Assembly (NCBI GenBank): GCA_031292175.1 | Contig: JARLHQ010000027.1 | Location: 62,001 to 126,000 of the forward strand | Length of the DNA stretch: 64,000 nt | Direction: 5' to 3' | From: Humidesulfovibrio sp. | Lineage (GTDB): Bacteria > Desulfobacterota > Desulfovibrionia > Desulfovibrionales > Desulfovibrionaceae | Part shown: positions 1-64,000 of the stretch, one piece after another | Layout: every line of letters begins with the position of its first letter | How positions within the stretch are numbered: position 1 is the first letter of the stretch | Notes under the pieces: model-generated | Database searches by the model: none | The model's input: only the letters and a program-made list of their open reading frames with translations | What the model was told of the DNA's origin: nothing | Made by a program: the position numbers and the translations under genes

Positions 1-11
1 GCGGTGAAATT

Positions 12-46
12 AAAAAAAGGGCCGCCGGCTTTCGCCTGCGGCCCTT
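12..46 (-). terminator. Intrinsic terminator of an aromatic amino acid attenuator
   Basis: Read on the minus strand, a 7-bp G/C stem (GGGCCGC with GCGGCCC), one mismatch, three more pairs and a GAAA tetraloop are followed by seven T. It lies 34 bases after the stop of the leader peptide. Its 5' arm (33-43) is perfectly complementary over 11 bases to 97-107 inside the leader coding sequence. It can therefore be replaced by an antiterminator, which is the classical attenuator arrangement. Confidence 0.85.
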
Positions 47-79
47 CCTGAAGAGGCTTTGGTTAACGTCCTGTCTCCG

Positions 80-175
80 TCAACAAACCTCTCCCAGGCC
101 GCAGGCGCGGCTAAACCAATAATACCAGTACTGGCTAAAGGAAAAGGAGGTATTGTTGGCACGGGATAGGTTCAT
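80..175 (-). CDS. Leader peptide rich in Phe, Tyr and Trp codons (attenuator)
   Basis: A 31-codon reading frame (ATG at 175, TGA at 82-80). Residues 11-21 contain Phe11, Phe13, Tyr16, Trp17, Tyr18, Tyr19, Trp20 and Phe21, an aromatic density expected only of a regulatory leader peptide. Stalling at these codons would leave 97-107 free to pair with 33-43 and prevent the terminator. A ribosome reaching the stop would cover 97-107 and let the terminator form. The controlled operon lies beyond the left edge. Sensing all three aromatic amino acids would suit a combined phe/tyr/trp operon, as found in Desulfovibrio. No Shine-Dalgarno sequence is seen and the predicted transcription start is almost at the ATG, so translation may be leaderless. 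Confidence 0.75.
   Translation of the reverse strand: MNLSRANNTSFSFSQYWYYWFSRACGLGEVC
97..107 (-). promoter_or_regulatory. Antiterminator arm inside the leader peptide
   Basis: This 11-base segment pairs perfectly with the 5' arm of the terminator at 33-43. It can also fold locally into a small GCCGC/GCGGC hairpin. The two mutually exclusive pairings are what makes the leader a switch. Confidence 0.7.
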
Positions 176-183
176 GGGGAAAG

Positions 184-212
184 TGTTTACCCGCAGCTTT
201 TTGGTCTGTCAA
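184..212 (-). promoter_or_regulatory. Sigma-70-type promoter of the attenuated operon
   Basis: On the minus strand a perfect TTGACA (212-207) is followed after 17 bases by TAAACA (189-184). The expected start of transcription is near 176-178, only one to three bases before the leader ATG. Confidence 0.65.
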
Positions 213-388
213 TAGTTTTATTAACGATTTATCCCTTCCTAGATTTATCCATTTGTGTGTAGATGCTCATTTTGTTTACACATAATTGTTCACAACTCCG
301 ACGCAACCGGTCGTGGATATCAACAAAAATCAACAATTGCCCATAGCTGACACAATGGTCCGAGTCTTGCTCATTGAGTACTCACACT

Positions 389-1621
389 ATGGACAACTCC
401 GCGGAAGCCATCACCATCCAAGAGATCATCGAGCGCGAATGGATCAGCACCGCGTTCCACTCCCTGGTCTCCATCAAGCGCAAGGCCCTGCTTGGCGTGG
501 AGGCGCTGGCCCGCTGCACCGCCCCCGGCGAGGACATCCCTCCCTTGGATCTGTTCCGCATGGCCGACGAGGCTGACTGCCTGCTTGAACTGGACCGGCT
601 CTGCCGCAAAAAAGCCGTGGAGGCTTTCGCCCCCATCCACGCCCAAAACAAGGGCCTTATCCTGTCCATCAACGTGGACGGCCACTCCATCAACTCCAAC
701 GTGGCACGCTCGGGCCTCCTGCTGCGCCTGGCCAAGGAGCACGGCATCAACCCGAACAACGTGCTCATCGAAATCGTGGAGTCACGCGCGCGGGATACGG
801 ACGCCCTGGCTGACTTCGTAAGCCACTATCGCAAGCACGGCTTTCTGATCGCCCTCGACGACGTGGGGGTGGGGCACTCCAACCTGGACCGCATTCCCCT
901 CCTGCGCCCCGATGTGCTGAAGCTCGACCGCAGCCTGGTGGCCGGGGTGGACGGGCACGTGACCCGCCTGGAGGTGGTGAAGAGCTTCGTGCAGATGGCC
1001 TCGCGCCTCGGCTCGCTGGCCCTGGCCGAGGGCGTGGAGCGCCATGAGGACATCCTGCGCCTGCTGGAGATCGGCGTGGATGTGTTCCAGGGCTTCTACT
1101 TCGGCCGCCCGGCCAGACAGATGCCCGCGCCCGAGACCATCGGCGAGCGCATCGAGTATCTGGCGCAGAAGTTCCGCGTCCATGCCACGGAACGTTTCGC
1201 CAGTCAAAAGGCGCTCTACGCCCGGCATGACGCGCTGGTCTTCCAGCTCTGCGAGCAGCTCGCCCTGCTCGGCGCAACAGGTCTGGACCAGGCCCTCACG
1301 GGGTTCATCGACGCGTGGGAGCATATCGAGTGCCTGTACGTCTTGAGCGCCAAAGGCGTGCAGCTTTCCGGCACCATGTGCAATCCGGCCAAGCTGCGCA
1401 AACGCAAACGCTTCATCTACGAACCCGCGCGCGTGGGCGCGGACCACTCGCTCAAGGAATACTACCTCCCCCTGCGCGCGGGCCTGCCCAAGTTCACCAC
1501 CCAGCCTTACATATCGCTGGCCTCCGGCAACCGCTGCATCACCATCTCCGCCGCCTACAAGGACCGCGACAACCGCTCCTGCATCCTCTGCGCCGATATT
1601 GACTATTGCCAAGACGGATAG
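389..1621 (+). CDS. EAL-domain cyclic-di-GMP phosphodiesterase with C-terminal PDC/Cache-like domain
   Basis: Predicted cytoplasmic enzyme of about 410 residues that hydrolyses c-di-GMP. The EAL domain (about residues 20-250) keeps the signature motifs in order: GVEAL, NVDGHS, EIVES, LDDVG, KLDRS, AEGVE and a final QGF. The catalytic Glu, Asn, Asp-Asp, Lys and Glu positions therefore look intact. The last 150 residues contain a pattern (PYISLASGN, then CITISAAYKDRD and CADI) typical of PDC/Cache sensor domains, here placed after EAL as in YkuI-type proteins. No membrane segment is visible. The ATG at 389 is preferred over the in-frame TTG at 374; neither has a strong ribosome site. It is followed by a chemoreceptor, but 136 bases separate them. 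Confidence 0.85.
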   Translation: MDNSAEAITIQEIIEREWISTAFHSLVSIKRKALLGVEALARCTAPGEDIPPLDLFRMADEADCLLELDRLCRKKAVEAFAPIHAQNKGLILSINVDGHSINSNVARSGLLLRLAKEHGINPNNVLIEIVESRARDTDALADFVSHYRKHGFLIALDDVGVGHSNLDRIPLLRPDVLKLDRSLVAGVDGHVTRLEVVKSFVQMASRLGSLALAEGVERHEDILRLLEIGVDVFQGFYFGRPARQMPAPETIGERIEYLAQKFRVHATERFASQKALYARHDALVFQLCEQLALLGATGLDQALTGFIDAWEHIECLYVLSAKGVQLSGTMCNPAKLRKRKRFIYEPARVGADHSLKEYYLPLRAGLPKFTTQPYISLASGNRCITISAAYKDRDNRSCILCADIDYCQDG

Positions 1622-1689
1622 CCCCACTCGAATTACACTAAATAACGAGCACCAGCCCGCCCTCCCCCCTTGTCTTTTGCAGTAATCTG

Positions 1690-1708
1690 CCGATACTAAT
1701 AGTATCGG
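1690..1708. promoter_or_regulatory. Perfect 9-1-9 palindrome upstream of the chemoreceptor
   Basis: CCGATACTA-A-TAGTATCGG is a perfect inverted repeat, with weaker symmetry (GCAGTAAT / ATTATTCTGC) extending outside it. It lies 49 bases before the chemoreceptor ATG and has no following T-tract, so an operator is more likely than a terminator. The binding protein is unknown. Confidence 0.45.
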
Positions 1709-1757
1709 ATTATTCTGCAGACACGCTCCCCCCTGCGGCGCGTCAAAAGGAGAGGCT

Positions 1758-3572
1758 ATGCGCAACATCACCATCCGTGCCCGGATCGCTTTACTTATTG
1801 GCATTGCAGTGACCTTTGCGGCCATCGTCGGCGGGGGCTTCTATTATGAGTTGGTTTCACTCAAAGACTACTCCATCAGCCAAACCCAGGATGTGATGCT
1901 TGCCGGTGAAAAGGCCAGGCTCAAGATGTCGACGGATGCCCTGGCTATCTCCCTAGGCGAAGCACTCAAGACCGTGCCCTCGGAAACAGAGAAGACCGAC
2001 ACCATCCGCCAACTTACCTACCCCATACGCTATGAAGCGGATCAATCAGGCTATTATTTTGTCTACAACGGCACGACAAACGTCTCCATGCCCCTCAAGC
2101 ACGAGATGCAGGGCAAGGATATGGGCGGACTGGTGGACAGGAACGGCGTGTACTTCATTAAGGCCCTGCGCGAAGCGGCCGAGGGGGGGGGAGGCTTTGT
2201 GCAGTATGTCTTTGATAAGCCCGGCAAGGGGCTGCAACCCAAGATAAGCTACGCCACGCTCATCCCCGGCACCCAGTACTGGATCGGCACCGGGGTCTAC
2301 ATTGATAACATCGAAGAAAAGAAGCTCACCATCGACAAGGCCATCTCCGGCATGGTGCGCGGCGCGGTGACGCTCATCGCCGCCGTGGTGCTGGGGCTTC
2401 TCGCCGTGGTGGTGCTGCCCCTTTCGGTGGCCATATTCCGCAGCATCATACGCCCCCTCGCGTTGGCCACGAAGGCTGCGGAGGACGTGGCCGCGGGCAA
2501 CCTGGACGTGTCCCTGCCCGCCGCCGGGCGCGACGAGATCACCAAGCTTGAGGGCTCGCTGAACACCATGGTCGACACCCTGCGGCGCAACATGGCCGAA
2601 ATAACCGCCAAGACCCGCGAGGCCGAGGACAAGGCCCGCGCCGCCGAGGAGGCCACGCGCCAGGCCGACGAGGCCAGGGCGCAAGCCATCCGGGCCCGAC
2701 AGGAGGGCCTGCTGGCCGCCGCCAACCGTTTGGAGGCCGTTGTGGAGCGGCTCTCCTCCGCCTCCGAGGAAATCTCCGGGCAGGCGCAGAACATCGGCCG
2801 CGCCACGGACGTGCAAAAGGAGCGCATCACCGAAACGGCCACGGCCATGGAAGAGATGAACGCCACCGTGCTCGAGGTGGCGAGGAACGCCTCCCAGGCG
2901 GCCGAGGGCGCGGAGACCGCCCGCCAGCGCGCAACAGACGGCAACGCCGTGGTCACCCGTTCCGTGGCCGCCATGGACGCCCTGCTCGTCCAGTCCACGG
3001 AGCTCAAGGGCAACATGGACACCCTGGGCCGCCGCGCGCAGGACATCAGCCAGATCATGAACGTCATCTCCGACATCGCCGACCAGACGAACCTGCTGGC
3101 CCTGAACGCCGCCATTGAGGCCGCGCGCGCGGGCGACGCCGGGCGCGGCTTTGCCGTGGTGGCCGACGAGGTGCGCAAGCTCGCGGAAAAGACCATGAGC
3201 GCCACGCGGGAGGTGGGCGACACGGTGCACGCCGTGCAGGACGTCTCACGCCAGAACGTGCAGGGCATGGACCAGGCCGCCCGGGCCATCGCCGACTCCA
3301 CCGGCCTCGTGCGCGAGTCCGGCCAGGCCTTGGACGAGATCCTGAAGATGAGCGAGGCCACCGCCCTGCAGGTGCAGAGCATCGCCACCGCGGCGGAGGA
3401 GCAAAGCGCCGCCAGCGAGGAAATCAACCAGAACGTGGACCAGATCAGCGACATCGCCTCCGAGACCGCGCAGGGCATGCAGCAGACTTCAGAGGCCATC
3501 CGCGACCTAGCCGAACAGGCCGAGAAGCTGCGCGCCCTGGTGGCTGACCTGAAGCACGAAGGACAGGCGTAG
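1758..3572 (+). CDS. Methyl-accepting chemotaxis protein with single-Cache (sCache_2) ligand domain
   Basis: Inner-membrane chemoreceptor of 604 residues that signals through CheA/CheW. TM1 is at about residues 8-28. A periplasmic sCache_2 domain follows, with the typical [23 protein letters not shown] and YATLI patterns. TM2 is near 200-228, then HAMP (about 228-282). The cytoplasmic coiled-coil signalling domain carries the conserved hairpin tip ([19 protein letters not shown]) near residue 450. The ATG has a close ribosome site (AGGAGAGG). The ligand is unknown; sCache_2 domains often bind small organic acids. A second receptor at 27629 shares the signalling tip but has a different sensor. 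Confidence 0.95.
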
Positions 3573-3630
3573 GCGACAGGCGCCGCCCCCAGCGCCTCAA
3601 GACGTCTGGGCGCGGGCGGGCATGAGCACT

Positions 3631-3663
3631 AAAAAAGGGTGGGCCAGCGGTCCACCCTTTTTT
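3631..3663. terminator. Bidirectional intrinsic terminator
   Basis: Stem AAAAAAGGGTGG / CCACCCTTTTTT with a 9-base loop. It can end the chemoreceptor transcript on the plus strand and the MFS gene transcript on the minus strand. Confidence 0.9.
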
Positions 3664-3680
3664 ATGCCTGCCCTGAGTAT

Positions 3681-4877
3681 TCAGGAAGCGGGGCTGAAAA
3701 ACTCAACGGCCAGGCCCAACAACGCGCAGCACGCCCCCAACGCGCACACGCCGGTCCAGCCGAACAGGGTGAAAGCGTGGGCGCCGAGAGCCGTTCCGAT
3801 GGCGCCGCCCGTAAACATCGCCGTCATGTACACGGTATTCAGACGGCTTCTGGCCGAAGCGTCCAGGGCATACACCCGGGCCTGATTCGAGACCATGGCC
3901 GCCTGCAGCCCGGCATCCATGAGCACGATTCCCGCGATGATCGCGAGCAGGGATGCGCGACCGAGCCAAAACACGGCAAATGAGACCGCCACGGCCAGGG
4001 CCCCGGCGAGGATGATCCGCCTCTGCCCGCCCTTGTCCGCAAGCCGTCCCGCCAAAGGGGCGGCGAAAACGCCCACTATGCCGACGACTCCCAAGGCCCC
4101 GGCCACGGAGCTGCCCATGAAAAAGGGCGGCCGCTCCAGAAAGAACGCCAGGTTAGCCCAGAATGACACGAAGCCTGCAAACAAAAGTCCCTGCACAACC
4201 CCGGACCGGTTCAGCAGGCCGTGCTTGCGGACCAGCCCGACCAGGGACCAGAGAATCTGGGGATAGGACAGCCTGGTCACTGGCTGCACCTTTGGCAGCT
4301 TGAACGCCAGAACGCCCGCCAACAGGGCGGTGCAGACGCTGGCCAACGCGAACATCTGCCGCCAGCTGCCGAATTGCGCAACCAAGCCGCTGATTGTGCG
4401 CGACAACAAGATGCCCGCAAGAAGCCCGGCCATGACCAGTCCAACGACCCTGCCCTTCTCGCTGTCCGGGGCCAACTGCGCGGCCATGGGCACGACCTGC
4501 TGCGCCACCGTCGCCAGCGCGCCGATGGCAAGGCTGGACGCGACAAGCAGGCCGACGCTCGGCGCCAGGCTGGCGGCCGCCAGGGCCAAGGCCAGGGCGA
4601 ACGTGGTCCAGACGATGAGCATCCGCCGCTCATAGCGGTCGCCCAAGGGGGAAAGCAGCAAAAGCCCCGCGGCATAGCCGATCTGCGTGGAGACAGGGAT
4701 CAACGACACCTCGCCCGGACTGGCCTGAAAACTCCGGGCGAGGATGCCAAGCATGGGCTGGTTGTAGTATATGCTCGCCACGCATAAACCGGCCGCCACC
4801 GCCATCAGGACAACAGTGCCGCGGCCAAGCTGCCGGGGCCTTGGAAGGCCCAACACCGCCGTATCGGAATCAGTCAT
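3681..4877 (-). CDS. Major facilitator superfamily efflux transporter
   Basis: A 398-residue MFS protein with about twelve hydrophobic segments and the ASIYYNQPML motif in TM1, found in the drug/arabinose-efflux branch (YfiS/AraJ-like). The GDRYERR loop between TM2 and TM3 is the usual MFS motif A. It lies downstream of a TetR gene on the same strand. It has its own promoter with an inverted repeat at the start site, so TetR control in response to a small toxic molecule is likely. The ATG is preceded by GAGGAGCG. The substrate cannot be told from sequence. Confidence 0.9.
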   Translation of the reverse strand: MTDSDTAVLGLPRPRQLGRGTVVLMAVAAGLCVASIYYNQPMLGILARSFQASPGEVSLIPVSTQIGYAAGLLLLSPLGDRYERRMLIVWTTFALALALAAASLAPSVGLLVASSLAIGALATVAQQVVPMAAQLAPDSEKGRVVGLVMAGLLAGILLSRTISGLVAQFGSWRQMFALASVCTALLAGVLAFKLPKVQPVTRLSYPQILWSLVGLVRKHGLLNRSGVVQGLLFAGFVSFWANLAFFLERPPFFMGSSVAGALGVVGIVGVFAAPLAGRLADKGGQRRIILAGALAVAVSFAVFWLGRASLLAIIAGIVLMDAGLQAAMVSNQARVYALDASARSRLNTVYMTAMFTGGAIGTALGAHAFTLFGWTGVCALGACCALLGLAVEFFSPAS

Positions 4878-4897
4878 ATTCGCTCCTCGTCAATTTA

Positions 4898-4917
4898 GAT
4901 ACGAAACGTACCGTATC
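4898..4917. promoter_or_regulatory. Probable TetR operator at the MFS gene promoter
   Basis: GATACG-N8-CGTATC, 8 of 10 positions symmetric, immediately downstream of and overlapping the -10 box of the MFS gene. This position blocks transcription when occupied. The neighbouring TetR protein at 5008-5631 is the obvious candidate. Confidence 0.65.
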
Positions 4918-4942
4918 ATAATAACATTGAGGCTCATGTCAA
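4915..4942 (-). promoter_or_regulatory. Promoter of the MFS gene
   Basis: TTGACA (4942-4937), 16-base spacer, TATGAT (4920-4915). Close to consensus and located between the end of the TetR gene and the MFS start. Confidence 0.75.
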
Positions 4943-5007
4943 GAAGTGCGCCGAGCCAAAAAGACAGGGCAGCAAGATCGAACTTGGTGTTTTTCGGAAG
5001 CTTTTCG

Positions 5008-5631
5008 CTAGAGACGAACAGAAACAGGCGTGTTTTTTCCGGACAGTGTCACCGTGGAAAAGGCCTGGCTGGCGATGTGGAGCACGAAGGCGTCTTCCAA
5101 GGGCAGATGCTGGAGCAGCAGGCGGTGAAAAATCGGGGCGTACAGGGAGTCCACAAGAATCTCAAGGTCCACGTCGGTGCGGATCTCCCCGGACGCGATC
5201 CCCCGGCGCAGCACTTCCTTGGTCGCCCCGCGCCGGGGGACAAGGTAGCCGCTTATGAACGTCTTCAACATCTCCGGGTCGGACTGGCCAAGCCCAATCA
5301 ACTCACGCACCAGGCGTCCGGTCACGCCACGATAGGCCTGCGCCAGCAGCAGCATCTGGGCGGTGACGTCGGCCACGGCGGAGTCGGTCTGCGGGAAGGT
5401 GATCCGGGGCACAGTGGCGGCCATGAAGGCATCCATGGCCACCGCGCCCTTGCTGGGCCACCAGCGGTAAAGCGTGGCCTTGCTCACGCCCGCCTTGGCC
5501 GCGATGCCCTCCATGGTGAGCTTGGCGAAGCCCACTTCCTCCAGAAGGTCGTTCGCGGCCTTAAGCACCACCGTGCGCACGGCGTCGCTTCTGGGTCGGC
5601 CCGGAGGACGTTTCACAGGGGCCTGGGCCAT
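5008..5631 (-). CDS. TetR/AcrR family transcriptional regulator
   Basis: A 207-residue repressor. The N-terminal helix-turn-helix (about residues 20-65) has the family pattern MEGIAAKAGVSKATLYRWWPSK, and the C-terminal ligand domain is helical. The start is the ATG at 5631, preceded eight bases earlier by AGGAAGGGGG; longer upstream readings lack a ribosome site. It is transcribed in the same direction as the downstream MFS gene, whose promoter carries an inverted repeat, so it probably represses the pump. Confidence 0.9.
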   Translation of the reverse strand: MAQAPVKRPPGRPRSDAVRTVVLKAANDLLEEVGFAKLTMEGIAAKAGVSKATLYRWWPSKGAVAMDAFMAATVPRITFPQTDSAVADVTAQMLLLAQAYRGVTGRLVRELIGLGQSDPEMLKTFISGYLVPRRGATKEVLRRGIASGEIRTDVDLEILVDSLYAPIFHRLLLQHLPLEDAFVLHIASQAFSTVTLSGKNTPVSVRL

Positions 5632-5730
5632 GGCAACATTCCCCCTTCCTATGGCGTGGACCTCAACACCGCGCCTGCGCGGGAACGAAGCCTTCCGCCT
5701 TAAAAAACTCTGCGCATCACTGCCGCGAAG

Positions 5731-5780
5731 CCTCAAGCGTTCCGGGCCTGCGCCTCGTCCCAAATGGCCGTGCCGCCAGC
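5731..5780 (-). repeat. Diverged copy of the hemC 3' end
   Basis: These 50 bases match the last codons of hemC (6090-6139) at 43 of 50 positions. The copy can still be read in the hemC frame (AGGTAIWDEAQARNA then stop, against [15 protein letters not shown] then stop). The two copies flank the Cdd1-type gene as direct repeats, suggesting duplication or insertion at the hemC end. Confidence 0.75.
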
Positions 5781-5802
5781 TTACACCCTTCCCCTGCCCG
5801 GC

Positions 5803-6108
5803 TCAGTCTTTCCAGTTCCACCACTTGAGCCGCTCCGGGTCGGGGGAGGCCGTCTCGGCGAAATATACCGCACAACGGAACGTATAAAGCATGCAGCGGT
5901 CCACATGCCGCCCCATCAAGGCTTCCAGGCTGGCATAAAGGACTTGGGGGTCGCGGCCGCGAAGGTCGTCCACACAGCGCAGACCAAGGTTCCAAAGGTC
6001 CACGGCGACGGACTTGCCCACGCCGGGGATACGCCGCAGGTCCTTCAAAGCCAGAGGGTCAGGGGTGGTCGCCGCGCGGACGCTCCCAGCCTCAAGCGTT
6101 CCGGGCAT
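5803..6108 (-). CDS. Cdd1-type helix-hairpin-helix protein (pathogenicity-locus family)
   Basis: A protein of about 101 residues. After a variable leader it shows [19 protein letters not shown], a helix-hairpin-helix element, then [18 protein letters not shown] and [17 protein letters not shown]. These are the conserved blocks of the small Cdd1 family. The biochemical function of that family is not established; the HhH element suggests nucleic-acid contact. The start at 6108 (GAGG four bases upstream) lies inside the end of hemC, so translation is probably coupled. The gene sits between two copies of the hemC 3' end. Confidence 0.7.
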
Positions 6109-7021
6109 ACACCTCATCCAGAATGGCCTTGCCGCCAGCCGCGAGCACCTGCTTCGCCAAATCGGCGCCCAGCTCCCAGGCCTTGTCCTGCGTGCCTGCG
6201 GCGGCGATGCGGATGGGGTTCTCACCATTCACGCCGGCCACAAAGCCGGTCAGGGTGAGCTGATCGCCCGCAAGCTGGCTCCAGGCGGCGATGGGCACCT
6301 GGCAGCCGCCATTGAGCCCGGTGAGAAAGCCGCGCTCGGCAGCCACCTGGGCGGCAGTTTCGGGATGATTCAGGAAGGCGAGCAATTCGGCCATGTCCGG
6401 ACGGTCCTTGCGGTACTCGATGCCGAGCGCGCCCTGAGCCACAGCGGGCAAAAAGCGCGGCGGGCCAAGAATCTCGACCTTGGGCGCGGTGAGGCCCAGG
6501 CGGTTCAAGCCCGCGGTGGCCACCACGATGGCGTCGAACTGGCCTTCCAGAAGCTTGCGCACGCGGGTGTCCAGGTTGCCGCGCAGGCTCTCGATGACGA
6601 GATCGGGCCTGAGCGTCAGGAGCTGGGCCTGGCGGCGCAGACTGCTGGTGCCGACCTTCGCGCCCTTGGGCAGGGCGTCCAAGCCATCGTACTGGACGGA
6701 AAGCAGCGAATCCGTGGGGGCCTCGCGCACGGGGTTCACGCCCACGATGAGCTCGGCGGGCAGCTCCGTGGGCACGTCCTTCATGCTGTGCACGGCAAGA
6801 TCGGCGCGGCCGTCGAGCAGCGCCTCCTCGATCTCCTTCACGAACAGGCCCTTGCCGCCCACCTTGGCCAGGGGGACGTCGAGAATCTTGTCGCCGGTGG
6901 TCTTGATCTTGAGCAGCTCCACTTCAAGGCCAGGATGCTCTGTGCGCAGGAGCGCGGAAATGTGTTCGGCCTGCCAGAGGGCCAGTTGGCTGCCGCGCGT
7001 GGCGATGGTGACTTTCTTCAT
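6092..7021 (-). CDS. hemC: Hydroxymethylbilane synthase (porphobilinogen deaminase)
   Basis: Cytosolic enzyme of 309 residues that joins four porphobilinogen molecules into hydroxymethylbilane for heme, siroheme and cobalamin synthesis. It starts [18 protein letters not shown], contains [27 protein letters not shown] with the catalytic Asp, and ends with the domain holding the dipyrromethane-binding Cys in NGGCQVPIA. The ATG at 7021 follows the FmdB-type gene by 11 bases, with AGGCGG as ribosome site, so the two are co-transcribed. Length is normal for the family. Confidence 0.97.
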
Positions 7022-7032
7022 CGTCGCCGCGC

Positions 7033-7278
7033 CTAGTGGCAGGAGGAGCAGGAGCCGCCGGAACATCCGGAGCAGCCGCCGCCAGAGGGCGCGGGAGCCG
7101 CGCTGCCGATGGAGGCCTCCGCGTCGTGGCCGCCGCCCACCTTGCTGCGGCAGCAGCTCATGAGCTTCTCGGTCTTGGCGGAACCGCAGTGCGGGCAGGC
7201 AACGTCCTCTTCCTGGCCGAGAACAAGTTCCTCAAAGGCTTTGCCGCAGTCGCGGCAGGAATATTCGAAGATGGGCAT
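7033..7278 (-). CDS. FmdB-family zinc ribbon protein
   Basis: An 81-residue protein starting [19 protein letters not shown], the hallmark of the FmdB regulatory/zinc-ribbon family. A first CxxC at 9-12 and a second (CPHC) near 33 would bind one metal ion. The tail is rich in Gly, Ser and Cys ([14 protein letters not shown]), giving a second possible metal site. Family function is poorly defined. A GAGGG ribosome site precedes the ATG. It lies between lon and hemC on the same strand. Confidence 0.85.
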
Positions 7279-7375
7279 GGGTTCCCTCGCAGTGCTTTAT
7301 CTTTCGGGCCTCGGGCGGGTTGCTTCGTAGCGCAAATCACGCGTACTGGCAACGCCGCCCGGGCCCGGTCGCATT

Positions 7376-9931
<2,556 letters not shown>

Positions 9932-10095
9932 ATGTGTTCCATTGGCCGCCTGAGCCAAGCGCTGTGCCGCAGTTGGGGCGCCCTGGCGACGGCGCAGGCG
10001 GACCGGTTTGGTTAGGGCTTTCTTCCGTTTCAACTCACGTCTCCTTGCCCTCTGGCGTGCACCGGGGACAGGAGTCCACGATACCGAGCCTGTTT

Positions 10096-10123
10096 ATTCT
10101 AATGCCGGATTCGCTGGAGGCAA
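10096..10123 (-). promoter_or_regulatory. Probable lon promoter
   Basis: TTGCCT, 16-base spacer, TAGAAT on the minus strand, 165 bases before the lon start. No clear heat-shock (sigma-32) promoter was found. Confidence 0.5.
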
Positions 10124-10198
10124 GAGCTTTTGCGCAATTATGCGCGCCGAAGCCGTCTTTCGCGCTACTTTGCCCTGTCGCGCAACCTTTTCCGGGCC

Positions 10199-10214
10199 GT
10201 CACGCCACAGTAAC
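10199..10214 (+). promoter_or_regulatory. Pho-box-like operator upstream of the response regulator
   Basis: GTCAC-GCCACA-GTAAC: two half-sites repeating every 11 bases, the geometry of PhoB boxes. The same pattern occurs at 11090, 22810 and 24872 in this window. Here it would allow autoregulation. Confidence 0.6.
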
Positions 10215-10312
10215 AATCAAGCCTCCCGGTGAAGCTAGGATCCCTCAAGCTGAAGCCAAAAGGCGCAGCGGGCCAGTTTTAGCCGGGCCACGGCCCAGGG
10301 AGCGGACGCACA

Positions 10313-10999
10313 ATGGAGCAACGACGGATCATGGTCGTGGAAGACCACACGCAGACAAGGGAACTTCTGCAGTACAACCTCACGGCCGCGGGCTACGACG
10401 TGCGCACCGCGGGCGCGGGCGAACAGGGGCTCGACACCATGTCACGCTGGCGGCCCGATCTGGTGCTCCTCGACATCATGCTGCCGGAAATAGACGGGCT
10501 GGAGGTGTGCCGCAGGCTCAAGCAGGTGCCCGCCTTGCGCGCGGTGCCGGTGATCATGCTCACGGCGCGCGGCGACGAGGTGGACCGCGTGGTGGGCCTG
10601 GAGCTTGGGGCCGAGGACTACGTGGTCAAGCCCTTCAGCCCGCGCGAGCTGCTCCTGCGCATCAAGAACGCCCTGCGCCGCAGCAGCGCCGAACCGGCCG
10701 CCGTGGAGGAGATCTGGCGCTTTGAGGGCCTGGTGGTGAACTTCGCCGCGCATGAGATGGAAGTGGACGGCGACAAGCGCCAGCTGACCGCCACCGAGCA
10801 CCGTCTGCTCAAAGAGCTGGTGCAGGCGCGCGGCCGGGTGCTCTCCCGCGACCGCCTCCTTGACACCGTGTGGAACACGGACTTCGAAGGGGCTTCGCGC
10901 ACGGTGGACACGCACATGCGCCGCCTGCGCGCCAAGCTTGACCGCTACGCCGACTGCATCGAGACCGTGCGTGGGGTGGGCTACCGCTTCCGGGCCTGA
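10313..10999 (+). CDS. OmpR/PhoB-family response regulator
   Basis: A 228-residue transcription factor. The receiver domain (1-120) has the acidic pocket (Glu10, Asp11), phospho-acceptor Asp54 in LVLLDIMLPEIDG, Thr84 and Lys106 in VVKPF. The C-terminal winged helix (about 130-228) ends with RTVDTHMRRLRAKL and VRGVGYRF, typical of PhoB/OmpR. It carries a Pho-box-like element upstream, and three other promoters in the next 15 kb carry the same motif, so PhoB is the best reading. No histidine kinase, PhoU-only gene or pst transporter is adjacent, so the identity remains inference. Confidence 0.8.
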   Translation: MEQRRIMVVEDHTQTRELLQYNLTAAGYDVRTAGAGEQGLDTMSRWRPDLVLLDIMLPEIDGLEVCRRLKQVPALRAVPVIMLTARGDEVDRVVGLELGAEDYVVKPFSPRELLLRIKNALRRSSAEPAAVEEIWRFEGLVVNFAAHEMEVDGDKRQLTATEHRLLKELVQARGRVLSRDRLLDTVWNTDFEGASRTVDTHMRRLRAKLDRYADCIETVRGVGYRFRA

Positions 11000-11078
11000 G
11001 TCTCCCTCGGAAACAACGCCCCAGCGGGCCCGTCCCGCCCACCCTTTTCATCCGATTTTCCAAGCCCCATCCACACTT

Positions 11079-11105
11079 GTTCCACTGCCGTCACACCCCG
11101 GTAAC
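11079..11105 (+). promoter_or_regulatory. Pho-box-like operator with three half-sites
   Basis: GTTCC-N6-GTCAC-N6-GTAAC, three half-sites at 11-base steps, 80 bases upstream of the DksA-like gene. That gene and the PHP-glycosyltransferase gene form one transcription unit. Confidence 0.65.
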
Positions 11106-11184
11106 CCGCGCCCCCTTGGGGCGTGCTAGGTTTTCTCCGCCAACCTGGAACATCCACACCGGAACCATCCATCAGGAGGACACC

Positions 11185-11538
11185 ATGCAGGGAACTTTGC
11201 GCAAGCAGCTGTTGAACACTCTGAGTGGCTTGACCCCGCCCATCTGCCCGGACGCCGACATGGACGACACCCCGCGCCTGGACGCCTGCGCGGACGAGAA
11301 CGAGTACGCCTCCCGCGTGGTCGAGGTGGGAATGCAGCTAGCGCTGCGCCGCCGCATGGAGGCCCGCCGAGGTGAGATCGAGGACGCCCTCGCGCGCATG
11401 GACACCGGCGTATACGGCGTCTGCGAAGATTGCGGCGACGACATCGGCATGGCCCGGCTCCTGGCCACCCCCACGGCGCGGCTGTGCGTGCATTGCCAGT
11501 CCGAGCGCGAAACCGCCCAGTACCTCAGGTGCGCCTAA
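11185..11538 (+). CDS. DksA/TraR-type zinc finger protein
   Basis: A 117-residue protein. The central helical stretch is followed by a C4 zinc finger (CEDCG, 17 residues later CVHC), matching the DksA/TraR family that binds the RNA polymerase secondary channel. The start at 11185 has an ideal AGGAGG seven bases upstream. The stop is one base before the ATG of the next gene, so the two are translated together. Placement under a Pho-box-like element suggests a role when phosphate is short. The substrate promoters are unknown. Confidence 0.85.
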   Translation: MQGTLRKQLLNTLSGLTPPICPDADMDDTPRLDACADENEYASRVVEVGMQLALRRRMEARRGEIEDALARMDTGVYGVCEDCGDDIGMARLLATPTARLCVHCQSERETAQYLRCA

Positions 11539-11539
11539 C

Positions 11540-14188
11540 ATGCCGCACAAAGGCAACGCGAGAGGCGCGATGACGGGGCAAGACACATTCACCATCGACC
11601 TTCACGTGCACTCCAGGCACTCCACCCGCCCCTCCCAGTGGGTGCTCCAGCGCATGGGCTGCCCGGAAAGCTTCACCAAGCCGCGCATGATTTACGACAT
11701 CGCCCGCGCGCGCGGCATGGGGCTTGTCACCATCACCGACCACAACACAATCGCCGGGTCGCTCGAAATCGCCCACTTGCCCGGCGCCTTCGTCAGCGAG
11801 GAAATCACCACCTACTTCCCCGAGGACCGCTGCAAGCTCCATGTGCTGGTCTACAACATCACAGAAGCCCAGCACGCGGAGTTCCAGCGCCTGCGCGACA
11901 ACGTCTTCGACCTCGCGCCATACCTGCGGGCCGAGGGCATCGTGCATGTGCTGGCCCACCCGCTTTTCGCCGTGAATGGCAAGCTCACCCCGGAGCACTT
12001 CGAGCAGGCGCTGCTGCTCTTCAACACCCTGGAGCTGAACGGCTCCCGCGACGCATTCCAGAACAGCGCCCTGCGCCAGATCACCGGCGCGCTGACGCCG
12101 GAGGTCATGGAACGGCTGGCGGACAAGCACGACATCGAGCCCTTAGGCCCGTCGCCGTGGAAAAAGGCCCTTGTGGCCGGCAGTGACGACCACTCGTCAC
12201 TTGGCATCGCCCGGATGCACACGCGCTTTACGGGCCCGGCCACGGTGGAGCGGCTGCTGGAGGCCATCCCGGCCGGCCAGGGCGAAATCCTGGGCGAACC
12301 CGCCAGCCCGTGGAACATGGCCCACAACCTCTGCGGCATCGCCTTCCAGTTCTACAAGAGCCGCAGCGGGCGGCTGCCGGAAAGCCACATCTGCGTCCGC
12401 TTCGCCGATGTTCTGCTGGACCCGGCCACGCCGCGCCAAAGGGGCCTGCGGCCCGCCCTGCGCTTCCTGGCCGACCGCGCGCGCCTGGGCCTTTACTCCC
12501 TGGTGGCGGACAAGAACTCCACAAGCGCCATGCTGCTCGCCGAGGCCAGTCAGGTCATCCGCGCCGACGCGAACATGATGGACGCGGCCCGCGGCCGGGA
12601 GGTCTGCGCCGCGCCCGAGGACACATGGCGCCGCTTCGTGTCCCGCGTGTCCGACCGGATGCTGGCGCGCTTCGCCGAGGGCACCCTCACCGCCGTGAAG
12701 AGCGCGGACGTCTTCGGCCTGTTCCACGAGGTCGCCTCGGCCGGATCGCTCTATGCCATGCTCTCGCCCTTCTTTCTGGCCTGCGAACTCTTCGCCAGCG
12801 AGCGCGCCTTTGCCCGCCAGTGCCTGGGCTGTTTCGGCCTGGCGGCCCCGCGCCCGAGGGACGGCGAACTCAAAATCGCACATTTCACCGACACCTTCGC
12901 CGAGGTCAACGGCGTGGCGCGCACCATCCAGCAGCAGATAGAGCTGGCGGGCAAGCACGGCAAGGACATGACCGTGGTCACCTGCACGGAAGGCTTGAAG
13001 CGCGACGACATCAACAAGGGCGCGGCGCGCTTCGCTCCGGTCGGTTCCTTCAGTATGCCGGAATACCCGGAGATCACCCTTCACTACCCGCCGTTCCTGA
13101 AGCTTCTGGCCTGGTGCGCGGAGCAGGACTTCGACTGCATCCTCACCGCCACTCCCGGCCCCATGGGCCTGGCGGGCCTGGCCATTGCGCGCATCCTCAA
13201 GATCCCGGTCCACGGCACGTACCACACGGCCTTCCCGCAGTACGTGCGCATGTTCACCGAGGATCCGGCAATGGAGGACGCGGCCTGGCGCTACATGCGC
13301 TGGTTCTACGGCCAGATGGATACCATTTACGCCCCCAGCCACTCCACGGCCGAGGATCTGGCCGGGCGCGGCATCAAGGCCGAACGCATCGTGGTGCACC
13401 CGCGCGGCGTGGACGCCGAGCGCTTCCATCCGAACCAGCAAGGCCGGTTCTTCGAGGACCTGGGCCTGGCGCGGCAGTTCAAGATCCTCTATGTGGGCCG
13501 CGTCTCACGCGAGAAAAGCCTGGACGTCCTGGCCGAGGCCTTCCGCCTGGTGCACCTGCACCGCCCGGACGCCCGGCTCGTCATCGTAGGCGACGGTCCG
13601 TATCTGGAGGAGATGCGTGCCCAGACAGCCGACCTGCCCGTGATCTTCACGGGGTACCTGCAGGGCGACGTCCTCACGAGTGCTTACGCCGGAGCGGACC
13701 TCTTCGTGTTCCCCTCAGCCACGGACACCTTCGGCAACGTGGTGTTGGAGGCCCAGGCCAGCGGCCTGCCCGTGGTGGTGACGAACTCCGGCGGCCCGCG
13801 CGAAGCCATGCAGCCAGGACGCACCGGTCTGGTGGTGGCCCCCTACGACCCGCGGGCCCTTGGCATGAGCGTGCTCGATCTGATGCTCGACCGCGAGCGT
13901 CTGGCGAGCATGGCCAGCCTGGCCCGCAAGTTCGCGGCGCAGACCTCCTTCGACCAGGCCTTCCTCAGGACCTGGGACATCTACGCCAGCATCGTGCATG
14001 GCGGGCACGGCGCGCAGGATGCCCAGGCGGCGGAGACACTCGCCGGACCGACTTCCGGCATGATCAGCACCGACGCTCTTGGGACTGGCGCTCTCGGGAC
14101 CGACGCTCTCGGGACTGGCGCTCTCGGGACCGGCCCGGTCGATAGCGACGGCCTCGGCGGTCCGCGCGGACAGGCCAGGGCCGCGTAA
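11540..14188 (+). CDS. PHP-domain phosphoesterase fused to a family 4 glycosyltransferase
   Basis: A fusion of about 882 residues. The N-terminal PHP domain keeps metal-binding motifs: DLHVHS near 20, ITDHNT, a Glu in SEEITTY, VLAHPLF and GSDDHSS. After a helical linker, the C-terminal half is a GT-B retaining glycosyltransferase: KIAHFTDTFAEVNGVARTI, LYVGRVSREKSLDVLAEA and the donor site FPSATDTFGNVVLEAQASG. Close relatives of this GT transfer sugars to diacylglycerol. A phosphoesterase plus lipid glycosyltransferase behind a Pho-box suggests phospholipid-to-glycolipid exchange; this is inference. ATG 11570 with GAGAGG is an alternative start. The C-terminus ends in ALGTG/ALGTD repeats. Confidence 0.85.
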   Translation: MPHKGNARGAMTGQDTFTIDLHVHSRHSTRPSQWVLQRMGCPESFTKPRMIYDIARARGMGLVTITDHNTIAGSLEIAHLPGAFVSEEITTYFPEDRCKLHVLVYNITEAQHAEFQRLRDNVFDLAPYLRAEGIVHVLAHPLFAVNGKLTPEHFEQALLLFNTLELNGSRDAFQNSALRQITGALTPEVMERLADKHDIEPLGPSPWKKALVAGSDDHSSLGIARMHTRFTGPATVERLLEAIPAGQGEILGEPASPWNMAHNLCGIAFQFYKSRSGRLPESHICVRFADVLLDPATPRQRGLRPALRFLADRARLGLYSLVADKNSTSAMLLAEASQVIRADANMMDAARGREVCAAPEDTWRRFVSRVSDRMLARFAEGTLTAVKSADVFGLFHEVASAGSLYAMLSPFFLACELFASERAFARQCLGCFGLAAPRPRDGELKIAHFTDTFAEVNGVARTIQQQIELAGKHGKDMTVVTCTEGLKRDDINKGAARFAPVGSFSMPEYPEITLHYPPFLKLLAWCAEQDFDCILTATPGPMGLAGLAIARILKIPVHGTYHTAFPQYVRMFTEDPAMEDAAWRYMRWFYGQMDTIYAPSHSTAEDLAGRGIKAERIVVHPRGVDAERFHPNQQGRFFEDLGLARQFKILYVGRVSREKSLDVLAEAFRLVHLHRPDARLVIVGDGPYLEEMRAQTADLPVIFTGYLQGDVLTSAYAGADLFVFPSATDTFGNVVLEAQASGLPVVVTNSGGPREAMQPGRTGLVVAPYDPRALGMSVLDLMLDRERLASMASLARKFAAQTSFDQAFLRTWDIYASIVHGGHGAQDAQAAETLAGPTSGMISTDALGTGALGTDALGTGALGTGPVDSDGLGGPRGQARAA
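14071..14130 (+). repeat. Tandem 30-bp repeat in the end of the glycosyltransferase gene
   Basis: Two 30-base units differing at one position, each made of two 15-base subunits, encode repeated ALGTD-ALGTG. The copy number probably varies between strains. The repeat adds a flexible tail and does not touch the catalytic domain. Confidence 0.85.
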
Positions 14189-14213
14189 GCGCTTGCCCCT
14201 CTCCCGCAAGACA

Positions 14214-14250
14214 AAGCCCCCAGGTCCGCTTGGACCCGGGGGCTTTCTTT
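14214..14250. terminator. Intrinsic terminator between glycosyltransferase and HU-like gene
   Basis: Strong stem AGCCCCCAGGTCC / GGACCCGGGGGCT with a 4-base loop, followed by TTCTTTT on the plus strand. A weaker T-run on the other strand could also serve the minus-strand HU-like gene. Confidence 0.85.
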
Positions 14251-14290
14251 TATCATTGGTTATGCGCCTGCTTCGCGGCGAGAGGCGGCC

Positions 14291-14530
14291 CTAGTGGACC
14301 ATGCACTGGATGTGCGCCCCTTCCGGCAGGTACGTGAGGCAGCCCGCCCCACGTCTTCTGTCGATGGAGAGCGCGCCGAGGCCCGGCAACTCCACCTCGT
14401 TGCCGTTCTCCAGCGCCCTGGCGGGCACGGAGAACACCACATCCACAACCTGAAGCGCGAGATCCTCGTCCTTTATGACATCAGGCAGCGCGTCCATGAG
14501 CGCATGCACATAGGTGTTCTTGTCGATCAT
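14291..14530 (-). CDS. Short HU/IHF-like protein lacking the DNA-binding arm (copy 1)
   Basis: A 79-residue protein. The pattern of an N-terminal helical pair followed by VVFSVPARALENGNEVELPGLGALSI resembles the HU/IHF body. The long beta-arm with the NPxTG motif that wraps DNA is absent. It is replaced by a short segment containing GCLTYLPEGAHIQ. A nearly identical gene lies just upstream at 14766-15005. The start at 14530 has GGAGG. DNA binding is therefore doubtful; dimerisation or modulation of HU is possible. It has its own promoter. Confidence 0.65.
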   Translation of the reverse strand: MIDKNTYVHALMDALPDVIKDEDLALQVVDVVFSVPARALENGNEVELPGLGALSIDRRRGAGCLTYLPEGAHIQCMVH

Positions 14531-14632
14531 AATGGTTCCTCCTTCACTTCGGTCTGTATTCCAATCCAGCGGCTTCTTGGACGTGTTGCCGATCCAAGCA
14601 AAGGCCGCTTGTCTGTTGCTCATCAGAAAATT

Positions 14633-14660
14633 TAAATAGTAATCACCATGCATTTGTCAA
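14633..14660 (-). promoter_or_regulatory. Promoter of HU-like copy 1
   Basis: TTGACA, 16-base spacer, TATTTA on the minus strand, about 105 bases before the start codon. Confidence 0.65.
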
Positions 14661-14706
14661 TACAACAGGAGAAGGCGCTTCGTTCACGAGCGCATGTGGC
14701 AGGGCG

Positions 14707-14747
14707 AAAAAAAGCCCCCGCACCCGGAGCTGCCGGACGCGGGGGCG
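14707..14747 (-). terminator. Terminator after HU-like copy 2
   Basis: On the minus strand a G/C-rich hairpin (GCCCCCGC with GCGGGGGC) is followed by seven T. Confidence 0.85.
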
Positions 14748-14765
14748 TGTGGTTGCGCTGCTGCC

Positions 14766-15005
14766 CTACTTAATCAGGCACTGGATGAACGCCTTCTCCG
14801 GGGAGTACGTGAGACAGTTCGAGCCCTTGCTTTTATCGATGGAAAGAACGCCGAGGCCCGGCAGTTCCACCTTGTCCCCGTTTTCCAGAGCCCTCGCGGG
14901 CACGGAGAACACAACATCCAGGATCTTGCTCGCCAGATCGTTGTCTTTGATCAGGTCCGGCAAGGCGTCCTTGAGCGCGTTCACATAGGTATTCCGAGCG
15001 ATCAT
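14766..15005 (-). CDS. Short HU/IHF-like protein lacking the DNA-binding arm (copy 2)
   Basis: A 79-residue paralogue of the gene at 14291-14530. They share NTYV-ALxDALPDxIKDxDLA and VVFSVPARALENG-xVELPGLGxLSIDxxxG, and end with a CLTYxPExAxIQC block. The body resembles HU but the arm that intercalates DNA is missing. Each copy has its own promoter, GGAGG ribosome site and terminator, so they are separate transcription units produced by tandem duplication. They sit between a Pho-box-controlled gene and the GAK operon; any link is unproven. Confidence 0.65.
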   Translation of the reverse strand: MIARNTYVNALKDALPDLIKDNDLASKILDVVFSVPARALENGDKVELPGLGVLSIDKSKGSNCLTYSPEKAFIQCLIK

Positions 15006-15102
15006 ACGGGTTCCTCCTTCTGAATTTGGGTTGCGGGAGCAGGTTGTGCCGAATCTCTTCACGCCAGTGAAAAGCCGCGAACGGGTTTTCCACCATTTTC
15101 AT

Positions 15103-15131
15103 TTGCTACGGAGAATGGCGTCTGCTGTCAA
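15103..15131 (-). promoter_or_regulatory. Promoter of HU-like copy 2
   Basis: TTGACA, 17-base spacer, TAGCAA on the minus strand, about 98 bases before the start codon. Confidence 0.6.
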
Positions 15132-15181
15132 GAAAAACGCAACGCGCTCCATACCTGCGAGAACCACCCGAACACCAACAC

Positions 15182-15218
15182 GAAAATCCCCCGCGTCCGT
15201 TTGCTGCGGGCACGGGGG
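15182..15218 (-). terminator. Terminator at the end of the GAK operon
   Basis: On the minus strand CCCCCGT and ACGCGGGGG form a stem followed by ATTTT, 30 bases after the last amphi-Trp gene. Confidence 0.7.
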
Positions 15219-15246
15219 CGGATTATTCCCGATGGATGCGGACGGC

Positions 15247-15759
15247 TTATTTGGGCGCGGTCTTGGAATCGACGCCAACGGACAAAACGGGGGGCGTGGC
15301 GCCGGACGGGGTCACCGAAACGATCGCGACAGCGGGCGCGGCGGGTTTTGCAGGAGCGGCCACAGCGGCAGGCTTCTTGTCATCCTTCTTCTCGCCGGGC
15401 TTTTCCTGCTTCTTTTCGCCGGGTTTGCAGTCTTTGCACTCCTCGTCTTTCTTGTCGGGCTTGTCGGGCTTGCCGGGCTTGGCGGCTTTGGGGGCCTCGG
15501 CGGAGATTTTCAGATTGGCGGACTCGTCCTGGGTCGGGGCCGTGCGCCAGGTGACCTCAAGGCTGAAGCGGGCCTTGTCCTTCTTCATGCGCGCCTCGAT
15601 CTCGACCTCGGCGCTCTCGCCCGTGGTCAGGGCCAGGCTCTCGCCGTCCTTCTCCACCACAATGACGCCGCTTTTGAAGCCCTTGGCGAGCTGGGTGAGG
15701 TACTCGGCCACGGCGGCGCTCTGCATGAGCGTCTTCATCTCGATCTTGTCCTTGTCCAT
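15247..15759 (-). CDS. Amphi-Trp domain protein with Lys/Pro/Ala-rich tail
   Basis: A 170-residue protein, the last gene of the GAK operon. Residues 1-75 form an amphi-Trp domain: AEYLTQLAKGFKSGVIVV, then a beta-rich stretch ending FSLEVTWRT with the characteristic Trp. The remainder is low complexity, dominated by Lys, Pro, Ala and Glu, with a CKDC pair and a hydrophobic Val/Pro-rich end. Amphi-Trp proteins are small and uncharacterised and recur with ATP-grasp and HprK-like kinase genes. The ATG at 15759 has GGAGG. A second amphi-Trp protein lies in the same operon at 20720. Confidence 0.75.
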   Translation of the reverse strand: MDKDKIEMKTLMQSAAVAEYLTQLAKGFKSGVIVVEKDGESLALTTGESAEVEIEARMKKDKARFSLEVTWRTAPTQDESANLKISAEAPKAAKPGKPDKPDKKDEECKDCKPGEKKQEKPGEKKDDKKPAAVAAPAKPAAPAVAIVSVTPSGATPPVLSVGVDSKTAPK

Positions 15760-15802
15760 GTGAACCTCCAGTATGTCGATCGGTTGTTCCAGTTCTCGGC
15801 GG

Positions 15803-16999
15803 TTAGGCAAGGGAAAGCAGTATGGGTACGAGAAAGCGGTCGTCGATGTCCGGGCTGGGGCCATAGCCGATAAGCGGGCAGTCGATGACCTCCACGCCAA
15901 GGTTGCGGATGCGCGCGAGGTCGAGCCCGCCTGGGTACCGGCCGTGGGCCGTGTCCACCAGCACGAAGTGCAGCACGTCGCACAGCGCGATGCCCGGTGC
16001 GTCGTTCTTGAGCACCTGAACCAGACGCTCCACCTGATCCGCCACGGAGAGGCCCAGGCATTCCGGATCACTGCCCGTGGAGGGCACATAGATCTTGGGG
16101 CAGGAGGCCTGGGCCACGGCCTGGCCGACGCCGCGCGGCAGGAGATTCGCCAGCACGCTGGAATGGAAGCTGCCCATGGGGTAACAGATGAGCTCCGCGT
16201 CCTGGATGAGGCTGCGCATCTTGTCGCGGATGGGCTGCTCCACCAGCCGGCCCGTCTCATCGGACAGGTACAGCCGGGTGATGGGCGAGGCGAGCTTGGC
16301 CGTCTCCTTGCCGGTCATGCGGTGCTGGCCCACCACGAGAGTGCCGTCGGCCAGCTCCGCCGCCAGATGTAGGTTCTTGTTCACCACGGGCCGCACAGTG
16401 CCGCGCACCTGCACCAGGTTGGAGAACATGAAGATCACCGGGTCCAGGTGTCTGCGGTTGGCGAGATACCCGCCCGCAAGCACCAGATTGCCGATGCTCG
16501 CCCCCTTGAGATCAAAGTCGTCCGGCATGTTCTGCTGGAACATGGCCAGATGGTTGCGCACGATCTTGCGCATGGGGTCGGGGATGCGCGCCACCAGCTG
16601 ATGCTTGCCGCGCACCATGTGGTCCAGGGTCTGGCGCAGGGGCGCCTGGTCCGTTTCCTGCTCAGGCGTGCCCGGCAGGCGGTGGGCAAACAGCGCGAAA
16701 ATTTCGGGGTTGCCGCGCAGGCTCTGGTCGGCCAGGGCCATGAGCCGATTTCTGATGTCGCCCACGGCGGGCATGTTGAAGGCCTTTCGCAGCTTGGCCG
16801 AACTGCCGCCGGAGTCGAACGGGGTGATGACATGCACGGAATTGTGCGTGTAGTTGACGAGCCGCGCGCTGGCGCGCCTGAGCGCCGTGCCGCCGCTAAA
16901 GAACAGCACCTTCGGCCCCAGTTCCGGGCACTTCTCCAGCCGCGCCAGGGCCATGTGGTTCGGAATCTCCACCTCGCGGCGGATCCAGGTCTTGGCCAC
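15803..16999 (-). CDS. CofD-related protein, GAK system
   Basis: A protein of about 398 residues with the CofD/YvcK fold signature: LFFSGGTALR near 33-41, HVITPFDSGGSS, a paired MPAVGDIRNRL, and later CYPMGSFHSSVLANLLPRGV and YVPSTGSDPECLG. CofD enzymes transfer phospho-lactate-type groups and YvcK binds UDP-sugars; for the GAK branch no reaction is known. The GTG at 16999 is chosen because GGGGAG lies eight bases upstream; GTG 17017 is the alternative and is three bases from the kinase stop. It is part of the operon running 22734 to 15247. Confidence 0.85.
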   Translation of the reverse strand: MAKTWIRREVEIPNHMALARLEKCPELGPKVLFFSGGTALRRASARLVNYTHNSVHVITPFDSGGSSAKLRKAFNMPAVGDIRNRLMALADQSLRGNPEIFALFAHRLPGTPEQETDQAPLRQTLDHMVRGKHQLVARIPDPMRKIVRNHLAMFQQNMPDDFDLKGASIGNLVLAGGYLANRRHLDPVIFMFSNLVQVRGTVRPVVNKNLHLAAELADGTLVVGQHRMTGKETAKLASPITRLYLSDETGRLVEQPIRDKMRSLIQDAELICYPMGSFHSSVLANLLPRGVGQAVAQASCPKIYVPSTGSDPECLGLSVADQVERLVQVLKNDAPGIALCDVLHFVLVDTAHGRYPGGLDLARIRNLGVEVIDCPLIGYGPSPDIDDRFLVPILLSLA

Positions 17000-17020
17000 C
17001 AGAGTTTCTCCCCGCACAGG

Positions 17021-18136
17021 CTAGCCGTGCACCAGGTATTCAATGCAGAAGTCCGCCGCGCGCTCGAAGTCCACGCCGCCGCTGATCTCCACTAAGTCGC
17101 AACGCGAGAGGGCGGCTGCGTAGGCCTCGGCCTCCGGGTCCAGCCACTCGCTGCCGCCATTTTTCGGCAGGGAGAAGAGCCCGGCGGCCTTCATGAATGC
17201 GGGCAGCAGATCCGGGCGGTCGCCCGCGTCCACGAAACGGATGGCCGTTTCGCCCGCGCCGCGTTTCCAGTTCAGCACCACAAGCCCATGCATGGGCGCT
17301 TGGAGCACGAAACGGCCTTCGCCGAAGCACTTGTCCAGGAACACGTCATACTTGTGCTCCAGGTCCCAAAGGTCGTCGGCATCCAGGTCCAGGAAACGCT
17401 GGCGGTCGGCCGGGGGCACCACCTCGGCCAGATGGGGGTTGTTGAGCGCGGTGCCGGGATTGATGCGCGGCAGTTTGGGCACGCCGGACATGCAGAGCCC
17501 CCGGTCGGCGTTGTCGCCCGCCACCAGCAGACGGTCGTTGCTGACGAAGAGCGCGCCCCGGCTCATTACATGCATGGCCAGCGTGCTCTTGCCGGCACCG
17601 GAGAAGCCGCACAGGGCCAGCCCGCGCAGGCGCCCTCCGGCTGTGTCGGCCATGAGGTGCGCCACGGCCGCAGCATGGCCGAGCAGACAGCCCTGGTGCA
17701 GCTTGTATTCGATGTAGCGGTTGTTGATGAAGTTCACCACCTGATTGGCGTTCTTCAGGCAGGGGCCGATGGCCAGATTGCGGCCGTGGCCGAAAAGAAA
17801 GACCATGCCGGTAAGCGTCTTGCGCACCAGGCGGCCACCGGGCACATCGGCATACTCCTCCTTCACCTTGCTCTTGCCGGGATCCGGGGCCTTGGCCGAA
17901 AGGTCGAAGGGAATGGACGGCGCCGGGCCCTCAAGGGCCGTCACGCTCACGTCTGCCGGGCCGGGCGCGGTCACGAACCCGCCGAAATAGGCGTCCAGTT
18001 CGGCCAGCAGCGGCTGGGAGTTGGAGCGTACCTCAATGCGGCAGTCGCCCAGATCAAGGTGCAAGGTGTGCGGGGCGGGCGCGTCGCCGCCCAGCATCTC
18101 GGCCAGGGTGCCCATGACGTATCCGTGGCGGCTCAT
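17021..18136 (-). CDS. HprK-related kinase B, GAK system
   Basis: A 371-residue protein. The P-loop GFSGAGKST lies near residue 177 and is followed by SRGALFVSNDRLLV, as in HPr kinase/phosphorylase relatives. The N-terminal 130 residues are family specific. The ATG overlaps the stop of the ATP-grasp gene (ATGA), so the two are translationally coupled. HprK proper phosphorylates a serine of HPr. The substrate of this branch is unknown; one of the small amphi-Trp or XXXCH proteins of the operon is a reasonable guess. No HPr gene is in the window. Confidence 0.87.
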   Translation of the reverse strand: MSRHGYVMGTLAEMLGGDAPAPHTLHLDLGDCRIEVRSNSQPLLAELDAYFGGFVTAPGPADVSVTALEGPAPSIPFDLSAKAPDPGKSKVKEEYADVPGGRLVRKTLTGMVFLFGHGRNLAIGPCLKNANQVVNFINNRYIEYKLHQGCLLGHAAAVAHLMADTAGGRLRGLALCGFSGAGKSTLAMHVMSRGALFVSNDRLLVAGDNADRGLCMSGVPKLPRINPGTALNNPHLAEVVPPADRQRFLDLDADDLWDLEHKYDVFLDKCFGEGRFVLQAPMHGLVVLNWKRGAGETAIRFVDAGDRPDLLPAFMKAAGLFSLPKNGGSEWLDPEAEAYAAALSRCDLVEISGGVDFERAADFCIEYLVHG

Positions 18137-19035
18137 GCTTCAATCCTCCTCGCGGCGTAGTCCGCGTATAGCTTTGCGGCGTCCATGCCCCGAGCCTCCT
18201 GGACGCCCCGGAAACCGCCGAAGGCGGACACCTCAAAAATCTGCGGGGCGTCGTCCGGCAGGGCCACGTCCACGCAGGTGAAATCTAGTTTGAAGAGATC
18301 CTGGGCGCGCCAGGCCAGGTCGATAATCTCCTGGGGCGGATCAAAGGGGGCGTAGCGCCCGCCTGAGGCCGTGGTGGTGTTCCACGCGCCGGGCTTGCGG
18401 CAACGCGCGTAGGTGGTCAGATACTCGCCCCCCAGGAACACCACGCCCAGGTCGCGCTCGCCCAAGGCGATGGTCTTCTGGATGTAGAAAAAGCCGTTCT
18501 CCCGCTGGTAGTCCGCCAGCTCCCCGCGCAGGTCCGACCCGGGCTTGAGGATGCGCATGCCGCGCGCCTTGGTGGAGAACAGCGGCTTCGCAATAGCCTC
18601 GCCATAGCCCTCGACCGCCGCCACGGCCGCGTCCAGATCCTCCGTCACCGTGGTCGGGGGCATGGGGATGCCGCCGAGAGCCAGGGTGGTGGTGCAGGAC
18701 ATCCGGTCCAGCAGGCCCAGCACCGCGCCAGGACGGGAAAACATGGCCACGCCGCGTCCCTCAAGGAAGCGCAGCATCTCCAGGCGGTCCAGCAGGCCAG
18801 GCGCATACTCCGGCCCCAGTTTCTTGAGCAGCAGGCCCCTGCACCGCGAGATGTCCCGCCCCTCGTACATGGCCCGCCCGGTGGCCAGATCCACGCTCAG
18901 GCGCTCCAGCTCGATGAGCAGGGGCTCGCCCCCGCAAGCCTCGGCCGCGCGCTGGGCGAGCAGCTCGGAGGACCAGCCCCCGCGCACGCCCACCACGCCG
19001 AGTGCGGGCACGTCCTGCGTAATCGTTTGCGTCAT
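18133..19035 (-). CDS. ATP-grasp enzyme, GAK system
   Basis: A 300-residue protein of the RimK-like ATP-grasp type. A small N-terminal domain (VVGVRGGWSSELLA) is followed by the ATP-binding portion AIAKPLFSTKARGMRI, then DLGVVFLGGEYLTTYAR and the metal-binding end FTCVDVALPDDAPQIFEVSAFGGFRG. ATP-grasp enzymes join a carboxylate to an amine or thiol through an acyl-phosphate. In the GAK context it may add an amino acid to, or crosslink, one of the small partner proteins; the reaction is unknown. It is coupled by ATGA overlap to the kinase downstream. Confidence 0.87.
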   Translation of the reverse strand: MTQTITQDVPALGVVGVRGGWSSELLAQRAAEACGGEPLLIELERLSVDLATGRAMYEGRDISRCRGLLLKKLGPEYAPGLLDRLEMLRFLEGRGVAMFSRPGAVLGLLDRMSCTTTLALGGIPMPPTTVTEDLDAAVAAVEGYGEAIAKPLFSTKARGMRILKPGSDLRGELADYQRENGFFYIQKTIALGERDLGVVFLGGEYLTTYARCRKPGAWNTTTASGGRYAPFDPPQEIIDLAWRAQDLFKLDFTCVDVALPDDAPQIFEVSAFGGFRGVQEARGMDAAKLYADYAARRIEA

Positions 19036-19047
19036 TTGCGTCCGTCC

Positions 19048-20709
19048 CTAGGAGAAGAGCACGCGCTCCGGCAGGCGGAAATCCTGCCAGGGCTGGCCCT
19101 GATGTTCGGCCATGCGCTCCATGAGGTAGTGCGCCCGTTGGCACATGCCGCGGGAAAAGGCCGGGTTCAGTTCAAAGCGCGTCGAGGTGAAGAGCGACCG
19201 CGCGATGGCCAGGGCCATGCGCGCCTCAAAGGTGGCGTCACCCGCCTCGGCGGCAAAGGTTCTGGCGAAGGCCAGAAATTCCGCCATGATCCAGTGGATG
19301 CGCCCGCGCAGGTGGGTCTCGAACACCGGCATGCGGTAGTTCGACACAAGAAACACGCTCACGTCCTGCACATAGTCCGCGGGCCGCGAGCGGTGCACAT
19401 CCAGATAGTGCAGGCGCTGGGTCTGGTGGTTGTAGACCAGGTTGTTCACATTGAAATCGCCGTGGGTGAGCACTGAGAACGGCGCGGCAAGGTCTTTCTC
19501 GATCCCGGCGCAGATGTCCAACAGGGCGTCCGTGGAAGGCGCCACCGTGCCGCAGATGTCCTTCTCCGACCGCCGGAAACTGGGATGGATCTGCAGCACG
19601 GCGTCCAGGCGGGAGGCCACCTGGGCCATGAACGCGGCGGGCACAGGATCGCCCCTGCGCGTGGTCTCCCAGATGTCCTGCACGGTCTGGGTCATGATGA
19701 ACAAGGCGTTCTGCAACACGTCCTCGCCAGCCGTCAGAAGCACCTCGTCCAGGTTGCAGCCGGACAGGAACTCCACCAGAAGCGAAGCCTTGTCGCCCTC
19801 CTCGTGGAAGCCGAAGACCCCGGCCACAAGACCTGGATAGGTCTTGGCCCACAACTCCAGACCGGCCTTTTCGGCCAGGATCTTCTTGAGCGCGCCTTCC
19901 TTGTAAATGCTCCCCAGGGGATCCACCCCGGCGGAAGCGCCCTCGCGGCGCGAGTCCACCTTGCCGATGCGGCAGCCGCTACGCGTGCCCCAGATGGCCT
20001 TGAAGTCCACGCTGGTCAGCCCGCCCGAGAAGCCGGTCTTGGTGAGGGTCTGCTGCAGGGCCTCGAACTGTTCGATCTTGATGCGCTCGCCCAGGATGGA
20101 GAAGATGAGCGCCTCGCCCACGTTCAAAAGTGCGTCGCCGATGCGTTCCAGATAACGGAAGATGAACAACACGGTGATGAGGTTCTGGACGTTCTTGCCC
20201 GTGCGCAACTCACCCATGATGCGGTCGAAGCCGACCTTGTACATGCGGTCCAGGCAGTATTCCGCCCGGCACACGGAAAGTGCGCCGGAGATGTCGCCCT
20301 GCTGGAAGGCCGGCAACACCCGGGCGATGCAGGCCTCAATCTCCGTAAACATCTCGCGGTAGGCGTAGCTGGATAAAAAGGCATGGTCCGTCAGATAGTT
20401 TGTTTGCTGCACCACATTGACGCAGAAGTCAGCCAAACGCTCCAGGTTCACGCACATGACCTGGATGGCGCGCACGCGGTTGCCCTTGGCCTTGTCCAGC
20501 CCGCGCCCGGCTTCGCTCTCGTGGAAGTGGCCGTAGCATTTGTTTTCGATGACCGTCTTCAGGTTGTCGATGTAGTCGTCGCGGCCGACGATGTGGTCGT
20601 AGAGGCTGTGGCTGGGCGATTCGAGGAAGTTCAGGGTGGCGCGCACCTGGCGCTCCACCTCGGCGACCATGAAGGTGAAATTCTCCTCAAGCCCCTCGAA
20701 GGTGATCAT
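19048..20709 (-). CDS. PhoU-like domain fused to an APH-type phosphotransferase
   Basis: A 553-residue protein. The N-terminal 220 residues are helical with PhoU features (FTFMVAEVERQVRATLNFLES, an internal repeat, and RYLERIGDALLNVGEALIFSILGERI). PhoU domains sense or relay phosphate status through metal clusters. The C-terminal portion (about 260-553) is a kinase of the aminoglycoside/choline phosphotransferase fold, with the catalytic loop LTHGDFNVNNLVYN and the metal Asp in LHYLDVHRSRP. This combination ties the operon to phosphate physiology. No antibiotic-resistance role is implied. Ten bases separate it from the amphi-Trp gene upstream. Confidence 0.8.
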   Translation of the reverse strand: MITFEGLEENFTFMVAEVERQVRATLNFLESPSHSLYDHIVGRDDYIDNLKTVIENKCYGHFHESEAGRGLDKAKGNRVRAIQVMCVNLERLADFCVNVVQQTNYLTDHAFLSSYAYREMFTEIEACIARVLPAFQQGDISGALSVCRAEYCLDRMYKVGFDRIMGELRTGKNVQNLITVLFIFRYLERIGDALLNVGEALIFSILGERIKIEQFEALQQTLTKTGFSGGLTSVDFKAIWGTRSGCRIGKVDSRREGASAGVDPLGSIYKEGALKKILAEKAGLELWAKTYPGLVAGVFGFHEEGDKASLLVEFLSGCNLDEVLLTAGEDVLQNALFIMTQTVQDIWETTRRGDPVPAAFMAQVASRLDAVLQIHPSFRRSEKDICGTVAPSTDALLDICAGIEKDLAAPFSVLTHGDFNVNNLVYNHQTQRLHYLDVHRSRPADYVQDVSVFLVSNYRMPVFETHLRGRIHWIMAEFLAFARTFAAEAGDATFEARMALAIARSLFTSTRFELNPAFSRGMCQRAHYLMERMAEHQGQPWQDFRLPERVLFS

Positions 20710-20719
20710 CAGCCGCGCC

Positions 20720-20992
20720 CTACGCTTCCACCTGAAGGGTGCGTTCGCCTGTGGCGATGGGGCTCTTCGCGTCCTTCCAGGAGATCTTGATGGTCATCTT
20801 GCTTTCGCCGTCCTTGCGCTTGGCCTTCACGGCGAAGCTCACCAGGGGGCCGGGCGTGAGGGTGATCTCCTCGGAATCGCTGCGCAGCACCACGCGGCCC
20901 TTGCCGAAACCCTCGGTGAGGGCGGCCAGAAAGGCCTGAATGCTCTTCTCGTCCTGCACCGAATCAAACTCGAACTTGCCGTCGCTCGACAT
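20720..20992 (-). CDS. Amphi-Trp domain protein (short form)
   Basis: A 90-residue protein consisting almost only of the amphi-Trp domain. The N-terminal helix SIQAFLAALTEGFGKGRVVL is followed by beta strands (ITLTPGPLVSFAVKAKRK) and KMTIKISWKDA with the signature Trp. The ATG follows GGAG. It shares the helix and strand pattern with the gene at 15247 but lacks its tail. It is probably a substrate or carrier for the ATP-grasp or kinase enzymes of the operon; this is inference. Confidence 0.8.
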   Translation of the reverse strand: MSSDGKFEFDSVQDEKSIQAFLAALTEGFGKGRVVLRSDSEEITLTPGPLVSFAVKAKRKDGESKMTIKISWKDAKSPIATGERTLQVEA

Positions 20993-21019
20993 GCGGGGGC
21001 TCCTTTTGCTGCGCCGGCC

Positions 21020-22171
21020 TTAAGCGGACAGGCGGGCTGTGTATTCATTGATGACGCGGGCGCGGTCCATGCCGGAGGCCAGCAGGCGCTTTCTTATGCC
21101 AATGTCGTCCCAGGCGGGCTGCACGCCGATCTCACGCTGGACCTTGTCTGAGGTCTTGTCCGGATTCCTCAGCTTCTCGCTCATGTGCGTGTCGTCGCCC
21201 ATGAACACGAGCTGGGGGCGTTCGGTCCAGCCCTTGCGGTTCTTGCGGGCCAGGGTGTCGATCAGGAACTCGGTGTAGCGTTGCGACTGCGGGTTCCACA
21301 CCTCGCAACCGTCCACATCATAGTCGGCGAGCAGGATGGGCCAGAACTGCTCCGGGTGGGGGATGACGATGCCCGCGCCGAAGCCCCGCGCCTCCTCAAT
21401 GACCTCCGAGGCGCGGTAGAAATACTGCATGGGAAACTGGGCCTTCACGCGAAGTTTCACGGCTTGGACGAAGGCCTGCACCCGGGTCACCAAACGGTCG
21501 CCGTAGCGCGCGCGCTGGGCGTCTAGAAAACCGCGCACCAGCTTGTTCTTGAGGATATCGACCGGCAGCGAGCCCAGGTGCCGGTCCAGGAGCGCCAAAA
21601 GCTTCACGGCGTGCAGCCGGGCGAAGCGGATGGTTTCCTCCGCCGCGCCGGTGTCGGCCGCAACGGAGGTGAGGCGCGCCTCGTCCCGACCGGAGAGCAC
21701 GTGCAGAAACTCGAAAAGCTGGCTGGAACGGTAGCGCGCGGTATGGGCCAGCATGGCTTCCAGCACCCCGGCGCGCTCCCGGCGCTCGGCCCGGAAGTGG
21801 AGCAGCAGTTGCACCTTCTGGTTGAAGCCGCTGGAGTAGCAGTCCACCTCCACGCCGGCGAACTCGCCATAGGTGATGATCTCGTTGTGCTGGGTGGGGA
21901 TGATGAGGCTCTGCGCGCAGCCGGGGAAGGTGGCCTCGACCCGCCGCCTGATGAGGGGCAGGGGCACGTATTCCGGGTGCCAGTGCACGGCCAGCACGCG
22001 CTCTTGCCGGGGCAGGACCTCCGCCGGTGTGGCGATGAACTCCTCTTCCTGCGCGGTCAAGGTGGTTCCGGTGATGGCGAAGAAGGCGCGCTCGTCCTCT
22101 TCCGTGGCGGCATCGAGCACGGCGTCCGCATCCGCTGGCGCGCCGGGGCTGGCTTGCTTGTGCTGCTTCAT
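21020..22171 (-). CDS. PHP-like metal-dependent hydrolase in the GAK operon
   Basis: A 383-residue protein with a set of likely metal ligands spaced as in PHP/amidohydrolase-like folds: VHWHPEYVP near residue 60, IIPTQHNEI near 90, IVIPHPEQFWP near 265 and MGDDTHMSE near 320. The first 45 residues are acidic and probably disordered. I could not assign it to a characterised family; phosphoesterase activity is a reasonable guess. The ATG at 22171 has GAGAGGTG. It is 20 bases downstream of the XXXCH gene. Confidence 0.65.
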   Translation of the reverse strand: MKQHKQASPGAPADADAVLDAATEEDERAFFAITGTTLTAQEEEFIATPAEVLPRQERVLAVHWHPEYVPLPLIRRRVEATFPGCAQSLIIPTQHNEIITYGEFAGVEVDCYSSGFNQKVQLLLHFRAERRERAGVLEAMLAHTARYRSSQLFEFLHVLSGRDEARLTSVAADTGAAEETIRFARLHAVKLLALLDRHLGSLPVDILKNKLVRGFLDAQRARYGDRLVTRVQAFVQAVKLRVKAQFPMQYFYRASEVIEEARGFGAGIVIPHPEQFWPILLADYDVDGCEVWNPQSQRYTEFLIDTLARKNRKGWTERPQLVFMGDDTHMSEKLRNPDKTSDKVQREIGVQPAWDDIGIRKRLLASGMDRARVINEYTARLSA

Positions 22172-22191
22172 GGATTCACCTCTCACCAAGG

Positions 22192-22734
22192 TTATTTCGC
22201 CAAGGCGTGGCAGGCTTTCTTGGAGGCGTTCAGCCTGTCCATGGCATCGGCCAGGGCGACGCGGTCCTGCTTGTCGAAGGCGCTCTTGAAATCGTTCAGA
22301 ATGTCCATGTACTGACCGTAGTCCGCCGCGCCGCGATCCTGGTGGGCGCACATGGCGAGCGAGTCCTTCAGAAAGGCGTCGACGATCTCCACGGGCGGCA
22401 GGGTGAGCGTGACCACGCTGTGCTGCAGGAACTTGAAGCTGGTTTTCATGCGCTTCTTGATGGCCTTGAAGGAGCCGCCGACCGGGCCGAGCACGGAGTC
22501 GGCGATGGCCGCGCCGGGCAGGGAAACGCCCTTCACCTTGAGCTTCATCTCCGCCATGCTGCCCAGCTGCTTGATCGTGAGCTCCAGCTTGGTGCAGCTG
22601 CCGAGATGCGGGGCAAAGGCCTTCAAGGACTCGGGTTCGATGGCGTGGCGGAACCCACCGGCCAGGGCCTTGAGCACCTGCGAGACTTCGTCGGCCTGGA
22701 GGATGATCTCGATTTTCATGTCGTCACTTCCCAT
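22192..22734 (-). CDS. XXXCH-domain protein, first gene of the GAK operon
   Basis: A 180-residue protein. The start (MKIEIILQADEVSQVLKALAGGF) resembles the amphi-Trp helix. The middle is beta rich (KLELTIKQLGSMAEMKLKVKGVSLPG). The C-terminal helical part ends in NASKKACHALAK, the Cys-His end that names the XXXCH domain. Proteins with this ending recur in GAK gene clusters; the role of the Cys-His pair is unknown. The ATG at 22734 follows AAGGAG, and a Pho-box-like element lies 76 bases before it. It is the first gene of a roughly 7.5-kb operon. Confidence 0.8.
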   Translation of the reverse strand: MGSDDMKIEIILQADEVSQVLKALAGGFRHAIEPESLKAFAPHLGSCTKLELTIKQLGSMAEMKLKVKGVSLPGAAIADSVLGPVGGSFKAIKKRMKTSFKFLQHSVVTLTLPPVEIVDAFLKDSLAMCAHQDRGAADYGQYMDILNDFKSAFDKQDRVALADAMDRLNASKKACHALAK

Positions 22735-22809
22735 GAGGCGCTCCTTCAACGTTTTGTGTCCACGTTTTGCGTCCGCAGCTTCCAAGTAGCTGAAGACCTG
22801 GAACAGAGT

Positions 22810-22836
22810 GTTACATCCACGTCACACCGCGGTGAA
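22810..22836 (-). promoter_or_regulatory. Pho-box-like operator of the GAK operon
   Basis: On the minus strand TTCAC-N6-GTGAC-N6-GTAAC, three half-sites at 11-base steps. It lies between the OlsF-like stop and the XXXCH start and would place the whole GAK operon under the PhoB-like regulator. Confidence 0.65.
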
Positions 22837-22857
22837 TGTCTGCTGAAGCCGCAGCTC

Positions 22858-24774
22858 TCAGGCCGCGCGGGGCGAAATAATGCGCGCGGCCACGTGGCGC
22901 GCCAGGAACCGGCGCGCGTTCTCCTGACCCATGAACCGCGCCAGGGTGCGCTCGTCCGTCAGGGCCAGATCCACACAGATGAGCCCGTCCAGGCAGTTCC
23001 CGAAGTCCGGGTCCACATTGAAGGCGGCGATGCGCCCGCCGAGCTTGAGATACTGCCGCAACAGCACCGGGATGCCCCGGCCCTGCTCCAGCTCGGCCAC
23101 CAGATCGTTCAGGTCGCCGGGGTCGCGGAACACGGTGTCGGGCACGCACACATCAAGGCGCGAAAGCTGGCGCTCGCGCGGGGGGCGCGTGGGCTTCACC
23201 AGCCGCGCCAGGCCGGCATCGAAGCTATGGCGGCGCAGGAACTGCATCATGAGTTCGCGCGCGAGCACGCTGTAGTCGCCGGAGATGCTGACGCAACCGA
23301 AGAGCACACGGTAGCGCGGATTGCGGCACACATACTCCGCCAGGCCCTTCCACATGAGCAGCAGCGGCTGGTAGGATTTCTGGTAACGTGTGCGCACGAA
23401 GGAGCGGCCCAGCTCCAACGCCGGTCCCAGGCGGTTCCAGAAGGTTTCCTTGATGCGGAACTGACTCGCGGTGTAGAGCCCGGCCGCCCCATGCGCCCGC
23501 ATGATCTCGTCTGTGCCCGCGAAGCGGTATGCCCCGGCCAGCTCCTGGTCCCGCACGTTCCAGAGGATCAGGTGCCGGTAGCGGGCATCGTAGGCATCGG
23601 TGTCGAGAGACTCTCCCGTGCCCTCGCCCACGGAGCGGAAGGTGCTTTCGCGCAGGCGCGCCACCTCGTGCAAAATGGCCGGGATCTCTGCGGCCGCAGC
23701 CTCGAAAACCATGAACGGCGTACTCTCCACCAGAATCTGTTCCGGGCGCAGCTGCGCTATTTCGCGCAGCCGCAGCTCCTGGGGCCGGGGCGCGGCCAAG
23801 GCCTTCTCCGTCCGCCGGGCCTTGCGCGAGGCCACCCAGCCCTTTTCGCGCGGCTCCTTCCGGCCACGGCTGCGCAGCAGGTGGCAACGGAAGCGCATGT
23901 AGGCCGAGGTCTCATCGTCCGAGACGATGGCCGCAAGTTTTTCCGAAGCGATGGGCGCGCCGATGGACAACCGCAGGCTCTGGCCGCACTGGCCCAGATT
24001 TTCGCGCGGCAGGAGCAACGTGCGCAGGCGCGGATGCACCAGCCCAGCGGCCTGGAACAGCGCGCCGTTGCGCCCCTGGAAAAACACCGGCAGCACGGGC
24101 GCTCCGGCCTTGCGCACCAGCGCGGCCACGCCCTTCTGCCAGGGCGGATCGGCCACCATGCGCTTTTTCAAGGCCAGGCTCGATACCTCGCCCGCGGGAA
24201 AGGCCACGATGGCCCCGCCCTTCTTGAGCCAGAAAAGCGCGGCGCGCAGCCCGGCCATGTTGCGGGTCTTGGCCCCGCTGCCGCCAAAGGCGTCGATCTC
24301 GATGAGCAGCGGACGCATCTCCGGAATGGCTGAAAGCAGATGGTTGGCCAGAATCTTCACGTCCGGACGGACGGCCAACAGCAGCTTGGCCAGAACGAGG
24401 CCTTCCACCACGCCGAAGGGGTGGTTGGACACCACCACCAGCGGCCCCGTTGCGGGCACGTTCTTGAGATCGGTCTCCGCGATGTCCGCGCCCACGCGCA
24501 GCTCCACAAGAGCGCGGTTCAAAAACTCCCTGGCGCGGGCCAAGGCTTCGCTCCGGCCCTCCTCGTCCGTCGGCGTCCCGGGCGTGACGCCAGGTCCGCC
24601 CGAGAGAAAGGGCGCGGGGTTGTGGGCGCGGGCGTACATGGTGTTCAGGGTGTCCAGGCGGAGCATCTTGGTAAGCGGCTTGCTCAGGGCGGAAAGCAGG
24701 ACATTTTTAAAGGCGGAGTTGGTGGTTGGCGTAAAACGGAAGGGCTGGTCGAGGCGGGGCCTGGGTTCAGGCAT
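22858..24774 (-). CDS. Bifunctional acyltransferase, OlsF-like (ornithine lipid synthesis)
   Basis: A 638-residue protein with two acyltransferase domains. The N-terminal half is PlsC-like with VVVSNHPFGVVEG near residue 115 and VAFPAGEVSSL further on, as in the OlsA/hemolysin group. The C-terminal half is GNAT-like with YRHLILWNVRDQELAGAYR, LELGRSFVRTRYQKSY and LFGCVSISGDYS, as in OlsB. Together they would make acyl-oxyacyl-ornithine from ornithine and acyl-ACP. Ornithine lipids commonly replace phospholipids when phosphate is short, and a Pho-box-like element lies about 98 bases upstream. The start has GGGAG. Confidence 0.8.
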   Translation of the reverse strand: MPEPRPRLDQPFRFTPTTNSAFKNVLLSALSKPLTKMLRLDTLNTMYARAHNPAPFLSGGPGVTPGTPTDEEGRSEALARAREFLNRALVELRVGADIAETDLKNVPATGPLVVVSNHPFGVVEGLVLAKLLLAVRPDVKILANHLLSAIPEMRPLLIEIDAFGGSGAKTRNMAGLRAALFWLKKGGAIVAFPAGEVSSLALKKRMVADPPWQKGVAALVRKAGAPVLPVFFQGRNGALFQAAGLVHPRLRTLLLPRENLGQCGQSLRLSIGAPIASEKLAAIVSDDETSAYMRFRCHLLRSRGRKEPREKGWVASRKARRTEKALAAPRPQELRLREIAQLRPEQILVESTPFMVFEAAAAEIPAILHEVARLRESTFRSVGEGTGESLDTDAYDARYRHLILWNVRDQELAGAYRFAGTDEIMRAHGAAGLYTASQFRIKETFWNRLGPALELGRSFVRTRYQKSYQPLLLMWKGLAEYVCRNPRYRVLFGCVSISGDYSVLARELMMQFLRRHSFDAGLARLVKPTRPPRERQLSRLDVCVPDTVFRDPGDLNDLVAELEQGRGIPVLLRQYLKLGGRIAAFNVDPDFGNCLDGLICVDLALTDERTLARFMGQENARRFLARHVAARIISPRAA

Positions 24775-24871
24775 GAGCGGACTCCCTGGCTTTCAGGTTG
24801 GCGGGCGCCGAACCGGTCGTCCGCCGTTGAGCCAACCTATGCGGATTGCCCGACGCCATGGTGTCCGCACG

Positions 24872-24887
24872 GTGACGGCGCGGTGAA
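24872..24887 (-). promoter_or_regulatory. Pho-box-like operator of the OlsF-like gene
   Basis: TTCAC-CGCGCC-GTCAC on the minus strand, half-sites 11 bases apart. It is the fourth example of this motif in 15 kb. Confidence 0.6.
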
Positions 24888-25001
24888 CATTACGGCGCTT
24901 CGGGTGGGGCGGCGCTGGATATTTCACCACGTATCTTCCCAATTTCTCATTTGCTTTTCCAGGCCAAGGCTTGGGAATCCTCCGTTTGCGGCGTTATTCC
25001 C

Positions 25002-25030
25002 TTGACCTCACACGCCTGCCTTTTTAGAAG
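25002..25030 (+). promoter_or_regulatory. Promoter of upp
   Basis: TTGACC, 17-base spacer, TAGAAG, 45 bases before the upp ATG. The rest of 24775-25074 holds the Pho-box-like element and no gene. Confidence 0.55.
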
Positions 25031-25074
25031 AGGGGGATTTTTTCCGCTCAACGCCCAACCTCAAGGAGAACCTC

Positions 25075-25701
25075 ATGGCCGTTCATGTGGCCCAGCATCC
25101 GCTCGTCAAGCACAAGCTCGGCCTTCTGCGCAAGCACGACATCACCACCAGCCTGTTCCGCGACGTGACCAAGGAAATCGCCCGGCTGCTCACCTATGAG
25201 GCCACCAAGGACCTGGAGACCGAGAAGAAGACCATCCGGGGCTGGGCCGGCGAGGTGGAGATCGAGCGCATCAAGGGCAAGAAGATCACCGTTGTGCCCA
25301 TCCTGCGCGCGGGGCTTGGCATGATGGACGGAGTGCTCGACATGGTGCCCGGCGCCAAGGTCAGCGTGGTGGGTTTCTATCGCAATGAGGATACCCTCAA
25401 GCCCGTCAAATATTACGTGAAGCTCGCGAGAGACATCAAGGCGCGCATGGCCCTCATCCTCGACCCGATGCTGGCCACCGGCGGCACGCTCGACGCCACC
25501 ATCGAACTGCTCATGAAGGCGGGCTGCACCCAGATACGCGGCCTGTTCCTGGTTGCCGCGCCTGAGGGCATCAAGCGCATCACCGAGAAATACCCGGACG
25601 TGGACATCTACTGCGCGTCTGTGGATGAGCGCCTGAACGAGAAGGGCTACATTCTACCCGGACTGGGCGACGCGGGCGACAAGATCTTCGGCACCAAGTA
25701 A
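25075..25701 (+). CDS. upp: Uracil phosphoribosyltransferase
   Basis: A 208-residue cytosolic salvage enzyme that turns uracil and PRPP into UMP. It begins [18 protein letters not shown], has [15 protein letters not shown] for uracil/PRPP binding, the PRPP loop [18 protein letters not shown] and the family-specific end [14 protein letters not shown]. The start has AAGGAG. It is followed by the uracil permease, an expected pairing. A terminator hairpin between the two probably lowers permease expression relative to upp. Confidence 0.97.
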
Positions 25702-25704
25702 CAT

Positions 25705-25729
25705 GGGGGGGCGCAAGGCCCCCTTTTTT
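25705..25729 (+). terminator. Intrinsic terminator between upp and uraA
   Basis: GGGGGC-GCAAG-GCCCCC followed by six T, directly after the upp stop. Confidence 0.85.
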
Positions 25730-25817
25730 CGGTCCTTTGGGCAGACCCGGGGGCCTGGCAAGGCGCGGTCAACGGAGCCGGTCAGCGGTTCGAGAACCAA
25801 AACGAGGGAGAAGCAGC

Positions 25818-27104
25818 ATGGCCAGAAGGACCATCCAAGTTGAAGAAAAGGTTCCCTTTCTGCAGGGCATTCCACTAAGCTTCCAGCATCTTTTCGCCAT
25901 GTTCGGCGCATCGGTGCTGGTGCCAACCCTGTTCAAGATCGACCCGGCCATCGTGCTTCTGATGAACGGCGTCGGCACCCTCATCTATCTGGTGCTCTGC
26001 AAGGGCAAGGCCCCTGCCTTCCTGGGCTCCAGCTTCGCCTTCCTCTCTCCGGTGTTCGTGGTGCTCGGCGCGGACAAGGCCTTCTGGGGCGCGAACTACC
26101 CCATGGCCCTGGGCGGCTTCATCGCCGCCGGCCTCGTCTTCGTCACCGTGGCCCTCATCATCTGGCGCTTCGGCCCAGGCTGGATCAATTTCGTGCTGCC
26201 CCCGGCGACCATGGGCGCCATCGTGGCGCTCATCGGCCTGGAGCTGGCCAGCGTGGCCACCGGCATGGCGGGCATCACGCCCGACAAGACGGGCGGTTAT
26301 GACATGAACGCCATCATCGTCTCCATGGTGACGCTTTTGACCATTGCCTTCGGGTCCGTCCTCTTCCGGGGCTTCCTGGCCATCATCCCGGTCCTCATCG
26401 GCATCTTCGTGGGCTACGCGACCGCCTTCGGCATGGGCCTCGTGAAGTTCGACGCCATTCTGGCCGCGCCGATGGTGGCCCTGCCCACCATGTACACCCC
26501 CATCTTCAACATCAACGCCATCATCATCATCATACCGGCGGCGCTGGTGGTCATCAGCGAGCACATCGGGCACCTTGTCGTCACGGGCAACATCGTGAAC
26601 CGCGACCTGACGAAAAATCCCGGCCTGCACCGCTCGCTGATGGGCGACGGCGTGTCCACCATCCTCTCCGGCTTCATGGGCTCCGTGCCCACCACCACCT
26701 ACGGCGAGAATATCGGCGTCATGGCCATCACCCGCGTCTACTCCGTGTGGGTCATCGGCGGCGCGGCCGTCATCTCCATCGGGCTGGCCTTTGTGGGCAA
26801 GCTCTCCGCCTTTATCCAGTCCATCCCCGCGCCGGTCATGGGCGGCGTGTGCATCCTGCTCTTCGGCGTCATCGCCGCCTCGGGCATCCGCATGCTGGTG
26901 GAGGCCAAGGTGGACTATTCCAAGCCGGTGAACTTGTCCCTCACCGCCATCACGCTCATCGTCGGCATCAGCGGCGCGGCCATCAAGATCGGCCACGTGC
27001 AGCTCAAGGGCATGGCGCTTGCCACCGTGGTGGGCATGAGCCTGTCCATCGTCTTCCGCCTGCTGGAGCACTTCGGCCTTACCAACGACCAGACCGACAT
27101 CTAA
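25818..27104 (+). CDS. uraA: Uracil permease (NCS2 family)
   Basis: A 428-residue inner-membrane proton symporter with about 14 membrane segments. The start RRTIQVEEKVPFLQGIPLSFQHLFAMFGASVLVP matches UraA/PyrP. The conserved substrate-site segments are present: a Glu in VVISEHIGHLVVTG and the PTTTYGENIGVMAITRVYS block. The ATG at 25818 has GGGAG upstream. With upp it forms a uracil uptake and salvage pair. Confidence 0.95.
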   Translation: MARRTIQVEEKVPFLQGIPLSFQHLFAMFGASVLVPTLFKIDPAIVLLMNGVGTLIYLVLCKGKAPAFLGSSFAFLSPVFVVLGADKAFWGANYPMALGGFIAAGLVFVTVALIIWRFGPGWINFVLPPATMGAIVALIGLELASVATGMAGITPDKTGGYDMNAIIVSMVTLLTIAFGSVLFRGFLAIIPVLIGIFVGYATAFGMGLVKFDAILAAPMVALPTMYTPIFNINAIIIIIPAALVVISEHIGHLVVTGNIVNRDLTKNPGLHRSLMGDGVSTILSGFMGSVPTTTYGENIGVMAITRVYSVWVIGGAAVISIGLAFVGKLSAFIQSIPAPVMGGVCILLFGVIAASGIRMLVEAKVDYSKPVNLSLTAITLIVGISGAAIKIGHVQLKGMALATVVGMSLSIVFRLLEHFGLTNDQTDI

Positions 27105-27124
27105 CGACCCGCGATCACGACACC

Positions 27125-27153
27125 AAAAGGGGCGCTCCGGCGCCCCTTTTTTT
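27125..27153 (+). terminator. Intrinsic terminator after uraA
   Basis: AAAAGGGGCGC-TCCG-GCGCCCC followed by seven T. Confidence 0.9.
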
Positions 27154-27264
27154 ATTCCCTGTCCGGCTCTCCCTCGACCGTCACATTGGCGCGGTCCACG
27201 CGAAACGCTCGCCGGGGGCAATGTTCCCCCTCCCCCCTGTTGCTTGCGCAGGGGATGCGAAAAA

Positions 27265-27496
27265 CAGCGCCTCGCCGGTGCGCGGGCCAGAGAGCAACGG
27301 CATGGCCGAGTCCCTTATGAAAACATTCAAGTGGGACTACGTGTTCATCCACGAACGTCATGATGCGGCAACGGTCCTGGCCCAGTTGCCGGGCTGGTTC
27401 GAAGACTACAACGAGAGGCATCCCCACAAAGAGCAGCGGCTGAAATCGTTCAGAGAATTCATCCGCTCGTCATCAACCGCAGAAGGTCCGGTTTAG
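27265..27496 (+). pseudogene. 3' remnant of an IS3-family transposase (OrfB)
   Basis: The reading frame encodes SNGMAESLMKTFKWDYVF, then LPGWFEDYNERHPHKEQRL and REFIRSS. This is the C-terminal end of IS3-type transposase OrfB with the last catalytic Glu region. Nothing upstream in the frame resembles the rest of the enzyme, and no inverted repeats were seen. The remaining 27497-27628 stretch is AT-rich and holds only the upstream region of the next chemoreceptor. Confidence 0.8.
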
Positions 27497-27628
27497 CAGG
27501 GGGCAACTCCATTGCGATTATGTTTTGCAAAAAATCCTCTCTTGTAGTCTGATTTTATATGACTAATGTTGTGTTCTTGCTTGTGTTATGGTAAGAGCAA
27601 TTTTTTTGACAAACAAGGAGACACTTTT

Positions 27629-29371
27629 ATGCAGCGCCTTAGCATCAAGACACTGCTTATCATGCTCACGGTCCTCACATTTGCAGGCTGCAGCGTTTTG
27701 CTCGGAATGCTGTTGCTCTCCTCGCAGAAGGCCGACAGCGCCTTTCAACACATCGTCGGCGTAGAGGAGCCAATTTCCTGGAATCTTCAAGACATGTATG
27801 CCCAGGGCCTGCAGACAGAGCAGGCCACGCGCAATGTCCTGCTCAACCCGGCGGACAAGACCGCTCGTGACAACTATGATTCGGCTGACGCAAAATTCCG
27901 CAAGGACATGGATGCGGTGCGTCTGCTGTCCAAGGGACCGCTGTCGGATGGTCTGCCCCAGCTTGCGGAGCTATGGCAGCAGGCCCATGCGCTCAAAACC
28001 GAGGTCATGGGCATAGCGACAGAAGGACGTGTGGCCGAGGCCGCAACGCTCCTGACTACCAAGGAAACCAAGGTCTGGCGCGAGATCAAAGGCTCAATCC
28101 AAAAGCTCTCCGAAATTCAGGACAAACGTTCGCGTCAGATCTTTGTCGAGTTTCAGGGGAACGCGAGAAAGATGCTCTTCCTGGCCTTGTGTGGTGGCGG
28201 CATGATCATGGCACTCATGATTATGGCCTGCGTGTATACCGCGCGCCGCATCCATCGGCCCCTCGGTCTCTGCGTCGATTTTTCCAAAAGAACCGCCGAG
28301 GGTGACTTCACAACTTCGCTGGATCTCTGCCTGAAGGACGAAATCGGCGTATTGGCCAACGCCCTGCGCCGGATGGTGGATACCCTGAAAATCAAAATCG
28401 CCGAGGCCGTGCAGAAGAGCGAAGAGGCCGCCAGGCAGGCTAGCCTAGCGCAGATGGCCACCGGTGAGGCCAACGCGGCCAAGAACGCCGCCGAGAACGC
28501 CAAGGCCGAAGGCATGATGCAGGCGGCCTCGCAGCTTGAAAACGTCGTCGAGATCATAACCCGCGCCAGCAACGAGCTCTCCACCGAGGTGGAGGGGTCC
28601 AGCCGGGGTATAGAGGTGCAGTCCCGGCGTTTAGCCGAGACCGCCACTGCTATGGAGCAGATGAACGCCACAGTGCTTGAGGTGGCTAAAAACGCTTCTC
28701 AAGCCGCAGACTCTTCCGCCAACGCGCGGGAAAAGGCCTTGAACGGCGCTAAGATAGTCGGCCAAGTCGTGCAAGGCATCGGCACCGTGCAGTCTGTGTC
28801 CATAACCATGAAGGAGGACATGGGCCTTTTGGGCAAGCAGGCCGAGGATATCGGCCAGATCATAAATGTGATCTCCGACATTGCGGACCAGACCAACCTG
28901 TTGGCGCTCAACGCCGCCATTGAGGCCGCGCGCGCGGGTGACGCCGGGCGCGGTTTCGCTGTGGTGGCGGACGAGGTACGCAAGCTGGCTGAAAAGACTA
29001 TGATTGCCACCAAGGAGGTGGGGGACGCCATCCGGGGCATTCAGCACGGTGCCAGAAAAAACTTGGATAACGTGGACCGGGCCGTCGTCACCATTGAGGA
29101 GGCCACGGGCCTGGCAGGCAAAAGCGGCCTGGCTTTGCAGGAAATTGTCCATCTGGTGGAAGTCTCCACGGATCAGGTGGGCAGCATCGCCACGGCCAGC
29201 GAAGAACAAAGCGCCACCAGCGAGGAGATCAACCGCAGCATTGAGGACATCAACCGCATCTCCGGCGCAACCGCCGACGCCATGCAGCAGTCCTCCAAGG
29301 CCGTGGGCGAGCTCGCTGGCCAGACCCAGAGTCTGCGTACGCTTATCGAGAGGATGAAATCAGGCGGGTGA
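27629..29371 (+). CDS. Methyl-accepting chemotaxis protein with four-helix-bundle sensor
   Basis: A 580-residue inner-membrane chemoreceptor. TM1 (about 8-30) is followed by a periplasmic helical domain of the 4HB_MCP type, TM2 near 185-208, HAMP, and a cytoplasmic coiled coil with the conserved tip ([19 protein letters not shown]). The tip is nearly identical to that of the receptor at 1758. The start at 27629 has AAGGAG nine bases upstream. Codon use is slightly less GC-rich than neighbours and an IS remnant lies just before it. The ligand is unknown. Confidence 0.93.
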
Positions 29372-29606
29372 TCTGTGGATATGACAGGGAGCGAAGGTCC
29401 GGCTTGATGCCGCCCTTTTTCTTTAGCAGGGGGGAGTGCGGCGAATGCCGCAGTTCCCGCTTTTGCGCATTCGAAACCCCTGCCCCCTGTTTGAGCCGGA
29501 AATCTCTACTTGGCAAGGGATCTAGTTTACGGGGACTTTACACCCGGAGCAAAGCCGTCCAGGCAACCCCGGCACGCCATGGGGAGTCAGAGGGGCGGCC
29601 CCCCTT

Positions 29607-30935
29607 CTACTCGTCCAAGAGATGACGCGCGCGCTGGCCGCATGCCAGTGCCGCAGAATTCCGCCCAGCGCCGATGCGCGGCAGTTCGTCCCAGTTCGTG
29701 GTGTAGCGCGGGGAACGCCGGTGCTGGCGCATGTGCCAGGGCCGGTCGGGCGCACTCGAAATGGCCAGGCGCAGCGTGCCCCGTCCGTGGCGGTGGTTCA
29801 CGCTGTCCAACACGTGCATGAGCGCGCGCTGGCGGCGGCGCTCCTCCGGCGGCAGGTCCAGGAGCGAATGCTGGCGGCCAGAGGCGGCGGCCAGCCCCAG
29901 GAGCACCACCCCGGCCTTCTGGTAGGCGAAGCCGGGCCGGAAGGCCAGGTCCAGCCCGCGCAGGGCTGCGGCGACGATGTCCGGCGTAAAGTTCGTCGGA
30001 CCAGGCAGGGTCACGGTGGCCTGCCCCTGATGCTGCGGCAACGCCTCGCGGTGGCGCGGCGTGAGCGTGAAGACCTGCAGCGCCCGGGCCTCCAGCCCCT
30101 CGGCGCGCAGTTTTTCCGTGGCGCGCGCGGCAAAGGCGCACACGGCCTCGCGCAGGTGCTCCTTATCCTCCACCAACTGGCCGAAGGAGCGCGAACAGAG
30201 CACAGACCGCCGCGCGGCCGGGGCGCTGGCCACGCTCAGGCAGGAGACGCCCTTCAGCTCCAGCTGGATTTGCAGCCCCACCACGGTCAGTTCCTTGCGT
30301 ACCCAGTCGGCGGGCAGGCGGGAAAAATCAAGCGCCGTGCGCACCCCGCGCGCCAGCAGGCGCTTGGCGCTGCGCAAACCGATGCCCCAGACATCGCCCG
30401 CCTCCGTTTCACGCAGCACGGCGTCCGGGTCTGGGCAGGCGGAGAGATCGAACACGCCCTCCAGGGCGGGATCCTTCTTGGCGCGCCGCGCCGCCAGCTT
30501 CGCGAGCGTCTTGGTCCGCGCCAGGCCGATGGACACGGGAATGCCCGTGTGCCGTCCGACCCGCTCGCGAATGGTGCGGCACAAGGCCAGGGGCTCGGCC
30601 ACGCCGGAGAGGTCGAGGAAGGCCTCGTCGATGGAGTACGCCTCCACACAGGGAGCCAGATCCTCAAGCACGCTCATGACCCGGTTGGAGAGATCGCCGT
30701 AGAGCGCATAATTGCTGGAAAACACGGCCACGCCGTGCTGGCGGAACGCGTGCTCCCACTGGTACGCGGGCGCGCACATGGGGATGCCCAGCGCCTTGGC
30801 CTCGCCCGACCGCGCGATGACGCAACCGTCATTGTTCGAGAGCACGACAACAGGCTTGGCCTTGAGTTCCGGGCGGAAGAGCCGCTCGCAGGAGGCGTAG
30901 AAATTGTTGCAGTCCATCAGGGCGAAGAGCGGCAT
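29607..30935 (-). CDS. umuC: DNA polymerase V catalytic subunit, Y family
   Basis: A 442-residue error-prone translesion polymerase. It starts MPLFALMDCNNFYASCERLF with the first catalytic Asp, contains VEAYSIDEAFLDLSG with the Asp-Glu pair near 100, and has a typical little-finger domain. The C-terminal end (about 420-442) lacks an obvious beta-clamp motif. It follows umuD by six bases on the same strand, so the two make one SOS-type operon. Confidence 0.95.
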   Translation of the reverse strand: MPLFALMDCNNFYASCERLFRPELKAKPVVVLSNNDGCVIARSGEAKALGIPMCAPAYQWEHAFRQHGVAVFSSNYALYGDLSNRVMSVLEDLAPCVEAYSIDEAFLDLSGVAEPLALCRTIRERVGRHTGIPVSIGLARTKTLAKLAARRAKKDPALEGVFDLSACPDPDAVLRETEAGDVWGIGLRSAKRLLARGVRTALDFSRLPADWVRKELTVVGLQIQLELKGVSCLSVASAPAARRSVLCSRSFGQLVEDKEHLREAVCAFAARATEKLRAEGLEARALQVFTLTPRHREALPQHQGQATVTLPGPTNFTPDIVAAALRGLDLAFRPGFAYQKAGVVLLGLAAASGRQHSLLDLPPEERRRQRALMHVLDSVNHRHGRGTLRLAISSAPDRPWHMRQHRRSPRYTTNWDELPRIGAGRNSAALACGQRARHLLDE

Positions 30936-30941
30936 GGACGG

Positions 30942-31388
30942 CTACAGCTTGTGGATGACGTGGCTGACAACGCCCCAGATCTCGAAATCCTCGCGCGCGG
31001 TCACGTCGAAGCTCGGGTAGTCCGGGTTGGCGGGGACCAGGAACAGACTCTGGCCCTTGCGTTCCAGGCGCTTCACCGTCAACTCTCCGCCAATGGCCGC
31101 CATGACCACCCTGCCCGAGCAAGGCTCCACCGCGCGGTCCACCACGAGCAGGTCGCCGTCGTGGATGCCCGCGCCCAGCATGGAGTCGCCCGCGGCGCGC
31201 ACAAAGAATGTGGCCGCCGGATGCGGAATCAGGTGCTCGTTCAGGTCGAGGCGCTTGTCGATGAAGTCATCGGCGGGCGAAGGAAATCCGGCCTGCACCC
31301 CGGTGAGCAACAGGGGCAGAAGCATCTTCGGCGCGGTGTCCGGATCGACGGGGCCGAGGAGTTCCAGGCCGTTCATGCGGAGTGTCAT
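30942..31388 (-). CDS. umuD: UmuD-like S24 autoprotease, polymerase V subunit
   Basis: A 148-residue LexA-fold peptidase. It has the Ala33-Gly34 self-cleavage site (GVQAGFPSPAD), the nucleophile Ser69 in AAGDSML and the general base Lys106 in LTVKRL. RecA-stimulated cleavage gives UmuD', which assembles with UmuC. A promoter lies 30-60 bases upstream. No clear LexA box was recognised, though SOS boxes differ among deltaproteobacteria. Confidence 0.93.
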   Translation of the reverse strand: MTLRMNGLELLGPVDPDTAPKMLLPLLLTGVQAGFPSPADDFIDKRLDLNEHLIPHPAATFFVRAAGDSMLGAGIHDGDLLVVDRAVEPCSGRVVMAAIGGELTVKRLERKGQSLFLVPANPDYPSFDVTAREDFEIWGVVSHVIHKL

Positions 31389-31394
31389 GGGCGT

Positions 31395-31423
31395 ACGCTA
31401 GGCGAGGCGGCGTTGTGGGTCAA
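31395..31423 (-). promoter_or_regulatory. Promoter of umuDC
   Basis: TTGACC, 17-base spacer, TAGCGT on the minus strand, ending seven bases before the umuD start codon, so the leader is very short. Confidence 0.5.
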
Positions 31424-31438
31424 GGCGGGAAACGCCCG

Positions 31439-31472
31439 CAAAAAGCCCCCGGCGTCGCGTAACGCCGGGGGC
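31439..31472 (-). terminator. Terminator of the liv operon
   Basis: On the minus strand GCCCCCGGCGT / ACGCCGGGGGC forms a long stem followed by five T, about 33 bases after livF. Confidence 0.9.
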
Positions 31473-31505
31473 CAAGGCTGTTTGAACAAAACTGTGGAAA
31501 CTTGG

Positions 31506-32225
31506 CTATTCGCCGAGATAGGCCTTGCGGATGTCCGGATTGGCGAGAAGCGCCTGGGCGTCGTCCTCCATGACCACGCTGCCCGTCTCCAGCACATAGC
31601 CCCGGCTGGAACTCTTGAGCGCGAGGTTCGCGTTCTGCTCCACCAGGACCACGGTCACGCCGTCGGTTTCGTTGATCTCGCGGATGATGCGGAAGATCTG
31701 CTGCACGATGAGCGGGGCCAAGCCGAGCGAGGGCTCGTCGAGCAGGAGCAGGCGCGGGCGGCTCATGAGCGCGCGGCCCATGGCCAGCATCTGCTGCTCG
31801 CCGCCGGAGAGCGTGCCGCCGTGCTGCTTGCGGCGCTCCAACAGGATCGGGAACATCTGGAACACGCGGTTCTTGTCGTGCTCGATGTTGGCCTGGTCCC
31901 TGCGGAAGAACGCGCCCATGTCCAGGTTCTCCTCCACCGTCAGCCGGGGGAAGATGCGCCGGCCCTCCGGCACCTGGCACAACCCGCGGGAAGGCAGAAG
32001 GTCCGAGGCCAAGCCGTCGATGCGCTTGCCATCGTACCAGACCTCGCCCGCTTCCGGCTTGAGCACCCCGCAGATGCTCATGAGCGTGGTGCTCTTGCCC
32101 GCGCCGTTGGCGCCGATAATGCTCACCACTTCGCCAGGGTAGACCTTGAGTGAGATGTCGCGGATGGCCTTGATGCGGCCATAGGCGCTCGTGACGTTTT
32201 TCAGTTCGAGGATGGGCTCGGTCAT
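31506..32225 (-). CDS. livF: Branched-chain amino acid ABC transporter, ATPase LivF
   Basis: A 239-residue cytoplasmic ATPase. Walker A is GANGAGKST, the signature is LSGGEQQMLAMGRAL and Walker B is LLLLDEPSLGLAPL. The LAPL after Walker B and the overall length are typical of LivF. It is the last gene of livGKHMF, two bases after livM. With LivG it powers uptake of branched-chain or related amino acids. Confidence 0.95.
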   Translation of the reverse strand: MTEPILELKNVTSAYGRIKAIRDISLKVYPGEVVSIIGANGAGKSTTLMSICGVLKPEAGEVWYDGKRIDGLASDLLPSRGLCQVPEGRRIFPRLTVEENLDMGAFFRRDQANIEHDKNRVFQMFPILLERRKQHGGTLSGGEQQMLAMGRALMSRPRLLLLDEPSLGLAPLIVQQIFRIIREINETDGVTVVLVEQNANLALKSSSRGYVLETGSVVMEDDAQALLANPDIRKAYLGE

Positions 32226-32227
32226 GG

Positions 32228-33439
32228 CTACTCCCTCTCCTCGCTGCGCGCGCCCAGGCGCTTGGCGGGCCAGAGCCCCTTGGGGCGGAAAATCATCATG
32301 GCGGCCATGACGCCGCCGAACACGAACATGCGGTAAAGCTCAAAGCCGCGGAACACCTCGGGCAGGGCGATAAGCGCCACAGCGCCGAGAATCACGCCGG
32401 GGATGGAGCCCATGCCGCCCAGCACCACCATGGCCAGCACCATGGCCGACTCGATGAAGGTGAAGGATTCCGGGCTCACGAACTGCATGCGCGCGGCGAA
32501 GAAGGTTCCGGCCAGACCGCCGAAGACCGCGCCCAGCGCGTAGGCCAGGAGCTTGATGCGCAGGGTGTTCACGCCCATGAGCTCCGCCGCGGTCTGGTCC
32601 TCGCGCACGGCCTCGAACGCGCGTCCGATGCGCGAGTAGTTGAGGCGGTACACGGCCAGCACCGTGAACACAGCCAGGGCCAGAATGATGTAGTAAAGCT
32701 GCTCCAGGTGGTTCAACCAGACGTGCTCAAGGCTGGCGCCGTTGAACCAATAGGCGCCCGGCGGCTTGATGCCCAGGACGCCGTTGGGGCCGTTGGTCAG
32801 GCTCATCCAGTTGTTGATGACGATGCGCACGATCTCGCCGAAGCCGAGCGTCACAATGGCCAGATAGTCGCCGCGCATGCGCAGGGTGGGATAGCCGATA
32901 AGGCATCCGGCCAGCGCGGAGAAGCTGGCGGCGATAGGCAGGCAAAGCCAGAAGGAGAGGCCGAAGTGCACGGACAAAAGCGCATAGGTGTACGCGCCCA
33001 CGCCGAAAAAGGCGATGTAGCCGAGGTCGAGCAGGCCCGCCATGCCCACCACGATGTTCAGTCCCAGTCCAAGGATGATGTAGACGAGGATGCTGATGGC
33101 CACATCGTGGGCGTAGCGCTCGGTGAAGAGCGGAAAAATCACGGCGAGGGCGAGCACCACGGCGAGGGACAGCCAGGTGGGCACCCGGCGGAAGGCGGCG
33201 CTTGCGGCCTCGCCTACCCTTTCAGTGGGTTTGGTCAGGAAGTTGAAGGCTCCGGCCTGCTTGACCTGATACAAAACCAAACAGATGGCGGCGGCCACAG
33301 CCACCTTGGACCATATGGCAAAACTTGCGGCGAATTCCAGCCCTGCGGCCTTGATGCCCAAGAGCGGCCAAAGCAGCACGTAGAACCACGCCATGGCCAC
33401 GGCGTAGCCGAACCAGAGCTTAGACGCGCGTATCGTCAA
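32228..33439 (-). CDS. livM: Branched-chain amino acid ABC transporter, permease LivM
   Basis: A membrane protein of about 403 residues with the LivM pattern (GLGLNIVVGMAGLLDLGYIAFFGVGAY, YPTLRMRGDYLAIVTLGFGEIVR, then the coupling loop SRIGRAFEAVREDQTAAELMGVN). The N-terminal extension of about 100 residues with extra membrane segments is usual for LivM. The likely start is the TTG at 33439, which overlaps livH by 20 bases and follows GGGAGAG; no ATG gives the full domain with a ribosome site. Confidence 0.9.
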   Translation of the reverse strand: MTIRASKLWFGYAVAMAWFYVLLWPLLGIKAAGLEFAASFAIWSKVAVAAAICLVLYQVKQAGAFNFLTKPTERVGEAASAAFRRVPTWLSLAVVLALAVIFPLFTERYAHDVAISILVYIILGLGLNIVVGMAGLLDLGYIAFFGVGAYTYALLSVHFGLSFWLCLPIAASFSALAGCLIGYPTLRMRGDYLAIVTLGFGEIVRIVINNWMSLTNGPNGVLGIKPPGAYWFNGASLEHVWLNHLEQLYYIILALAVFTVLAVYRLNYSRIGRAFEAVREDQTAAELMGVNTLRIKLLAYALGAVFGGLAGTFFAARMQFVSPESFTFIESAMVLAMVVLGGMGSIPGVILGAVALIALPEVFRGFELYRMFVFGGVMAAMMIFRPKGLWPAKRLGARSEERE

Positions 33440-34322
33440 CGTTCTCTCCCATGATACCCGTGGGCATGAAATAAAGCACGGCGATGAGGATGATGAAGGC
33501 GAACACATCTTTGTATTCGCTCGAAATGTAGCCTGCGGCGAAGACTTCGATCATGCCGATGATGAGCCCGCCCAGCATGGCGCCGGTGATGTTGCCGATG
33601 CCGCCAAGGACAGCGGCCGAGAAGGCTTTGATGCCGGGCACGAAGCCCATGTCGTAGCGCACGGAGCCGTAGTACAGGCCGACCATGATGCCCGCGGCGG
33701 CGGCCAGAGCCGCGCCGATGGCGAAGGTGATGCTGATGATGCGGCCGGAGTTGATGCCGACCAGCCCGCTCATGGTCTTGTCCTGGGCCGTGGCGCGCAT
33801 GGCCTTGCCGATGCGCGTCTTGAACACCAGCAGGTTCAGGGCCACCAGCAGGAGCACGGTCACGGCCACGATGATGATCTGCATGTAGGAGATCATGACC
33901 GTGCCGACCTCGAAGCCGCCCTGGACCATCTCGCCGGGGTAGGCCCGGTCGTACACGCCCTGGGTGAGCATGAGGCCGTTCTGCAAAAAGATGGACATGC
34001 CGAGCGCGGAGAGCAGCACGGACAGTCGGGAGGACTGGCGTAGCGGCTTGTAGGCCAGCTTCTCCAGGGCCATGGCCAAGAGCGCGCAATAGCCCATGGC
34101 CAGGAGGAGCGCCACGCCCAGGCAGAGGAAGGGCGGGTAGCCCTGGGCGAACAGCCAGCTGATGAGGATGACCCCCATGTAGCCGCCCGCGGCGAAAATC
34201 TCGCCGTGCGCAAAGTTGATGAGCTGAATGATGCCGTAGACCATGGTGTAACCCAGGGCCACCAGGGCGTACACCCCGCCAAGGGTGATGCCGTTCACGA
34301 GCTGCTGAAAAAAGAAGTCCAC
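33420..34322 (-). CDS. livH: Branched-chain amino acid ABC transporter, permease LivH
   Basis: A 300-residue inner-membrane permease with about eight membrane segments. It begins FFQQLVNGITLGGVYALVALGYTMVYGIIQLINFAHGEIF, a diagnostic LivH block, and contains the coupling loop TRIGKAMRATAQDKTMSGLVGIN. It overlaps livM at its 3' end. A strong hairpin separates it from livK upstream. Confidence 0.95.
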   Translation of the reverse strand: MDFFFQQLVNGITLGGVYALVALGYTMVYGIIQLINFAHGEIFAAGGYMGVILISWLFAQGYPPFLCLGVALLLAMGYCALLAMALEKLAYKPLRQSSRLSVLLSALGMSIFLQNGLMLTQGVYDRAYPGEMVQGGFEVGTVMISYMQIIIVAVTVLLLVALNLLVFKTRIGKAMRATAQDKTMSGLVGINSGRIISITFAIGAALAAAAGIMVGLYYGSVRYDMGFVPGIKAFSAAVLGGIGNITGAMLGGLIIGMIEVFAAGYISSEYKDVFAFIILIAVLYFMPTGIMGENVDDTRV

Positions 34323-34343
34323 TTGTGTTTGCGCCTTTTACGA

Positions 34344-34371
34344 GCGGAGGCCCTCAGGCGAGGGCCTCCGC
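34344..34371 (-). other. Intercistronic hairpin between livK and livH
   Basis: A perfect 12-bp stem (GCGGAGGCCCTC / GAGGGCCTCCGC) with a 4-base loop and no T-run. Such hairpins after a binding-protein gene usually protect its mRNA 3' end, giving more LivK than permease. Confidence 0.8.
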
Positions 34372-34403
34372 CACGATTTCAAATGATGGGAACGGGACAA
34401 AGA

Positions 34404-35558
34404 CTACTTGAACAGTTCGCCGTTCTCGGGATTCCAGTAGTTGGTGAACTTGCCGTCCTTGATGACCTGGATGACGTAGTTGGAACCGGAATCGCCGTTC
34501 TCCCTGTACTTCATGTGCTTGGAGGCGCCGTCGAAGTCGAGCTTCATCATCTCGGCCTTCACCTTCTCCGGATCGGTGGAGCCGGCGGCCTTCACAGCCT
34601 TCAGGTAAGCGATGGTGGAGTCGTAGGCATAGGCGGAATAGGCGCCGGGCTCACCGTACTTCTTATAGGCATCGGCGAACTTCTGGTAGGCCGGGGTGGT
34701 CTTGTCGGTGTAGCCGAAGGTCAGGAACACGCCCTCGGCGTCCTTCTTGGCCAGCTCGATGAGCTGCGGATGGTACACGGCGTCCTGGGCCAGGATCTTG
34801 GACTTGATGCCCATGCGGCCGATCTGGATGAGCATGGGGGCGGCGGAGGCGCTGTTCTGCAGGCTCACGTAGAAGACGTCGGGCTTGGCGGCCTTAACCT
34901 TGGTGAGCACGGCGGAGTAGTCCTTGTCGCCCTGGTTCACATGCTCGTGGCCAAGCACCTTGAGGCCGGAGCTGGCGGCGAGCTTCTCGATGTTGTCGGC
35001 CAGGCCCTGGGAGTAGGTGGTCTTGTCGTCCACAATGTAGATGGTCTTGGACTTCAGCTGATCGGTCATGAACTTCACGGCGGCCTTGCTCTGGTCGTCG
35101 TCGCGGCCGCAGGTGCGGAACATGTACGGCATGCCGCGCTCGGTGACCTTCTCGTTGGTGGAGGCCGGGGTGATCATGAAGATCTTGGCGGCGATAAGGG
35201 GCTCGGAGGCCGGGATGGTGGCGCTGGAGCAGTACGCGCCGATGACGGCGGTGGCCTTCTCATTGATGAGCTTGTTGGCGGCGGCCACGGCCTGGCGCGG
35301 ATCGCAGGCGTCGTCTTCGGCCTGGAGGTTCACGGGGCCCTGGGCGCCCATTTCGGGGTTCATGACCTCGATGGCGGCCAAAACGCCGTTCTTGATGTCA
35401 TTGCCGTCGGCGGCGTACTGGCCGGTCAGGGGACCCAGGCTGCCGATCGTGATGCCGGCTTTGGAAGCCTCGGCTTTCTTCTCGTCTTTCTTGCCGCAGC
35501 CCGCAACCACGAACGACGCGAGAAGCAGCACGGAAAGCAGGTACAATGCGCGTTTCAT
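34404..35558 (-). CDS. livK: Branched-chain amino acid ABC transporter, substrate-binding lipoprotein LivK
   Basis: A 384-residue periplasmic binding protein. The N-terminal signal KRALYLLSVLLLASFVVAGC ends with a lipobox Cys, so it is a lipoprotein. The mature part is a type-1 periplasmic fold (ITIGSLGPLTGQYAADG, then PVNLQAEDDACDPRQAVAAANKLI). A Cys pair (CD and YCSS) may form a disulfide as in LivJ/LivK. Substrate range is unproven. It sits second in the operon, after livG, an order that differs from E. coli. Confidence 0.94.
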   Translation of the reverse strand: MKRALYLLSVLLLASFVVAGCGKKDEKKAEASKAGITIGSLGPLTGQYAADGNDIKNGVLAAIEVMNPEMGAQGPVNLQAEDDACDPRQAVAAANKLINEKATAVIGAYCSSATIPASEPLIAAKIFMITPASTNEKVTERGMPYMFRTCGRDDDQSKAAVKFMTDQLKSKTIYIVDDKTTYSQGLADNIEKLAASSGLKVLGHEHVNQGDKDYSAVLTKVKAAKPDVFYVSLQNSASAAPMLIQIGRMGIKSKILAQDAVYHPQLIELAKKDAEGVFLTFGYTDKTTPAYQKFADAYKKYGEPGAYSAYAYDSTIAYLKAVKAAGSTDPEKVKAEMMKLDFDGASKHMKYRENGDSGSNYVIQVIKDGKFTNYWNPENGELFK

Positions 35559-35573
35559 CTCGATAATCCCCCT

Positions 35574-36338
35574 TTAATTAAGTTCATTGCCCAGATACGC
35601 CTCGATGACCCGCGGATCGCGCTGAATCTCTTCAGGCTTGCCCTCGGCGATCATCACGCCGTGATCAAGAACGACGATGTGGCGGCAAATGCCCATGACC
35701 ACCTTCATGTCGTGCTCTACCATGAGAATGTTGACGCCGCGCTCGCTGATGCGCCCGATGGTGTGCATGAGTTCGCGGCTTTCCGCCGGGTTGAGTCCCG
35801 CGGCGGGCTCGTCGAGAAGGATTGTCTTGGGTTCGGTCGCCAGGGCGCGGGCAATCTCCAGCCGGCGTTGCAACCCGTACGCCATGTTCGAGGCCAGCTC
35901 CCCCGCGAACGCCCCCAACCCCATGAAGTCCAGGGCTTGCAAGGACTTTTCGCGGATGACCGCCTCCTCCCGCTTCTGCGCCGGGGAGCGCAGGATGGCC
36001 CCCAGCACGCCCGCCCGGGTGCGGCAATGCTGTGCCACCATGACGTTCTCAAGGGCCGTCATGTTCTGAAACAAGCGGATGTTCTGGAAGGTGCGCGCCA
36101 CGCCGAGCGCCAGAATCTTATGCGGGCGCAGGGAGCGCAACGGCTTGCCGTCGTAGCTCACCTGCCCGGCAGAGGTCTGGTACACGCCGGTAATGACGTT
36201 AAAAACCGTGGTCTTGCCTGCGCCATTAGGCCCGATGAGACCGACGATGTCTCCCTCGCGAACGCGGAAGGAAACGTCGGTCAGAGCCTGTAGCCCGCCG
36301 AAGCGGACACTGATTTCGGAAAGTTCCAAAGTTGCCAT
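35574..36338 (-). CDS. livG: Branched-chain amino acid ABC transporter, ATPase LivG
   Basis: A 254-residue cytoplasmic ATPase. Walker A is GPNGAGKTT, the LivG-type insert VARTFQNIRLFQNMTALENVMVAQH follows, the signature is degenerate (MAYGLQRRLEIARAL) and Walker B is TILLDEPAAGLNP. It is the first gene of the operon. The ribosome site before the ATG is weak. Confidence 0.94.
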   Translation of the reverse strand: MATLELSEISVRFGGLQALTDVSFRVREGDIVGLIGPNGAGKTTVFNVITGVYQTSAGQVSYDGKPLRSLRPHKILALGVARTFQNIRLFQNMTALENVMVAQHCRTRAGVLGAILRSPAQKREEAVIREKSLQALDFMGLGAFAGELASNMAYGLQRRLEIARALATEPKTILLDEPAAGLNPAESRELMHTIGRISERGVNILMVEHDMKVVMGICRHIVVLDHGVMIAEGKPEEIQRDPRVIEAYLGNELN

Positions 36339-36349
36339 AGGTGCCGTCG

Positions 36350-36379
36350 ACTATACAGACGCCTGGCGATTAAAATCAA
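36350..36379 (-). promoter_or_regulatory. Probable promoter of the liv operon
   Basis: TTGATT, 18-base spacer, TATAGT on the minus strand, ending 12 bases before the livG ATG. The leader would be very short. Confidence 0.45.
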
Positions 36380-36582
36380 GGGTGTAGATTTACAAATTTT
36401 GTCAGCGTACACCAAAATCGGCTCACGTCAAAGACTTTCTCATGAAATTAGCCAAACACCAGAATAATATTCTGTACGCAGCCGGGCTTTGGGATTCGTT
36501 TTCTCCCCGGCGGGCGCACTTGCCCGTGGCCGGAAATCGGGCTATGAGTCACTTTTTTACACCAATCCCAAAAAGAGACCCC

Positions 36583-38241
36583 ATGACCGACCGTCCTATT
36601 ACTTTCGACAAAGGACCGCGCCCCAGGACTACCATCCTGGAGGATTTGCTGGATATCGATGCCCGACTGCTGGCCCAGGTGGCCCGCAGGATGAAGCTGG
36701 TGCAGCGCGCCGCGGGGGGCCGCCAGGTGCTCGACCGCGAGCTGGAGAAGCAACTCTGGGGCGCCTTCGACCAGTTGAGCCGCCAGCAGAATCTGGACCC
36801 GCGCCTCACGCGCCAGCTCTTCGCCCTTTTGGGCAGCTTCGGCCTGGAAGGCCACAACGCACGCCGCGCGGCGGACAAGCCCTTCACCCTGGTGCCCCGC
36901 TCCGAGGCCGCCGACATCGACATCACTGGACCACGCTCACGCGCCTACACACGCATGCTGGCCGTGTTGGCCGCCGCCACCAACCAGCCTGTGCTTCTCG
37001 CGGGCGTGGTGCTTTCCGACCCGCTCATCGAGCTGGTGAAGGCGCTCAACCAGTGCGGAGCGCACCTCTCCTGGACCGAAGACAGCCTGGCCGCCAGCGC
37101 TCCGGAGAAGTTCACCGAAGATTTTCCGTTGCGCTTCGAGGAGGTCCTCGTCTTCGCGGGTGAGGAACCCTTTACCCTGTATGCCCTGCTGGCCTTCGCC
37201 CTGCGCGAGACCGGGCGCAGCAAGTTCGCAGGCGGCGCGAGCCTGAAGGCCCTCGACCTGCGCCCGCTCGACGCGCTTTTGCCCGTGCTCGGCGCGCGGC
37301 TGGCCCCCATGAATCCGCGCACGCGCGGCCTGCCCGCCCGGCTGGAATCCGGCGGCCGCATGGCCACGCGCCTGCAGCTGGGACCGGATACGCCGCCGCT
37401 GTTCGCTCAGGCCCTGGCGTTGGCCGCCTGGAGCTACCCCGACGGGCTGCGCCTGGCGCTGTCCTCCGATCCCAGGGCCGCGGGCGCACAGGCCGCCGCG
37501 CTGGACGAGGCGGTGGCCGTGCTGAATCTCTGCCAGGTGAAGGCCGAACGCCGTGGCGAGGAATATGTCGTTCCGTCGGGCACGCCCAAGCTGCACAAGG
37601 TTCCATCCCTGCCCATGGATCCGGCGCTCTCGGCGTACGTCCTGGCCCTGCCCGCCCTGGCCGGCGGCTTTGCCCGGCTTTCGGGCAAACTCACGCTGCC
37701 CGAGGCCGTGCTGGCCGACTTCAAGGCCCTGGGGCTCGAACCGGGCTTCGAGGGGGGCGCGGCCATCTGCCGCAACGCCCCGCTGAATCCCGGACAGAGC
37801 CTCGCCATGGGCCGCACGCCCAAATTCCTGCCCTTGGCCCTGGCCCTGGCTGTGAAGGCTGGCAACGCCCGCGTGGCCCTGCCCGCCGGAGCGGAGGCCC
37901 CAGCCTCCCGCGCCTGGGCCATGGACCTGCTGGACCGCCTGGGCGCAGGCTACGAGGACACGGAAGAATCGTCGCGCGAGGAGCTTGTGGTCACCAGCGG
38001 GCCCTCCCGCGCCTGGGAAGGCGTGTGGACCACCCCCGATCCCTGGTGCACCCTCGGCCTGGCCCTCTTGTCCTTCATCCGTCCGGGCATCTCGCTCGAC
38101 AATCCCGGCGGCTTGGCCGCCCTGTGGCCCCGTTTCTGGGCCCTATTCAACGCCCTGCCCGTGGTGCGCGACGCCGCGCCCGCGCCCAAGGAACCCGAAA
38201 AGCATGACACGAAGCCCAAAAATCGACGCATCCGCGTCTGA
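36583..38241 (+). CDS. Chorismate-mutase-like domain fused to a divergent EPSP-synthase-like domain
   Basis: A protein of about 552 residues. The N-terminal 85 residues follow the AroQ chorismate-mutase helix pattern (LLDIDARLLAQVARRMKLV, later NLDPRLTRQLFALL). The rest follows the EPSP-synthase repeat fold (DITGPRSRAYTRMLAVLAAA, GGASLKALDLRPLDALLPVLGA, GLPARLESGGR). The catalytic Lys of the usual GDKSxSHR motif is not present (GPRSRAYTR instead), and other active-site Arg/Lys motifs are hard to find. Activity as AroA is therefore doubtful. The start at 36583 has AGAG upstream; 36544 is possible. The stop overlaps the next small gene. Confidence 0.65.
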   Translation: MTDRPITFDKGPRPRTTILEDLLDIDARLLAQVARRMKLVQRAAGGRQVLDRELEKQLWGAFDQLSRQQNLDPRLTRQLFALLGSFGLEGHNARRAADKPFTLVPRSEAADIDITGPRSRAYTRMLAVLAAATNQPVLLAGVVLSDPLIELVKALNQCGAHLSWTEDSLAASAPEKFTEDFPLRFEEVLVFAGEEPFTLYALLAFALRETGRSKFAGGASLKALDLRPLDALLPVLGARLAPMNPRTRGLPARLESGGRMATRLQLGPDTPPLFAQALALAAWSYPDGLRLALSSDPRAAGAQAAALDEAVAVLNLCQVKAERRGEEYVVPSGTPKLHKVPSLPMDPALSAYVLALPALAGGFARLSGKLTLPEAVLADFKALGLEPGFEGGAAICRNAPLNPGQSLAMGRTPKFLPLALALAVKAGNARVALPAGAEAPASRAWAMDLLDRLGAGYEDTEESSREELVVTSGPSRAWEGVWTTPDPWCTLGLALLSFIRPGISLDNPGGLAALWPRFWALFNALPVVRDAAPAPKEPEKHDTKPKNRRIRV

Positions 38242-38500
38242 CGTCGAGGCCACCGCCCGCGCCGAAGCGGAGATGGCCGGTTTCACCGCCGAGCGTGACG
38301 CCTGCGTTGCGCGCTGCCGCGAACTTATGGCCGCGGAGGATCCCGCCAACGGGATTTTCCACGCGGCTGAAATTTTCCGCCTGCGCCAGGATAAGCTGCG
38401 CCTTGAGGTGGAGATGGAGTTCCGGCGCAAAAAGATCAACCGCATCCGCCTGGGCATGGAGGACACCTCCATACCCACCCCCGGCGGCTTGCCCTTCTAG
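38204..38500 (+). CDS. Small conserved-type protein of unknown function
   Basis: A 98-residue, largely helical protein with many charged residues (GFTAERDACVARCRELMAAEDP, then FRLRQDKLRLEVEMEFRRKKI). It probably forms a coiled coil from about 25 to 80. It ends with a short Pro/Gly-rich tail. The ATG lies 38 bases inside the end of the upstream gene in another frame, with GGA as ribosome site, so translation is coupled. It is 43 bases before the aconitase gene. No family was recognised. Confidence 0.6.
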   Translation: MTRSPKIDASASDVEATARAEAEMAGFTAERDACVARCRELMAAEDPANGIFHAAEIFRLRQDKLRLEVEMEFRRKKINRIRLGMEDTSIPTPGGLPF

Positions 38501-38543
38501 ATCCCGCAGCAAGAAATCCCAAGGCAGCAAAGGAGCATCTCGC

Positions 38544-40466
38544 ATGGCCAAAGCCCGCAACCTCACGCAGAAAATCATCGCGCAGCATCTTGTTTCGGGG
38601 AAGATGACCCCCGGCAGCGAGATCGGCCTGCGCATAGACCAGACCCTGACCCAGGACGCCACCGGCACCATGGCCTACCTCCAGTTCGAGGCCATCGGCA
38701 TCCCGCGCGTGCGCACCGAACTCTCCGTGAGCTACGTGGACCACAACACGCTGCAGACCGGCTTCCGCAACCCGGACGACCACCGCTATCTGCGCACCAT
38801 CGCCGACAAGTACGGCATCGTTTACTCGCCCACGGGCACGGGCATCTGCCATCAGCTGCACCTGGAGAATTTCGCCAAGCCCGGCAAGACGCTCATCGGC
38901 TCCGATTCCCACACCCCCACCGCAGGCGGCGTGGGCGCGCTGGCCATCGGCGCGGGCGGCCTGTCCGTGGCGCTCGCCATGGCTGGCGAGGCCTACATGC
39001 TGCCCATGCCCAAGGTGGTGCGCGTGAATCTGACCGGAGAGCTTACCGGCTGGGCCAGCGCCAAGGACGTGATCTTGCACCTGCTTGGCCTGTTGAGCGT
39101 CAAGGGCGGCGTGGGCAAGGTCATGGAGTTCGCCGGCCCCGGCGTGGCCACGCTCACCGTGCCGGAGCGCGCCACCATCACCAACATGGGAGCGGAGCTG
39201 GGCGCCACCACAAGCATCTTCCCCAGCGATGGCCAAACGAAAAAATTCCTCGCCCGCATGGGCCGTCCCGAAGACTTCATCGCCCTGGCCGCCGATCCCA
39301 AGGCCACCTACGATGAGGAGGTCGAGATCGACCTCTCCGCGCTGGAGCCCCTGGCCGCGGCCCCGCACATGCCCGACCGCATGGTGCGCATCAAGGACCT
39401 GGACGGCATGAAGGTGGACCAGGCGGCCATCGGCTCCTGCACCAACTCCTCCTACACCGACCTCAAGGCCACGGCGCAGATCCTGAAGGACAAGCGCATC
39501 GATCCCTCCACCGACCTGCTCATCGCTCCGGGCTCCAAGCAGGTGCTGAAGCTCCTCACCGCCGAGGGGCTGCTCGACCCCCTGCTGGACGCGGGCGCGC
39601 GCATCCTCGAATGCGCCTGCGGCCCGTGTATCGGCATCGGCGGTTCGCCGGTCTCCAAGGGTGTTTGCGCGCGCACCTTCAACCGCAACTTTGAAGGCCG
39701 CAGCGGTACTCAGGACGCCCAGGTGTACCTAGTGAGCCCGCTCACCGCCGTCAACGCGGCCCTGAATGGCAAATTTACCGATCCCGCCACCTGGGGCGCC
39801 CCGCCCAAGAAGGCCGAACTGCCCAAGCGCGTGCCCAGCATCCGCCAGCTTTTCGTTTTCCCCCCGAAGGATGGCTCCCAGGTGGAGATCCTGCGCGGGC
39901 CGAACATCGTGGCCCTGGAGCGCTTCGGCGACCTGCCGCGGAAGCTTGAAGGCAAGATCGCCCTCAAGGTCGGCGACAACATCACCACCGACCACATCAT
40001 GCCCGCGGGCGCGGCCATCATGGCCCTCAGGTCCAACATCCCGGCCATCTCCGAGCATGTGTTCACCAAGGTTGATCCCGAATTTGTGAAGCGCATCAGG
40101 GAACTGGGTGGCGGGTTTATTCTGGGTGGCGAAAACTACGGCCAAGGCTCCAGCCGCGAGCACGCGGCGCTGGCCCCGCGCCACCTGGGCGTGCGCGCGG
40201 TCATCGTGAAGAGTCTGGCGCGCATCCACCGCGCCAACCTGGTGAACTTCGGCATCCTGCCGCTCTTGCTCATCAACAAGGACGACTACGAGACCCTGGC
40301 CCAAGGCGCGGAGCTCACCATCCCGGCCGCCGACATCAAGCCCGGCAAGCCCATCGACCTGCTGGTGGCTGGCGGCGCCAAAGTGACCGTGACAAATGAT
40401 TTGACGGCCAAGGAACTGGAGATTATCCAATCGGGCGGACTACTCAACACCGTGCGGATTTCCTGA
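38544..40466 (+). CDS. Aconitate hydratase, Aquifex-type
   Basis: A 640-residue cytosolic 4Fe-4S enzyme that interconverts citrate and isocitrate. The first cluster Cys is in IGSCTNSSYTD and the pair is in ECACGPCIGIGG. The swivel domain with GGENYGQGSSREHAAL is C-terminal. Length and domain order fit the short form first defined from Aquifex rather than the 900-residue AcnA/AcnB. The start has AAAGGAG. It follows the small protein by 43 bases and precedes the foldase by 73 bases. Confidence 0.95.
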   Translation: MAKARNLTQKIIAQHLVSGKMTPGSEIGLRIDQTLTQDATGTMAYLQFEAIGIPRVRTELSVSYVDHNTLQTGFRNPDDHRYLRTIADKYGIVYSPTGTGICHQLHLENFAKPGKTLIGSDSHTPTAGGVGALAIGAGGLSVALAMAGEAYMLPMPKVVRVNLTGELTGWASAKDVILHLLGLLSVKGGVGKVMEFAGPGVATLTVPERATITNMGAELGATTSIFPSDGQTKKFLARMGRPEDFIALAADPKATYDEEVEIDLSALEPLAAAPHMPDRMVRIKDLDGMKVDQAAIGSCTNSSYTDLKATAQILKDKRIDPSTDLLIAPGSKQVLKLLTAEGLLDPLLDAGARILECACGPCIGIGGSPVSKGVCARTFNRNFEGRSGTQDAQVYLVSPLTAVNAALNGKFTDPATWGAPPKKAELPKRVPSIRQLFVFPPKDGSQVEILRGPNIVALERFGDLPRKLEGKIALKVGDNITTDHIMPAGAAIMALRSNIPAISEHVFTKVDPEFVKRIRELGGGFILGGENYGQGSSREHAALAPRHLGVRAVIVKSLARIHRANLVNFGILPLLLINKDDYETLAQGAELTIPAADIKPGKPIDLLVAGGAKVTVTNDLTAKELEIIQSGGLLNTVRIS

Positions 40467-40539
40467 CAGGCCGAAAGGCTCGCAGGGTCCGCCGCACGCT
40501 TCTAGGCAGCACTTTAGTCCGCAAAGCACCGGAGACAAC

Positions 40540-42450
40540 ATGCTCGAAAGGTTACGCCAGAACGCCGAGAGCTGGGGCATAAAAATTGCCTTTGCCATTA
40601 TCATCATGGTCTTCATCTTCTACTTCGGCATGGGCAGTTTCACGGAGAAAAAAGAAGCCGTGGTGGCCTATGTGGGCGGAGATCCCATCTCCGCACGGGA
40701 GTATCAGAAGTCCTATGAGGACGCCGTATCGTCCATGCGCCGCCAGAACCCCGACGCCAGCGCGGAGGAATTGAACACCCCGCAGTTCAAGCAGGCGGTT
40801 CTGACCCAGCTGGTCAACGCCAAGCTCCTGCTCAGCGCGGCCGACAAGATGGGAATCACCGTGTCCGCGGCGGAGCTGCGCGCCGTCATCAGCGGCATCC
40901 CGGCCTTCAAGGGCCCCAACGGCGTCTTTGACCCCGCCCTATACAAGCAAGCCCTGGCCCAGAACCACACCACTCCGCTCCAGTTCGAGAACGATCTCAG
41001 GCGCGAACAGGTGATGCAGAAGCTGGAAGGCTACACCGCCGTCGCCGCCATGGTCACCGAACCCGAAGCTAAAGGCTTGTTCCAGTGGGCGCGTGAGAAT
41101 GTGCGCCTGGACACCTTGAGCTTCCCGGTGAAGACCTTCGCCGAGCAGGTGAAGCCCAGCGACGCGCAAATCACGGCCTACTATGACCAGAACAAGAACA
41201 GCTTCAAAGAGCCTGCGCGTATCCGTCTAGAATACCTGCCCATCTCCGCCGCTGATCTGGCCGCTGGCCAGAAGGTCAGCGACGAGGAAGTGAAGAAGCA
41301 GTACGACGCCAACGCGGACACCTACAAGCACCCGGCGCAGGTGCATGCGCGGCATATCCTGCTGCTCGTGCCCGCCAACGCTCCCCAGGCCGCTTCGGAC
41401 AAGGCCCTTGCCGAGATCAAGGGCATCCAGTCCCAGCTCAAGAAGGGCGGGAGCTTCGAAACTCTGGCCAAGAAATACTCGCAGGATCCCGGCAGCGCCC
41501 CCAAAGGCGGCGAGTTGCCTTGGTTCTCGCAGGGCGCCATGGTCAAGCCCTTTGAGGACGCGGCCCTGGCCCTCAAGCCCGGTCAGGTCAGCGAGCCTGT
41601 GCGCACCCAGTACGGCTGGCACCTGATCAAGGTCGATGCCGTCCGCCCGGCGGGCAAGGTGCTGTTCGAAGAGGCCGCCCCGGAAATCCGTAAACACTTG
41701 GCCGAGGAACACGCCAGCGACAAGGTCAACGAAATCCTCGACCAGAGCATGGACCAGATCGCCGCCGGCGTGAAGCTGGCCAAGATAGCCCAGGATCTGG
41801 GCCTTGCGACCAAGAAAAGCGATATGCTCGACATGCAGACCCTGCAGACCGTCTTCGGCCTCAAGAAAGAGGCCGCGGAGACCCTGTTCGCCCTGGCCGA
41901 TGGAACGAGCGCCACGGCCCCGTTGTCCATGGAGCCCTCGCGCGGCTATCTCCTGGCTGAGAAAATCGAGGGCACGCCCGAAACCGTGCTGCCCCTCGAC
42001 AAGGTCAAGGACAAGGTCGTTGCCGCCCTGAAGCTGGAGGAAGGACGCAAGCAGGCCATGGAAAAGGCCAAGGCCGTGCTGGCTGAGCTCGCGAGCCCCG
42101 ACGCCCAGGCCAAGGTTCTGGCCCAGTACAAGGCGGACTTCAAGACCAGCGCCCCGCTTGACCGCCAGAGCGCCATCGCCCAGGTCGGCGGCAATCCGCA
42201 GCTCCTGCAGGACATGTTCGCCGCTGCGGACAAGAACTGGCTCAAGCAGCCCTACGAGCTGCCCGAAGCCGTGGTCCTGGCCCGCGTGAGCGAACGCATC
42301 CCCGCCCCTGAAGACGCCTGGGAGAAGGAAAAGAGCGTCTGGATCGGCCAGAGCGCGGCCGCCTTCCGCCAGGAGGTCTTCGAGGCCCTGCTCAAGAATC
42401 TGCGCGCCACCACCAAAGTGGAGATTGTGCGGCAGGATCTGCTGAACTAG
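40540..42450 (+). CDS. Membrane-anchored peptidyl-prolyl isomerase/foldase, PpiD/SurA type
   Basis: A 636-residue protein. One N-terminal membrane anchor (about residues 16-34) is followed by a SurA_N-type helical chaperone domain and a parvulin domain near 265-365 (VHARHILLLVP, FETLAKKYSQDPGSAPKGGELPWF, YGWHLIKVD). The remaining 270 residues are a second helical region. It would help fold envelope proteins on the periplasmic side of the inner membrane. Domain order matches PpiD. A clear terminator follows. Confidence 0.92.
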   Translation: MLERLRQNAESWGIKIAFAIIIMVFIFYFGMGSFTEKKEAVVAYVGGDPISAREYQKSYEDAVSSMRRQNPDASAEELNTPQFKQAVLTQLVNAKLLLSAADKMGITVSAAELRAVISGIPAFKGPNGVFDPALYKQALAQNHTTPLQFENDLRREQVMQKLEGYTAVAAMVTEPEAKGLFQWARENVRLDTLSFPVKTFAEQVKPSDAQITAYYDQNKNSFKEPARIRLEYLPISAADLAAGQKVSDEEVKKQYDANADTYKHPAQVHARHILLLVPANAPQAASDKALAEIKGIQSQLKKGGSFETLAKKYSQDPGSAPKGGELPWFSQGAMVKPFEDAALALKPGQVSEPVRTQYGWHLIKVDAVRPAGKVLFEEAAPEIRKHLAEEHASDKVNEILDQSMDQIAAGVKLAKIAQDLGLATKKSDMLDMQTLQTVFGLKKEAAETLFALADGTSATAPLSMEPSRGYLLAEKIEGTPETVLPLDKVKDKVVAALKLEEGRKQAMEKAKAVLAELASPDAQAKVLAQYKADFKTSAPLDRQSAIAQVGGNPQLLQDMFAAADKNWLKQPYELPEAVVLARVSERIPAPEDAWEKEKSVWIGQSAAAFRQEVFEALLKNLRATTKVEIVRQDLLN

Positions 42451-42476
42451 CACGCCCAAGCATCTGCAAAATGGAA

Positions 42477-42507
42477 GGGGGACGGCCAAGGCTGTCCCCT
42501 TTTTTTT
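42477..42507 (+). terminator. Terminator after the PpiD-type gene
   Basis: GGGGACGGCC-AA-GGCTGTCCCC followed by eight T. Confidence 0.9.
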
Positions 42508-42578
42508 GCTGCCGCGCCAATCCGGGGCTGAGGCCCTTTGGCGGAGAAACGGGGGGGATCATCCCCCCAGGAACATCC

Positions 42579-43013
42579 TTACTCCGTAACGCCCTCAAGA
42601 TATCTCGGGTGTAGTTGCGGTTGCCGGTCGGCCTCATAGGCTTCGCCCAGGGGTGTGGGGGCCGCCCCCATCGCCTTCTCGTACCCCGCGCCCCAATCGC
42701 GCATGGTCACCAGAATAGGGAACAGTCCCAGCCCCGACTCGGTGAGGGAGTACTCCACACGCGGCGGCACCTGACGGTAGACCTCGCGGTGGATCAACCC
42801 ATCAGCCTCCAGTTCGCGCAGCTGCCGCGTGAGCATGCGGTCTGTCACCTCAGGCATTCCCCGCCGCAGTTCGCTGAAGCGCAACACACCCGCCTGCCCC
42901 AAATGGTACAGAATGATGGGCTTCCATTTCCCCCCCATGACCGAGAGCGCCAGCTCAAAAAAACAGCGGTATTTCTTGCCTCCCAGTTCCTTCATCGCGC
43001 AGTGGCCGGTCAT
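42579..43013 (-). CDS. HxlR-family transcriptional regulator
   Basis: A 144-residue winged-helix regulator. The HxlR pattern is clear: CFFELALSVMGGKWKPIILYHL, RFSELRRGMPEVTDRMLTRQLRELEADGLI, and YSLTESGLGLFPIL. Two Cys in the N-terminal part (Cys5 and Cys17 from this start) could make it redox responsive, as in YodB/HypR; this is inference. The start at 43013 has GGAGG five bases upstream; longer starts do not. It is divergent from a flavoprotein gene. Confidence 0.9.
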   Translation of the reverse strand: MTGHCAMKELGGKKYRCFFELALSVMGGKWKPIILYHLGQAGVLRFSELRRGMPEVTDRMLTRQLRELEADGLIHREVYRQVPPRVEYSLTESGLGLFPILVTMRDWGAGYEKAMGAAPTPLGEAYEADRQPQLHPRYLEGVTE

Positions 43014-43042
43014 GTTTCCCTCCAGGTCGTGCATCATTACTA

Positions 43043-43057
43043 TACTATTTGATAGTA
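43043..43057. promoter_or_regulatory. Probable HxlR operator
   Basis: TACTAT-TTG-ATAGTA, a perfect 6-3-6 inverted repeat between the divergent regulator and flavoprotein genes, matching the short TAC-type palindromes used by HxlR proteins. Confidence 0.65.
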
Positions 43058-43152
43058 CCAGACAAAATATTCAGTACTTGCCACAAATGGTGGTAGTCCA
43101 TATGAACTAGGCGTCCCGGCTTCGGGAGTCAAGCACACTCATCGGAGGTCAT

Positions 43153-43767
43153 ATGAAAGTCATCGCCATCAATGGAAGTCCGAGAAAGGACGGCAACACC
43201 CGCCTGCTGCTCGAAACGGCCCTAGCCCCCCTGGCCAAGGCCGGTTGGGAAACGGAGGTCGTACAACTCGGCGGCAAGAACATCCACGGCTGCCGCGCTT
43301 GCTACAAATGTTGGGAAGCACAGGATAAGCGCTGCGTCTTCGGCAAGGACGTCTTCAACGAGGTTTTCGCCAAGATCCTTGACGCTGACGCTGTCATCCT
43401 GGGCTCACCCACGTATTTTACCGATGTCACGGCGGAGATGAAAGCGTTCATCGACCGCGCGGGTTTTGTCGCCATGGCCAACGGTTGTCTGCTGGCCGGC
43501 AAGATCGGCGCAGCCGTCGTCGCCGTGCGGCGCGGCGGGGCCATCCACGTGTTCGACACCATGAACCACCTGTTTCTCATCTCGCAGATGCTCGTGCCCG
43601 GCTCGACCTACTGGAATATGGGCCACGGCTTTGAGCCCGGCACGGTGGCCGAGGAAGGCGAAGCCATGCGCAACATGCAGCACCTGGGACAGGCCATCGA
43701 CTGGCTGGGCAAGGCTGTTAAGGCGAGCCCCATGCCCTACCCGGTGCGCAAAAGCGGCGAATCGTAA
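43153..43767 (+). CDS. NADPH-dependent FMN reductase / iron-sulfur flavoprotein-like
   Basis: A 204-residue flavodoxin-fold protein. It begins KVIAINGSPRKDGNTRLLLE, the FMN phosphate loop of the FMN-reductase group, then GCRACYKCW, a compact Cys motif as in iron-sulfur flavoproteins but with fewer Cys than a full 4Fe-4S set. GSPTYFTDVTAEMKAFIDR contacts the flavin. It is divergent from an HxlR regulator with a shared operator, so it is probably induced by electrophiles or oxidants. The substrate is unknown. Confidence 0.88.
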   Translation: MKVIAINGSPRKDGNTRLLLETALAPLAKAGWETEVVQLGGKNIHGCRACYKCWEAQDKRCVFGKDVFNEVFAKILDADAVILGSPTYFTDVTAEMKAFIDRAGFVAMANGCLLAGKIGAAVVAVRRGGAIHVFDTMNHLFLISQMLVPGSTYWNMGHGFEPGTVAEEGEAMRNMQHLGQAIDWLGKAVKASPMPYPVRKSGES

Positions 43768-43773
43768 AAGACT

Positions 43774-43815
43774 GGAGGGGGTGATTCCGTGGGGAATGCA
43801 CCCCCCTCTTTCCGT
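43774..43815 (+). terminator. Terminator after the flavoprotein gene
   Basis: GGAGGGGGTG / CACCCCCCTC stem followed by TTTCCG. The T-run is short. The following stretch to 44143 is AT-rich and I see no gene or clear promoter in it. Confidence 0.6.
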
Positions 43816-44143
43816 TGACCATATGAACAATAACACTTTTGTATTTAAGTATATTATTCATACAGTGCGTAGCAACAATGCATCCATCGGGACACCTGCG
43901 GGCCACGCAGATGGGGCCGAATATTGCATAACTTGCGACGAAACGGGAAAACGAAAATGAATTTCTGACATGATCCCAGGTTAACAGCGCCCTCGCAAAT
44001 CTACGAGACTCCGCCAATTTCACAACACATTGTTACATCTATGCGATAGCAATCTAGACACTTCGCACAGAATGCATCCTTTTGCGCCTTCGACCGTCTT
44101 CACTGCACAACACGCCGCGAATGCGGCATCGGGAGGCGAAGAC

Positions 44144-44941
44144 ATGCAAACGGACAACGACAGCAAGATCAGGGAAACCATCCGCAAAAGGTACTCGGAA
44201 ACGGCACTCGCCAGTACAGCCGGTTGCGGCTGCGGCAGTGGGTGCTGCGCCCCGCAAGGCCAAGCCACGTCCGAGGCGATGGCCATATCGGTCGGCTACT
44301 CCGACGGGGACCTACGGATCGTCCCGGAGGGGGCAAACATGGGCCTTGGCTGCGGAAACCCCCAGACCATTGCGGCTCTCAGGCCCGGCGAGGTGGTGGT
44401 GGACCTAGGCAGCGGCGGCGGTTTCGACTGCTTCCTGGCTGCGCGCCAAGTTGGCGAGACAGGGCACGTCATCGGCGTGGACATGACGCCGGAGATGGTG
44501 GAGAAGGCCAGGAGAAACGCGGTGGCCGCCCAATGCGTCAATGCCACGTTTCGCTTGGGAGAGATCGAGCATCTGCCCGTGGCTGACGCCGAAGCCGATG
44601 TCGTGCTCTCCAACTGCGTGATCAACCTGAGCACGGACAAGGGACAGGTGTTCCGGGAGTCCTTCCGGGTGCTGAAGAAAGGCGGCAGGTTGGCAATTGC
44701 CGACATCGTGGCCGTTGCGGGCATGCCCGAGGACATCCGGGCGAACGTCATGCTCCACGCCGAATGCGTTGCTGGGGCGGCACGTGTGGAGGCCCTGGAG
44801 GGCATGATGCGAGCAGCCGGATTCCAGCATGTGTCCATCCGTCTCAAGCCGGAAAGCGGCAGGATGATGGACGAGATGTTTCCTGGCCTGGGTCTGGGCA
44901 AAATCGTGGCATCGGCCGTGATTGAGGCAACCAAGGAGTAA
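44144..44941 (+). CDS. arsM: Arsenite S-adenosylmethionine methyltransferase
   Basis: A 265-residue cytosolic enzyme that methylates arsenite. A Cys-rich start (GCGCGSGCC near 27-35) is followed by the SAM site VVDLGSGGGFDCFLAA and the conserved Cys in LSNCVINLS and HAECVAG that bind As(III). The start at 44144 has GGGAGG. A sigma factor gene follows after 11 bases, so the two are one operon. No ArsR repressor or arsenite pump is in the window. Confidence 0.9.
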   Translation: MQTDNDSKIRETIRKRYSETALASTAGCGCGSGCCAPQGQATSEAMAISVGYSDGDLRIVPEGANMGLGCGNPQTIAALRPGEVVVDLGSGGGFDCFLAARQVGETGHVIGVDMTPEMVEKARRNAVAAQCVNATFRLGEIEHLPVADAEADVVLSNCVINLSTDKGQVFRESFRVLKKGGRLAIADIVAVAGMPEDIRANVMLHAECVAGAARVEALEGMMRAAGFQHVSIRLKPESGRMMDEMFPGLGLGKIVASAVIEATKE

Positions 44942-44952
44942 GGGCGCGGCGC

Positions 44953-45510
44953 ATGCGGCAGAAGCTGGAAATGATCTGGCAGGAGCACCGGGGCGAACTC
45001 AAGTCCTTTATTTTGAAGCGGGTGCGGTCATCGGCCGAGGCCGAGGACATTCTCCACGACGTGTTTCTCAAGATGCTGTCCAGCCTCGCTTCGGTGCAGC
45101 GGATGGACCACCTGCGGGCCTGGCTGTTCACCGTGGCGCGCAATGCCGTGACGGACCACTTCCGGAGCAAACGGCCCATGGACGAACTCCCGGAGGAATT
45201 GGCCGATCCCGGCCCTGAGCTTGGCAGCGGCCCCCCGGAAGACATCGGTTCCTGTCTGAGGCCGATGATAGAAGCCCTGCCGGAAAAGGTCCGTGCGGCG
45301 CTGATCATGGCCGACCTGGAGGAGGTCAAGCAACGCGAGGTGGCTGAGCGCCTGGGCATATCCCTGCCTGCGGTCAAGTCCAGGGTGTTGCGCGGGCGAC
45401 TTCTGGTCCGGCGGATGATTGAGGACTGCTGTCATCTGGAGCTGGACGCCAGGGGGGGCATCATGAACTACACCCGCAAGCAGAAGGGCTGTCCGCACTG
45501 CGGTCCGTGA
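44953..45510 (+). CDS. sigZ: RNA polymerase ECF-type sigma factor, SigZ-like
   Basis: A 185-residue sigma-70-family factor. Region 2 spans about 10-85 (DILHDVFLKMLSSL, LRAWLFTVARNAVTDHFR) and region 4 about 115-165 (LPEKVRAALIMADLEEVKQREVAERLGISLPAVKSRVLRGR). The C-terminal end carries HLELDARGGIMNYTRKQ and a CPHC pair, the mark of SigZ. The Cys pair may bind metal or sense thiol-reactive arsenic; this is inference. No anti-sigma gene follows. Confidence 0.88.
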   Translation: MRQKLEMIWQEHRGELKSFILKRVRSSAEAEDILHDVFLKMLSSLASVQRMDHLRAWLFTVARNAVTDHFRSKRPMDELPEELADPGPELGSGPPEDIGSCLRPMIEALPEKVRAALIMADLEEVKQREVAERLGISLPAVKSRVLRGRLLVRRMIEDCCHLELDARGGIMNYTRKQKGCPHCGP

Positions 45511-45585
45511 ACCAATTCCGCATCCTGGCAACGCGGGAAGGCCTGCCGAGTGGCGGGTCTTCCCGTGTGCATGGGTGCGTTGGCC

Positions 45586-45740
45586 CTACTTCCCAAAAGG
45601 ACACTGGGGGAAGGTGCTGGTGTGGCAGTCCAGGCAGAAGCCGCCCTCGGCCATCTGCGCCAGGTCGCGGCAGGAGATTTCAATCCCGGCCAGCGCGCGA
45701 GGCGACGCGGCGATGCTGCTGACTCCTGCCAAGAGATTAA
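45586..45740 (-). pseudogene. C-terminal remnant, possibly of a c-type cytochrome
   Basis: The minus-strand frame ends with GFCLDCHTSTFPQCPFGK and a stop. CLDCH is a heme c attachment motif. The frame is closed by a stop a few codons further upstream and lacks a start or signal peptide, so only the end of a gene remains. A zinc-ribbon-like small protein is another reading. The rest of 45511-45906 shows no gene. Confidence 0.35.
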
Positions 45741-45906
45741 AGTTTCAATGCCCCCCCGGCCCCTTCATGGCAACCCGGTGGGCAAAAATGGCTGCGTCGT
45801 TGATTCCACGGCCCATCCCAATGAGATAGGGGAGCAGAGAGGGCCTCAAAACAGTGAGCGGGGTGCCGGGGCGGAGCCCCCGAAAAACATGGAGGCGGCG
45901 CTTGTC

Positions 45907-46176
45907 CTAACGCCCGTCCCTGGTGTCGTGACGGTTTTTCAAGGTCACACCGGCCAGGCAGCCGCAGAGCAAACCCAAGCCCAGCATGCGCCCCATCTCC
46001 GCGCCGGGGATGAGCCAGCCCGCTATGATCCCGAGCGATCCGCCGATGACGATGCCCCGCGCCAGATAGTTGAGCGTCCCGGCGAAGCGCTTGTCCGCGG
46101 GGCTCAGGCCTTCGTCCAGCGGGGCGCTTTTCAGCCCGGTCCCGTCCTTGTGTTCACGTTTGGCTTGTTTGCCCAT
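45907..46176 (-). CDS. Small two-helix membrane protein of unknown function
   Basis: An 89-residue protein. A basic N-terminal segment (MGKQAKREHKDG) is followed by two hydrophobic segments (LARGIVIGGSLGIIAGWLIPG and MLGLGLLCGCLAGVTL) and a basic end. It resembles AtpI-like small membrane proteins only in general form. The ATG follows AGGAGGGC. It is divergent from the feo operon and could share its control region. Confidence 0.6.
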   Translation of the reverse strand: MGKQAKREHKDGTGLKSAPLDEGLSPADKRFAGTLNYLARGIVIGGSLGIIAGWLIPGAEMGRMLGLGLLCGCLAGVTLKNRHDTRDGR

Positions 46177-46286
46177 GCGCCCTCCTGCGGCCATGCCGCG
46201 CGCGGATACAACCACAAATCCGCCTGATTCTCAAGGTCTGGAGGCAATCATTACCGTTGTGGAGGGAATTACCTCCCCCTCGTTAC

Positions 46287-46315
46287 TTGACATCGACTTT
46301 CAATTTCATTATCTT
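46287..46315 (+). promoter_or_regulatory. Promoter of the feo operon with Fur-like site in the spacer
   Basis: TTGACA, 17-base spacer, TATCTT. The spacer and its flanks (46289-46313) hold an AT-rich TTTCAATTTCATTATC stretch. Its complement, GATAATGAAATTGAAA, resembles half of a Fur box plus a degenerate second half. Iron-dependent repression is expected for feo. Confidence 0.55.
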
Positions 46316-46368
46316 TCTTCATGACAGCGCAGGCCCGCGTGGGCGCGTCGAACCAAGGAGAGAGAATC

Positions 46369-46599
46369 ATGTGGCAGAACATCATCGTCTTTGCGATCGT
46401 CGCCCTGGCCGGAGGGATCACCCTCTGGCGCGTTTACAAGAAATTTACTGGTCAATCAGCATGTTGTGGCGGAGAGGGCAGTTGCAAGGGGTCCTGCGGC
46501 GGAGGCGTGCCTTGGGAATCCGGGAAGCCCGGCGGCAAGAGTCAGGGCCCCGCGCAGAGGGAGACCACGTCCTGCGGCAGCTGCTGCAACCCACGTTGA
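46369..46599 (+). CDS. FeoB-associated Cys-rich membrane protein
   Basis: A 76-residue protein with one N-terminal membrane segment (NIIVFAIVALAGGITLWRVY) followed by a Cys-rich tail (SACCGGEGSCKGSCGGG and TSCGSCCNPR, eight Cys in all). This layout is typical of the small proteins encoded beside feoB that are thought to help ferrous iron uptake. The start at 46369 has AAGGAGAG. It is first in the feo operon. Confidence 0.85.
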   Translation: MWQNIIVFAIVALAGGITLWRVYKKFTGQSACCGGEGSCKGSCGGGVPWESGKPGGKSQGPAQRETTSCGSCCNPR

Positions 46600-46654
46600 C
46601 CCGCGCCAATCCCCGGCCACGCCTGCAACGCCCGTAACGAGTAAGGAGCCTCCC

Positions 46655-46894
46655 ATGAATTCGTGCATCACCCTGCGCCGCGCGCAGGTTAACAAGAAAC
46701 TGCGCATCTGCTCCATCGACGCCCAGGGCGAGTTGGGCCGCAGGATACGGGACATGGGGCTCATCCCCGGCGCGGAACTGACCGTGGTGGGCAAGGCTCC
46801 GCTCAAGGATCCCGTGGCCCTGCGCCTGCGGGACTTTACCCTGACCCTGCGCAACAGCGAGGCCGACCACATCGTGGTGGAGCCCGCGGAGTAG
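46655..46894 (+). CDS. feoA: Ferrous iron transport protein A
   Basis: A 79-residue SH3-like protein. LGRRIRDMGLIPGAELTVVGKAPLKDPVALRLRDFTLTLR is the diagnostic FeoA core. It acts in the cytosol with FeoB. The ATG follows AAGGAG. It ends five bases before feoB. Confidence 0.93.
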   Translation: MNSCITLRRAQVNKKLRICSIDAQGELGRRIRDMGLIPGAELTVVGKAPLKDPVALRLRDFTLTLRNSEADHIVVEPAE

Positions 46895-46898
46895 ATTC

Positions 46899-49091
46899 AT
46901 GTCCCCAAAAACGCTGACCATCGGTCTCGCTGGCAATCCAAATTGCGGCAAGACCACCATGTTCAACGCTCTCACCGGTGCCCACCAGCATGTGGGCAAC
47001 TGGCCGGGCGTCACTGTGGAGAAAAAATCCGGCAGCATCCAGATGGGCGAGCTGACCCTCGACGTGGTGGATCTGCCGGGCACCTATTCGCTCACTGCCT
47101 ACTCCGAGGAGGAGAAGGCGGCGCGCAACTTCCTCACCAACGACCATCCCCACGTGGTCATCAATGTGCTGAACGCCGACTGCCTGGAGCGCAACCTCTA
47201 CCTGGCCATCCAGATCATGGAACTGGGCGTGCCGCTGGTTCTGGCGCTCAACATGATGGACGAGGTGCGCAAGGCGGGCAAGGACATCGACGTGCCCTTG
47301 CTCACCAAGCTCATAGGCTGCCCGGCCGTGGAGACCGTGGCCCGCCAGGGCAAAGGCAAGCGCGAACTTTTGGACGAAGCCATCCGCGTCGCCACCACCA
47401 TGTACGGGCGCGCCGAGCCCTTGCGCATCTCCTACGGCCCGGACCTGGATCCGGTGCTGGAGGAAATGGAGCCGATCATCAGCCAGGCCGGGCTCCTGGC
47501 CGACAAAGGTCCGGCCCGCTGGGTGGGCATCAAGTACCTGGAGGGCGATCCCTCGGTGATCCGCACCGGCCAGGAGCGGGACGCGGCCGTCTCAAGCCGG
47601 CTTGAGGCCATGGTGGCCAAGGTCGCCCAGCATTTGCAAGCCACCCTGGGCGCCGTCCCGGAGGGCATCATCGCCGACTACCGCTACGGCTATCTCGCGG
47701 GCATCGCCAGGCAGGTGGTGCGCTACCCCAGCATCAACGCCGAGCGCATCCGCATGTCCGACCGCATCGACCGGGTGCTCACCCACCAGTTCGCCGGGCC
47801 CGTGGTCATGGGCCTGATCATCTATTTTCTATACACCGTCACCTTCGCCCTGGGCAGATTCCCCATGGACGGCGTGGTCGCGGCCTTCGGCTGGCTCGGC
47901 GACATGATCCGGGGCGCCATGGGCGAAGGGCTCCTGCGCTCGCTCATCGTGGACGGCGCCATCGCCGGCGTGGGCGGGGTCATGGGCTTCGTGCCGCTCA
48001 TCATGATCATGTTCTTCCTGCTCTCCGCGCTGGAGGACTCGGGCTACGTGGCGCGCATGGCCTACATGCTCGACCGTGTGTTCCGCCTCTTCGGGCTGCA
48101 TGGCACCAGTGTGCTGCCCTTCATCATCTCCGGCGGCATCGCGGGCGGCTGCGCCGTGCCCGGCGTCATGGCCTCGCGCACCCTGCGCAGCCCCAAGGAA
48201 AAGCTCGCCACGATCCTGGTGGCGCCTTTCATGACCTGCGGCGCCAAGGTGCCGGTGTTCCTTATGCTCGCCGCGGCCTTCTTCCCCGGTTCCGAGGCCA
48301 ACGTCATGACCATCGTGACCCTCTGCGCCTGGGTGGCCGCCATGCTGGTGGCCAAGCTGCTGCGCAGCACCGTGGTCAAGGGCGAGAGCACGCCCTTCGT
48401 CATGGAATTGCCGCCCTACCGCATGCCGACCCTGCGCGGTCTGTGCATCCACACCTGGGAGCGCTCCTGGCAGTACATGTGCAAGGCGGGCACCGTAATC
48501 CTGGGCATCTCCATCCTGCTGTGGGCGGCCATGACCTTCCCCAGCCTGTCCGCAGACCAGGTGAAGCCGTTCACCGACCGCATCGCGGCCATCCAGGCCC
48601 AGGCGGACGAGGGCAAGGCTCCCGCCATCGGCGTCGCCTCGACGTCCCCCCAGGAGGCCATCAAGGCCATCGAGTCGGAAAAGGCCGAGGCCGAGCTGCT
48701 CAACTCCATCGGCGGGCGCGCGGGCGTGGCCATGGAGAAGCTTACGGCTCCGGCTGGGTTCACCTGGCGCGTGAACATCGCACTTTTGGGCGGTTTCGCG
48801 GCCAAGGAAGTCATCGTCTCCACCCTCGGCACAGCCTATTCCCTCGGCAAGATCGAGACCAAGGACTCCGCGCCGCTGTCGGAGAAGATCGCGCAGGATC
48901 CGTCCTTCTCCAAGGCCGGGGCGGTGGCGCTCATTGCCTTCGTCATCCTGTACGCGCCCTGCTTCGTCACCATCGTGGCCATGGCCAAGGAGGTGGGCTG
49001 GAAGTGGGCGGCCTTCTCCATGGGCTTCAACACGGCCCTGGCCTACCTCGTTGCGGTGTTCCTCTTCCAGGCCGCACGACTGCTGGCCTAG
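46899..49091 (+). CDS. feoB: Ferrous iron transport protein B
   Basis: A 730-residue inner-membrane Fe(II) transporter. The N-terminal G domain has G1 GLAGNPNCGKTT, G3 VVDLPGTYSL and G4 LNMMDE. It is followed by a helical GDI domain and two Gate regions with about eight membrane segments (GVGGVMGFVPLIMIMFFLLSALEDSGYVAR; SGGIAGGCAVPGV). An insert between the gates carries an Ala/Glu-rich periplasmic-type stretch. Length is in the normal range. Confidence 0.97.
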   Translation: MSPKTLTIGLAGNPNCGKTTMFNALTGAHQHVGNWPGVTVEKKSGSIQMGELTLDVVDLPGTYSLTAYSEEEKAARNFLTNDHPHVVINVLNADCLERNLYLAIQIMELGVPLVLALNMMDEVRKAGKDIDVPLLTKLIGCPAVETVARQGKGKRELLDEAIRVATTMYGRAEPLRISYGPDLDPVLEEMEPIISQAGLLADKGPARWVGIKYLEGDPSVIRTGQERDAAVSSRLEAMVAKVAQHLQATLGAVPEGIIADYRYGYLAGIARQVVRYPSINAERIRMSDRIDRVLTHQFAGPVVMGLIIYFLYTVTFALGRFPMDGVVAAFGWLGDMIRGAMGEGLLRSLIVDGAIAGVGGVMGFVPLIMIMFFLLSALEDSGYVARMAYMLDRVFRLFGLHGTSVLPFIISGGIAGGCAVPGVMASRTLRSPKEKLATILVAPFMTCGAKVPVFLMLAAAFFPGSEANVMTIVTLCAWVAAMLVAKLLRSTVVKGESTPFVMELPPYRMPTLRGLCIHTWERSWQYMCKAGTVILGISILLWAAMTFPSLSADQVKPFTDRIAAIQAQADEGKAPAIGVASTSPQEAIKAIESEKAEAELLNSIGGRAGVAMEKLTAPAGFTWRVNIALLGGFAAKEVIVSTLGTAYSLGKIETKDSAPLSEKIAQDPSFSKAGAVALIAFVILYAPCFVTIVAMAKEVGWKWAAFSMGFNTALAYLVAVFLFQAARLLA

Positions 49092-49193
49092 GCTTCATAC
49101 CCGAGACACTCCTCCTCCACTCTTGCAAACGGGCTCCCGGAGATCGGCTCCGGGGGCCCCAGGCAAGGCTGGAGCACGCATCAAAGAGCGGGC

Positions 49194-49233
49194 AAAAGTC
49201 CGGGCTCCCTCTCGCGAGCCCGGACTTTTCTTT
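49194..49233. terminator. Terminator after feoB
   Basis: AAAAGTCCGGGCTC / GAGCCCGGACTTTT stem with an 8-base loop, then CTTTT. It can work in both directions. Confidence 0.9.
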
Positions 49234-49360
49234 TGTCCGCAAACCGGATACCCAGGGGAAACACGTGCATCGCGCAAGCCCGCGCCCCCCGGCCGCCAGA
49301 CGACGCCCCGCCGTCTGACCCCACACCCGCGCCGGGACAACCCTCAGCATAGGAGCCCGC

Positions 49361-49750
49361 ATGCCCCTTGATCCCAAAGCCGTCCACACCGCCGCCGCCC
49401 CCGCCGCCATCGGCCCGTACAGCCAGGCCGTCACCTGCGGAGGCCTCGTTTATCTGAGCGGCCAGCTCGGCAGCGACCCCAAGACCGGGGTCATCCCCGA
49501 AGACTTCGCGGCCCAGGTCCGCCAGGCTTTGACGAACCTCAAAGCCATCGTCGAGGCCGCAGGCTCCAACCTGGACCGTGTACTCTCCGTGGACGTCTTC
49601 CTCATCGACATGGGGAACTTCGGCGCCTTCAACGAGATTTACACCAGCTATTTCCAGAACCACCTTCCGGCGCGCGCCGTCATCGGCGTGGCCGCCCTGC
49701 CGCGCGAGGCCCAGGTGGAAATCCGCTGCGTGGCCGCCCAGGCCAGCTAG
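49361..49750 (+). CDS. ridA: RidA-family enamine/imine deaminase
   Basis: A 129-residue cytosolic protein that removes reactive 2-aminoacrylate and related imines. It has the RidA pattern PAAIGPYSQAV near the start, YLSGQLGSDPKTG, QVRQALTNLKAIVEAAGSNLDRVLSVDVFL and the end RAVIGVAALPREAQVEI with the catalytic Arg. A poorly defined ribosome site precedes the ATG. It converges on the HesB-like gene. Confidence 0.95.
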   Translation: MPLDPKAVHTAAAPAAIGPYSQAVTCGGLVYLSGQLGSDPKTGVIPEDFAAQVRQALTNLKAIVEAAGSNLDRVLSVDVFLIDMGNFGAFNEIYTSYFQNHLPARAVIGVAALPREAQVEIRCVAAQAS

Positions 49751-49765
49751 CCGTTTCCAAGACGC

Positions 49766-49803
49766 AAAAAAAGCGGCTGTCCCGATCGTCTCGGGACAGC
49801 CGC
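49766..49803 (-). terminator. Terminator after HesB-like copy 1
   Basis: On the minus strand GCGGCTGTCCCGA / TCGGGACAGCCGC is followed by seven T. Confidence 0.92.
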
Positions 49804-49826
49804 CTGCCAAAGCCTTAAAGCCGCCC

Positions 49827-50177
49827 TTAGGAACAACCGCAGCCGCTGGACTCGCCGCCGCCGCCGCAGCCCCCGGAACCGCAGCCTCCGGAGCCGCAGC
49901 TGCCGCCACCGCCCATGGGGTTTTCGGAATCGACGCTGAAGCCGTACTCGGTCATGTCTATGGAGATAGCGCCAGCAGCAGCCAGCAGGGTCTTTTCGGC
50001 CAGCAGGGTGTAGCCGCCCGCGTCAAAGGTGGCGTCGTCGTCCTTGGCCTCGTCGAGCGCCAGGGAAAGCTTGGGGCCGCAGCAGCCGCCAGCCAGGAAC
50101 ACGCGGATGGGAGACTTTTCCTTGTCCGCGAAATAGCCGTCCAACTGCGCCTTTGCGGAATCGCTCAGTGTGATCAT
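49827..50177 (-). CDS. HesB/IscA-like protein, Cys form
   Basis: A 116-residue protein of the HesB-like branch. It starts ITLSDSAKAQLDGYFADKEKSPIRVFLAGGCCGPKLSLALDE. The GGCCGP stretch places Cys-Cys where the neighbouring paralogue has UGA-Ser. The tail is Gly/Cys rich (eight Cys) and may bind iron or an Fe-S cluster, but it lacks the exact A-type carrier CGCG ending. The start has AGGAG. It is in tandem with the selenoprotein-like copy, each with its own terminator. Confidence 0.85.
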   Translation of the reverse strand: MITLSDSAKAQLDGYFADKEKSPIRVFLAGGCCGPKLSLALDEAKDDDATFDAGGYTLLAEKTLLAAAGAISIDMTEYGFSVDSENPMGGGGSCGSGGCGSGGCGGGGESSGCGCS

Positions 50178-50272
50178 GGGGAGAACTCCTTTGTGCGCCT
50201 CCTTGGCGCGCTGTCATGTCTGCGGCAGATGCGTCAAACGGGCTGCCCGGCTTCCTCGCTGGTCTTGCCCCT

Positions 50273-50313
50273 CAAAAAAAATGGGGCGTCTCTCCTGGTG
50301 GAATGACGCCCCT
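50273..50313 (-). terminator. Terminator after the HesB-like selenoprotein gene
   Basis: On the minus strand GGGGCGTC / GACGCCCC stem is followed by ATTTTTTTT. Confidence 0.85.
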
Positions 50314-50335
50314 GTCTGACTGTGGTGTATGAGCT

Positions 50336-50659
50336 CTAGCTGGAGCAGCTTCCGCCACTGCAACTGCCGCCGCAACTCCCACCCCCTGCCTGCATGGGGT
50401 GTTCCGAATCGACGGTGAACCCGTACTGGGTCATGTCGATGCGGATGGTTCCGGTCTGCTCACTCAGGGTCCGCTCCACTACGAAGCTGTAGCCCTGCAC
50501 GTCATAGGTGTCGTCATTCTCACGCGGCTCATCCAGAGCCAGCGAAAGCCTCGGGCCGCTTCAACCCCCGGATGCCATGAAAATGCGGATCGGGGATTTT
50601 TCCTTGTCCGCGAAGTACCCGTCCAGTTGGGCCTTCGCGTCATTGGTCAGTTCAACCAT
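50336..50659 (-). CDS. HesB-like selenoprotein (UGA codon 33 read as selenocysteine)
   Basis: Read through one in-frame UGA (50563-50561), the gene gives a 107-residue protein. It matches its neighbour across the whole length: ELTNDAKAQLDGYFADKEK and SPIRIFMASGG, then U, then SGPRLSLALDEPRENDD, ending YGFTVDSEHPM and a Cys/Gly tail. The UGA falls exactly on the first Cys of the paralogue's GGCCGP motif. HesB-like proteins with selenocysteine at GGU-x-GP are a known bacterial selenoprotein family that includes Desulfovibrio. A hairpin follows the UGA. An intact AGGAGG, promoter and terminator, and no other lesion, argue against a pseudogene. Confidence 0.85.
50524..50560 (-). promoter_or_regulatory. 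Candidate SECIS hairpin after the UGA codon
   Basis: Starting one base after UGA, GCGGC pairs with GCCGC, then CCGAG pairs with CUCUGG leaving one bulged U, closed by an 11-base apical loop. Bacterial SECIS elements lie directly downstream of UGA and often have a bulged U in the upper stem. Confidence 0.6.
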
Positions 50660-50691
50660 CTCTGCCTCCTTGGAGCGTTGGTGGAAGCCGT

Positions 50692-50720
50692 TAGATAATG
50701 ATGGCCCCAGCCTTTGTCAA
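50692..50720 (-). promoter_or_regulatory. Promoter of the HesB-like selenoprotein gene
   Basis: A perfect TTGACA, 17-base spacer and TATCTA on the minus strand, 33 bases before the ATG. Confidence 0.75.
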
Positions 50721-50845
50721 ATAAGTAAGGGGCGGGCCTCCAGACGTTGACCGAATGGTGACTCTGGGCTACATCGCGGGTTGCTGATGGACATGTCGTC
50801 CGTCTCCATTGTCCTTTCATTTTCGCTTCTTGAGCGAGGCAGCGC

Positions 50846-51418
50846 ATGAGCACCAAGGACCTGATCCTATTGACCGCCAAGGACATGATCTCCGAGGTGG
50901 GGTTCCACAAGATGACCACGGCCAACCTGGCCCGGCGCGCCGAAATCTCCGAAGGCACCATCTACCGCCACTTCGAGAGCAAGGAGGACATCCTCCAGCA
51001 CATCCTGGAACTCTTCGACCAGAAGTACCAAAATCTTGCGGAGCAGTGCCGCGCACGCATGGACAAAGGCACCTTGACTCTTGAGGACTTGCTTGGCTGC
51101 CACTTCGCCTTTCTCGACGCCAACGCCGCGGACATCAAGATTGTGCTCGGCGCCTACAGCATCCTGGAGCTGACGCGGCGCTCCATGGCCCGGTTCATTG
51201 AACGCTTGCGCGGCCTGTTCGAAGAGTTTCTCTCACGCGGCATCAAAAACGGAACGCTCCGCGACGTGCCCCTGGCCGACACGGGCATGATTATCGCCAA
51301 CATGTTTTTCGGGCTCATGCGCACCAAGCTCTACTGGCCGGAAATCGCGGACTTCTCCAAGGAAGCCATCGAATTCTGCCGTCGCAGCCTGGTCGTCGGG
51401 CCGGAGGCCAGACAGTGA
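50846..51418 (+). CDS. TetR/AcrR family transcriptional regulator
   Basis: A 190-residue regulator. The helix-turn-helix is TTANLARRAEISEGTIYRHFESKEDIL (about residues 27-53), and the ligand domain is helical. The stop overlaps the start of pyrR (GTGA), so it is co-translated with a pyrimidine regulator, an unusual pairing. The ligand is unknown. The ATG follows GAGG. Confidence 0.88.
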   Translation: MSTKDLILLTAKDMISEVGFHKMTTANLARRAEISEGTIYRHFESKEDILQHILELFDQKYQNLAEQCRARMDKGTLTLEDLLGCHFAFLDANAADIKIVLGAYSILELTRRSMARFIERLRGLFEEFLSRGIKNGTLRDVPLADTGMIIANMFFGLMRTKLYWPEIADFSKEAIEFCRRSLVVGPEARQ

Positions 51419-51960
51419 GCGACGCCCGCACCATCCTGACAGCCAAGGAAATGGCCCGCACCCTGGAGCGCCTGGCCTCCGAGATCATCGAGCGCCGCGG
51501 CGAGGACGGCCCGCTGGTCCTGGTGGGCATCCAGCGCCGGGGCGTGGACCTGGCCCGCAGGCTCAAGAAGCTCCTGGACGCGCGGCTTGCCAGCCCGGCC
51601 ATCCTCGGGATGCTCGACATCAATCTGTACCGCGACGACTGGAGCAGCCTGGGCAAGACCCCGGCCATCAGCAGCACCGAGATCCCGGCCGAAGTGGAGG
51701 GCGCGAGCGTGGTGCTGGTGGACGACGTGCTGTTCTCCGGCCGCACCATCCGCGCGGCCCTGGAAGCCATCCTCGACTTCGGCCGCCCGCGCCGCGTGGA
51801 ACTCCTGGTCCTCATCGACCGCGGGCACCGCGAGCTGCCCATCCAGGCCGACTATGTGGGCAAGCGCGTCAACACCTCCAGCGCCGAACAGGTGGACGTG
51901 CTCGTGAGCGAACGCGACGAGTTGGACAAGGTCGTTCTGCGTTCCAAACCAACGGCATAA
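51415..51960 (+). CDS. pyrR: PyrR-type regulator / uracil phosphoribosyltransferase
   Basis: A 181-residue protein. The PRPP-binding loop SVVLVDDVLFSGRTIRAAL and the PyrR-specific INLYRDDWSSLG and LIDRGHRELPIQADYVGK are present. In many bacteria PyrR binds pyr mRNA and attenuates transcription; some homologues only act as weak uracil phosphoribosyltransferases. No pyr gene or PyrR-binding leader is seen here. It starts with GTG overlapping the upstream TGA. Confidence 0.93.
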   Translation: MSDARTILTAKEMARTLERLASEIIERRGEDGPLVLVGIQRRGVDLARRLKKLLDARLASPAILGMLDINLYRDDWSSLGKTPAISSTEIPAEVEGASVVLVDDVLFSGRTIRAALEAILDFGRPRRVELLVLIDRGHRELPIQADYVGKRVNTSSAEQVDVLVSERDELDKVVLRSKPTA

Positions 51961-52001
51961 GCCCGGCGCTCCACCGCCCAAGCCCGCCAGAAGGCTTTTT
52001 C

Positions 52002-52562
52002 ATGCAAGCGACACAGCAATCCGCATCACAGGACGCCCAGCCCCGCCTATGGGACCAGGGCTGCGTCAGCCTCATCGGCATGGCCGGAGCAGGCAAGTCC
52101 ACCCTGGGCCGTCTGCTGGCCGAAAAGCTCGGCTGGGCCCACCTGGACACGGACCGGCTCATCGAAGCTTACTACGGCCTGCCCCTGCAGGAGGTTCTGG
52201 ACGGCATGGGCTTGGCGAAATTTCTTGAGGTCGAGGACACTCTCGTCTCCATGCTGGGCGTGCGCCGTACGGTCATCTCCACCGGCGGCAGCGTGATCTA
52301 TGGGGCCAAGGCCATGGAGCGTCTGCATCTGCTCGGCCCCGTCGTGCACCTGGACGTCAGCATGGCGAGCTTTCTGAAACGCGTGGGCGACGGCGGCAAC
52401 CGGGGACTGGCCATCGCCCCCGGCCGTTCCCTGGAAGACCTCTTTCTGGAGCGCCAGCCCCTGTACGCGGCTGGGGCAGACCACGTCCTGAGCACGGACT
52501 CTCCAGACCAAAACGCCAGCCTGGAGGAACTCCACGCTTGGCTCATGGAACCACAGGCATGA
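52002..52562 (+). CDS. Shikimate-kinase-superfamily kinase
   Basis: A 186-residue P-loop kinase. Walker A GMAGAGKSTLG, the DTDRLIEAYYG block with the substrate Asp, FLEVEDTLVSML and STGGSVIYG are all of the shikimate kinase type. The lid region is less conserved (NRGLAIAPGRSLEDL). In Desulfovibrio a shikimate-kinase-like protein has been reported to act as homoserine kinase, so AroK should not be assumed. The stop overlaps the next start (ATGA). Confidence 0.75.
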   Translation: MQATQQSASQDAQPRLWDQGCVSLIGMAGAGKSTLGRLLAEKLGWAHLDTDRLIEAYYGLPLQEVLDGMGLAKFLEVEDTLVSMLGVRRTVISTGGSVIYGAKAMERLHLLGPVVHLDVSMASFLKRVGDGGNRGLAIAPGRSLEDLFLERQPLYAAGADHVLSTDSPDQNASLEELHAWLMEPQA

Positions 52563-53158
52563 AAAAAACCGCGAAGAATCCCGTGTTGCGCCGTCTGCGC
52601 GACCTGTATGCACGCATGGACCAGGCGTACGCGGCCTCGGCAAACGCCATTGGCCTTTCCTGCGCGGGCTGCAAGGACAGCTGCTGCGAAACCCTGTTCC
52701 GCCACCACACCTATGTGGAGTGGGTGGACCTGGCCCAGGGCCTGGCGGCGCTGCCTGAAGACCGGCGGGAGGAAATCCGCCAGAGCGCCGAAACCTGGCT
52801 GCGAATCCAGCGCAACGCCCTGCCGGGCACCAGCCCCCGCGTGCCCTGTCCCCTCGGCCTGGAGCGCGAAGGCGATCTGGTCTGCGGCCTCTACGAGCAC
52901 CGGCCCATGGTGTGCCGTCTGCACGGCGTACCCAACACGCTGCTGCGGCACGGCAGCGAGCAGACGGCCTTCCCCGGCTGCGACCGCGCCCAGAACCTGG
53001 CCAAGACCTGCCCGCCCGCCCTGCTCGACCGCACCCCGCTGCTGTCCGAACTGGCGCGCCTGGAGATGGATCTGCTGGGCCGCGAGCGCATGGGCAAAAT
53101 GTCCCGCGTTGACCTGACCATCGCCGAAATGATCCTCATGGGGCCGCCACGGCTCTGA
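52559..53158 (+). CDS. YkgJ-family Cys-cluster protein
   Basis: A 199-residue protein. The Cys pattern CAGCKDSCC near the start, then CPLG, CGLYEHRPMVCRLHG and GCDRA matches the YkgJ/CxxCxxCC zinc or iron-sulfur cluster family. The family has no proven function. The start overlaps the stop of the kinase gene, so expression is coupled. Confidence 0.8.
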   Translation: MKKTAKNPVLRRLRDLYARMDQAYAASANAIGLSCAGCKDSCCETLFRHHTYVEWVDLAQGLAALPEDRREEIRQSAETWLRIQRNALPGTSPRVPCPLGLEREGDLVCGLYEHRPMVCRLHGVPNTLLRHGSEQTAFPGCDRAQNLAKTCPPALLDRTPLLSELARLEMDLLGRERMGKMSRVDLTIAEMILMGPPRL

Positions 53159-53222
53159 ACGCGCCGCATTACGAACACGTGGCAAAACCTGGCCAATACG
53201 CTTGGCGGCAGGCGGAGGACCG

Positions 53223-53633
53223 ATGCCCAACTTCGAATGGGACGACTCGCTCAATCTTGGCGACCCGCTGCTCGACCGCCAGCACAAAACGCTCATAGCG
53301 CTGCTGAACCGTGCGTCCGAGGCCTGCCAAGCCTCGGACAAGGACACGGAGATCATGCACTGTCTGACCGGCATGTACCTGTACGCCAAGGAGCACTTCT
53401 TCGACGAAGAAGGCCTCATGGACCGCCTGGGATACCCGGACCGCGACGCCCATAAAAAACAGCACAAGTTCTTCGTGGACAAGACCCACGCCTTCACCGA
53501 CGGACAGCTGGAAGGCAGCCTCAATGCCCCGGATCTTCTGGCCTTCCTGACCACTTGGCTCCGGGAGCACATCACCGTGGAGGACGCCAAGATCCTGCGC
53601 TTCGCCAACACCCAGGACGCGCCCAAAAGATAA
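53223..53633 (+). CDS. Bacteriohemerythrin
   Basis: A 136-residue oxygen-binding protein with a di-iron site. It has the His/Glu/Asp set in order: DRQHKTLIALLN, AKEHFFDEEGLMDR, DAHKKQHKFFVDK and LREHITVEDAKIL. A single-domain cytosolic form is usual in Desulfovibrio, where it may bind or carry O2 for detoxification. The ATG at 53223 follows GGAGG. Confidence 0.93.
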   Translation: MPNFEWDDSLNLGDPLLDRQHKTLIALLNRASEACQASDKDTEIMHCLTGMYLYAKEHFFDEEGLMDRLGYPDRDAHKKQHKFFVDKTHAFTDGQLEGSLNAPDLLAFLTTWLREHITVEDAKILRFANTQDAPKR

Positions 53634-53966
53634 CCCAAGACCGCCACGCCTTCCCCACCCACACCGGGGACGCGAAGCACACCGCTTCCTTGCTCGCCGC
53701 CATCTCCCCTGGCGGGCAAGCAAGGCCAAAAACCAAGCTCCATCGCCCTGCTTGCCAACTGGACATCTCCACTTTTTGACCGCGAGTCCCGATGAATGAC
53801 GCCCTGGGCAACGGGGCGGCAGACGCCGATTCAGACACCACACGCTGCCTCGTTTTCCGAAATCAGAGCAGGTGCAATTCCAAAATTTCTCTGTTATGCT
53901 AACTAGAATCAGTTGCAAAAGAGGCATCATGCCAAGCGATGTCGGCCGACGCGGGGGGCTTTGACC
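53634..53966. other. Intergenic region without a recognisable gene
   Basis: Mixed composition, becoming AT-rich near 53870-53910. A weak promoter-like pair (GTGCAA, 17 bases, TATGCT) precedes the methyltransferase gene. No RNA gene or repeat was recognised. Confidence 0.4.
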
Positions 53967-55667
53967 ATGCCAGATGACGCCACACCCTCAGAGCGGAACT
54001 TGCCGCCCATCATTGTCCGGGGCACCCCCATCGCCTACGCGGATTCCTCCGAAGCCCCCCTTTTGGAACGTTTCTCCGGGCCCCAGGAGCACGACGAATA
54101 CTCCGTGACATCCCACGACATGCCGTGGGCCCTGCACTATCATCTGACCCCCCGGCGCAAATCCCTGCTGAGCTGGATGGACTTCGGACCAGACGCGAAC
54201 ATCCTGGAGCTGGGCGCGGGCTGCGGCGCGCTGACCTCGCTCCTGGTGGAGCGCGCCAGTTCGGTCACCGCCGTGGAGGGATCGCTCGACAGGGCCAGGG
54301 TGATCCAACAACGCTGCCGCAACGCCACAAATCTGCGCATCGTCGTCGGCAACGCGGCGGATCTGTCCTACGAAGGCGAATTCACCCACGTCATCCTGGT
54401 GGGCGTATTGGAATACGCCCAGGCCTATGTGCCCCATCCGCAGCCCCATGCCCACCTGTTGGCCCAGGCCCGCCGCTGCCTGCAGCCAAACGGCTGCCTG
54501 GTTCTGGCCATCGAGAACACCATGGGGCACAAGTACCTCGCGGGGATGCCGGAGGACCATACCGGGCGGCCTTATTGCGGGGTCAACGGCTATCCCGGCC
54601 CGTTCGCGGCCCGGACCTTCGACCGGCCCACCCTGGAGACCATGCTGACGGGAGCCGGGCTTTCCGCGCAGGCCTGGTTCTACCCCTCGCCAGACTACAA
54701 GACCCCTGACACGATCCTGTCCGAGGCCGCCTTCCGCACTCCCGGCTTCAACCCCCTGCCGCTCCTTGATCTGCCCACCCAGGACTACGGCAAGCGCATC
54801 CATCCGGCGTTCAACGAGCGCGCATTTCTCGCCAGCACCCACAGGGGCGCAATCGCCCCGCACTTCATGAACTCTTTCCTCGTGCTCGCCGCCGCCAACC
54901 CGGAGGCCTCCCCCCTGCGCGCCAATGCGAACATGCTGGCCTCGGCCCTGAACGCCGACGGCTGTCCCCGCGCGTTCCAGACCATGACGCGCTTCGACAG
55001 CCAGCCGGATGGCACGCTCCGCGTTTCACGCCGCAATCTGCACGGCTCGCCGCCGCTGGCCTTCAGCCTGGGCGAGCAGCGCATCAAGCCGGGCGAGAAG
55101 TATCTGAGCGGCTACGTGAGCATTCTGGAGCGGATTCTGGACCTTCTGGAGGCGGGAGACCAGACAGGAGCAGGCGCGTCCCTGCTCCGCTGGATCGAGC
55201 TGCTCTCCGAACGGGCGGGCCCAGCAACCCCGGAAAACGTGGCGGCCTTCGAGGCCTTTTGCCGCCACCACCTGGGACAATCGATCTACGCCGGGCACAT
55301 GAAGGGACCGTGGATCCCGGGCGCGCTTCTGGACGCCCACCCCGGAAATGTCCTGTTCCACCCCGAGACGAAGGATGTCCGCTTCATTGATCTGGAATGG
55401 CGGCTGTTCTGCGCATTGCCGCTGCAACTGATCATCGACAGGGGGGTGAATCTGGTTGCGCAGAAAATCGCCTTGTGGCAGCGCTACTACTTTTACGAAG
55501 CAGGCGCGCCCGGAAGCTTCCCGCCGGGCATGACGCAGCGCCTGAACCAACGCGCAGCCTTCCGGCAGGCGGACGTGCCCTCGCTGGCAAGATTCCAGAC
55601 CTGGCTCACGGCCTGCATCCGAAGCGGCAACATGGACCACAGTCTTGAGCCCCTGGCTGCGGGCTGA
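53967..55667 (+). CDS. SAM-dependent methyltransferase fused to a kinase-fold-like C-terminal domain
   Basis: A protein of about 566 residues. The class I methyltransferase domain (about 60-260) has the SAM site ANILELGAGCGALTSLLVERA and the acidic loop AVEGSLDRARVIQQ. The C-terminal part contains LLDAHPGNVLFHPETKDVRFIDLEWRLF, matching the catalytic and metal-binding segments of the APH/protein-kinase-like fold. Such fusions are often found in surface glycan clusters, and such a cluster follows after the TSUP gene. The start at 53967 is a compromise; the ribosome site is weak. Confidence 0.75.
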   Translation: MPDDATPSERNLPPIIVRGTPIAYADSSEAPLLERFSGPQEHDEYSVTSHDMPWALHYHLTPRRKSLLSWMDFGPDANILELGAGCGALTSLLVERASSVTAVEGSLDRARVIQQRCRNATNLRIVVGNAADLSYEGEFTHVILVGVLEYAQAYVPHPQPHAHLLAQARRCLQPNGCLVLAIENTMGHKYLAGMPEDHTGRPYCGVNGYPGPFAARTFDRPTLETMLTGAGLSAQAWFYPSPDYKTPDTILSEAAFRTPGFNPLPLLDLPTQDYGKRIHPAFNERAFLASTHRGAIAPHFMNSFLVLAAANPEASPLRANANMLASALNADGCPRAFQTMTRFDSQPDGTLRVSRRNLHGSPPLAFSLGEQRIKPGEKYLSGYVSILERILDLLEAGDQTGAGASLLRWIELLSERAGPATPENVAAFEAFCRHHLGQSIYAGHMKGPWIPGALLDAHPGNVLFHPETKDVRFIDLEWRLFCALPLQLIIDRGVNLVAQKIALWQRYYFYEAGAPGSFPPGMTQRLNQRAAFRQADVPSLARFQTWLTACIRSGNMDHSLEPLAAG

Positions 55668-55731
55668 ACGGCAGGCCCCCGCATCCTTGCGCTGGCTCCC
55701 GTTCTGCGCGGTCCTTTGAGCACGGCCAGCC

Positions 55732-56550
55732 CTACAGGAAAGAGTGTCCAACCAGCGCCCAGAGCATGCGCGTGGCCACGATGAGGAGCAGACAGGCAAA
55801 GATCTTTTTGAGCCTGCCCACGGGCAGGTTGTGGGCCAGCTTCGCGCCCAGCGGCGCGGTGAGGACGCTGGCCACCACCACGCCGAAGAGGGCGGGCAGG
55901 TAGATGAACCCAAGGTACCCGCCGGAGATGCCGGGCAAATTGGCGTCCAGCCCGTTGAGGATGTAGCCTGCGGTGCTGGCCAGGGCGATGGGCAGGCCCA
56001 CGGCCGCGCTGGTGCCGATGCAGGTGCGCATGGGCACATTGCACCAGGTGAGGAATGGCACGGTCATGGTGCCGCCGCCGATGCCCACGAGGCTCGACAC
56101 GCCACCGATGACGCCGCCCGCGCCGAACATGCCAAAGGGGCCAGGCACCTCGCGTGAGGCCTTGGGCTTGATGTTCAGGAGCATCTGCGCGGACACGTAG
56201 TAGAGAAAAACAACGAAGAAGGCGCTCAGAAACCGGCTGGACAACAGCGAGGCGACCGTGGAGCCGAGGAAGCCGCCAATGAGGATGCCCGGCGTAATGG
56301 CCTTGAACACGGGCCAAAGCAGCGCGCCGCGCTTGTGGTGCGCGCGCATGGAGGAGATGGACGTGAAGATGATGGTGGCGAGCGAGGTGCCCAGGGCAAG
56401 GTGCTGGATGTAGTCTCCGGGCAGCCCCTGCGCAGTGAAGGTCAAATTCAGGATGGGCACGATGACCAGTCCGCCGCCGATGCCCAGGAGGCCGGCCATG
56501 ATTCCGGCGATGGCGCCGGTGCCAAGGTACAGGAGCCAAGCGGTAAGCAT
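55732..56550 (-). CDS. TSUP-family (TauE/SafE) membrane permease
   Basis: A 272-residue inner-membrane protein with about eight segments. The two TSUP repeats are visible: GIMAGLLGIGGGLVIVPIL near the start and GVSSLVGIGGGTMTVPFL in the middle. The family exports sulfite or sulfonates, or imports organic sulfur compounds; the substrate here is unknown, though sulfur anions suit a sulfate reducer. The ATG at 56550 follows GGAGG. Confidence 0.92.
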   Translation of the reverse strand: MLTAWLLYLGTGAIAGIMAGLLGIGGGLVIVPILNLTFTAQGLPGDYIQHLALGTSLATIIFTSISSMRAHHKRGALLWPVFKAITPGILIGGFLGSTVASLLSSRFLSAFFVVFLYYVSAQMLLNIKPKASREVPGPFGMFGAGGVIGGVSSLVGIGGGTMTVPFLTWCNVPMRTCIGTSAAVGLPIALASTAGYILNGLDANLPGISGGYLGFIYLPALFGVVVASVLTAPLGAKLAHNLPVGRLKKIFACLLLIVATRMLWALVGHSFL

Positions 56551-56729
56551 CGGGAAGCCTCCGGGGTTTGCCCGCGTCTGCCTGGGAGTCAACGCCGGCA
56601 GGTTCTGGGCGCATGGGGACAAACCCCTGTGTACGTTCGCGGCAACTCGTTGTAAAGACATCAAAAGAACCAAAGCTATGCCCCGGTGGCGCATTGCCAC
56701 CCTCGAATCGAACTGCTAAGAGGCGCATC

Positions 56730-58739
56730 ATGTGCGGCATTGCAGGCATACTGGACCCCACGGGGACACGTTCCCTCTCCGAACTGGCGGATATCGCCGG
56801 GCGCATGGCCGACGTGCAGGCCCACCGGGGTCCGGACGGCCGCGGCGTATACGCCGATCCCGACGGTGGCCTGGCCCTTGGGCACCGCCGCCTGGCCGTG
56901 CTGGACCTCACGGACTCCGGCGCCCAGCCCATGACAAGCAGTTGCGGCCGTTTCGTGCTCTGCTACAACGGCGAGATATACAACCACGCGGAGCTGCGCG
57001 CCCAAATCGATGCGGCGCGCGCCTATTCCGGCCGCTCTGCCCTCGTCTGGCGCGGACGCTCGGACACCGAGACCCTGCTGGAAGCCCTGGCCCTATGGGG
57101 ACCGGAGGAAGGCCTGCCGCGCACAGTAGGCATGTTCGCCCTGGCCTTGTGGGACCGGCGCGACAAGACCCTCACCCTGGCGCGCGACCGCATGGGCGAG
57201 AAGCCTTTGTACTATGCCGTGCGGCGGGGACGGCTGCTTTTCGCCTCGGAGCTGCCGGGGCTCACGGCCGCGCTGGATTTCTCCCCCGGCGTGGACAAGA
57301 ACGTCCTGGCGCTCTACCTGCGCCTGTCCTGCGTGCCTGCGCCGCACTGCATTCTCTCCGGCGTCAGCAAGCTGCCGCCCGGCTGCCTGCTGACTCTGCG
57401 CGGCCAGGACCTGGCCAGCCTGCCGGGGCCCAAGCCTTTCTGGTCCCTCAAGACCGTGGCCGAAACCGGACTGGCCGTGCCTTTTGCGGGCTCCGACGCC
57501 GAGGCCCTGGACGCCCTGCTGGGCCGCCTGCGCCAGAGCGTGCGTGGGCAGATGCTGGCTGATGTGCCCCTGGGCGCGCTGCTTTCCGGCGGCATCGACT
57601 CCTCGCTCGTCACGGCCCTGATGGCCGAGGCCGGACAAAACGGCGGCCCGGTGCGCACCTTCACCATCGGCTATGCGGGCGCGGACGCGGAATATGACGA
57701 ATCGGCCCAGGCCGAGGCCGTGGCCCGGCATCTGGGCACGGAGCACACCAGCCTGACCTTCCGCGCCGAGGATGCCTTGGCCCTGGTCCCAAAGCTGGCG
57801 CAGGTGGCGGGCGAGCCCTTCGCCGACGCCTCGCTTCTGCCCATGCTCCTGGTGGCGCGGCTCACGCGGGAGCGGGTCACGGTCTGCCTCACGGGCGACG
57901 GAGGAGACGAACTCTTCGCCGGTTACAACCGGCACGTGCATGGCGCGGCCCTGTGGGCCCAGCTTTCCGGGATCGCCCCCGGTCTGCGCGGCATGGCAGC
58001 CAGGCTCATCCAAAGCCTTTCTCCCCGCGCCTGGGACCGCATCCTGCGCGTGCTCGACCCGCTTTTGCCCGCATCAGCCCGGCAGCGCCTGCCCGGCGAA
58101 AAGCTGCACAAGCTGGCCCAGGCCCTGCCCGTGCGCGTGGCCCCGGCCTTCTATGCGGCGCTGGTCTCCGCCTGGCCCGATCCAGGCCTGGTGGTGCCCG
58201 GAGCGGCCGAGGCTGTCTGGCCTCTGCGCAGCCGCGGCACCTGGCCCGCGCCCAGCCTGTGCCCGGAGGGCGGCACGGCCTGGATGCAGTACCTGGACAC
58301 GGCCTGGTACCTGCCGGGCGACATCCTGACCAAGGTGGACCGCGCGGCCATGAGCGTAGGCCTGGAAGCGCGCGCGCCCTACCTGGACCACCGTGTGGCG
58401 GCCTTCGCCTGGAGCCTGCCCACACACATGCGCGTGCGCGGCGGCCAGGGCAAGTGGGCCCTGCGCCAACTGCTGGAACGCTATGTTCCGCGTGGACTGT
58501 GGGACCGGCCCAAGATGGGCTTCGGCGTGCCCATCGACACCTGGCTGCGCGGCCCACTCAAGGAATGGGCGGGCGCGCTCATCGACCCCGAGCGCCTGGC
58601 CTGCGAGGGTTATTTCGAGCCCGGACCCGTGGCCCAGGCCTGGGCCGAACACCAGTCCGGCCGCTTCAACCGCCAGTACCGCCTCTGGCCCATCCTGATG
58701 TTTCAGTCCTGGCTGGAAGGCGCTGGGATTTCAGGATAA
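56730..58739 (+). CDS. asnB: Asparagine synthase (glutamine-hydrolysing)
   Basis: A 669-residue two-domain enzyme. The N-terminal glutaminase starts MCGIAGILDP with Cys2 as nucleophile, then HRGPDGRG and LCYNGEIYNH. The synthetase domain has the ATP loop LLSGGIDSSLVTAL and GDGGDELFAGYNRH. The length and a polysaccharide context match the exosortase/surface-glycan AsnB group, which may amidate sugar acids rather than make free Asn. The start has GAGG. It heads a run of glycan genes. Confidence 0.93.
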   Translation: MCGIAGILDPTGTRSLSELADIAGRMADVQAHRGPDGRGVYADPDGGLALGHRRLAVLDLTDSGAQPMTSSCGRFVLCYNGEIYNHAELRAQIDAARAYSGRSALVWRGRSDTETLLEALALWGPEEGLPRTVGMFALALWDRRDKTLTLARDRMGEKPLYYAVRRGRLLFASELPGLTAALDFSPGVDKNVLALYLRLSCVPAPHCILSGVSKLPPGCLLTLRGQDLASLPGPKPFWSLKTVAETGLAVPFAGSDAEALDALLGRLRQSVRGQMLADVPLGALLSGGIDSSLVTALMAEAGQNGGPVRTFTIGYAGADAEYDESAQAEAVARHLGTEHTSLTFRAEDALALVPKLAQVAGEPFADASLLPMLLVARLTRERVTVCLTGDGGDELFAGYNRHVHGAALWAQLSGIAPGLRGMAARLIQSLSPRAWDRILRVLDPLLPASARQRLPGEKLHKLAQALPVRVAPAFYAALVSAWPDPGLVVPGAAEAVWPLRSRGTWPAPSLCPEGGTAWMQYLDTAWYLPGDILTKVDRAAMSVGLEARAPYLDHRVAAFAWSLPTHMRVRGGQGKWALRQLLERYVPRGLWDRPKMGFGVPIDTWLRGPLKEWAGALIDPERLACEGYFEPGPVAQAWAEHQSGRFNRQYRLWPILMFQSWLEGAGISG

Positions 58740-58749
58740 CAGGGAATCC

Positions 58750-59964
58750 ATGCGCATCGTCGTCGTCGCCGGTCACGCCCCCTCCCTGGTGAACTTCCGG
58801 GCCCCGCTGCTCGACGCCCTGGTTGCGCGCGGGCACGAGGTCATCGCCCTGGCCCCGCCGGAGGCAGCCACGGCAACGAAAACGGAAACCGTCCTGCGGG
58901 CCATGGGCGTGGAACTGTCGCGCTATCCTCTGGATCGCGGCGGCGTGAATCCTGTGCGCGACACCAGGACCATCCTGGCCCTGCGCCGGAAATTCCTGGC
59001 CCTCAAGCCCGACCTCGTGCTGCCCTACACCATCAAGCCCGTGATCTACGCCTCGCTCGCCGCGCGCTGGGCAAAAGTGCCGCGCGTGGCTTCGCTCATC
59101 ACTGGCCTGGGCTACGCCTTCGGCGGCCTGGACGCCAATCAGGGCGGCGGCCTGGCTGAGCGACCGCGCAGTCTCTCGCGCCAGTGCCTTACGGATTTTG
59201 TCGTGCGCCTGTACGCCGGGGCTCTGAAACACAACCAGGCCATAATCTTCCAGAATTCTGACGATCGGGAGCTGTTCGAACGGCTGGGCATCCTCTCCTC
59301 CGGCCAGCGCGTGGCCGTGGTGGGCGGCAGCGGCGTGGACCTGGAGCGCTTCGCGCCCGCGCCGCCAGTCCTGGCCCACCCGGATACCGGCGCACCCGTG
59401 TTCCTGTGTGTGGCCCGGCTCTTGTGGGCCAAGGGCGTGGGCGTGTTCGTGGAGGCCTGCCAAATGCTCAAGCGCCGCCACCCGCAAGTGGTCTGCCGGC
59501 TCATCGGCCCCACGGACGACGTGCCCGACGCCGTGCCTGGCGAAGTGCTGCGCCGCTGGCGCGAGGAAGGAGTCGTGGAGATCCTCGGCGCCGTGGACGA
59601 CATTCGGCCGCATCTGGCCGCCGCCAGTGTCTTTGTGCTGCCCAGCTACCGGGAAGGCACGCCGCGCTCCAGCCTGGAGGCCATGGCCATGGGCCGGCCC
59701 GTCGTCACCACCGATGTGCCCGGCTGCAGGCAGACTGTGGAAGACGGCGTCACCGGCTTTCTTGCGCCGCCGTTCGAGCCCGGCGGGCTTGCGCGCGCCA
59801 TGGAGCACTTCGTGCTGGAGCCGGAGCGCATCGCCCAGATGGGCCTGGCCGCGCGCCACTTGGCCGAGGAGCGCTTCGACGCGCGGCAGGTGACGGCGGA
59901 CATGCTCGCCGCGCTGCCCCTGCCGGAAAATGCCGCACCAGCGGCTTGCGGAGCGCCCCGGTGA
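58750..59964 (+). CDS. Family 4 glycosyltransferase
   Basis: A 404-residue GT-B enzyme. It begins RIVVVAGHAPSLVNFRAPLL with the N-terminal Rossmann fold. The donor site has VFLCVARLLWAKGVGVFVEA and the EX7E motif in LPSYREGTPRSSLEAMAMGRPVV. It resembles PglA/WcaL-type enzymes that add a sugar to an undecaprenyl-linked intermediate. Its stop overlaps the next start (GTGA). The sugar is unknown. Confidence 0.92.
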   Translation: MRIVVVAGHAPSLVNFRAPLLDALVARGHEVIALAPPEAATATKTETVLRAMGVELSRYPLDRGGVNPVRDTRTILALRRKFLALKPDLVLPYTIKPVIYASLAARWAKVPRVASLITGLGYAFGGLDANQGGGLAERPRSLSRQCLTDFVVRLYAGALKHNQAIIFQNSDDRELFERLGILSSGQRVAVVGGSGVDLERFAPAPPVLAHPDTGAPVFLCVARLLWAKGVGVFVEACQMLKRRHPQVVCRLIGPTDDVPDAVPGEVLRRWREEGVVEILGAVDDIRPHLAAASVFVLPSYREGTPRSSLEAMAMGRPVVTTDVPGCRQTVEDGVTGFLAPPFEPGGLARAMEHFVLEPERIAQMGLAARHLAEERFDARQVTADMLAALPLPENAAPAACGAPR

Positions 59965-60572
59965 CCGCCAAGCGGCTGTTCGATCTTGCCCTCGTTCTGC
60001 CAGGGCTCATCGTCCTTTTTCCCCTGATGCTCGCCACCGCTCTGGCCGTGCGCTTGGCCCTGGGGCCGGAGGTGTTCTTCCGCCAGCAGCGGCCCGGGCT
60101 TGGCGGCCGCCCCTTCGTCATCCTGAAATTTCGCACCATGCGCGCGGGTCCTGGCACGGACGCCGAGCGCCTGACACGCTTCGGCCGTTTCCTGCGCGCC
60201 GCGTCCCTCGACGAACTGCCGGAACTTTTGAACGTGCTCAAGGGCGACATGAGCCTGGTGGGCCCGCGTCCACTCCTCATGCACTACCTGCCGCTCTACA
60301 ACGCCGAGCAGGCCCGCCGCCACGAGGTGCCGCCCGGCATTACGGGCTGGGCGCAGGTGAACGGGCGCAACGCCCAGAGCTGGGAAGAGCGTTTCGCCCT
60401 GGACGTTTGGTATGTGGACAACCGCTCGCTGTGGCTGGATGTGCGCATCCTGGCGCGCACCGTGCTCTCCGTGCTGCGCCGCGAAGGGATCAGCGCCGCG
60501 GGCGAGGCCACCATGCCGGAGTTCGTGAGCGCGAAACCGGACGGGCCGCCTCGGGCCGGCGGCCAAGATTGA
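59961..60572 (+). CDS. Initiating sugar-phosphate transferase (small PglC type)
   Basis: A 203-residue monotopic membrane enzyme that moves a sugar phosphate to undecaprenyl phosphate. It has the N-terminal hydrophobic hairpin (LFDLALVLPGLIVLFPLMLATALAVRL), FFRQQRPGLGGRPFVILKFRTM, the catalytic Asp-Glu in AASLDELPELLNVLKGDMSLVGPRPL, and the end GITGWAQVNGRN. The start is GTG overlapping the stop of the glycosyltransferase. With it, glycan assembly is initiated. Confidence 0.93.
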   Translation: MTAKRLFDLALVLPGLIVLFPLMLATALAVRLALGPEVFFRQQRPGLGGRPFVILKFRTMRAGPGTDAERLTRFGRFLRAASLDELPELLNVLKGDMSLVGPRPLLMHYLPLYNAEQARRHEVPPGITGWAQVNGRNAQSWEERFALDVWYVDNRSLWLDVRILARTVLSVLRREGISAAGEATMPEFVSAKPDGPPRAGGQD

Positions 60573-60825
60573 ACATCCGGGGCGCATCTGGTACCCCATG
60601 CGGAACGAACCGCAGGGGTGATATCGTACATCGGCAGCGGGAAGGCTCCTGCGCGTTCTGCTCAGAGAGTCCCACAGGATGCTGAGGGCCTTTTCGCGGC
60701 AAATGCTGAGCAAATTGCAGCACGTTGTTCGGTAGGATTATTTAAGAAAATTGCGAGAGCAATCTCATGCAAGATTTCACTGATTCGAACGAAAAGATTC
60801 AGGCACCAAAATACTAGGTAATACC

Positions 60826-62007
60826 ATGAAAAACGCGTTCATTCCCTTTGCAAATCCTGGTGTTGCATTTCAGGCACGCAAGCCCGAATACGATGAGGCC
60901 TTTTCCCGGGTGATTGGCTCCGGCCAGTATATCCTCGGCTCTGAGGTTGAAACCTTCGAGCGGCACTTTGCCGACTGGCTTGCCGGCACATCCCGTGATG
61001 CGGGGGAATGCGTCGGAGTCGCCAATGGCACGGATGCCATTGAGATCACCTTGCGCGCGCTGCTTGGCCTGTTCCCCGTGCCGCCGGGCAAGCTGCCAGC
61101 CGTCTTTACGGTTTCGCACACGGCGGTGGCCACGGTTGCCGCCATTGAACGCGCGGGCTGCGTCCCCGTTTTGGTAGATATTGACGAGGCGTCCTACACG
61201 ATGTCGCCGAGTTCGCTGGAATCTGCTGTGAACATGGTGACAACCCAACGGCCCGACCTCGTTCCCATAGCCATCATTCCCGTGCATCTCTACGGGCACC
61301 CTTGCGAAATGGACGCCATCATGGCCTTCGGGGAGCGCCACGGAATAAGAATCATTGAGGACTGTGCGCAAGCTCACGGCGCGGCCTACAGCGGCAGGAA
61401 GGTCGGAACTCTGGGTATCGCGGGCACATTCAGCTTTTACCCGACAAAAAACCTAGGCGCGATCGGCGATGCCGGCGCAGTCTACACCAAGGACGCAGCG
61501 CTTGCCGCCGAGATGCGGGCGCTACGGCAATACGGCTGGAGGCAGCGCTATGTCAGCGCCGTTCCGGGCATCAACTCGCGCATGGACCCCTTACAGGCTG
61601 CGTTTCTGGACATCAACCTCAGGCACCTCAACGCGGACAACGCTGCCCGCCGCTCCATCGCTGCACGCTATGACTCCTTGCTCAGCAGTGTCAGAGTCAC
61701 GCTGCCAACCGCCAAGCCGGGAATAGAACACGTATACCACCTATACGTTCTACGGAGCAAACGGCGGGATGCCCTCGCAGCATTTCTGCACGAACGGGGG
61801 GTGGGCACCGCCGTGCATTACCCTCAAGCGGTGCATTCCCAACCCGCGTACGCCGGGCGTGTCATCATCGCGCCTAGCGGTCTGCCCATCACGGAGCGTG
61901 TCGTCCCCGAACTTCTAAGCCTGCCCATGTTCCCCCAACTCATTCAGGCAGACGTGGAACGCGTTGCGTACGCTCTTCTGGCCTGGGACAAGGAGCAGTT
62001 ATCATGA
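60826..62007 (+). CDS. DegT/DnrJ/EryC1/StrS-family sugar aminotransferase
   Basis: A 393-residue PLP enzyme that makes amino sugars. It has the fold-type I layout with IGSGQYILGSEVETFE at the start, IIEDCAQAHGA and the PLP Lys in SFYPTKNLGAIGDAGAVYT. Base composition is lower in GC than the upstream glycan genes, and 250 bases of AT-rich spacer precede it, suggesting a separately acquired block. Its stop overlaps the next start (ATGA). Confidence 0.93.
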   Translation: MKNAFIPFANPGVAFQARKPEYDEAFSRVIGSGQYILGSEVETFERHFADWLAGTSRDAGECVGVANGTDAIEITLRALLGLFPVPPGKLPAVFTVSHTAVATVAAIERAGCVPVLVDIDEASYTMSPSSLESAVNMVTTQRPDLVPIAIIPVHLYGHPCEMDAIMAFGERHGIRIIEDCAQAHGAAYSGRKVGTLGIAGTFSFYPTKNLGAIGDAGAVYTKDAALAAEMRALRQYGWRQRYVSAVPGINSRMDPLQAAFLDINLRHLNADNAARRSIAARYDSLLSSVRVTLPTAKPGIEHVYHLYVLRSKRRDALAAFLHERGVGTAVHYPQAVHSQPAYAGRVIIAPSGLPITERVVPELLSLPMFPQLIQADVERVAYALLAWDKEQLS

Positions 62008-62984
62008 GCTTCGCCAATGCCAATGTTCTGATCACCGGCGGTGCTGGCTTCATCGGCTCCAATCTCGCAATTCGGCTCGTAGGGGAAGGCGCGAACGTCA
62101 CCATTGTGGACAGCCTCATCCCCGAATATGGCGGAAGCCTTCACAACCTGGCGCCCATATCCGAATCGTGCCGCCTGAACATCTCAGACGTCCGCGATCC
62201 CCACGCCATGCGCTATCTCATCCAACGCAAGGACTACCTGTTCAATCTCGCCGGGCAGACCAGCCACATGGATTCTATGACGATGCCGTTCACCGACCTT
62301 GAAATCAACGCACACGCCCAACTGTCCATTCTTGAAGCCTGCCGCCAATACAACCCCACGATCCGCATCGTTTTCGCAGGAACGCGGCAGGTGTATGGCC
62401 GACCCCAGTATCTGCCCGTGGACGAAGACCATCCGATCCGTCCTGTGGATGTCAATGGAATCAATAAGGTCGCAGGCGAAAACTACCACTTGCTCTACGG
62501 TGACGTATACGGCATCCCCTCAACAGTTCTGCGTCTTACCAATACATACGGGCCGCGCATGCGCGTCATAGATGCCCGCCAAACCTTTGTGGGCATTTGG
62601 CTCAGGCTGCTGCTGGAGGGCAAGCCCTTCGAGGTTTGGGGAGGCGAACAACTCCGTGACTTCACCTACGTGGACGACTGTGTGGATGCCATGCTGCTCG
62701 CCGCACAGAATGACAAGGCGATAGGCCAGATCTACAACATCGGCGGAGAGAAGAACGTCTCCCTGCTGCACCTTGCCAAGTTGCTCATTGAGGCCAATGG
62801 CGGTAAGGGCGAGTTCGTACTCCGCCAGTTTCCGGATACACGCAAAAAAATTGATATTGGCAACTACTATTCCGATGACACCCGCATACGGAAGGCGCTT
62901 GGCTGGATGCCATGCGTTCCGCTTGAAGAGGGACTGCGCAGGACCGTGGCATACTACTCAACGGAGCTGAAGCACTACATTTAA
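62004..62984 (+). CDS. NAD-dependent epimerase/dehydratase (extended SDR)
   Basis: A 326-residue enzyme. The Rossmann start NVLITGGAGFIGSNLAIRL and NLAGQTSHMDSM are typical of extended SDR sugar epimerases/dehydratases. The usual YxxxK active site reads NGINK, so the catalytic Tyr position is Asn; this NGxNK variant recurs in some sugar SDRs. Its sugar substrate probably feeds the upstream aminotransferase. No gene is seen in the next 50 bases. Confidence 0.9.
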   Translation: MSFANANVLITGGAGFIGSNLAIRLVGEGANVTIVDSLIPEYGGSLHNLAPISESCRLNISDVRDPHAMRYLIQRKDYLFNLAGQTSHMDSMTMPFTDLEINAHAQLSILEACRQYNPTIRIVFAGTRQVYGRPQYLPVDEDHPIRPVDVNGINKVAGENYHLLYGDVYGIPSTVLRLTNTYGPRMRVIDARQTFVGIWLRLLLEGKPFEVWGGEQLRDFTYVDDCVDAMLLAAQNDKAIGQIYNIGGEKNVSLLHLAKLLIEANGGKGEFVLRQFPDTRKKIDIGNYYSDDTRIRKALGWMPCVPLEEGLRRTVAYYSTELKHYI

Positions 62985-63026
62985 TCACGCACACCGGTAC
63001 AATCTTTGACAATCACGACCTCGCGC

Positions 63027-63048
63027 AACGGCACAACGTTGTGCCGTT
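63027..63048. repeat. Perfect 22-bp palindrome after the epimerase gene
   Basis: AACGGCACAAC and its exact complement GTTGTGCCGTT abut without a loop. Only three T follow, so it is a weak terminator at best. It could also be a binding site or the relic of an IS end, since IS3 remnants begin just after. Confidence 0.6.
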
Positions 63049-63271
63049 TGCTCCTGTAGCACGCACCAGAGGCCAGGCCGTCACGTCAGCCCGCGAACAC
63101 TGGGTGAGCAGCGCCTACGACAAGTGGAAGTCCAAGTACGGCGGCATGAGGGCATCGGACATCCGGCGCATGAAGGAGCTGGAGGCAGAGAACGCTGTGC
63201 TCAAACGGATGTTCGCGGAACGGAACCACGCGAAGAAGGTGCGCAGGGACATCATCGGCAAGATCCGCTGA
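63041..63271 (+). pseudogene. Remnant of an IS3-family OrfA
   Basis: The frame encodes YDKWKSKYGGMRASDIRRM, then KELEAENAVLKRMFAERN, the end of IS3 OrfA including its leucine-zipper-like helix. The N-terminal helix-turn-helix part is missing and replaced by unrelated sequence. No downstream OrfB follows in register. Confidence 0.75.
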
Positions 63272-63339
63272 GACCGGTTCAACGACGGGAGTTCTTGGCG
63301 CCAGCGCATTGCATGAGCGTTGGGGCAAAGAGGCCGAGG

Positions 63340-63485
63340 TCGTTGGAGCAGGGGAAGCCCGGTTGAAGAAACTACTGGCGGAACGCGGCCTCGAAGTCGA
63401 GATGATGCAGAAAATCCCCACAGACCATGCTACGCCCCCAGCCAGGCGTCAGCAGGCGGCCTTCGTTCTTTGTCGCGTGCCGTAA
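63340..63485 (+). pseudogene. Second IS3-like fragment
   Basis: The frame RLKKLLAERGLEVEMMQKI, followed by PARRQQAAFVL, resembles the OrfA/OrfB junction of another IS3-type element. It is truncated on both sides. With the preceding fragment it shows repeated IS insertion and decay next to the glycan cluster. Nothing was recognised in 63486-63584. Confidence 0.55.
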
Positions 63486-63584
63486 CGCCATTCGTTTACG
63501 CTGATTTCTCTATCCCGTCCGACACTGTGCCACAACCCGTAAAGACACTTCAGGATGCCACGCCACTCACGGCCAGGGCGGTCA

Positions 63585-64000
63585 TCACGAGCCGGGTCCC
63601 CACGTCTCCGGCCCCGCTGCGCGAACATACTTGAGGAAGGCGTAGAACGCGCCGTGCGCGGCGTTGATGAAACCGGCACGGCCGTCCAACACGCCCAATT
63701 TGATCAGGTAGAGCTTGGCGAAGCGGGCGAATCCGTGGACGATGCCGGCCAGCACGCCGCCTTTGCGACCTTTGCGGCGCAACTCGTCTGCGGCCTGCTG
63801 GGAGTAGGAATTGATCTTATCCAGGTGCTCGCGGAAATCGCGGTAGGGATAGTGGACGATGTCGCCGTTAAGCTGACCCGTGGGCCCCAACGGATGAAAG
63901 GATTCGTGCGCACCGCTCACGCGGATTTCCATGCTGCCGGGACGGAAGAGCCGCAGTAGCCGGTCCGGATACCAGCCTCCATGGCGCATGAACCCGTTGA
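63585..64000 (-). CDS. Family 2 glycosyltransferase, LPS-core type (C-terminal part)
   Basis: The frame is open to the right edge, so the N-terminal catalytic domain lies outside. The visible 138 residues contain RLLRLFRPGSMEIRVSGAHESF, GQLNGDIVHYPYRDFREHLDKINSYS and FAKLYLIKLGVLDGRAGFINAAHGAFYAFLKY. These are the conserved end of WaaE/KdtX-like LPS core glycosyltransferases. It is on the strand opposite the glycan cluster. A convergent IS graveyard separates them. Confidence 0.8.
   Translation of the reverse strand, partial: NGFMRHGGWYPDRLLRLFRPGSMEIRVSGAHESFHPLGPTGQLNGDIVHYPYRDFREHLDKINSYSQQAADELRRKGRKGGVLAGIVHGFARFAKLYLIKLGVLDGRAGFINAAHGAFYAFLKYVRAAGPETWGPGS

Follow-up and report, generated by a model that had tools for sequence, protein, structure and literature searches.

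A complete GAK system operon in a Humidesulfovibrio genome with a possible role in phosphate-controlled phosphorylation of a soluble compound

The window analysed here is a stretch of 64,000 nucleotides from Humidesulfovibrio sp. (assembly GCA_031292175.1, contig JARLHQ010000027.1), in which eight minus-strand genes at 15247-22734 form a single tight cassette (Table 1). Six of the eight genes passed the NCBI cut-offs for GAK families, while the other two encode a PhoU-kinase fusion and a PHP-fold protein without a sequence family. All five GAK families (ATP-grasp, HprK-related B, CofD-like, amphi-Trp and XXXCH) scored over the NCBI cut-offs within this one cluster, in which the HprK-related kinase B and ATP-grasp genes overlap by 4 bases, and the cassette is a complete GAK system. 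The family cut-offs, the PhoU-kinase fusion and the PHP fold confirmed the eight-gene minus-strand GAK cassette of the original prediction, which was also right in calling the operon complete and its function unassigned: a full-text literature search found no paper on the GAK system or its function. The available portions of a D. vulgaris fitness paper (PMC10102598) and of a nitrate paper (PMC4001038) held nothing that could be tied to GAK.

Table 1. Genes of the cassette and its two neighbours in the window, with position, strand and supporting match.
XXXCH-domain protein, 180 aa	22192..22734	-	TIGR04358 69.4 bits
PHP-superfamily metallohydrolase, 383 aa	21020..22171	-	PHP fold, metal-ligand motif
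amphi-Trp protein 1, 90 aa	20720..20992	-	TIGR04354 75.8 bits
PhoU domain + APH/EcKL-like kinase domain fusion, 553 aa	19048..20709	-	PhoU Pfam 66 bits, EcKL 26.5 bits
GAK ATP-grasp enzyme, 300 aa	18133..19035	-	TIGR04356 401 bits
HprK-related kinase B, 371 aa	17021..18136	-	TIGR04355 486 bits
GAK CofD-like protein, 404 aa, GTG start, YvcK/GlmR-like	15803..17017	-	TIGR04357 547 bits
amphi-Trp protein 2, 170 aa, charged Lys/Pro-rich tail	15247..15759	-	TIGR04354 53.6 bits
neighbour: OlsF-like acyltransferase + GNAT fusion, 638 aa	22858..24774	-	Acyltransf_2, Acetyltransf_5
neighbour: PHP-like N-terminus + GT4 glycosyltransferase fusion	11372..14188	+	GT4 Pfam domains

Structures were modelled for the PHP and XXXCH proteins. 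The PHP protein matched no sequence family and had a clear PHP phosphoesterase barrel fold in its model; the metal ligands typical of PHP enzymes, HxH...H...E...H...H...DxH, were all invariant in 26/26 sequences. The PhoU part of the fusion matched PhoU PDB chains with an E value of 4e-17. PhoU proteins are marked by the metal motif ERxxD, and APH/choline-kinase-like kinases by an HxDxxxxN catalytic loop and a metal Asp; both ERxxD motifs were kept in the 26 fusion sequences, save for one Arg91 replaced by Lys, and H416, D418, N423 and D437 of the kinase domain were kept in all 26. In all three domains (PHP, PhoU and kinase) the motifs predicted to serve catalysis and metal binding are intact. 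Against the full-length PhoU equivalog the fusion scored 75 bits (cut-off 130), and it is therefore no PhoU orthologue.

The original prediction had suggested a pathway of either peptide modification or phospho-group storage. RimK and LysX act on proteins, and ligases of this type carry an Asp-Glu-Asn metal triad in which Asn is the second-metal ligand. The closest solved relatives of the GAK ATP-grasp enzyme were RimK/LysX-type PDB chains (best E 4e-22), which counts against a phosphate reading and fits peptide or carrier chemistry. The enzyme departs from their triad, with Asp256 and Glu268 kept and Ser270 at the Asn position in 23/23 sequences, and this too was counted against the phosphate reading. 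Its identity as a kinase of the ITPK/PPIP5K type is unsupported, no chain so named being among its 14 PDB matches at E 0.01.

The phosphorylation target of HprK-type kinases is a Ser in the carrier protein HPr, and HPr kinase responds to phosphate and pyrophosphate. The P-loop residues and Asp201 of HprK-related kinase B were invariant (19/19), and its score against the HPr(Ser) kinase equivalog was 16.8 bits, far below the cut-off of 240. The CofD-like protein had five PDB matches at E 0.01 (best E 1e-32), which we take to be YvcK-type; UPF0052 chains were among them and none of the five was named CofD, which weakens the case for an F420 enzyme. It likewise fell short of the YvcK family TIGR01826 (121 bits, cut-off 196). 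A product resembling a cofactor, in which a phospho-hydroxyacid and a tail of amino acids are combined as in F420 or tetrahydromethanopterin, would make use of a CofD-like protein and of an ATP-grasp enzyme whose second-best NCBIfam match was MptN (110 bits, cut-off 350); however, those PDB matches count against it, as does the finding that none of the eight genes matched a CofC-like guanylyltransferase family, and we hold it to be very improbable. The YvcK-type resemblance and the HprK-like kinase would also suit a module that regulates carbon or envelope metabolism along the lines of YvcK/GlmR and HPr kinase, to which we give just a slight chance, as it leaves the ATP-grasp enzyme, the PHP enzyme and the phosphate-gene neighbours unexplained.

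The N-terminus of the XXXCH protein aligned with the amphi-Trp profile (hhalign probability 88, pairwise E 3e-6), and the C-terminal domain had four helices between residues 89 and 179 in the model. The modelled four-helix bundle and a C-terminal Cys-His, the latter invariant in 23/23 sequences, resemble cytochrome c', but the first Cys of CXXCH was missing from all 23 (Lys in 19, Met in 3, Gln in 1) and the helical-bundle match lacked specificity, so that a canonical c-type cytochrome was rejected. In the amphi-Trp alignment (167 rows, which contain repeats of genomes) Trp72 was the sole near-invariant residue (99%); no Ser, Thr, His or Cys was near-invariant, and among well-filled columns the most conserved Ser was Ser11 (67%), which weakens amphi-Trp as a phospho-acceptor. 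If the kinases and the ATP-grasp ligase acted on amphi-Trp or XXXCH, with phosphatases reversing the modification, this would fit an operon with two amphi-Trp proteins, an XXXCH protein of amphi-Trp-like N-terminus, an enzyme nearest RimK and LysX and a kinase type with HPr phosphorylation as precedent. Protein modification is nevertheless rather unlikely in view of the amphi-Trp residue pattern and of the XXXCH domain, which was not found in any of 14 alpha/gammaproteobacterial loci despite its invariant Cys-His; on the same two points the peptide-modification half of the original suggestion found little support.

The gene order XXXCH-PHP-amphi-Trp-PhoU-kinase-ATP-grasp-HprK-CofD recurs across genera and is also kept in some other phyla; Nitratidesulfovibrio oxamicus (L096) is one relative with a full operon. 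Among 35 long loci from outside the alpha- and gammaproteobacteria, PHP was found in 33 and PhoU-kinase in 34. Counted by the HprK-related gene, GAK was present in 20/297 sampled genomes of the window's phylum, in 8/274 of one class and in 2/289 of another, and the predicted GAK operons have a patchy yet wide distribution. The genes of these loci are our own ORF calls with rough starts, and the loci are unequal in length, many ending at contig boundaries. All 80 named loci were found by ATP-grasp, although the overlap filter conceals that gene in five of them, and at least nine repeat genomes already taken (recognised in six cases by identical protein ends, and in L071, L074 and L114 from the length of the contig).

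Genomes with the CofD family numbered 43, from which 40 wide regions were fetched (G000, the window, G008 and G050 were left out). The family occurred without an ATP-grasp gene in 14/40 fetched loci, and in two of these 14 genomes the remainder of the operon lies elsewhere (L155, L156), while in three relatives with no CofD match (G001, G002 and G009) the sole ATP-grasp match lies within a second-type operon. The window's genome holds a second GAK operon copy. A chorismate synthase gene, and no phosphate genes, comes after this copy (L151), and shikimate kinase lies upstream in L152; these neighbours count against the phosphate reading.

PHP was missing from all 14 alpha/gammaproteobacterial loci, most of which carried a His-phosphatase-Nudix protein, a further His phosphatase and an ApaH-like phosphatase. 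Five alpha/gamma loci together with L083 supplied the Nudix, HisPhos and PPP profiles, which are therefore tested only by nine new loci; at least one Nudix-HisPhos, HisPhos or PPP gene was present in 7/9 of these newly drawn loci. The 75 non-alpha/gamma loci yielded Nudix-HisPhos once, and HisPhos and PPP in none, which counts against the phosphate reading. In L141, the diphosphoinositol polyphosphate hydrolase DIPP1/2 was the best match of the Nudix domain among named PDB chains (E 6e-9), and the PPP neighbour matched ApaH over 48 residues (E 0.003). New here are the predicted PHP and PhoU-kinase genes as regular GAK members and the description of an alpha/gamma form with other predicted hydrolases.

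An OlsF-like gene, so labelled from its domains, lies 123 bases upstream of the window's operon on the same strand, and a PHP-GT4 gene lies downstream. The PHP-like N-terminus of the latter was recognised from motifs read by eye, without a Pfam match, and its closest NCBIfam was N-acetylglucosaminyl phosphatidylglycerol synthase (130 bits, cut-off 480). According to the available part of one study (PMC5193443), agt and olsF of Desulfovibrio alaskensis G20 lead to phosphorus-free lipids at phosphate limitation, and the G20 phoU homologue Dde_2835, which may or may not be a GAK fusion, has a late starvation phenotype. Judging from their domains, both genes flanking the window's operon are of types that serve phospholipid replacement under phosphate shortage. 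For linkage counts within 15 kb, GAK was defined as the first-type operon (31 genomes) and genes on separate draft contigs were scored as not near. OlsF-like was linked in 8/19 genomes carrying both (7/8 from the window's own genus) and PHP-GT in 11/24 (7/11 from that genus), with PHP-GT about 2 kb from OlsF-like in four genomes (G019, G043, G047 and G051); OlsF-like was close to PstB in 0/21. The weight of the window's genus in these counts and the lack of OlsF-PstB proximity count against the phosphate reading. An operon serving the synthesis of phosphorus-free envelope lipids, or the recovery of phosphate from lipid head groups, would explain these neighbours, but the linkage is confined to few genera (4/13 for PHP-GT, 2/10 for OlsF-like), neither cluster was found in five named alpha/gamma loci and no GAK protein matched acyl- or glycosyltransferase families, and we hold this to be decidedly unlikely.

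Genes of the pst/phoU/phoB group lie beside or upstream of a minority of GAK operons in several lineages. PhoU, PstB and a PhoB-type regulator are directly upstream of the operon on the same strand in L035, as is PstB in L045 and L050; PhoU-like ORFs were seen in L045, L050 and L063. PstB was found in 7/80 named loci versus 0.39 expected, assuming one per 3.3 Mb and treating loci as unrelated, and within 15 kb of GAK in 4/30 relatives carrying both, from four genera. Counting against the phosphate reading, PstB was not near GAK in 26/30 relatives and absent from 73/80 named loci; in the window's genome it sits on a different contig. In the phospho-group half of the original suggestion, the chemistry rather than the storage gained support from the Pst/PhoU/PhoB neighbours of some lineages, the OlsF-like and PHP-GT neighbours and the hydrolases replacing PHP. 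A Pit-superfamily transporter beside the operon in L033 was not counted as a phosphate gene, as the gene scored higher against CysP sulfate permease (122 bits) than against PitA (88), both far under cut-off; a TIGR00153-like gene, likewise under cut-off, adjoins it. The same two clusters occur as genes inside the L063 operon, on the opposite strand.

The reading that we favour, predicted from the genes and put forward tentatively as plausible rather than probable, is that the operon encodes a phosphate-status-controlled pathway which phosphorylates and dephosphorylates a soluble compound. The PhoU-fused and HprK-related kinases would add phosphate as phosphate supply dictates, the ATP-grasp enzyme would extend the compound by an amino acid or a group of that sort, a nucleotide-linked partner would be bound by the YvcK-like (CofD-like) protein, and the PHP enzyme would take phosphate off, a role that would fall to Nudix, His-phosphatase and ApaH-like enzymes in other lineages. 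The amphi-Trp and XXXCH proteins would be non-catalytic partners that hold either the enzymes or the compound itself. Phosphoanhydride bonds may be present in this compound, whose role may be that of a messenger or of a store. The glucose pentakis(diphosphate) of D. gigas is a possible substrate that was not used as evidence; no paper in the literature searched matched all terms for it. A tie to phosphate limitation makes this anonymous cassette directly testable by experiment, and if its product is truly a new phosphorylated store or messenger, it would be a bacterial phosphate-signalling compound that nobody has sought.

Among known systems, the NCBIfam GAK system (TIGR04354-TIGR04358) is represented in full, the window cassette holding all five named families over cut-off, but NCBIfam gives names without function. 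The GAK kinase shares the P-loop, a neighbouring His and a catalytic-loop Asp with HPr kinase/phosphorylase, but aligns over about 50 residues only, has Asn200 for the first of the paired Asp residues and lies in an operon without an HPr gene. The CofD-like protein has the GGT, GG-S and GDxRN motifs of YvcK/GlmR (UPF0052), its best PDB matches, whereas Asp-Asp is replaced by Asp68-Ser69 in 22/22 sequences. The eukaryotic inositol-pyrophosphate enzymes PPIP5K and DIPP have the domain make-up that invites comparison with alpha/gamma GAK clusters, in which ATP-grasp, His phosphatase and a DIPP-like Nudix occur together. GAK could then be a bacterial counterpart of that signalling, in which the PhoU-fused kinase and its partners would respond to a change of phosphate status by producing a messenger or store that is soluble and pyrophosphorylated, DIPP-like Nudix, His-phosphatase, ApaH-like or PHP enzymes would degrade it and amphi-Trp would bind it. 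We regard this as improbable. The GAK ATP-grasp enzyme is closest to ligases, the likeness to the pathway comes down to one Nudix domain sequence, and the window operon has neither Nudix nor His phosphatase. As for the Pst/PhoU phosphate-sensing system, the GAK PhoU differs in being joined to a kinase, in an operon without its own transporter, but the fusion has the PhoU fold and both ERxxD motifs, and in some relatives a phoU gene immediately precedes the GAK operon.

Eight adjacent minus-strand genes of the GAK type were borne out: six products passed the NCBIfam GAK-family cut-offs and stand with a PHP-like hydrolase and a PhoU-kinase fusion (Pfam PhoU plus an EcKL/APH-like kinase domain). 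The overlaps and short gaps of the original prediction were also found, adjacent genes overlapping by 4 bases at one extreme and lying 43 bases apart at the other. The PHP-like hydrolase matched no family in the NCBIfam and Pfam scans and nothing better than E 0.24 among PDB sequences. Two small adjacent paralogues (72% identity over 79 residues) look HU-like by eye; the one nearer the operon matched no Pfam family at E 1e-4.

Features and their coordinates in the window and in loci fetched around GAK genes (L-numbers; L151 is from the window's own genome)
Sequence	Positions	Strand	Feature
Window	15247-22734	minus	GAK operon; transcribed as XXXCH, PHP-like hydrolase, amphi-Trp 1, PhoU-kinase fusion, ATP-grasp, HprK-related kinase B, CofD-like, amphi-Trp 2
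Window	14291-14653	minus	small paralogue
Window	14766-15062	minus	small paralogue
L151 (contig C19)	6174-13099		second GAK operon
L033	14977-17027		Pit-superfamily transporter and TIGR00153-like gene, beside GAK operon
L063	10193-12258	opposite to operon	Pit-superfamily transporter and TIGR00153-like gene, inside GAK operon
L074	1045-1596		low-molecular-weight protein tyrosine phosphatase, near GAK operon
L112	8935-9756		Tll0287-like domain protein, between PhoU-kinase and ATP-grasp genes
L117	4955-5710		ParA/MinD-like ATPase (AAA_31), adjoining amphi-Trp genes
L081	13704-14456		same ATPase cluster as L117, adjoining amphi-Trp genes

That the system lacks an assigned function agrees with our search, covering few subscription journals, which returned no literature on 'GAK system' or 'amphi-Trp'; the XXXCH domain had one unrelated mention in a phage genome paper. 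The operon is filed as a member of the GAK kind, already named but without explanation.

CofD and ATP-grasp families exceeded their cut-offs in 40 and 35 of 59 relatives, respectively, and the ATP-grasp gene lay inside the cluster in 26 of the 40 wide loci retrieved. Among named genomes, a scan turned up at least 511 ATP-grasp relatives; the best 80 of these, hereafter the named loci, include Desulfobacterota, Zixibacteria, FCPU426, Nitrospirae, Atribacteria, Methylophaga, Hahella and Labrenzia among their titles, and many are metagenome bins. Counted by the HprK-related gene, the distribution is patchy (20/297 genomes in Desulfobacterota, 8/274 in the class that includes Methylophaga and 2/289 in the one that includes Labrenzia). 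CofD-like genes without a surrounding GAK cluster (L055-L058, L060-L062, L064, L066-L069; three under the family cut-off) are possibly a stand-alone branch.

The second operon of the window's genome keeps the order of the first (XXXCH, PHP, amphi-Trp, PhoU-kinase, ATP-grasp, HprK); in CofD's place comes a chorismate synthase gene, the scan for which was made in L151. Other genomes of the genus also carry it, and a shikimate kinase gene precedes it in one relative (L152). One Deltaproteobacteria MAG contig (L102 and L123) holds two neighbouring clusters, XXXCH-PHP-ATP-grasp-CofD and amphi-Trp-PhoU-kinase-ATP-grasp-HprK. The ParA/MinD-like ATPases beside amphi-Trp are a possible sign that some body or granule is being positioned.

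Neither PHP nor XXXCH was found in 14 alpha/gammaproteobacterial loci, which carry a His-phosphatase-Nudix protein (10/14), a His phosphatase (11/14) and a calcineurin-type phosphatase (11/14). The profiles were built from five of these loci; among the other nine, seven have at least one of the three genes, in varying order, and L167 and L170 have none. The L141 Nudix domain matches DIPP1 and DIPP2 better than Ap4A hydrolases, and the L141 phosphatase matches ApaH over a short stretch. PHP and Nudix proteins occur together in one Desulfogranum operon, the Nudix gene lying between PhoU-kinase and ATP-grasp. Since one phosphate-removing enzyme is swapped for others, the pattern suggests a phosphatase role for PHP, with the pathway's compound as its substrate.

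PhoU, PstB and a PhoB-type regulator precede the GAK operon on the same strand in L035; PstB was also confirmed in L045 and L050, and PhoU-like ORFs lie upstream of XXXCH in L045, L050 and L063. PstB occurs in 7 of the 80 named loci against 0.39 expected, assuming one PstB per 3.3 Mb and ignoring relatedness, and lies within 15 kb of GAK in 4 of 30 relatives with both, in four different genera. For the Pit-superfamily transporter, sulfate permease was the best match and PitA the next, neither reaching its cut-off; the L033 gene was excluded from the phosphate count because of its better sulfate permease score. The tyrosine phosphatase cluster of L074, where alone the domain was scanned, recurs in L075-L078, L122, L123 and L126 (8 of the 80 named loci).

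Two kinases and at least one hydrolase would run a phosphorylation cycle, one kinase perhaps reading phosphate via PhoU, with ATP-grasp contributing a conjugation step and the YvcK-like (CofD-like) protein a nucleotide-binding step. The amphi-Trp alignment has a single near-invariant residue, Trp72 (99%), conserved Lys/Arg positions and no conserved acceptor residue, for which reason amphi-Trp may be read as a binder.

The strand of the window operon carries, 123 bases upstream of it, an OlsF-like acyltransferase-GNAT fusion. The other side is flanked by a PHP-GT4 fusion, its PHP part assigned from motifs by eye and its GT4 part closest to a glycolipid synthase family, though far under that family's cut-off. 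PHP-GT was no more than 15 kb from GAK in 11 of 24 genomes (4/13 genera; the window's genus accounts for seven of the 11), as was OlsF-like in 8 of 19 (2/10 genera); proximity to PstB was seen in 2/28 and 0/21, respectively. At 500 uM phosphate, the growth of Desulfovibrio alaskensis G20 agt and olsF mutants, which lack glycolipids and ornithine lipids respectively, matches that of the wild type, but at 10 and 2 uM it is poorer (PMC5193443). The window's PHP-GT4 and OlsF-like genes are putative counterparts of G20 agt and olsF.
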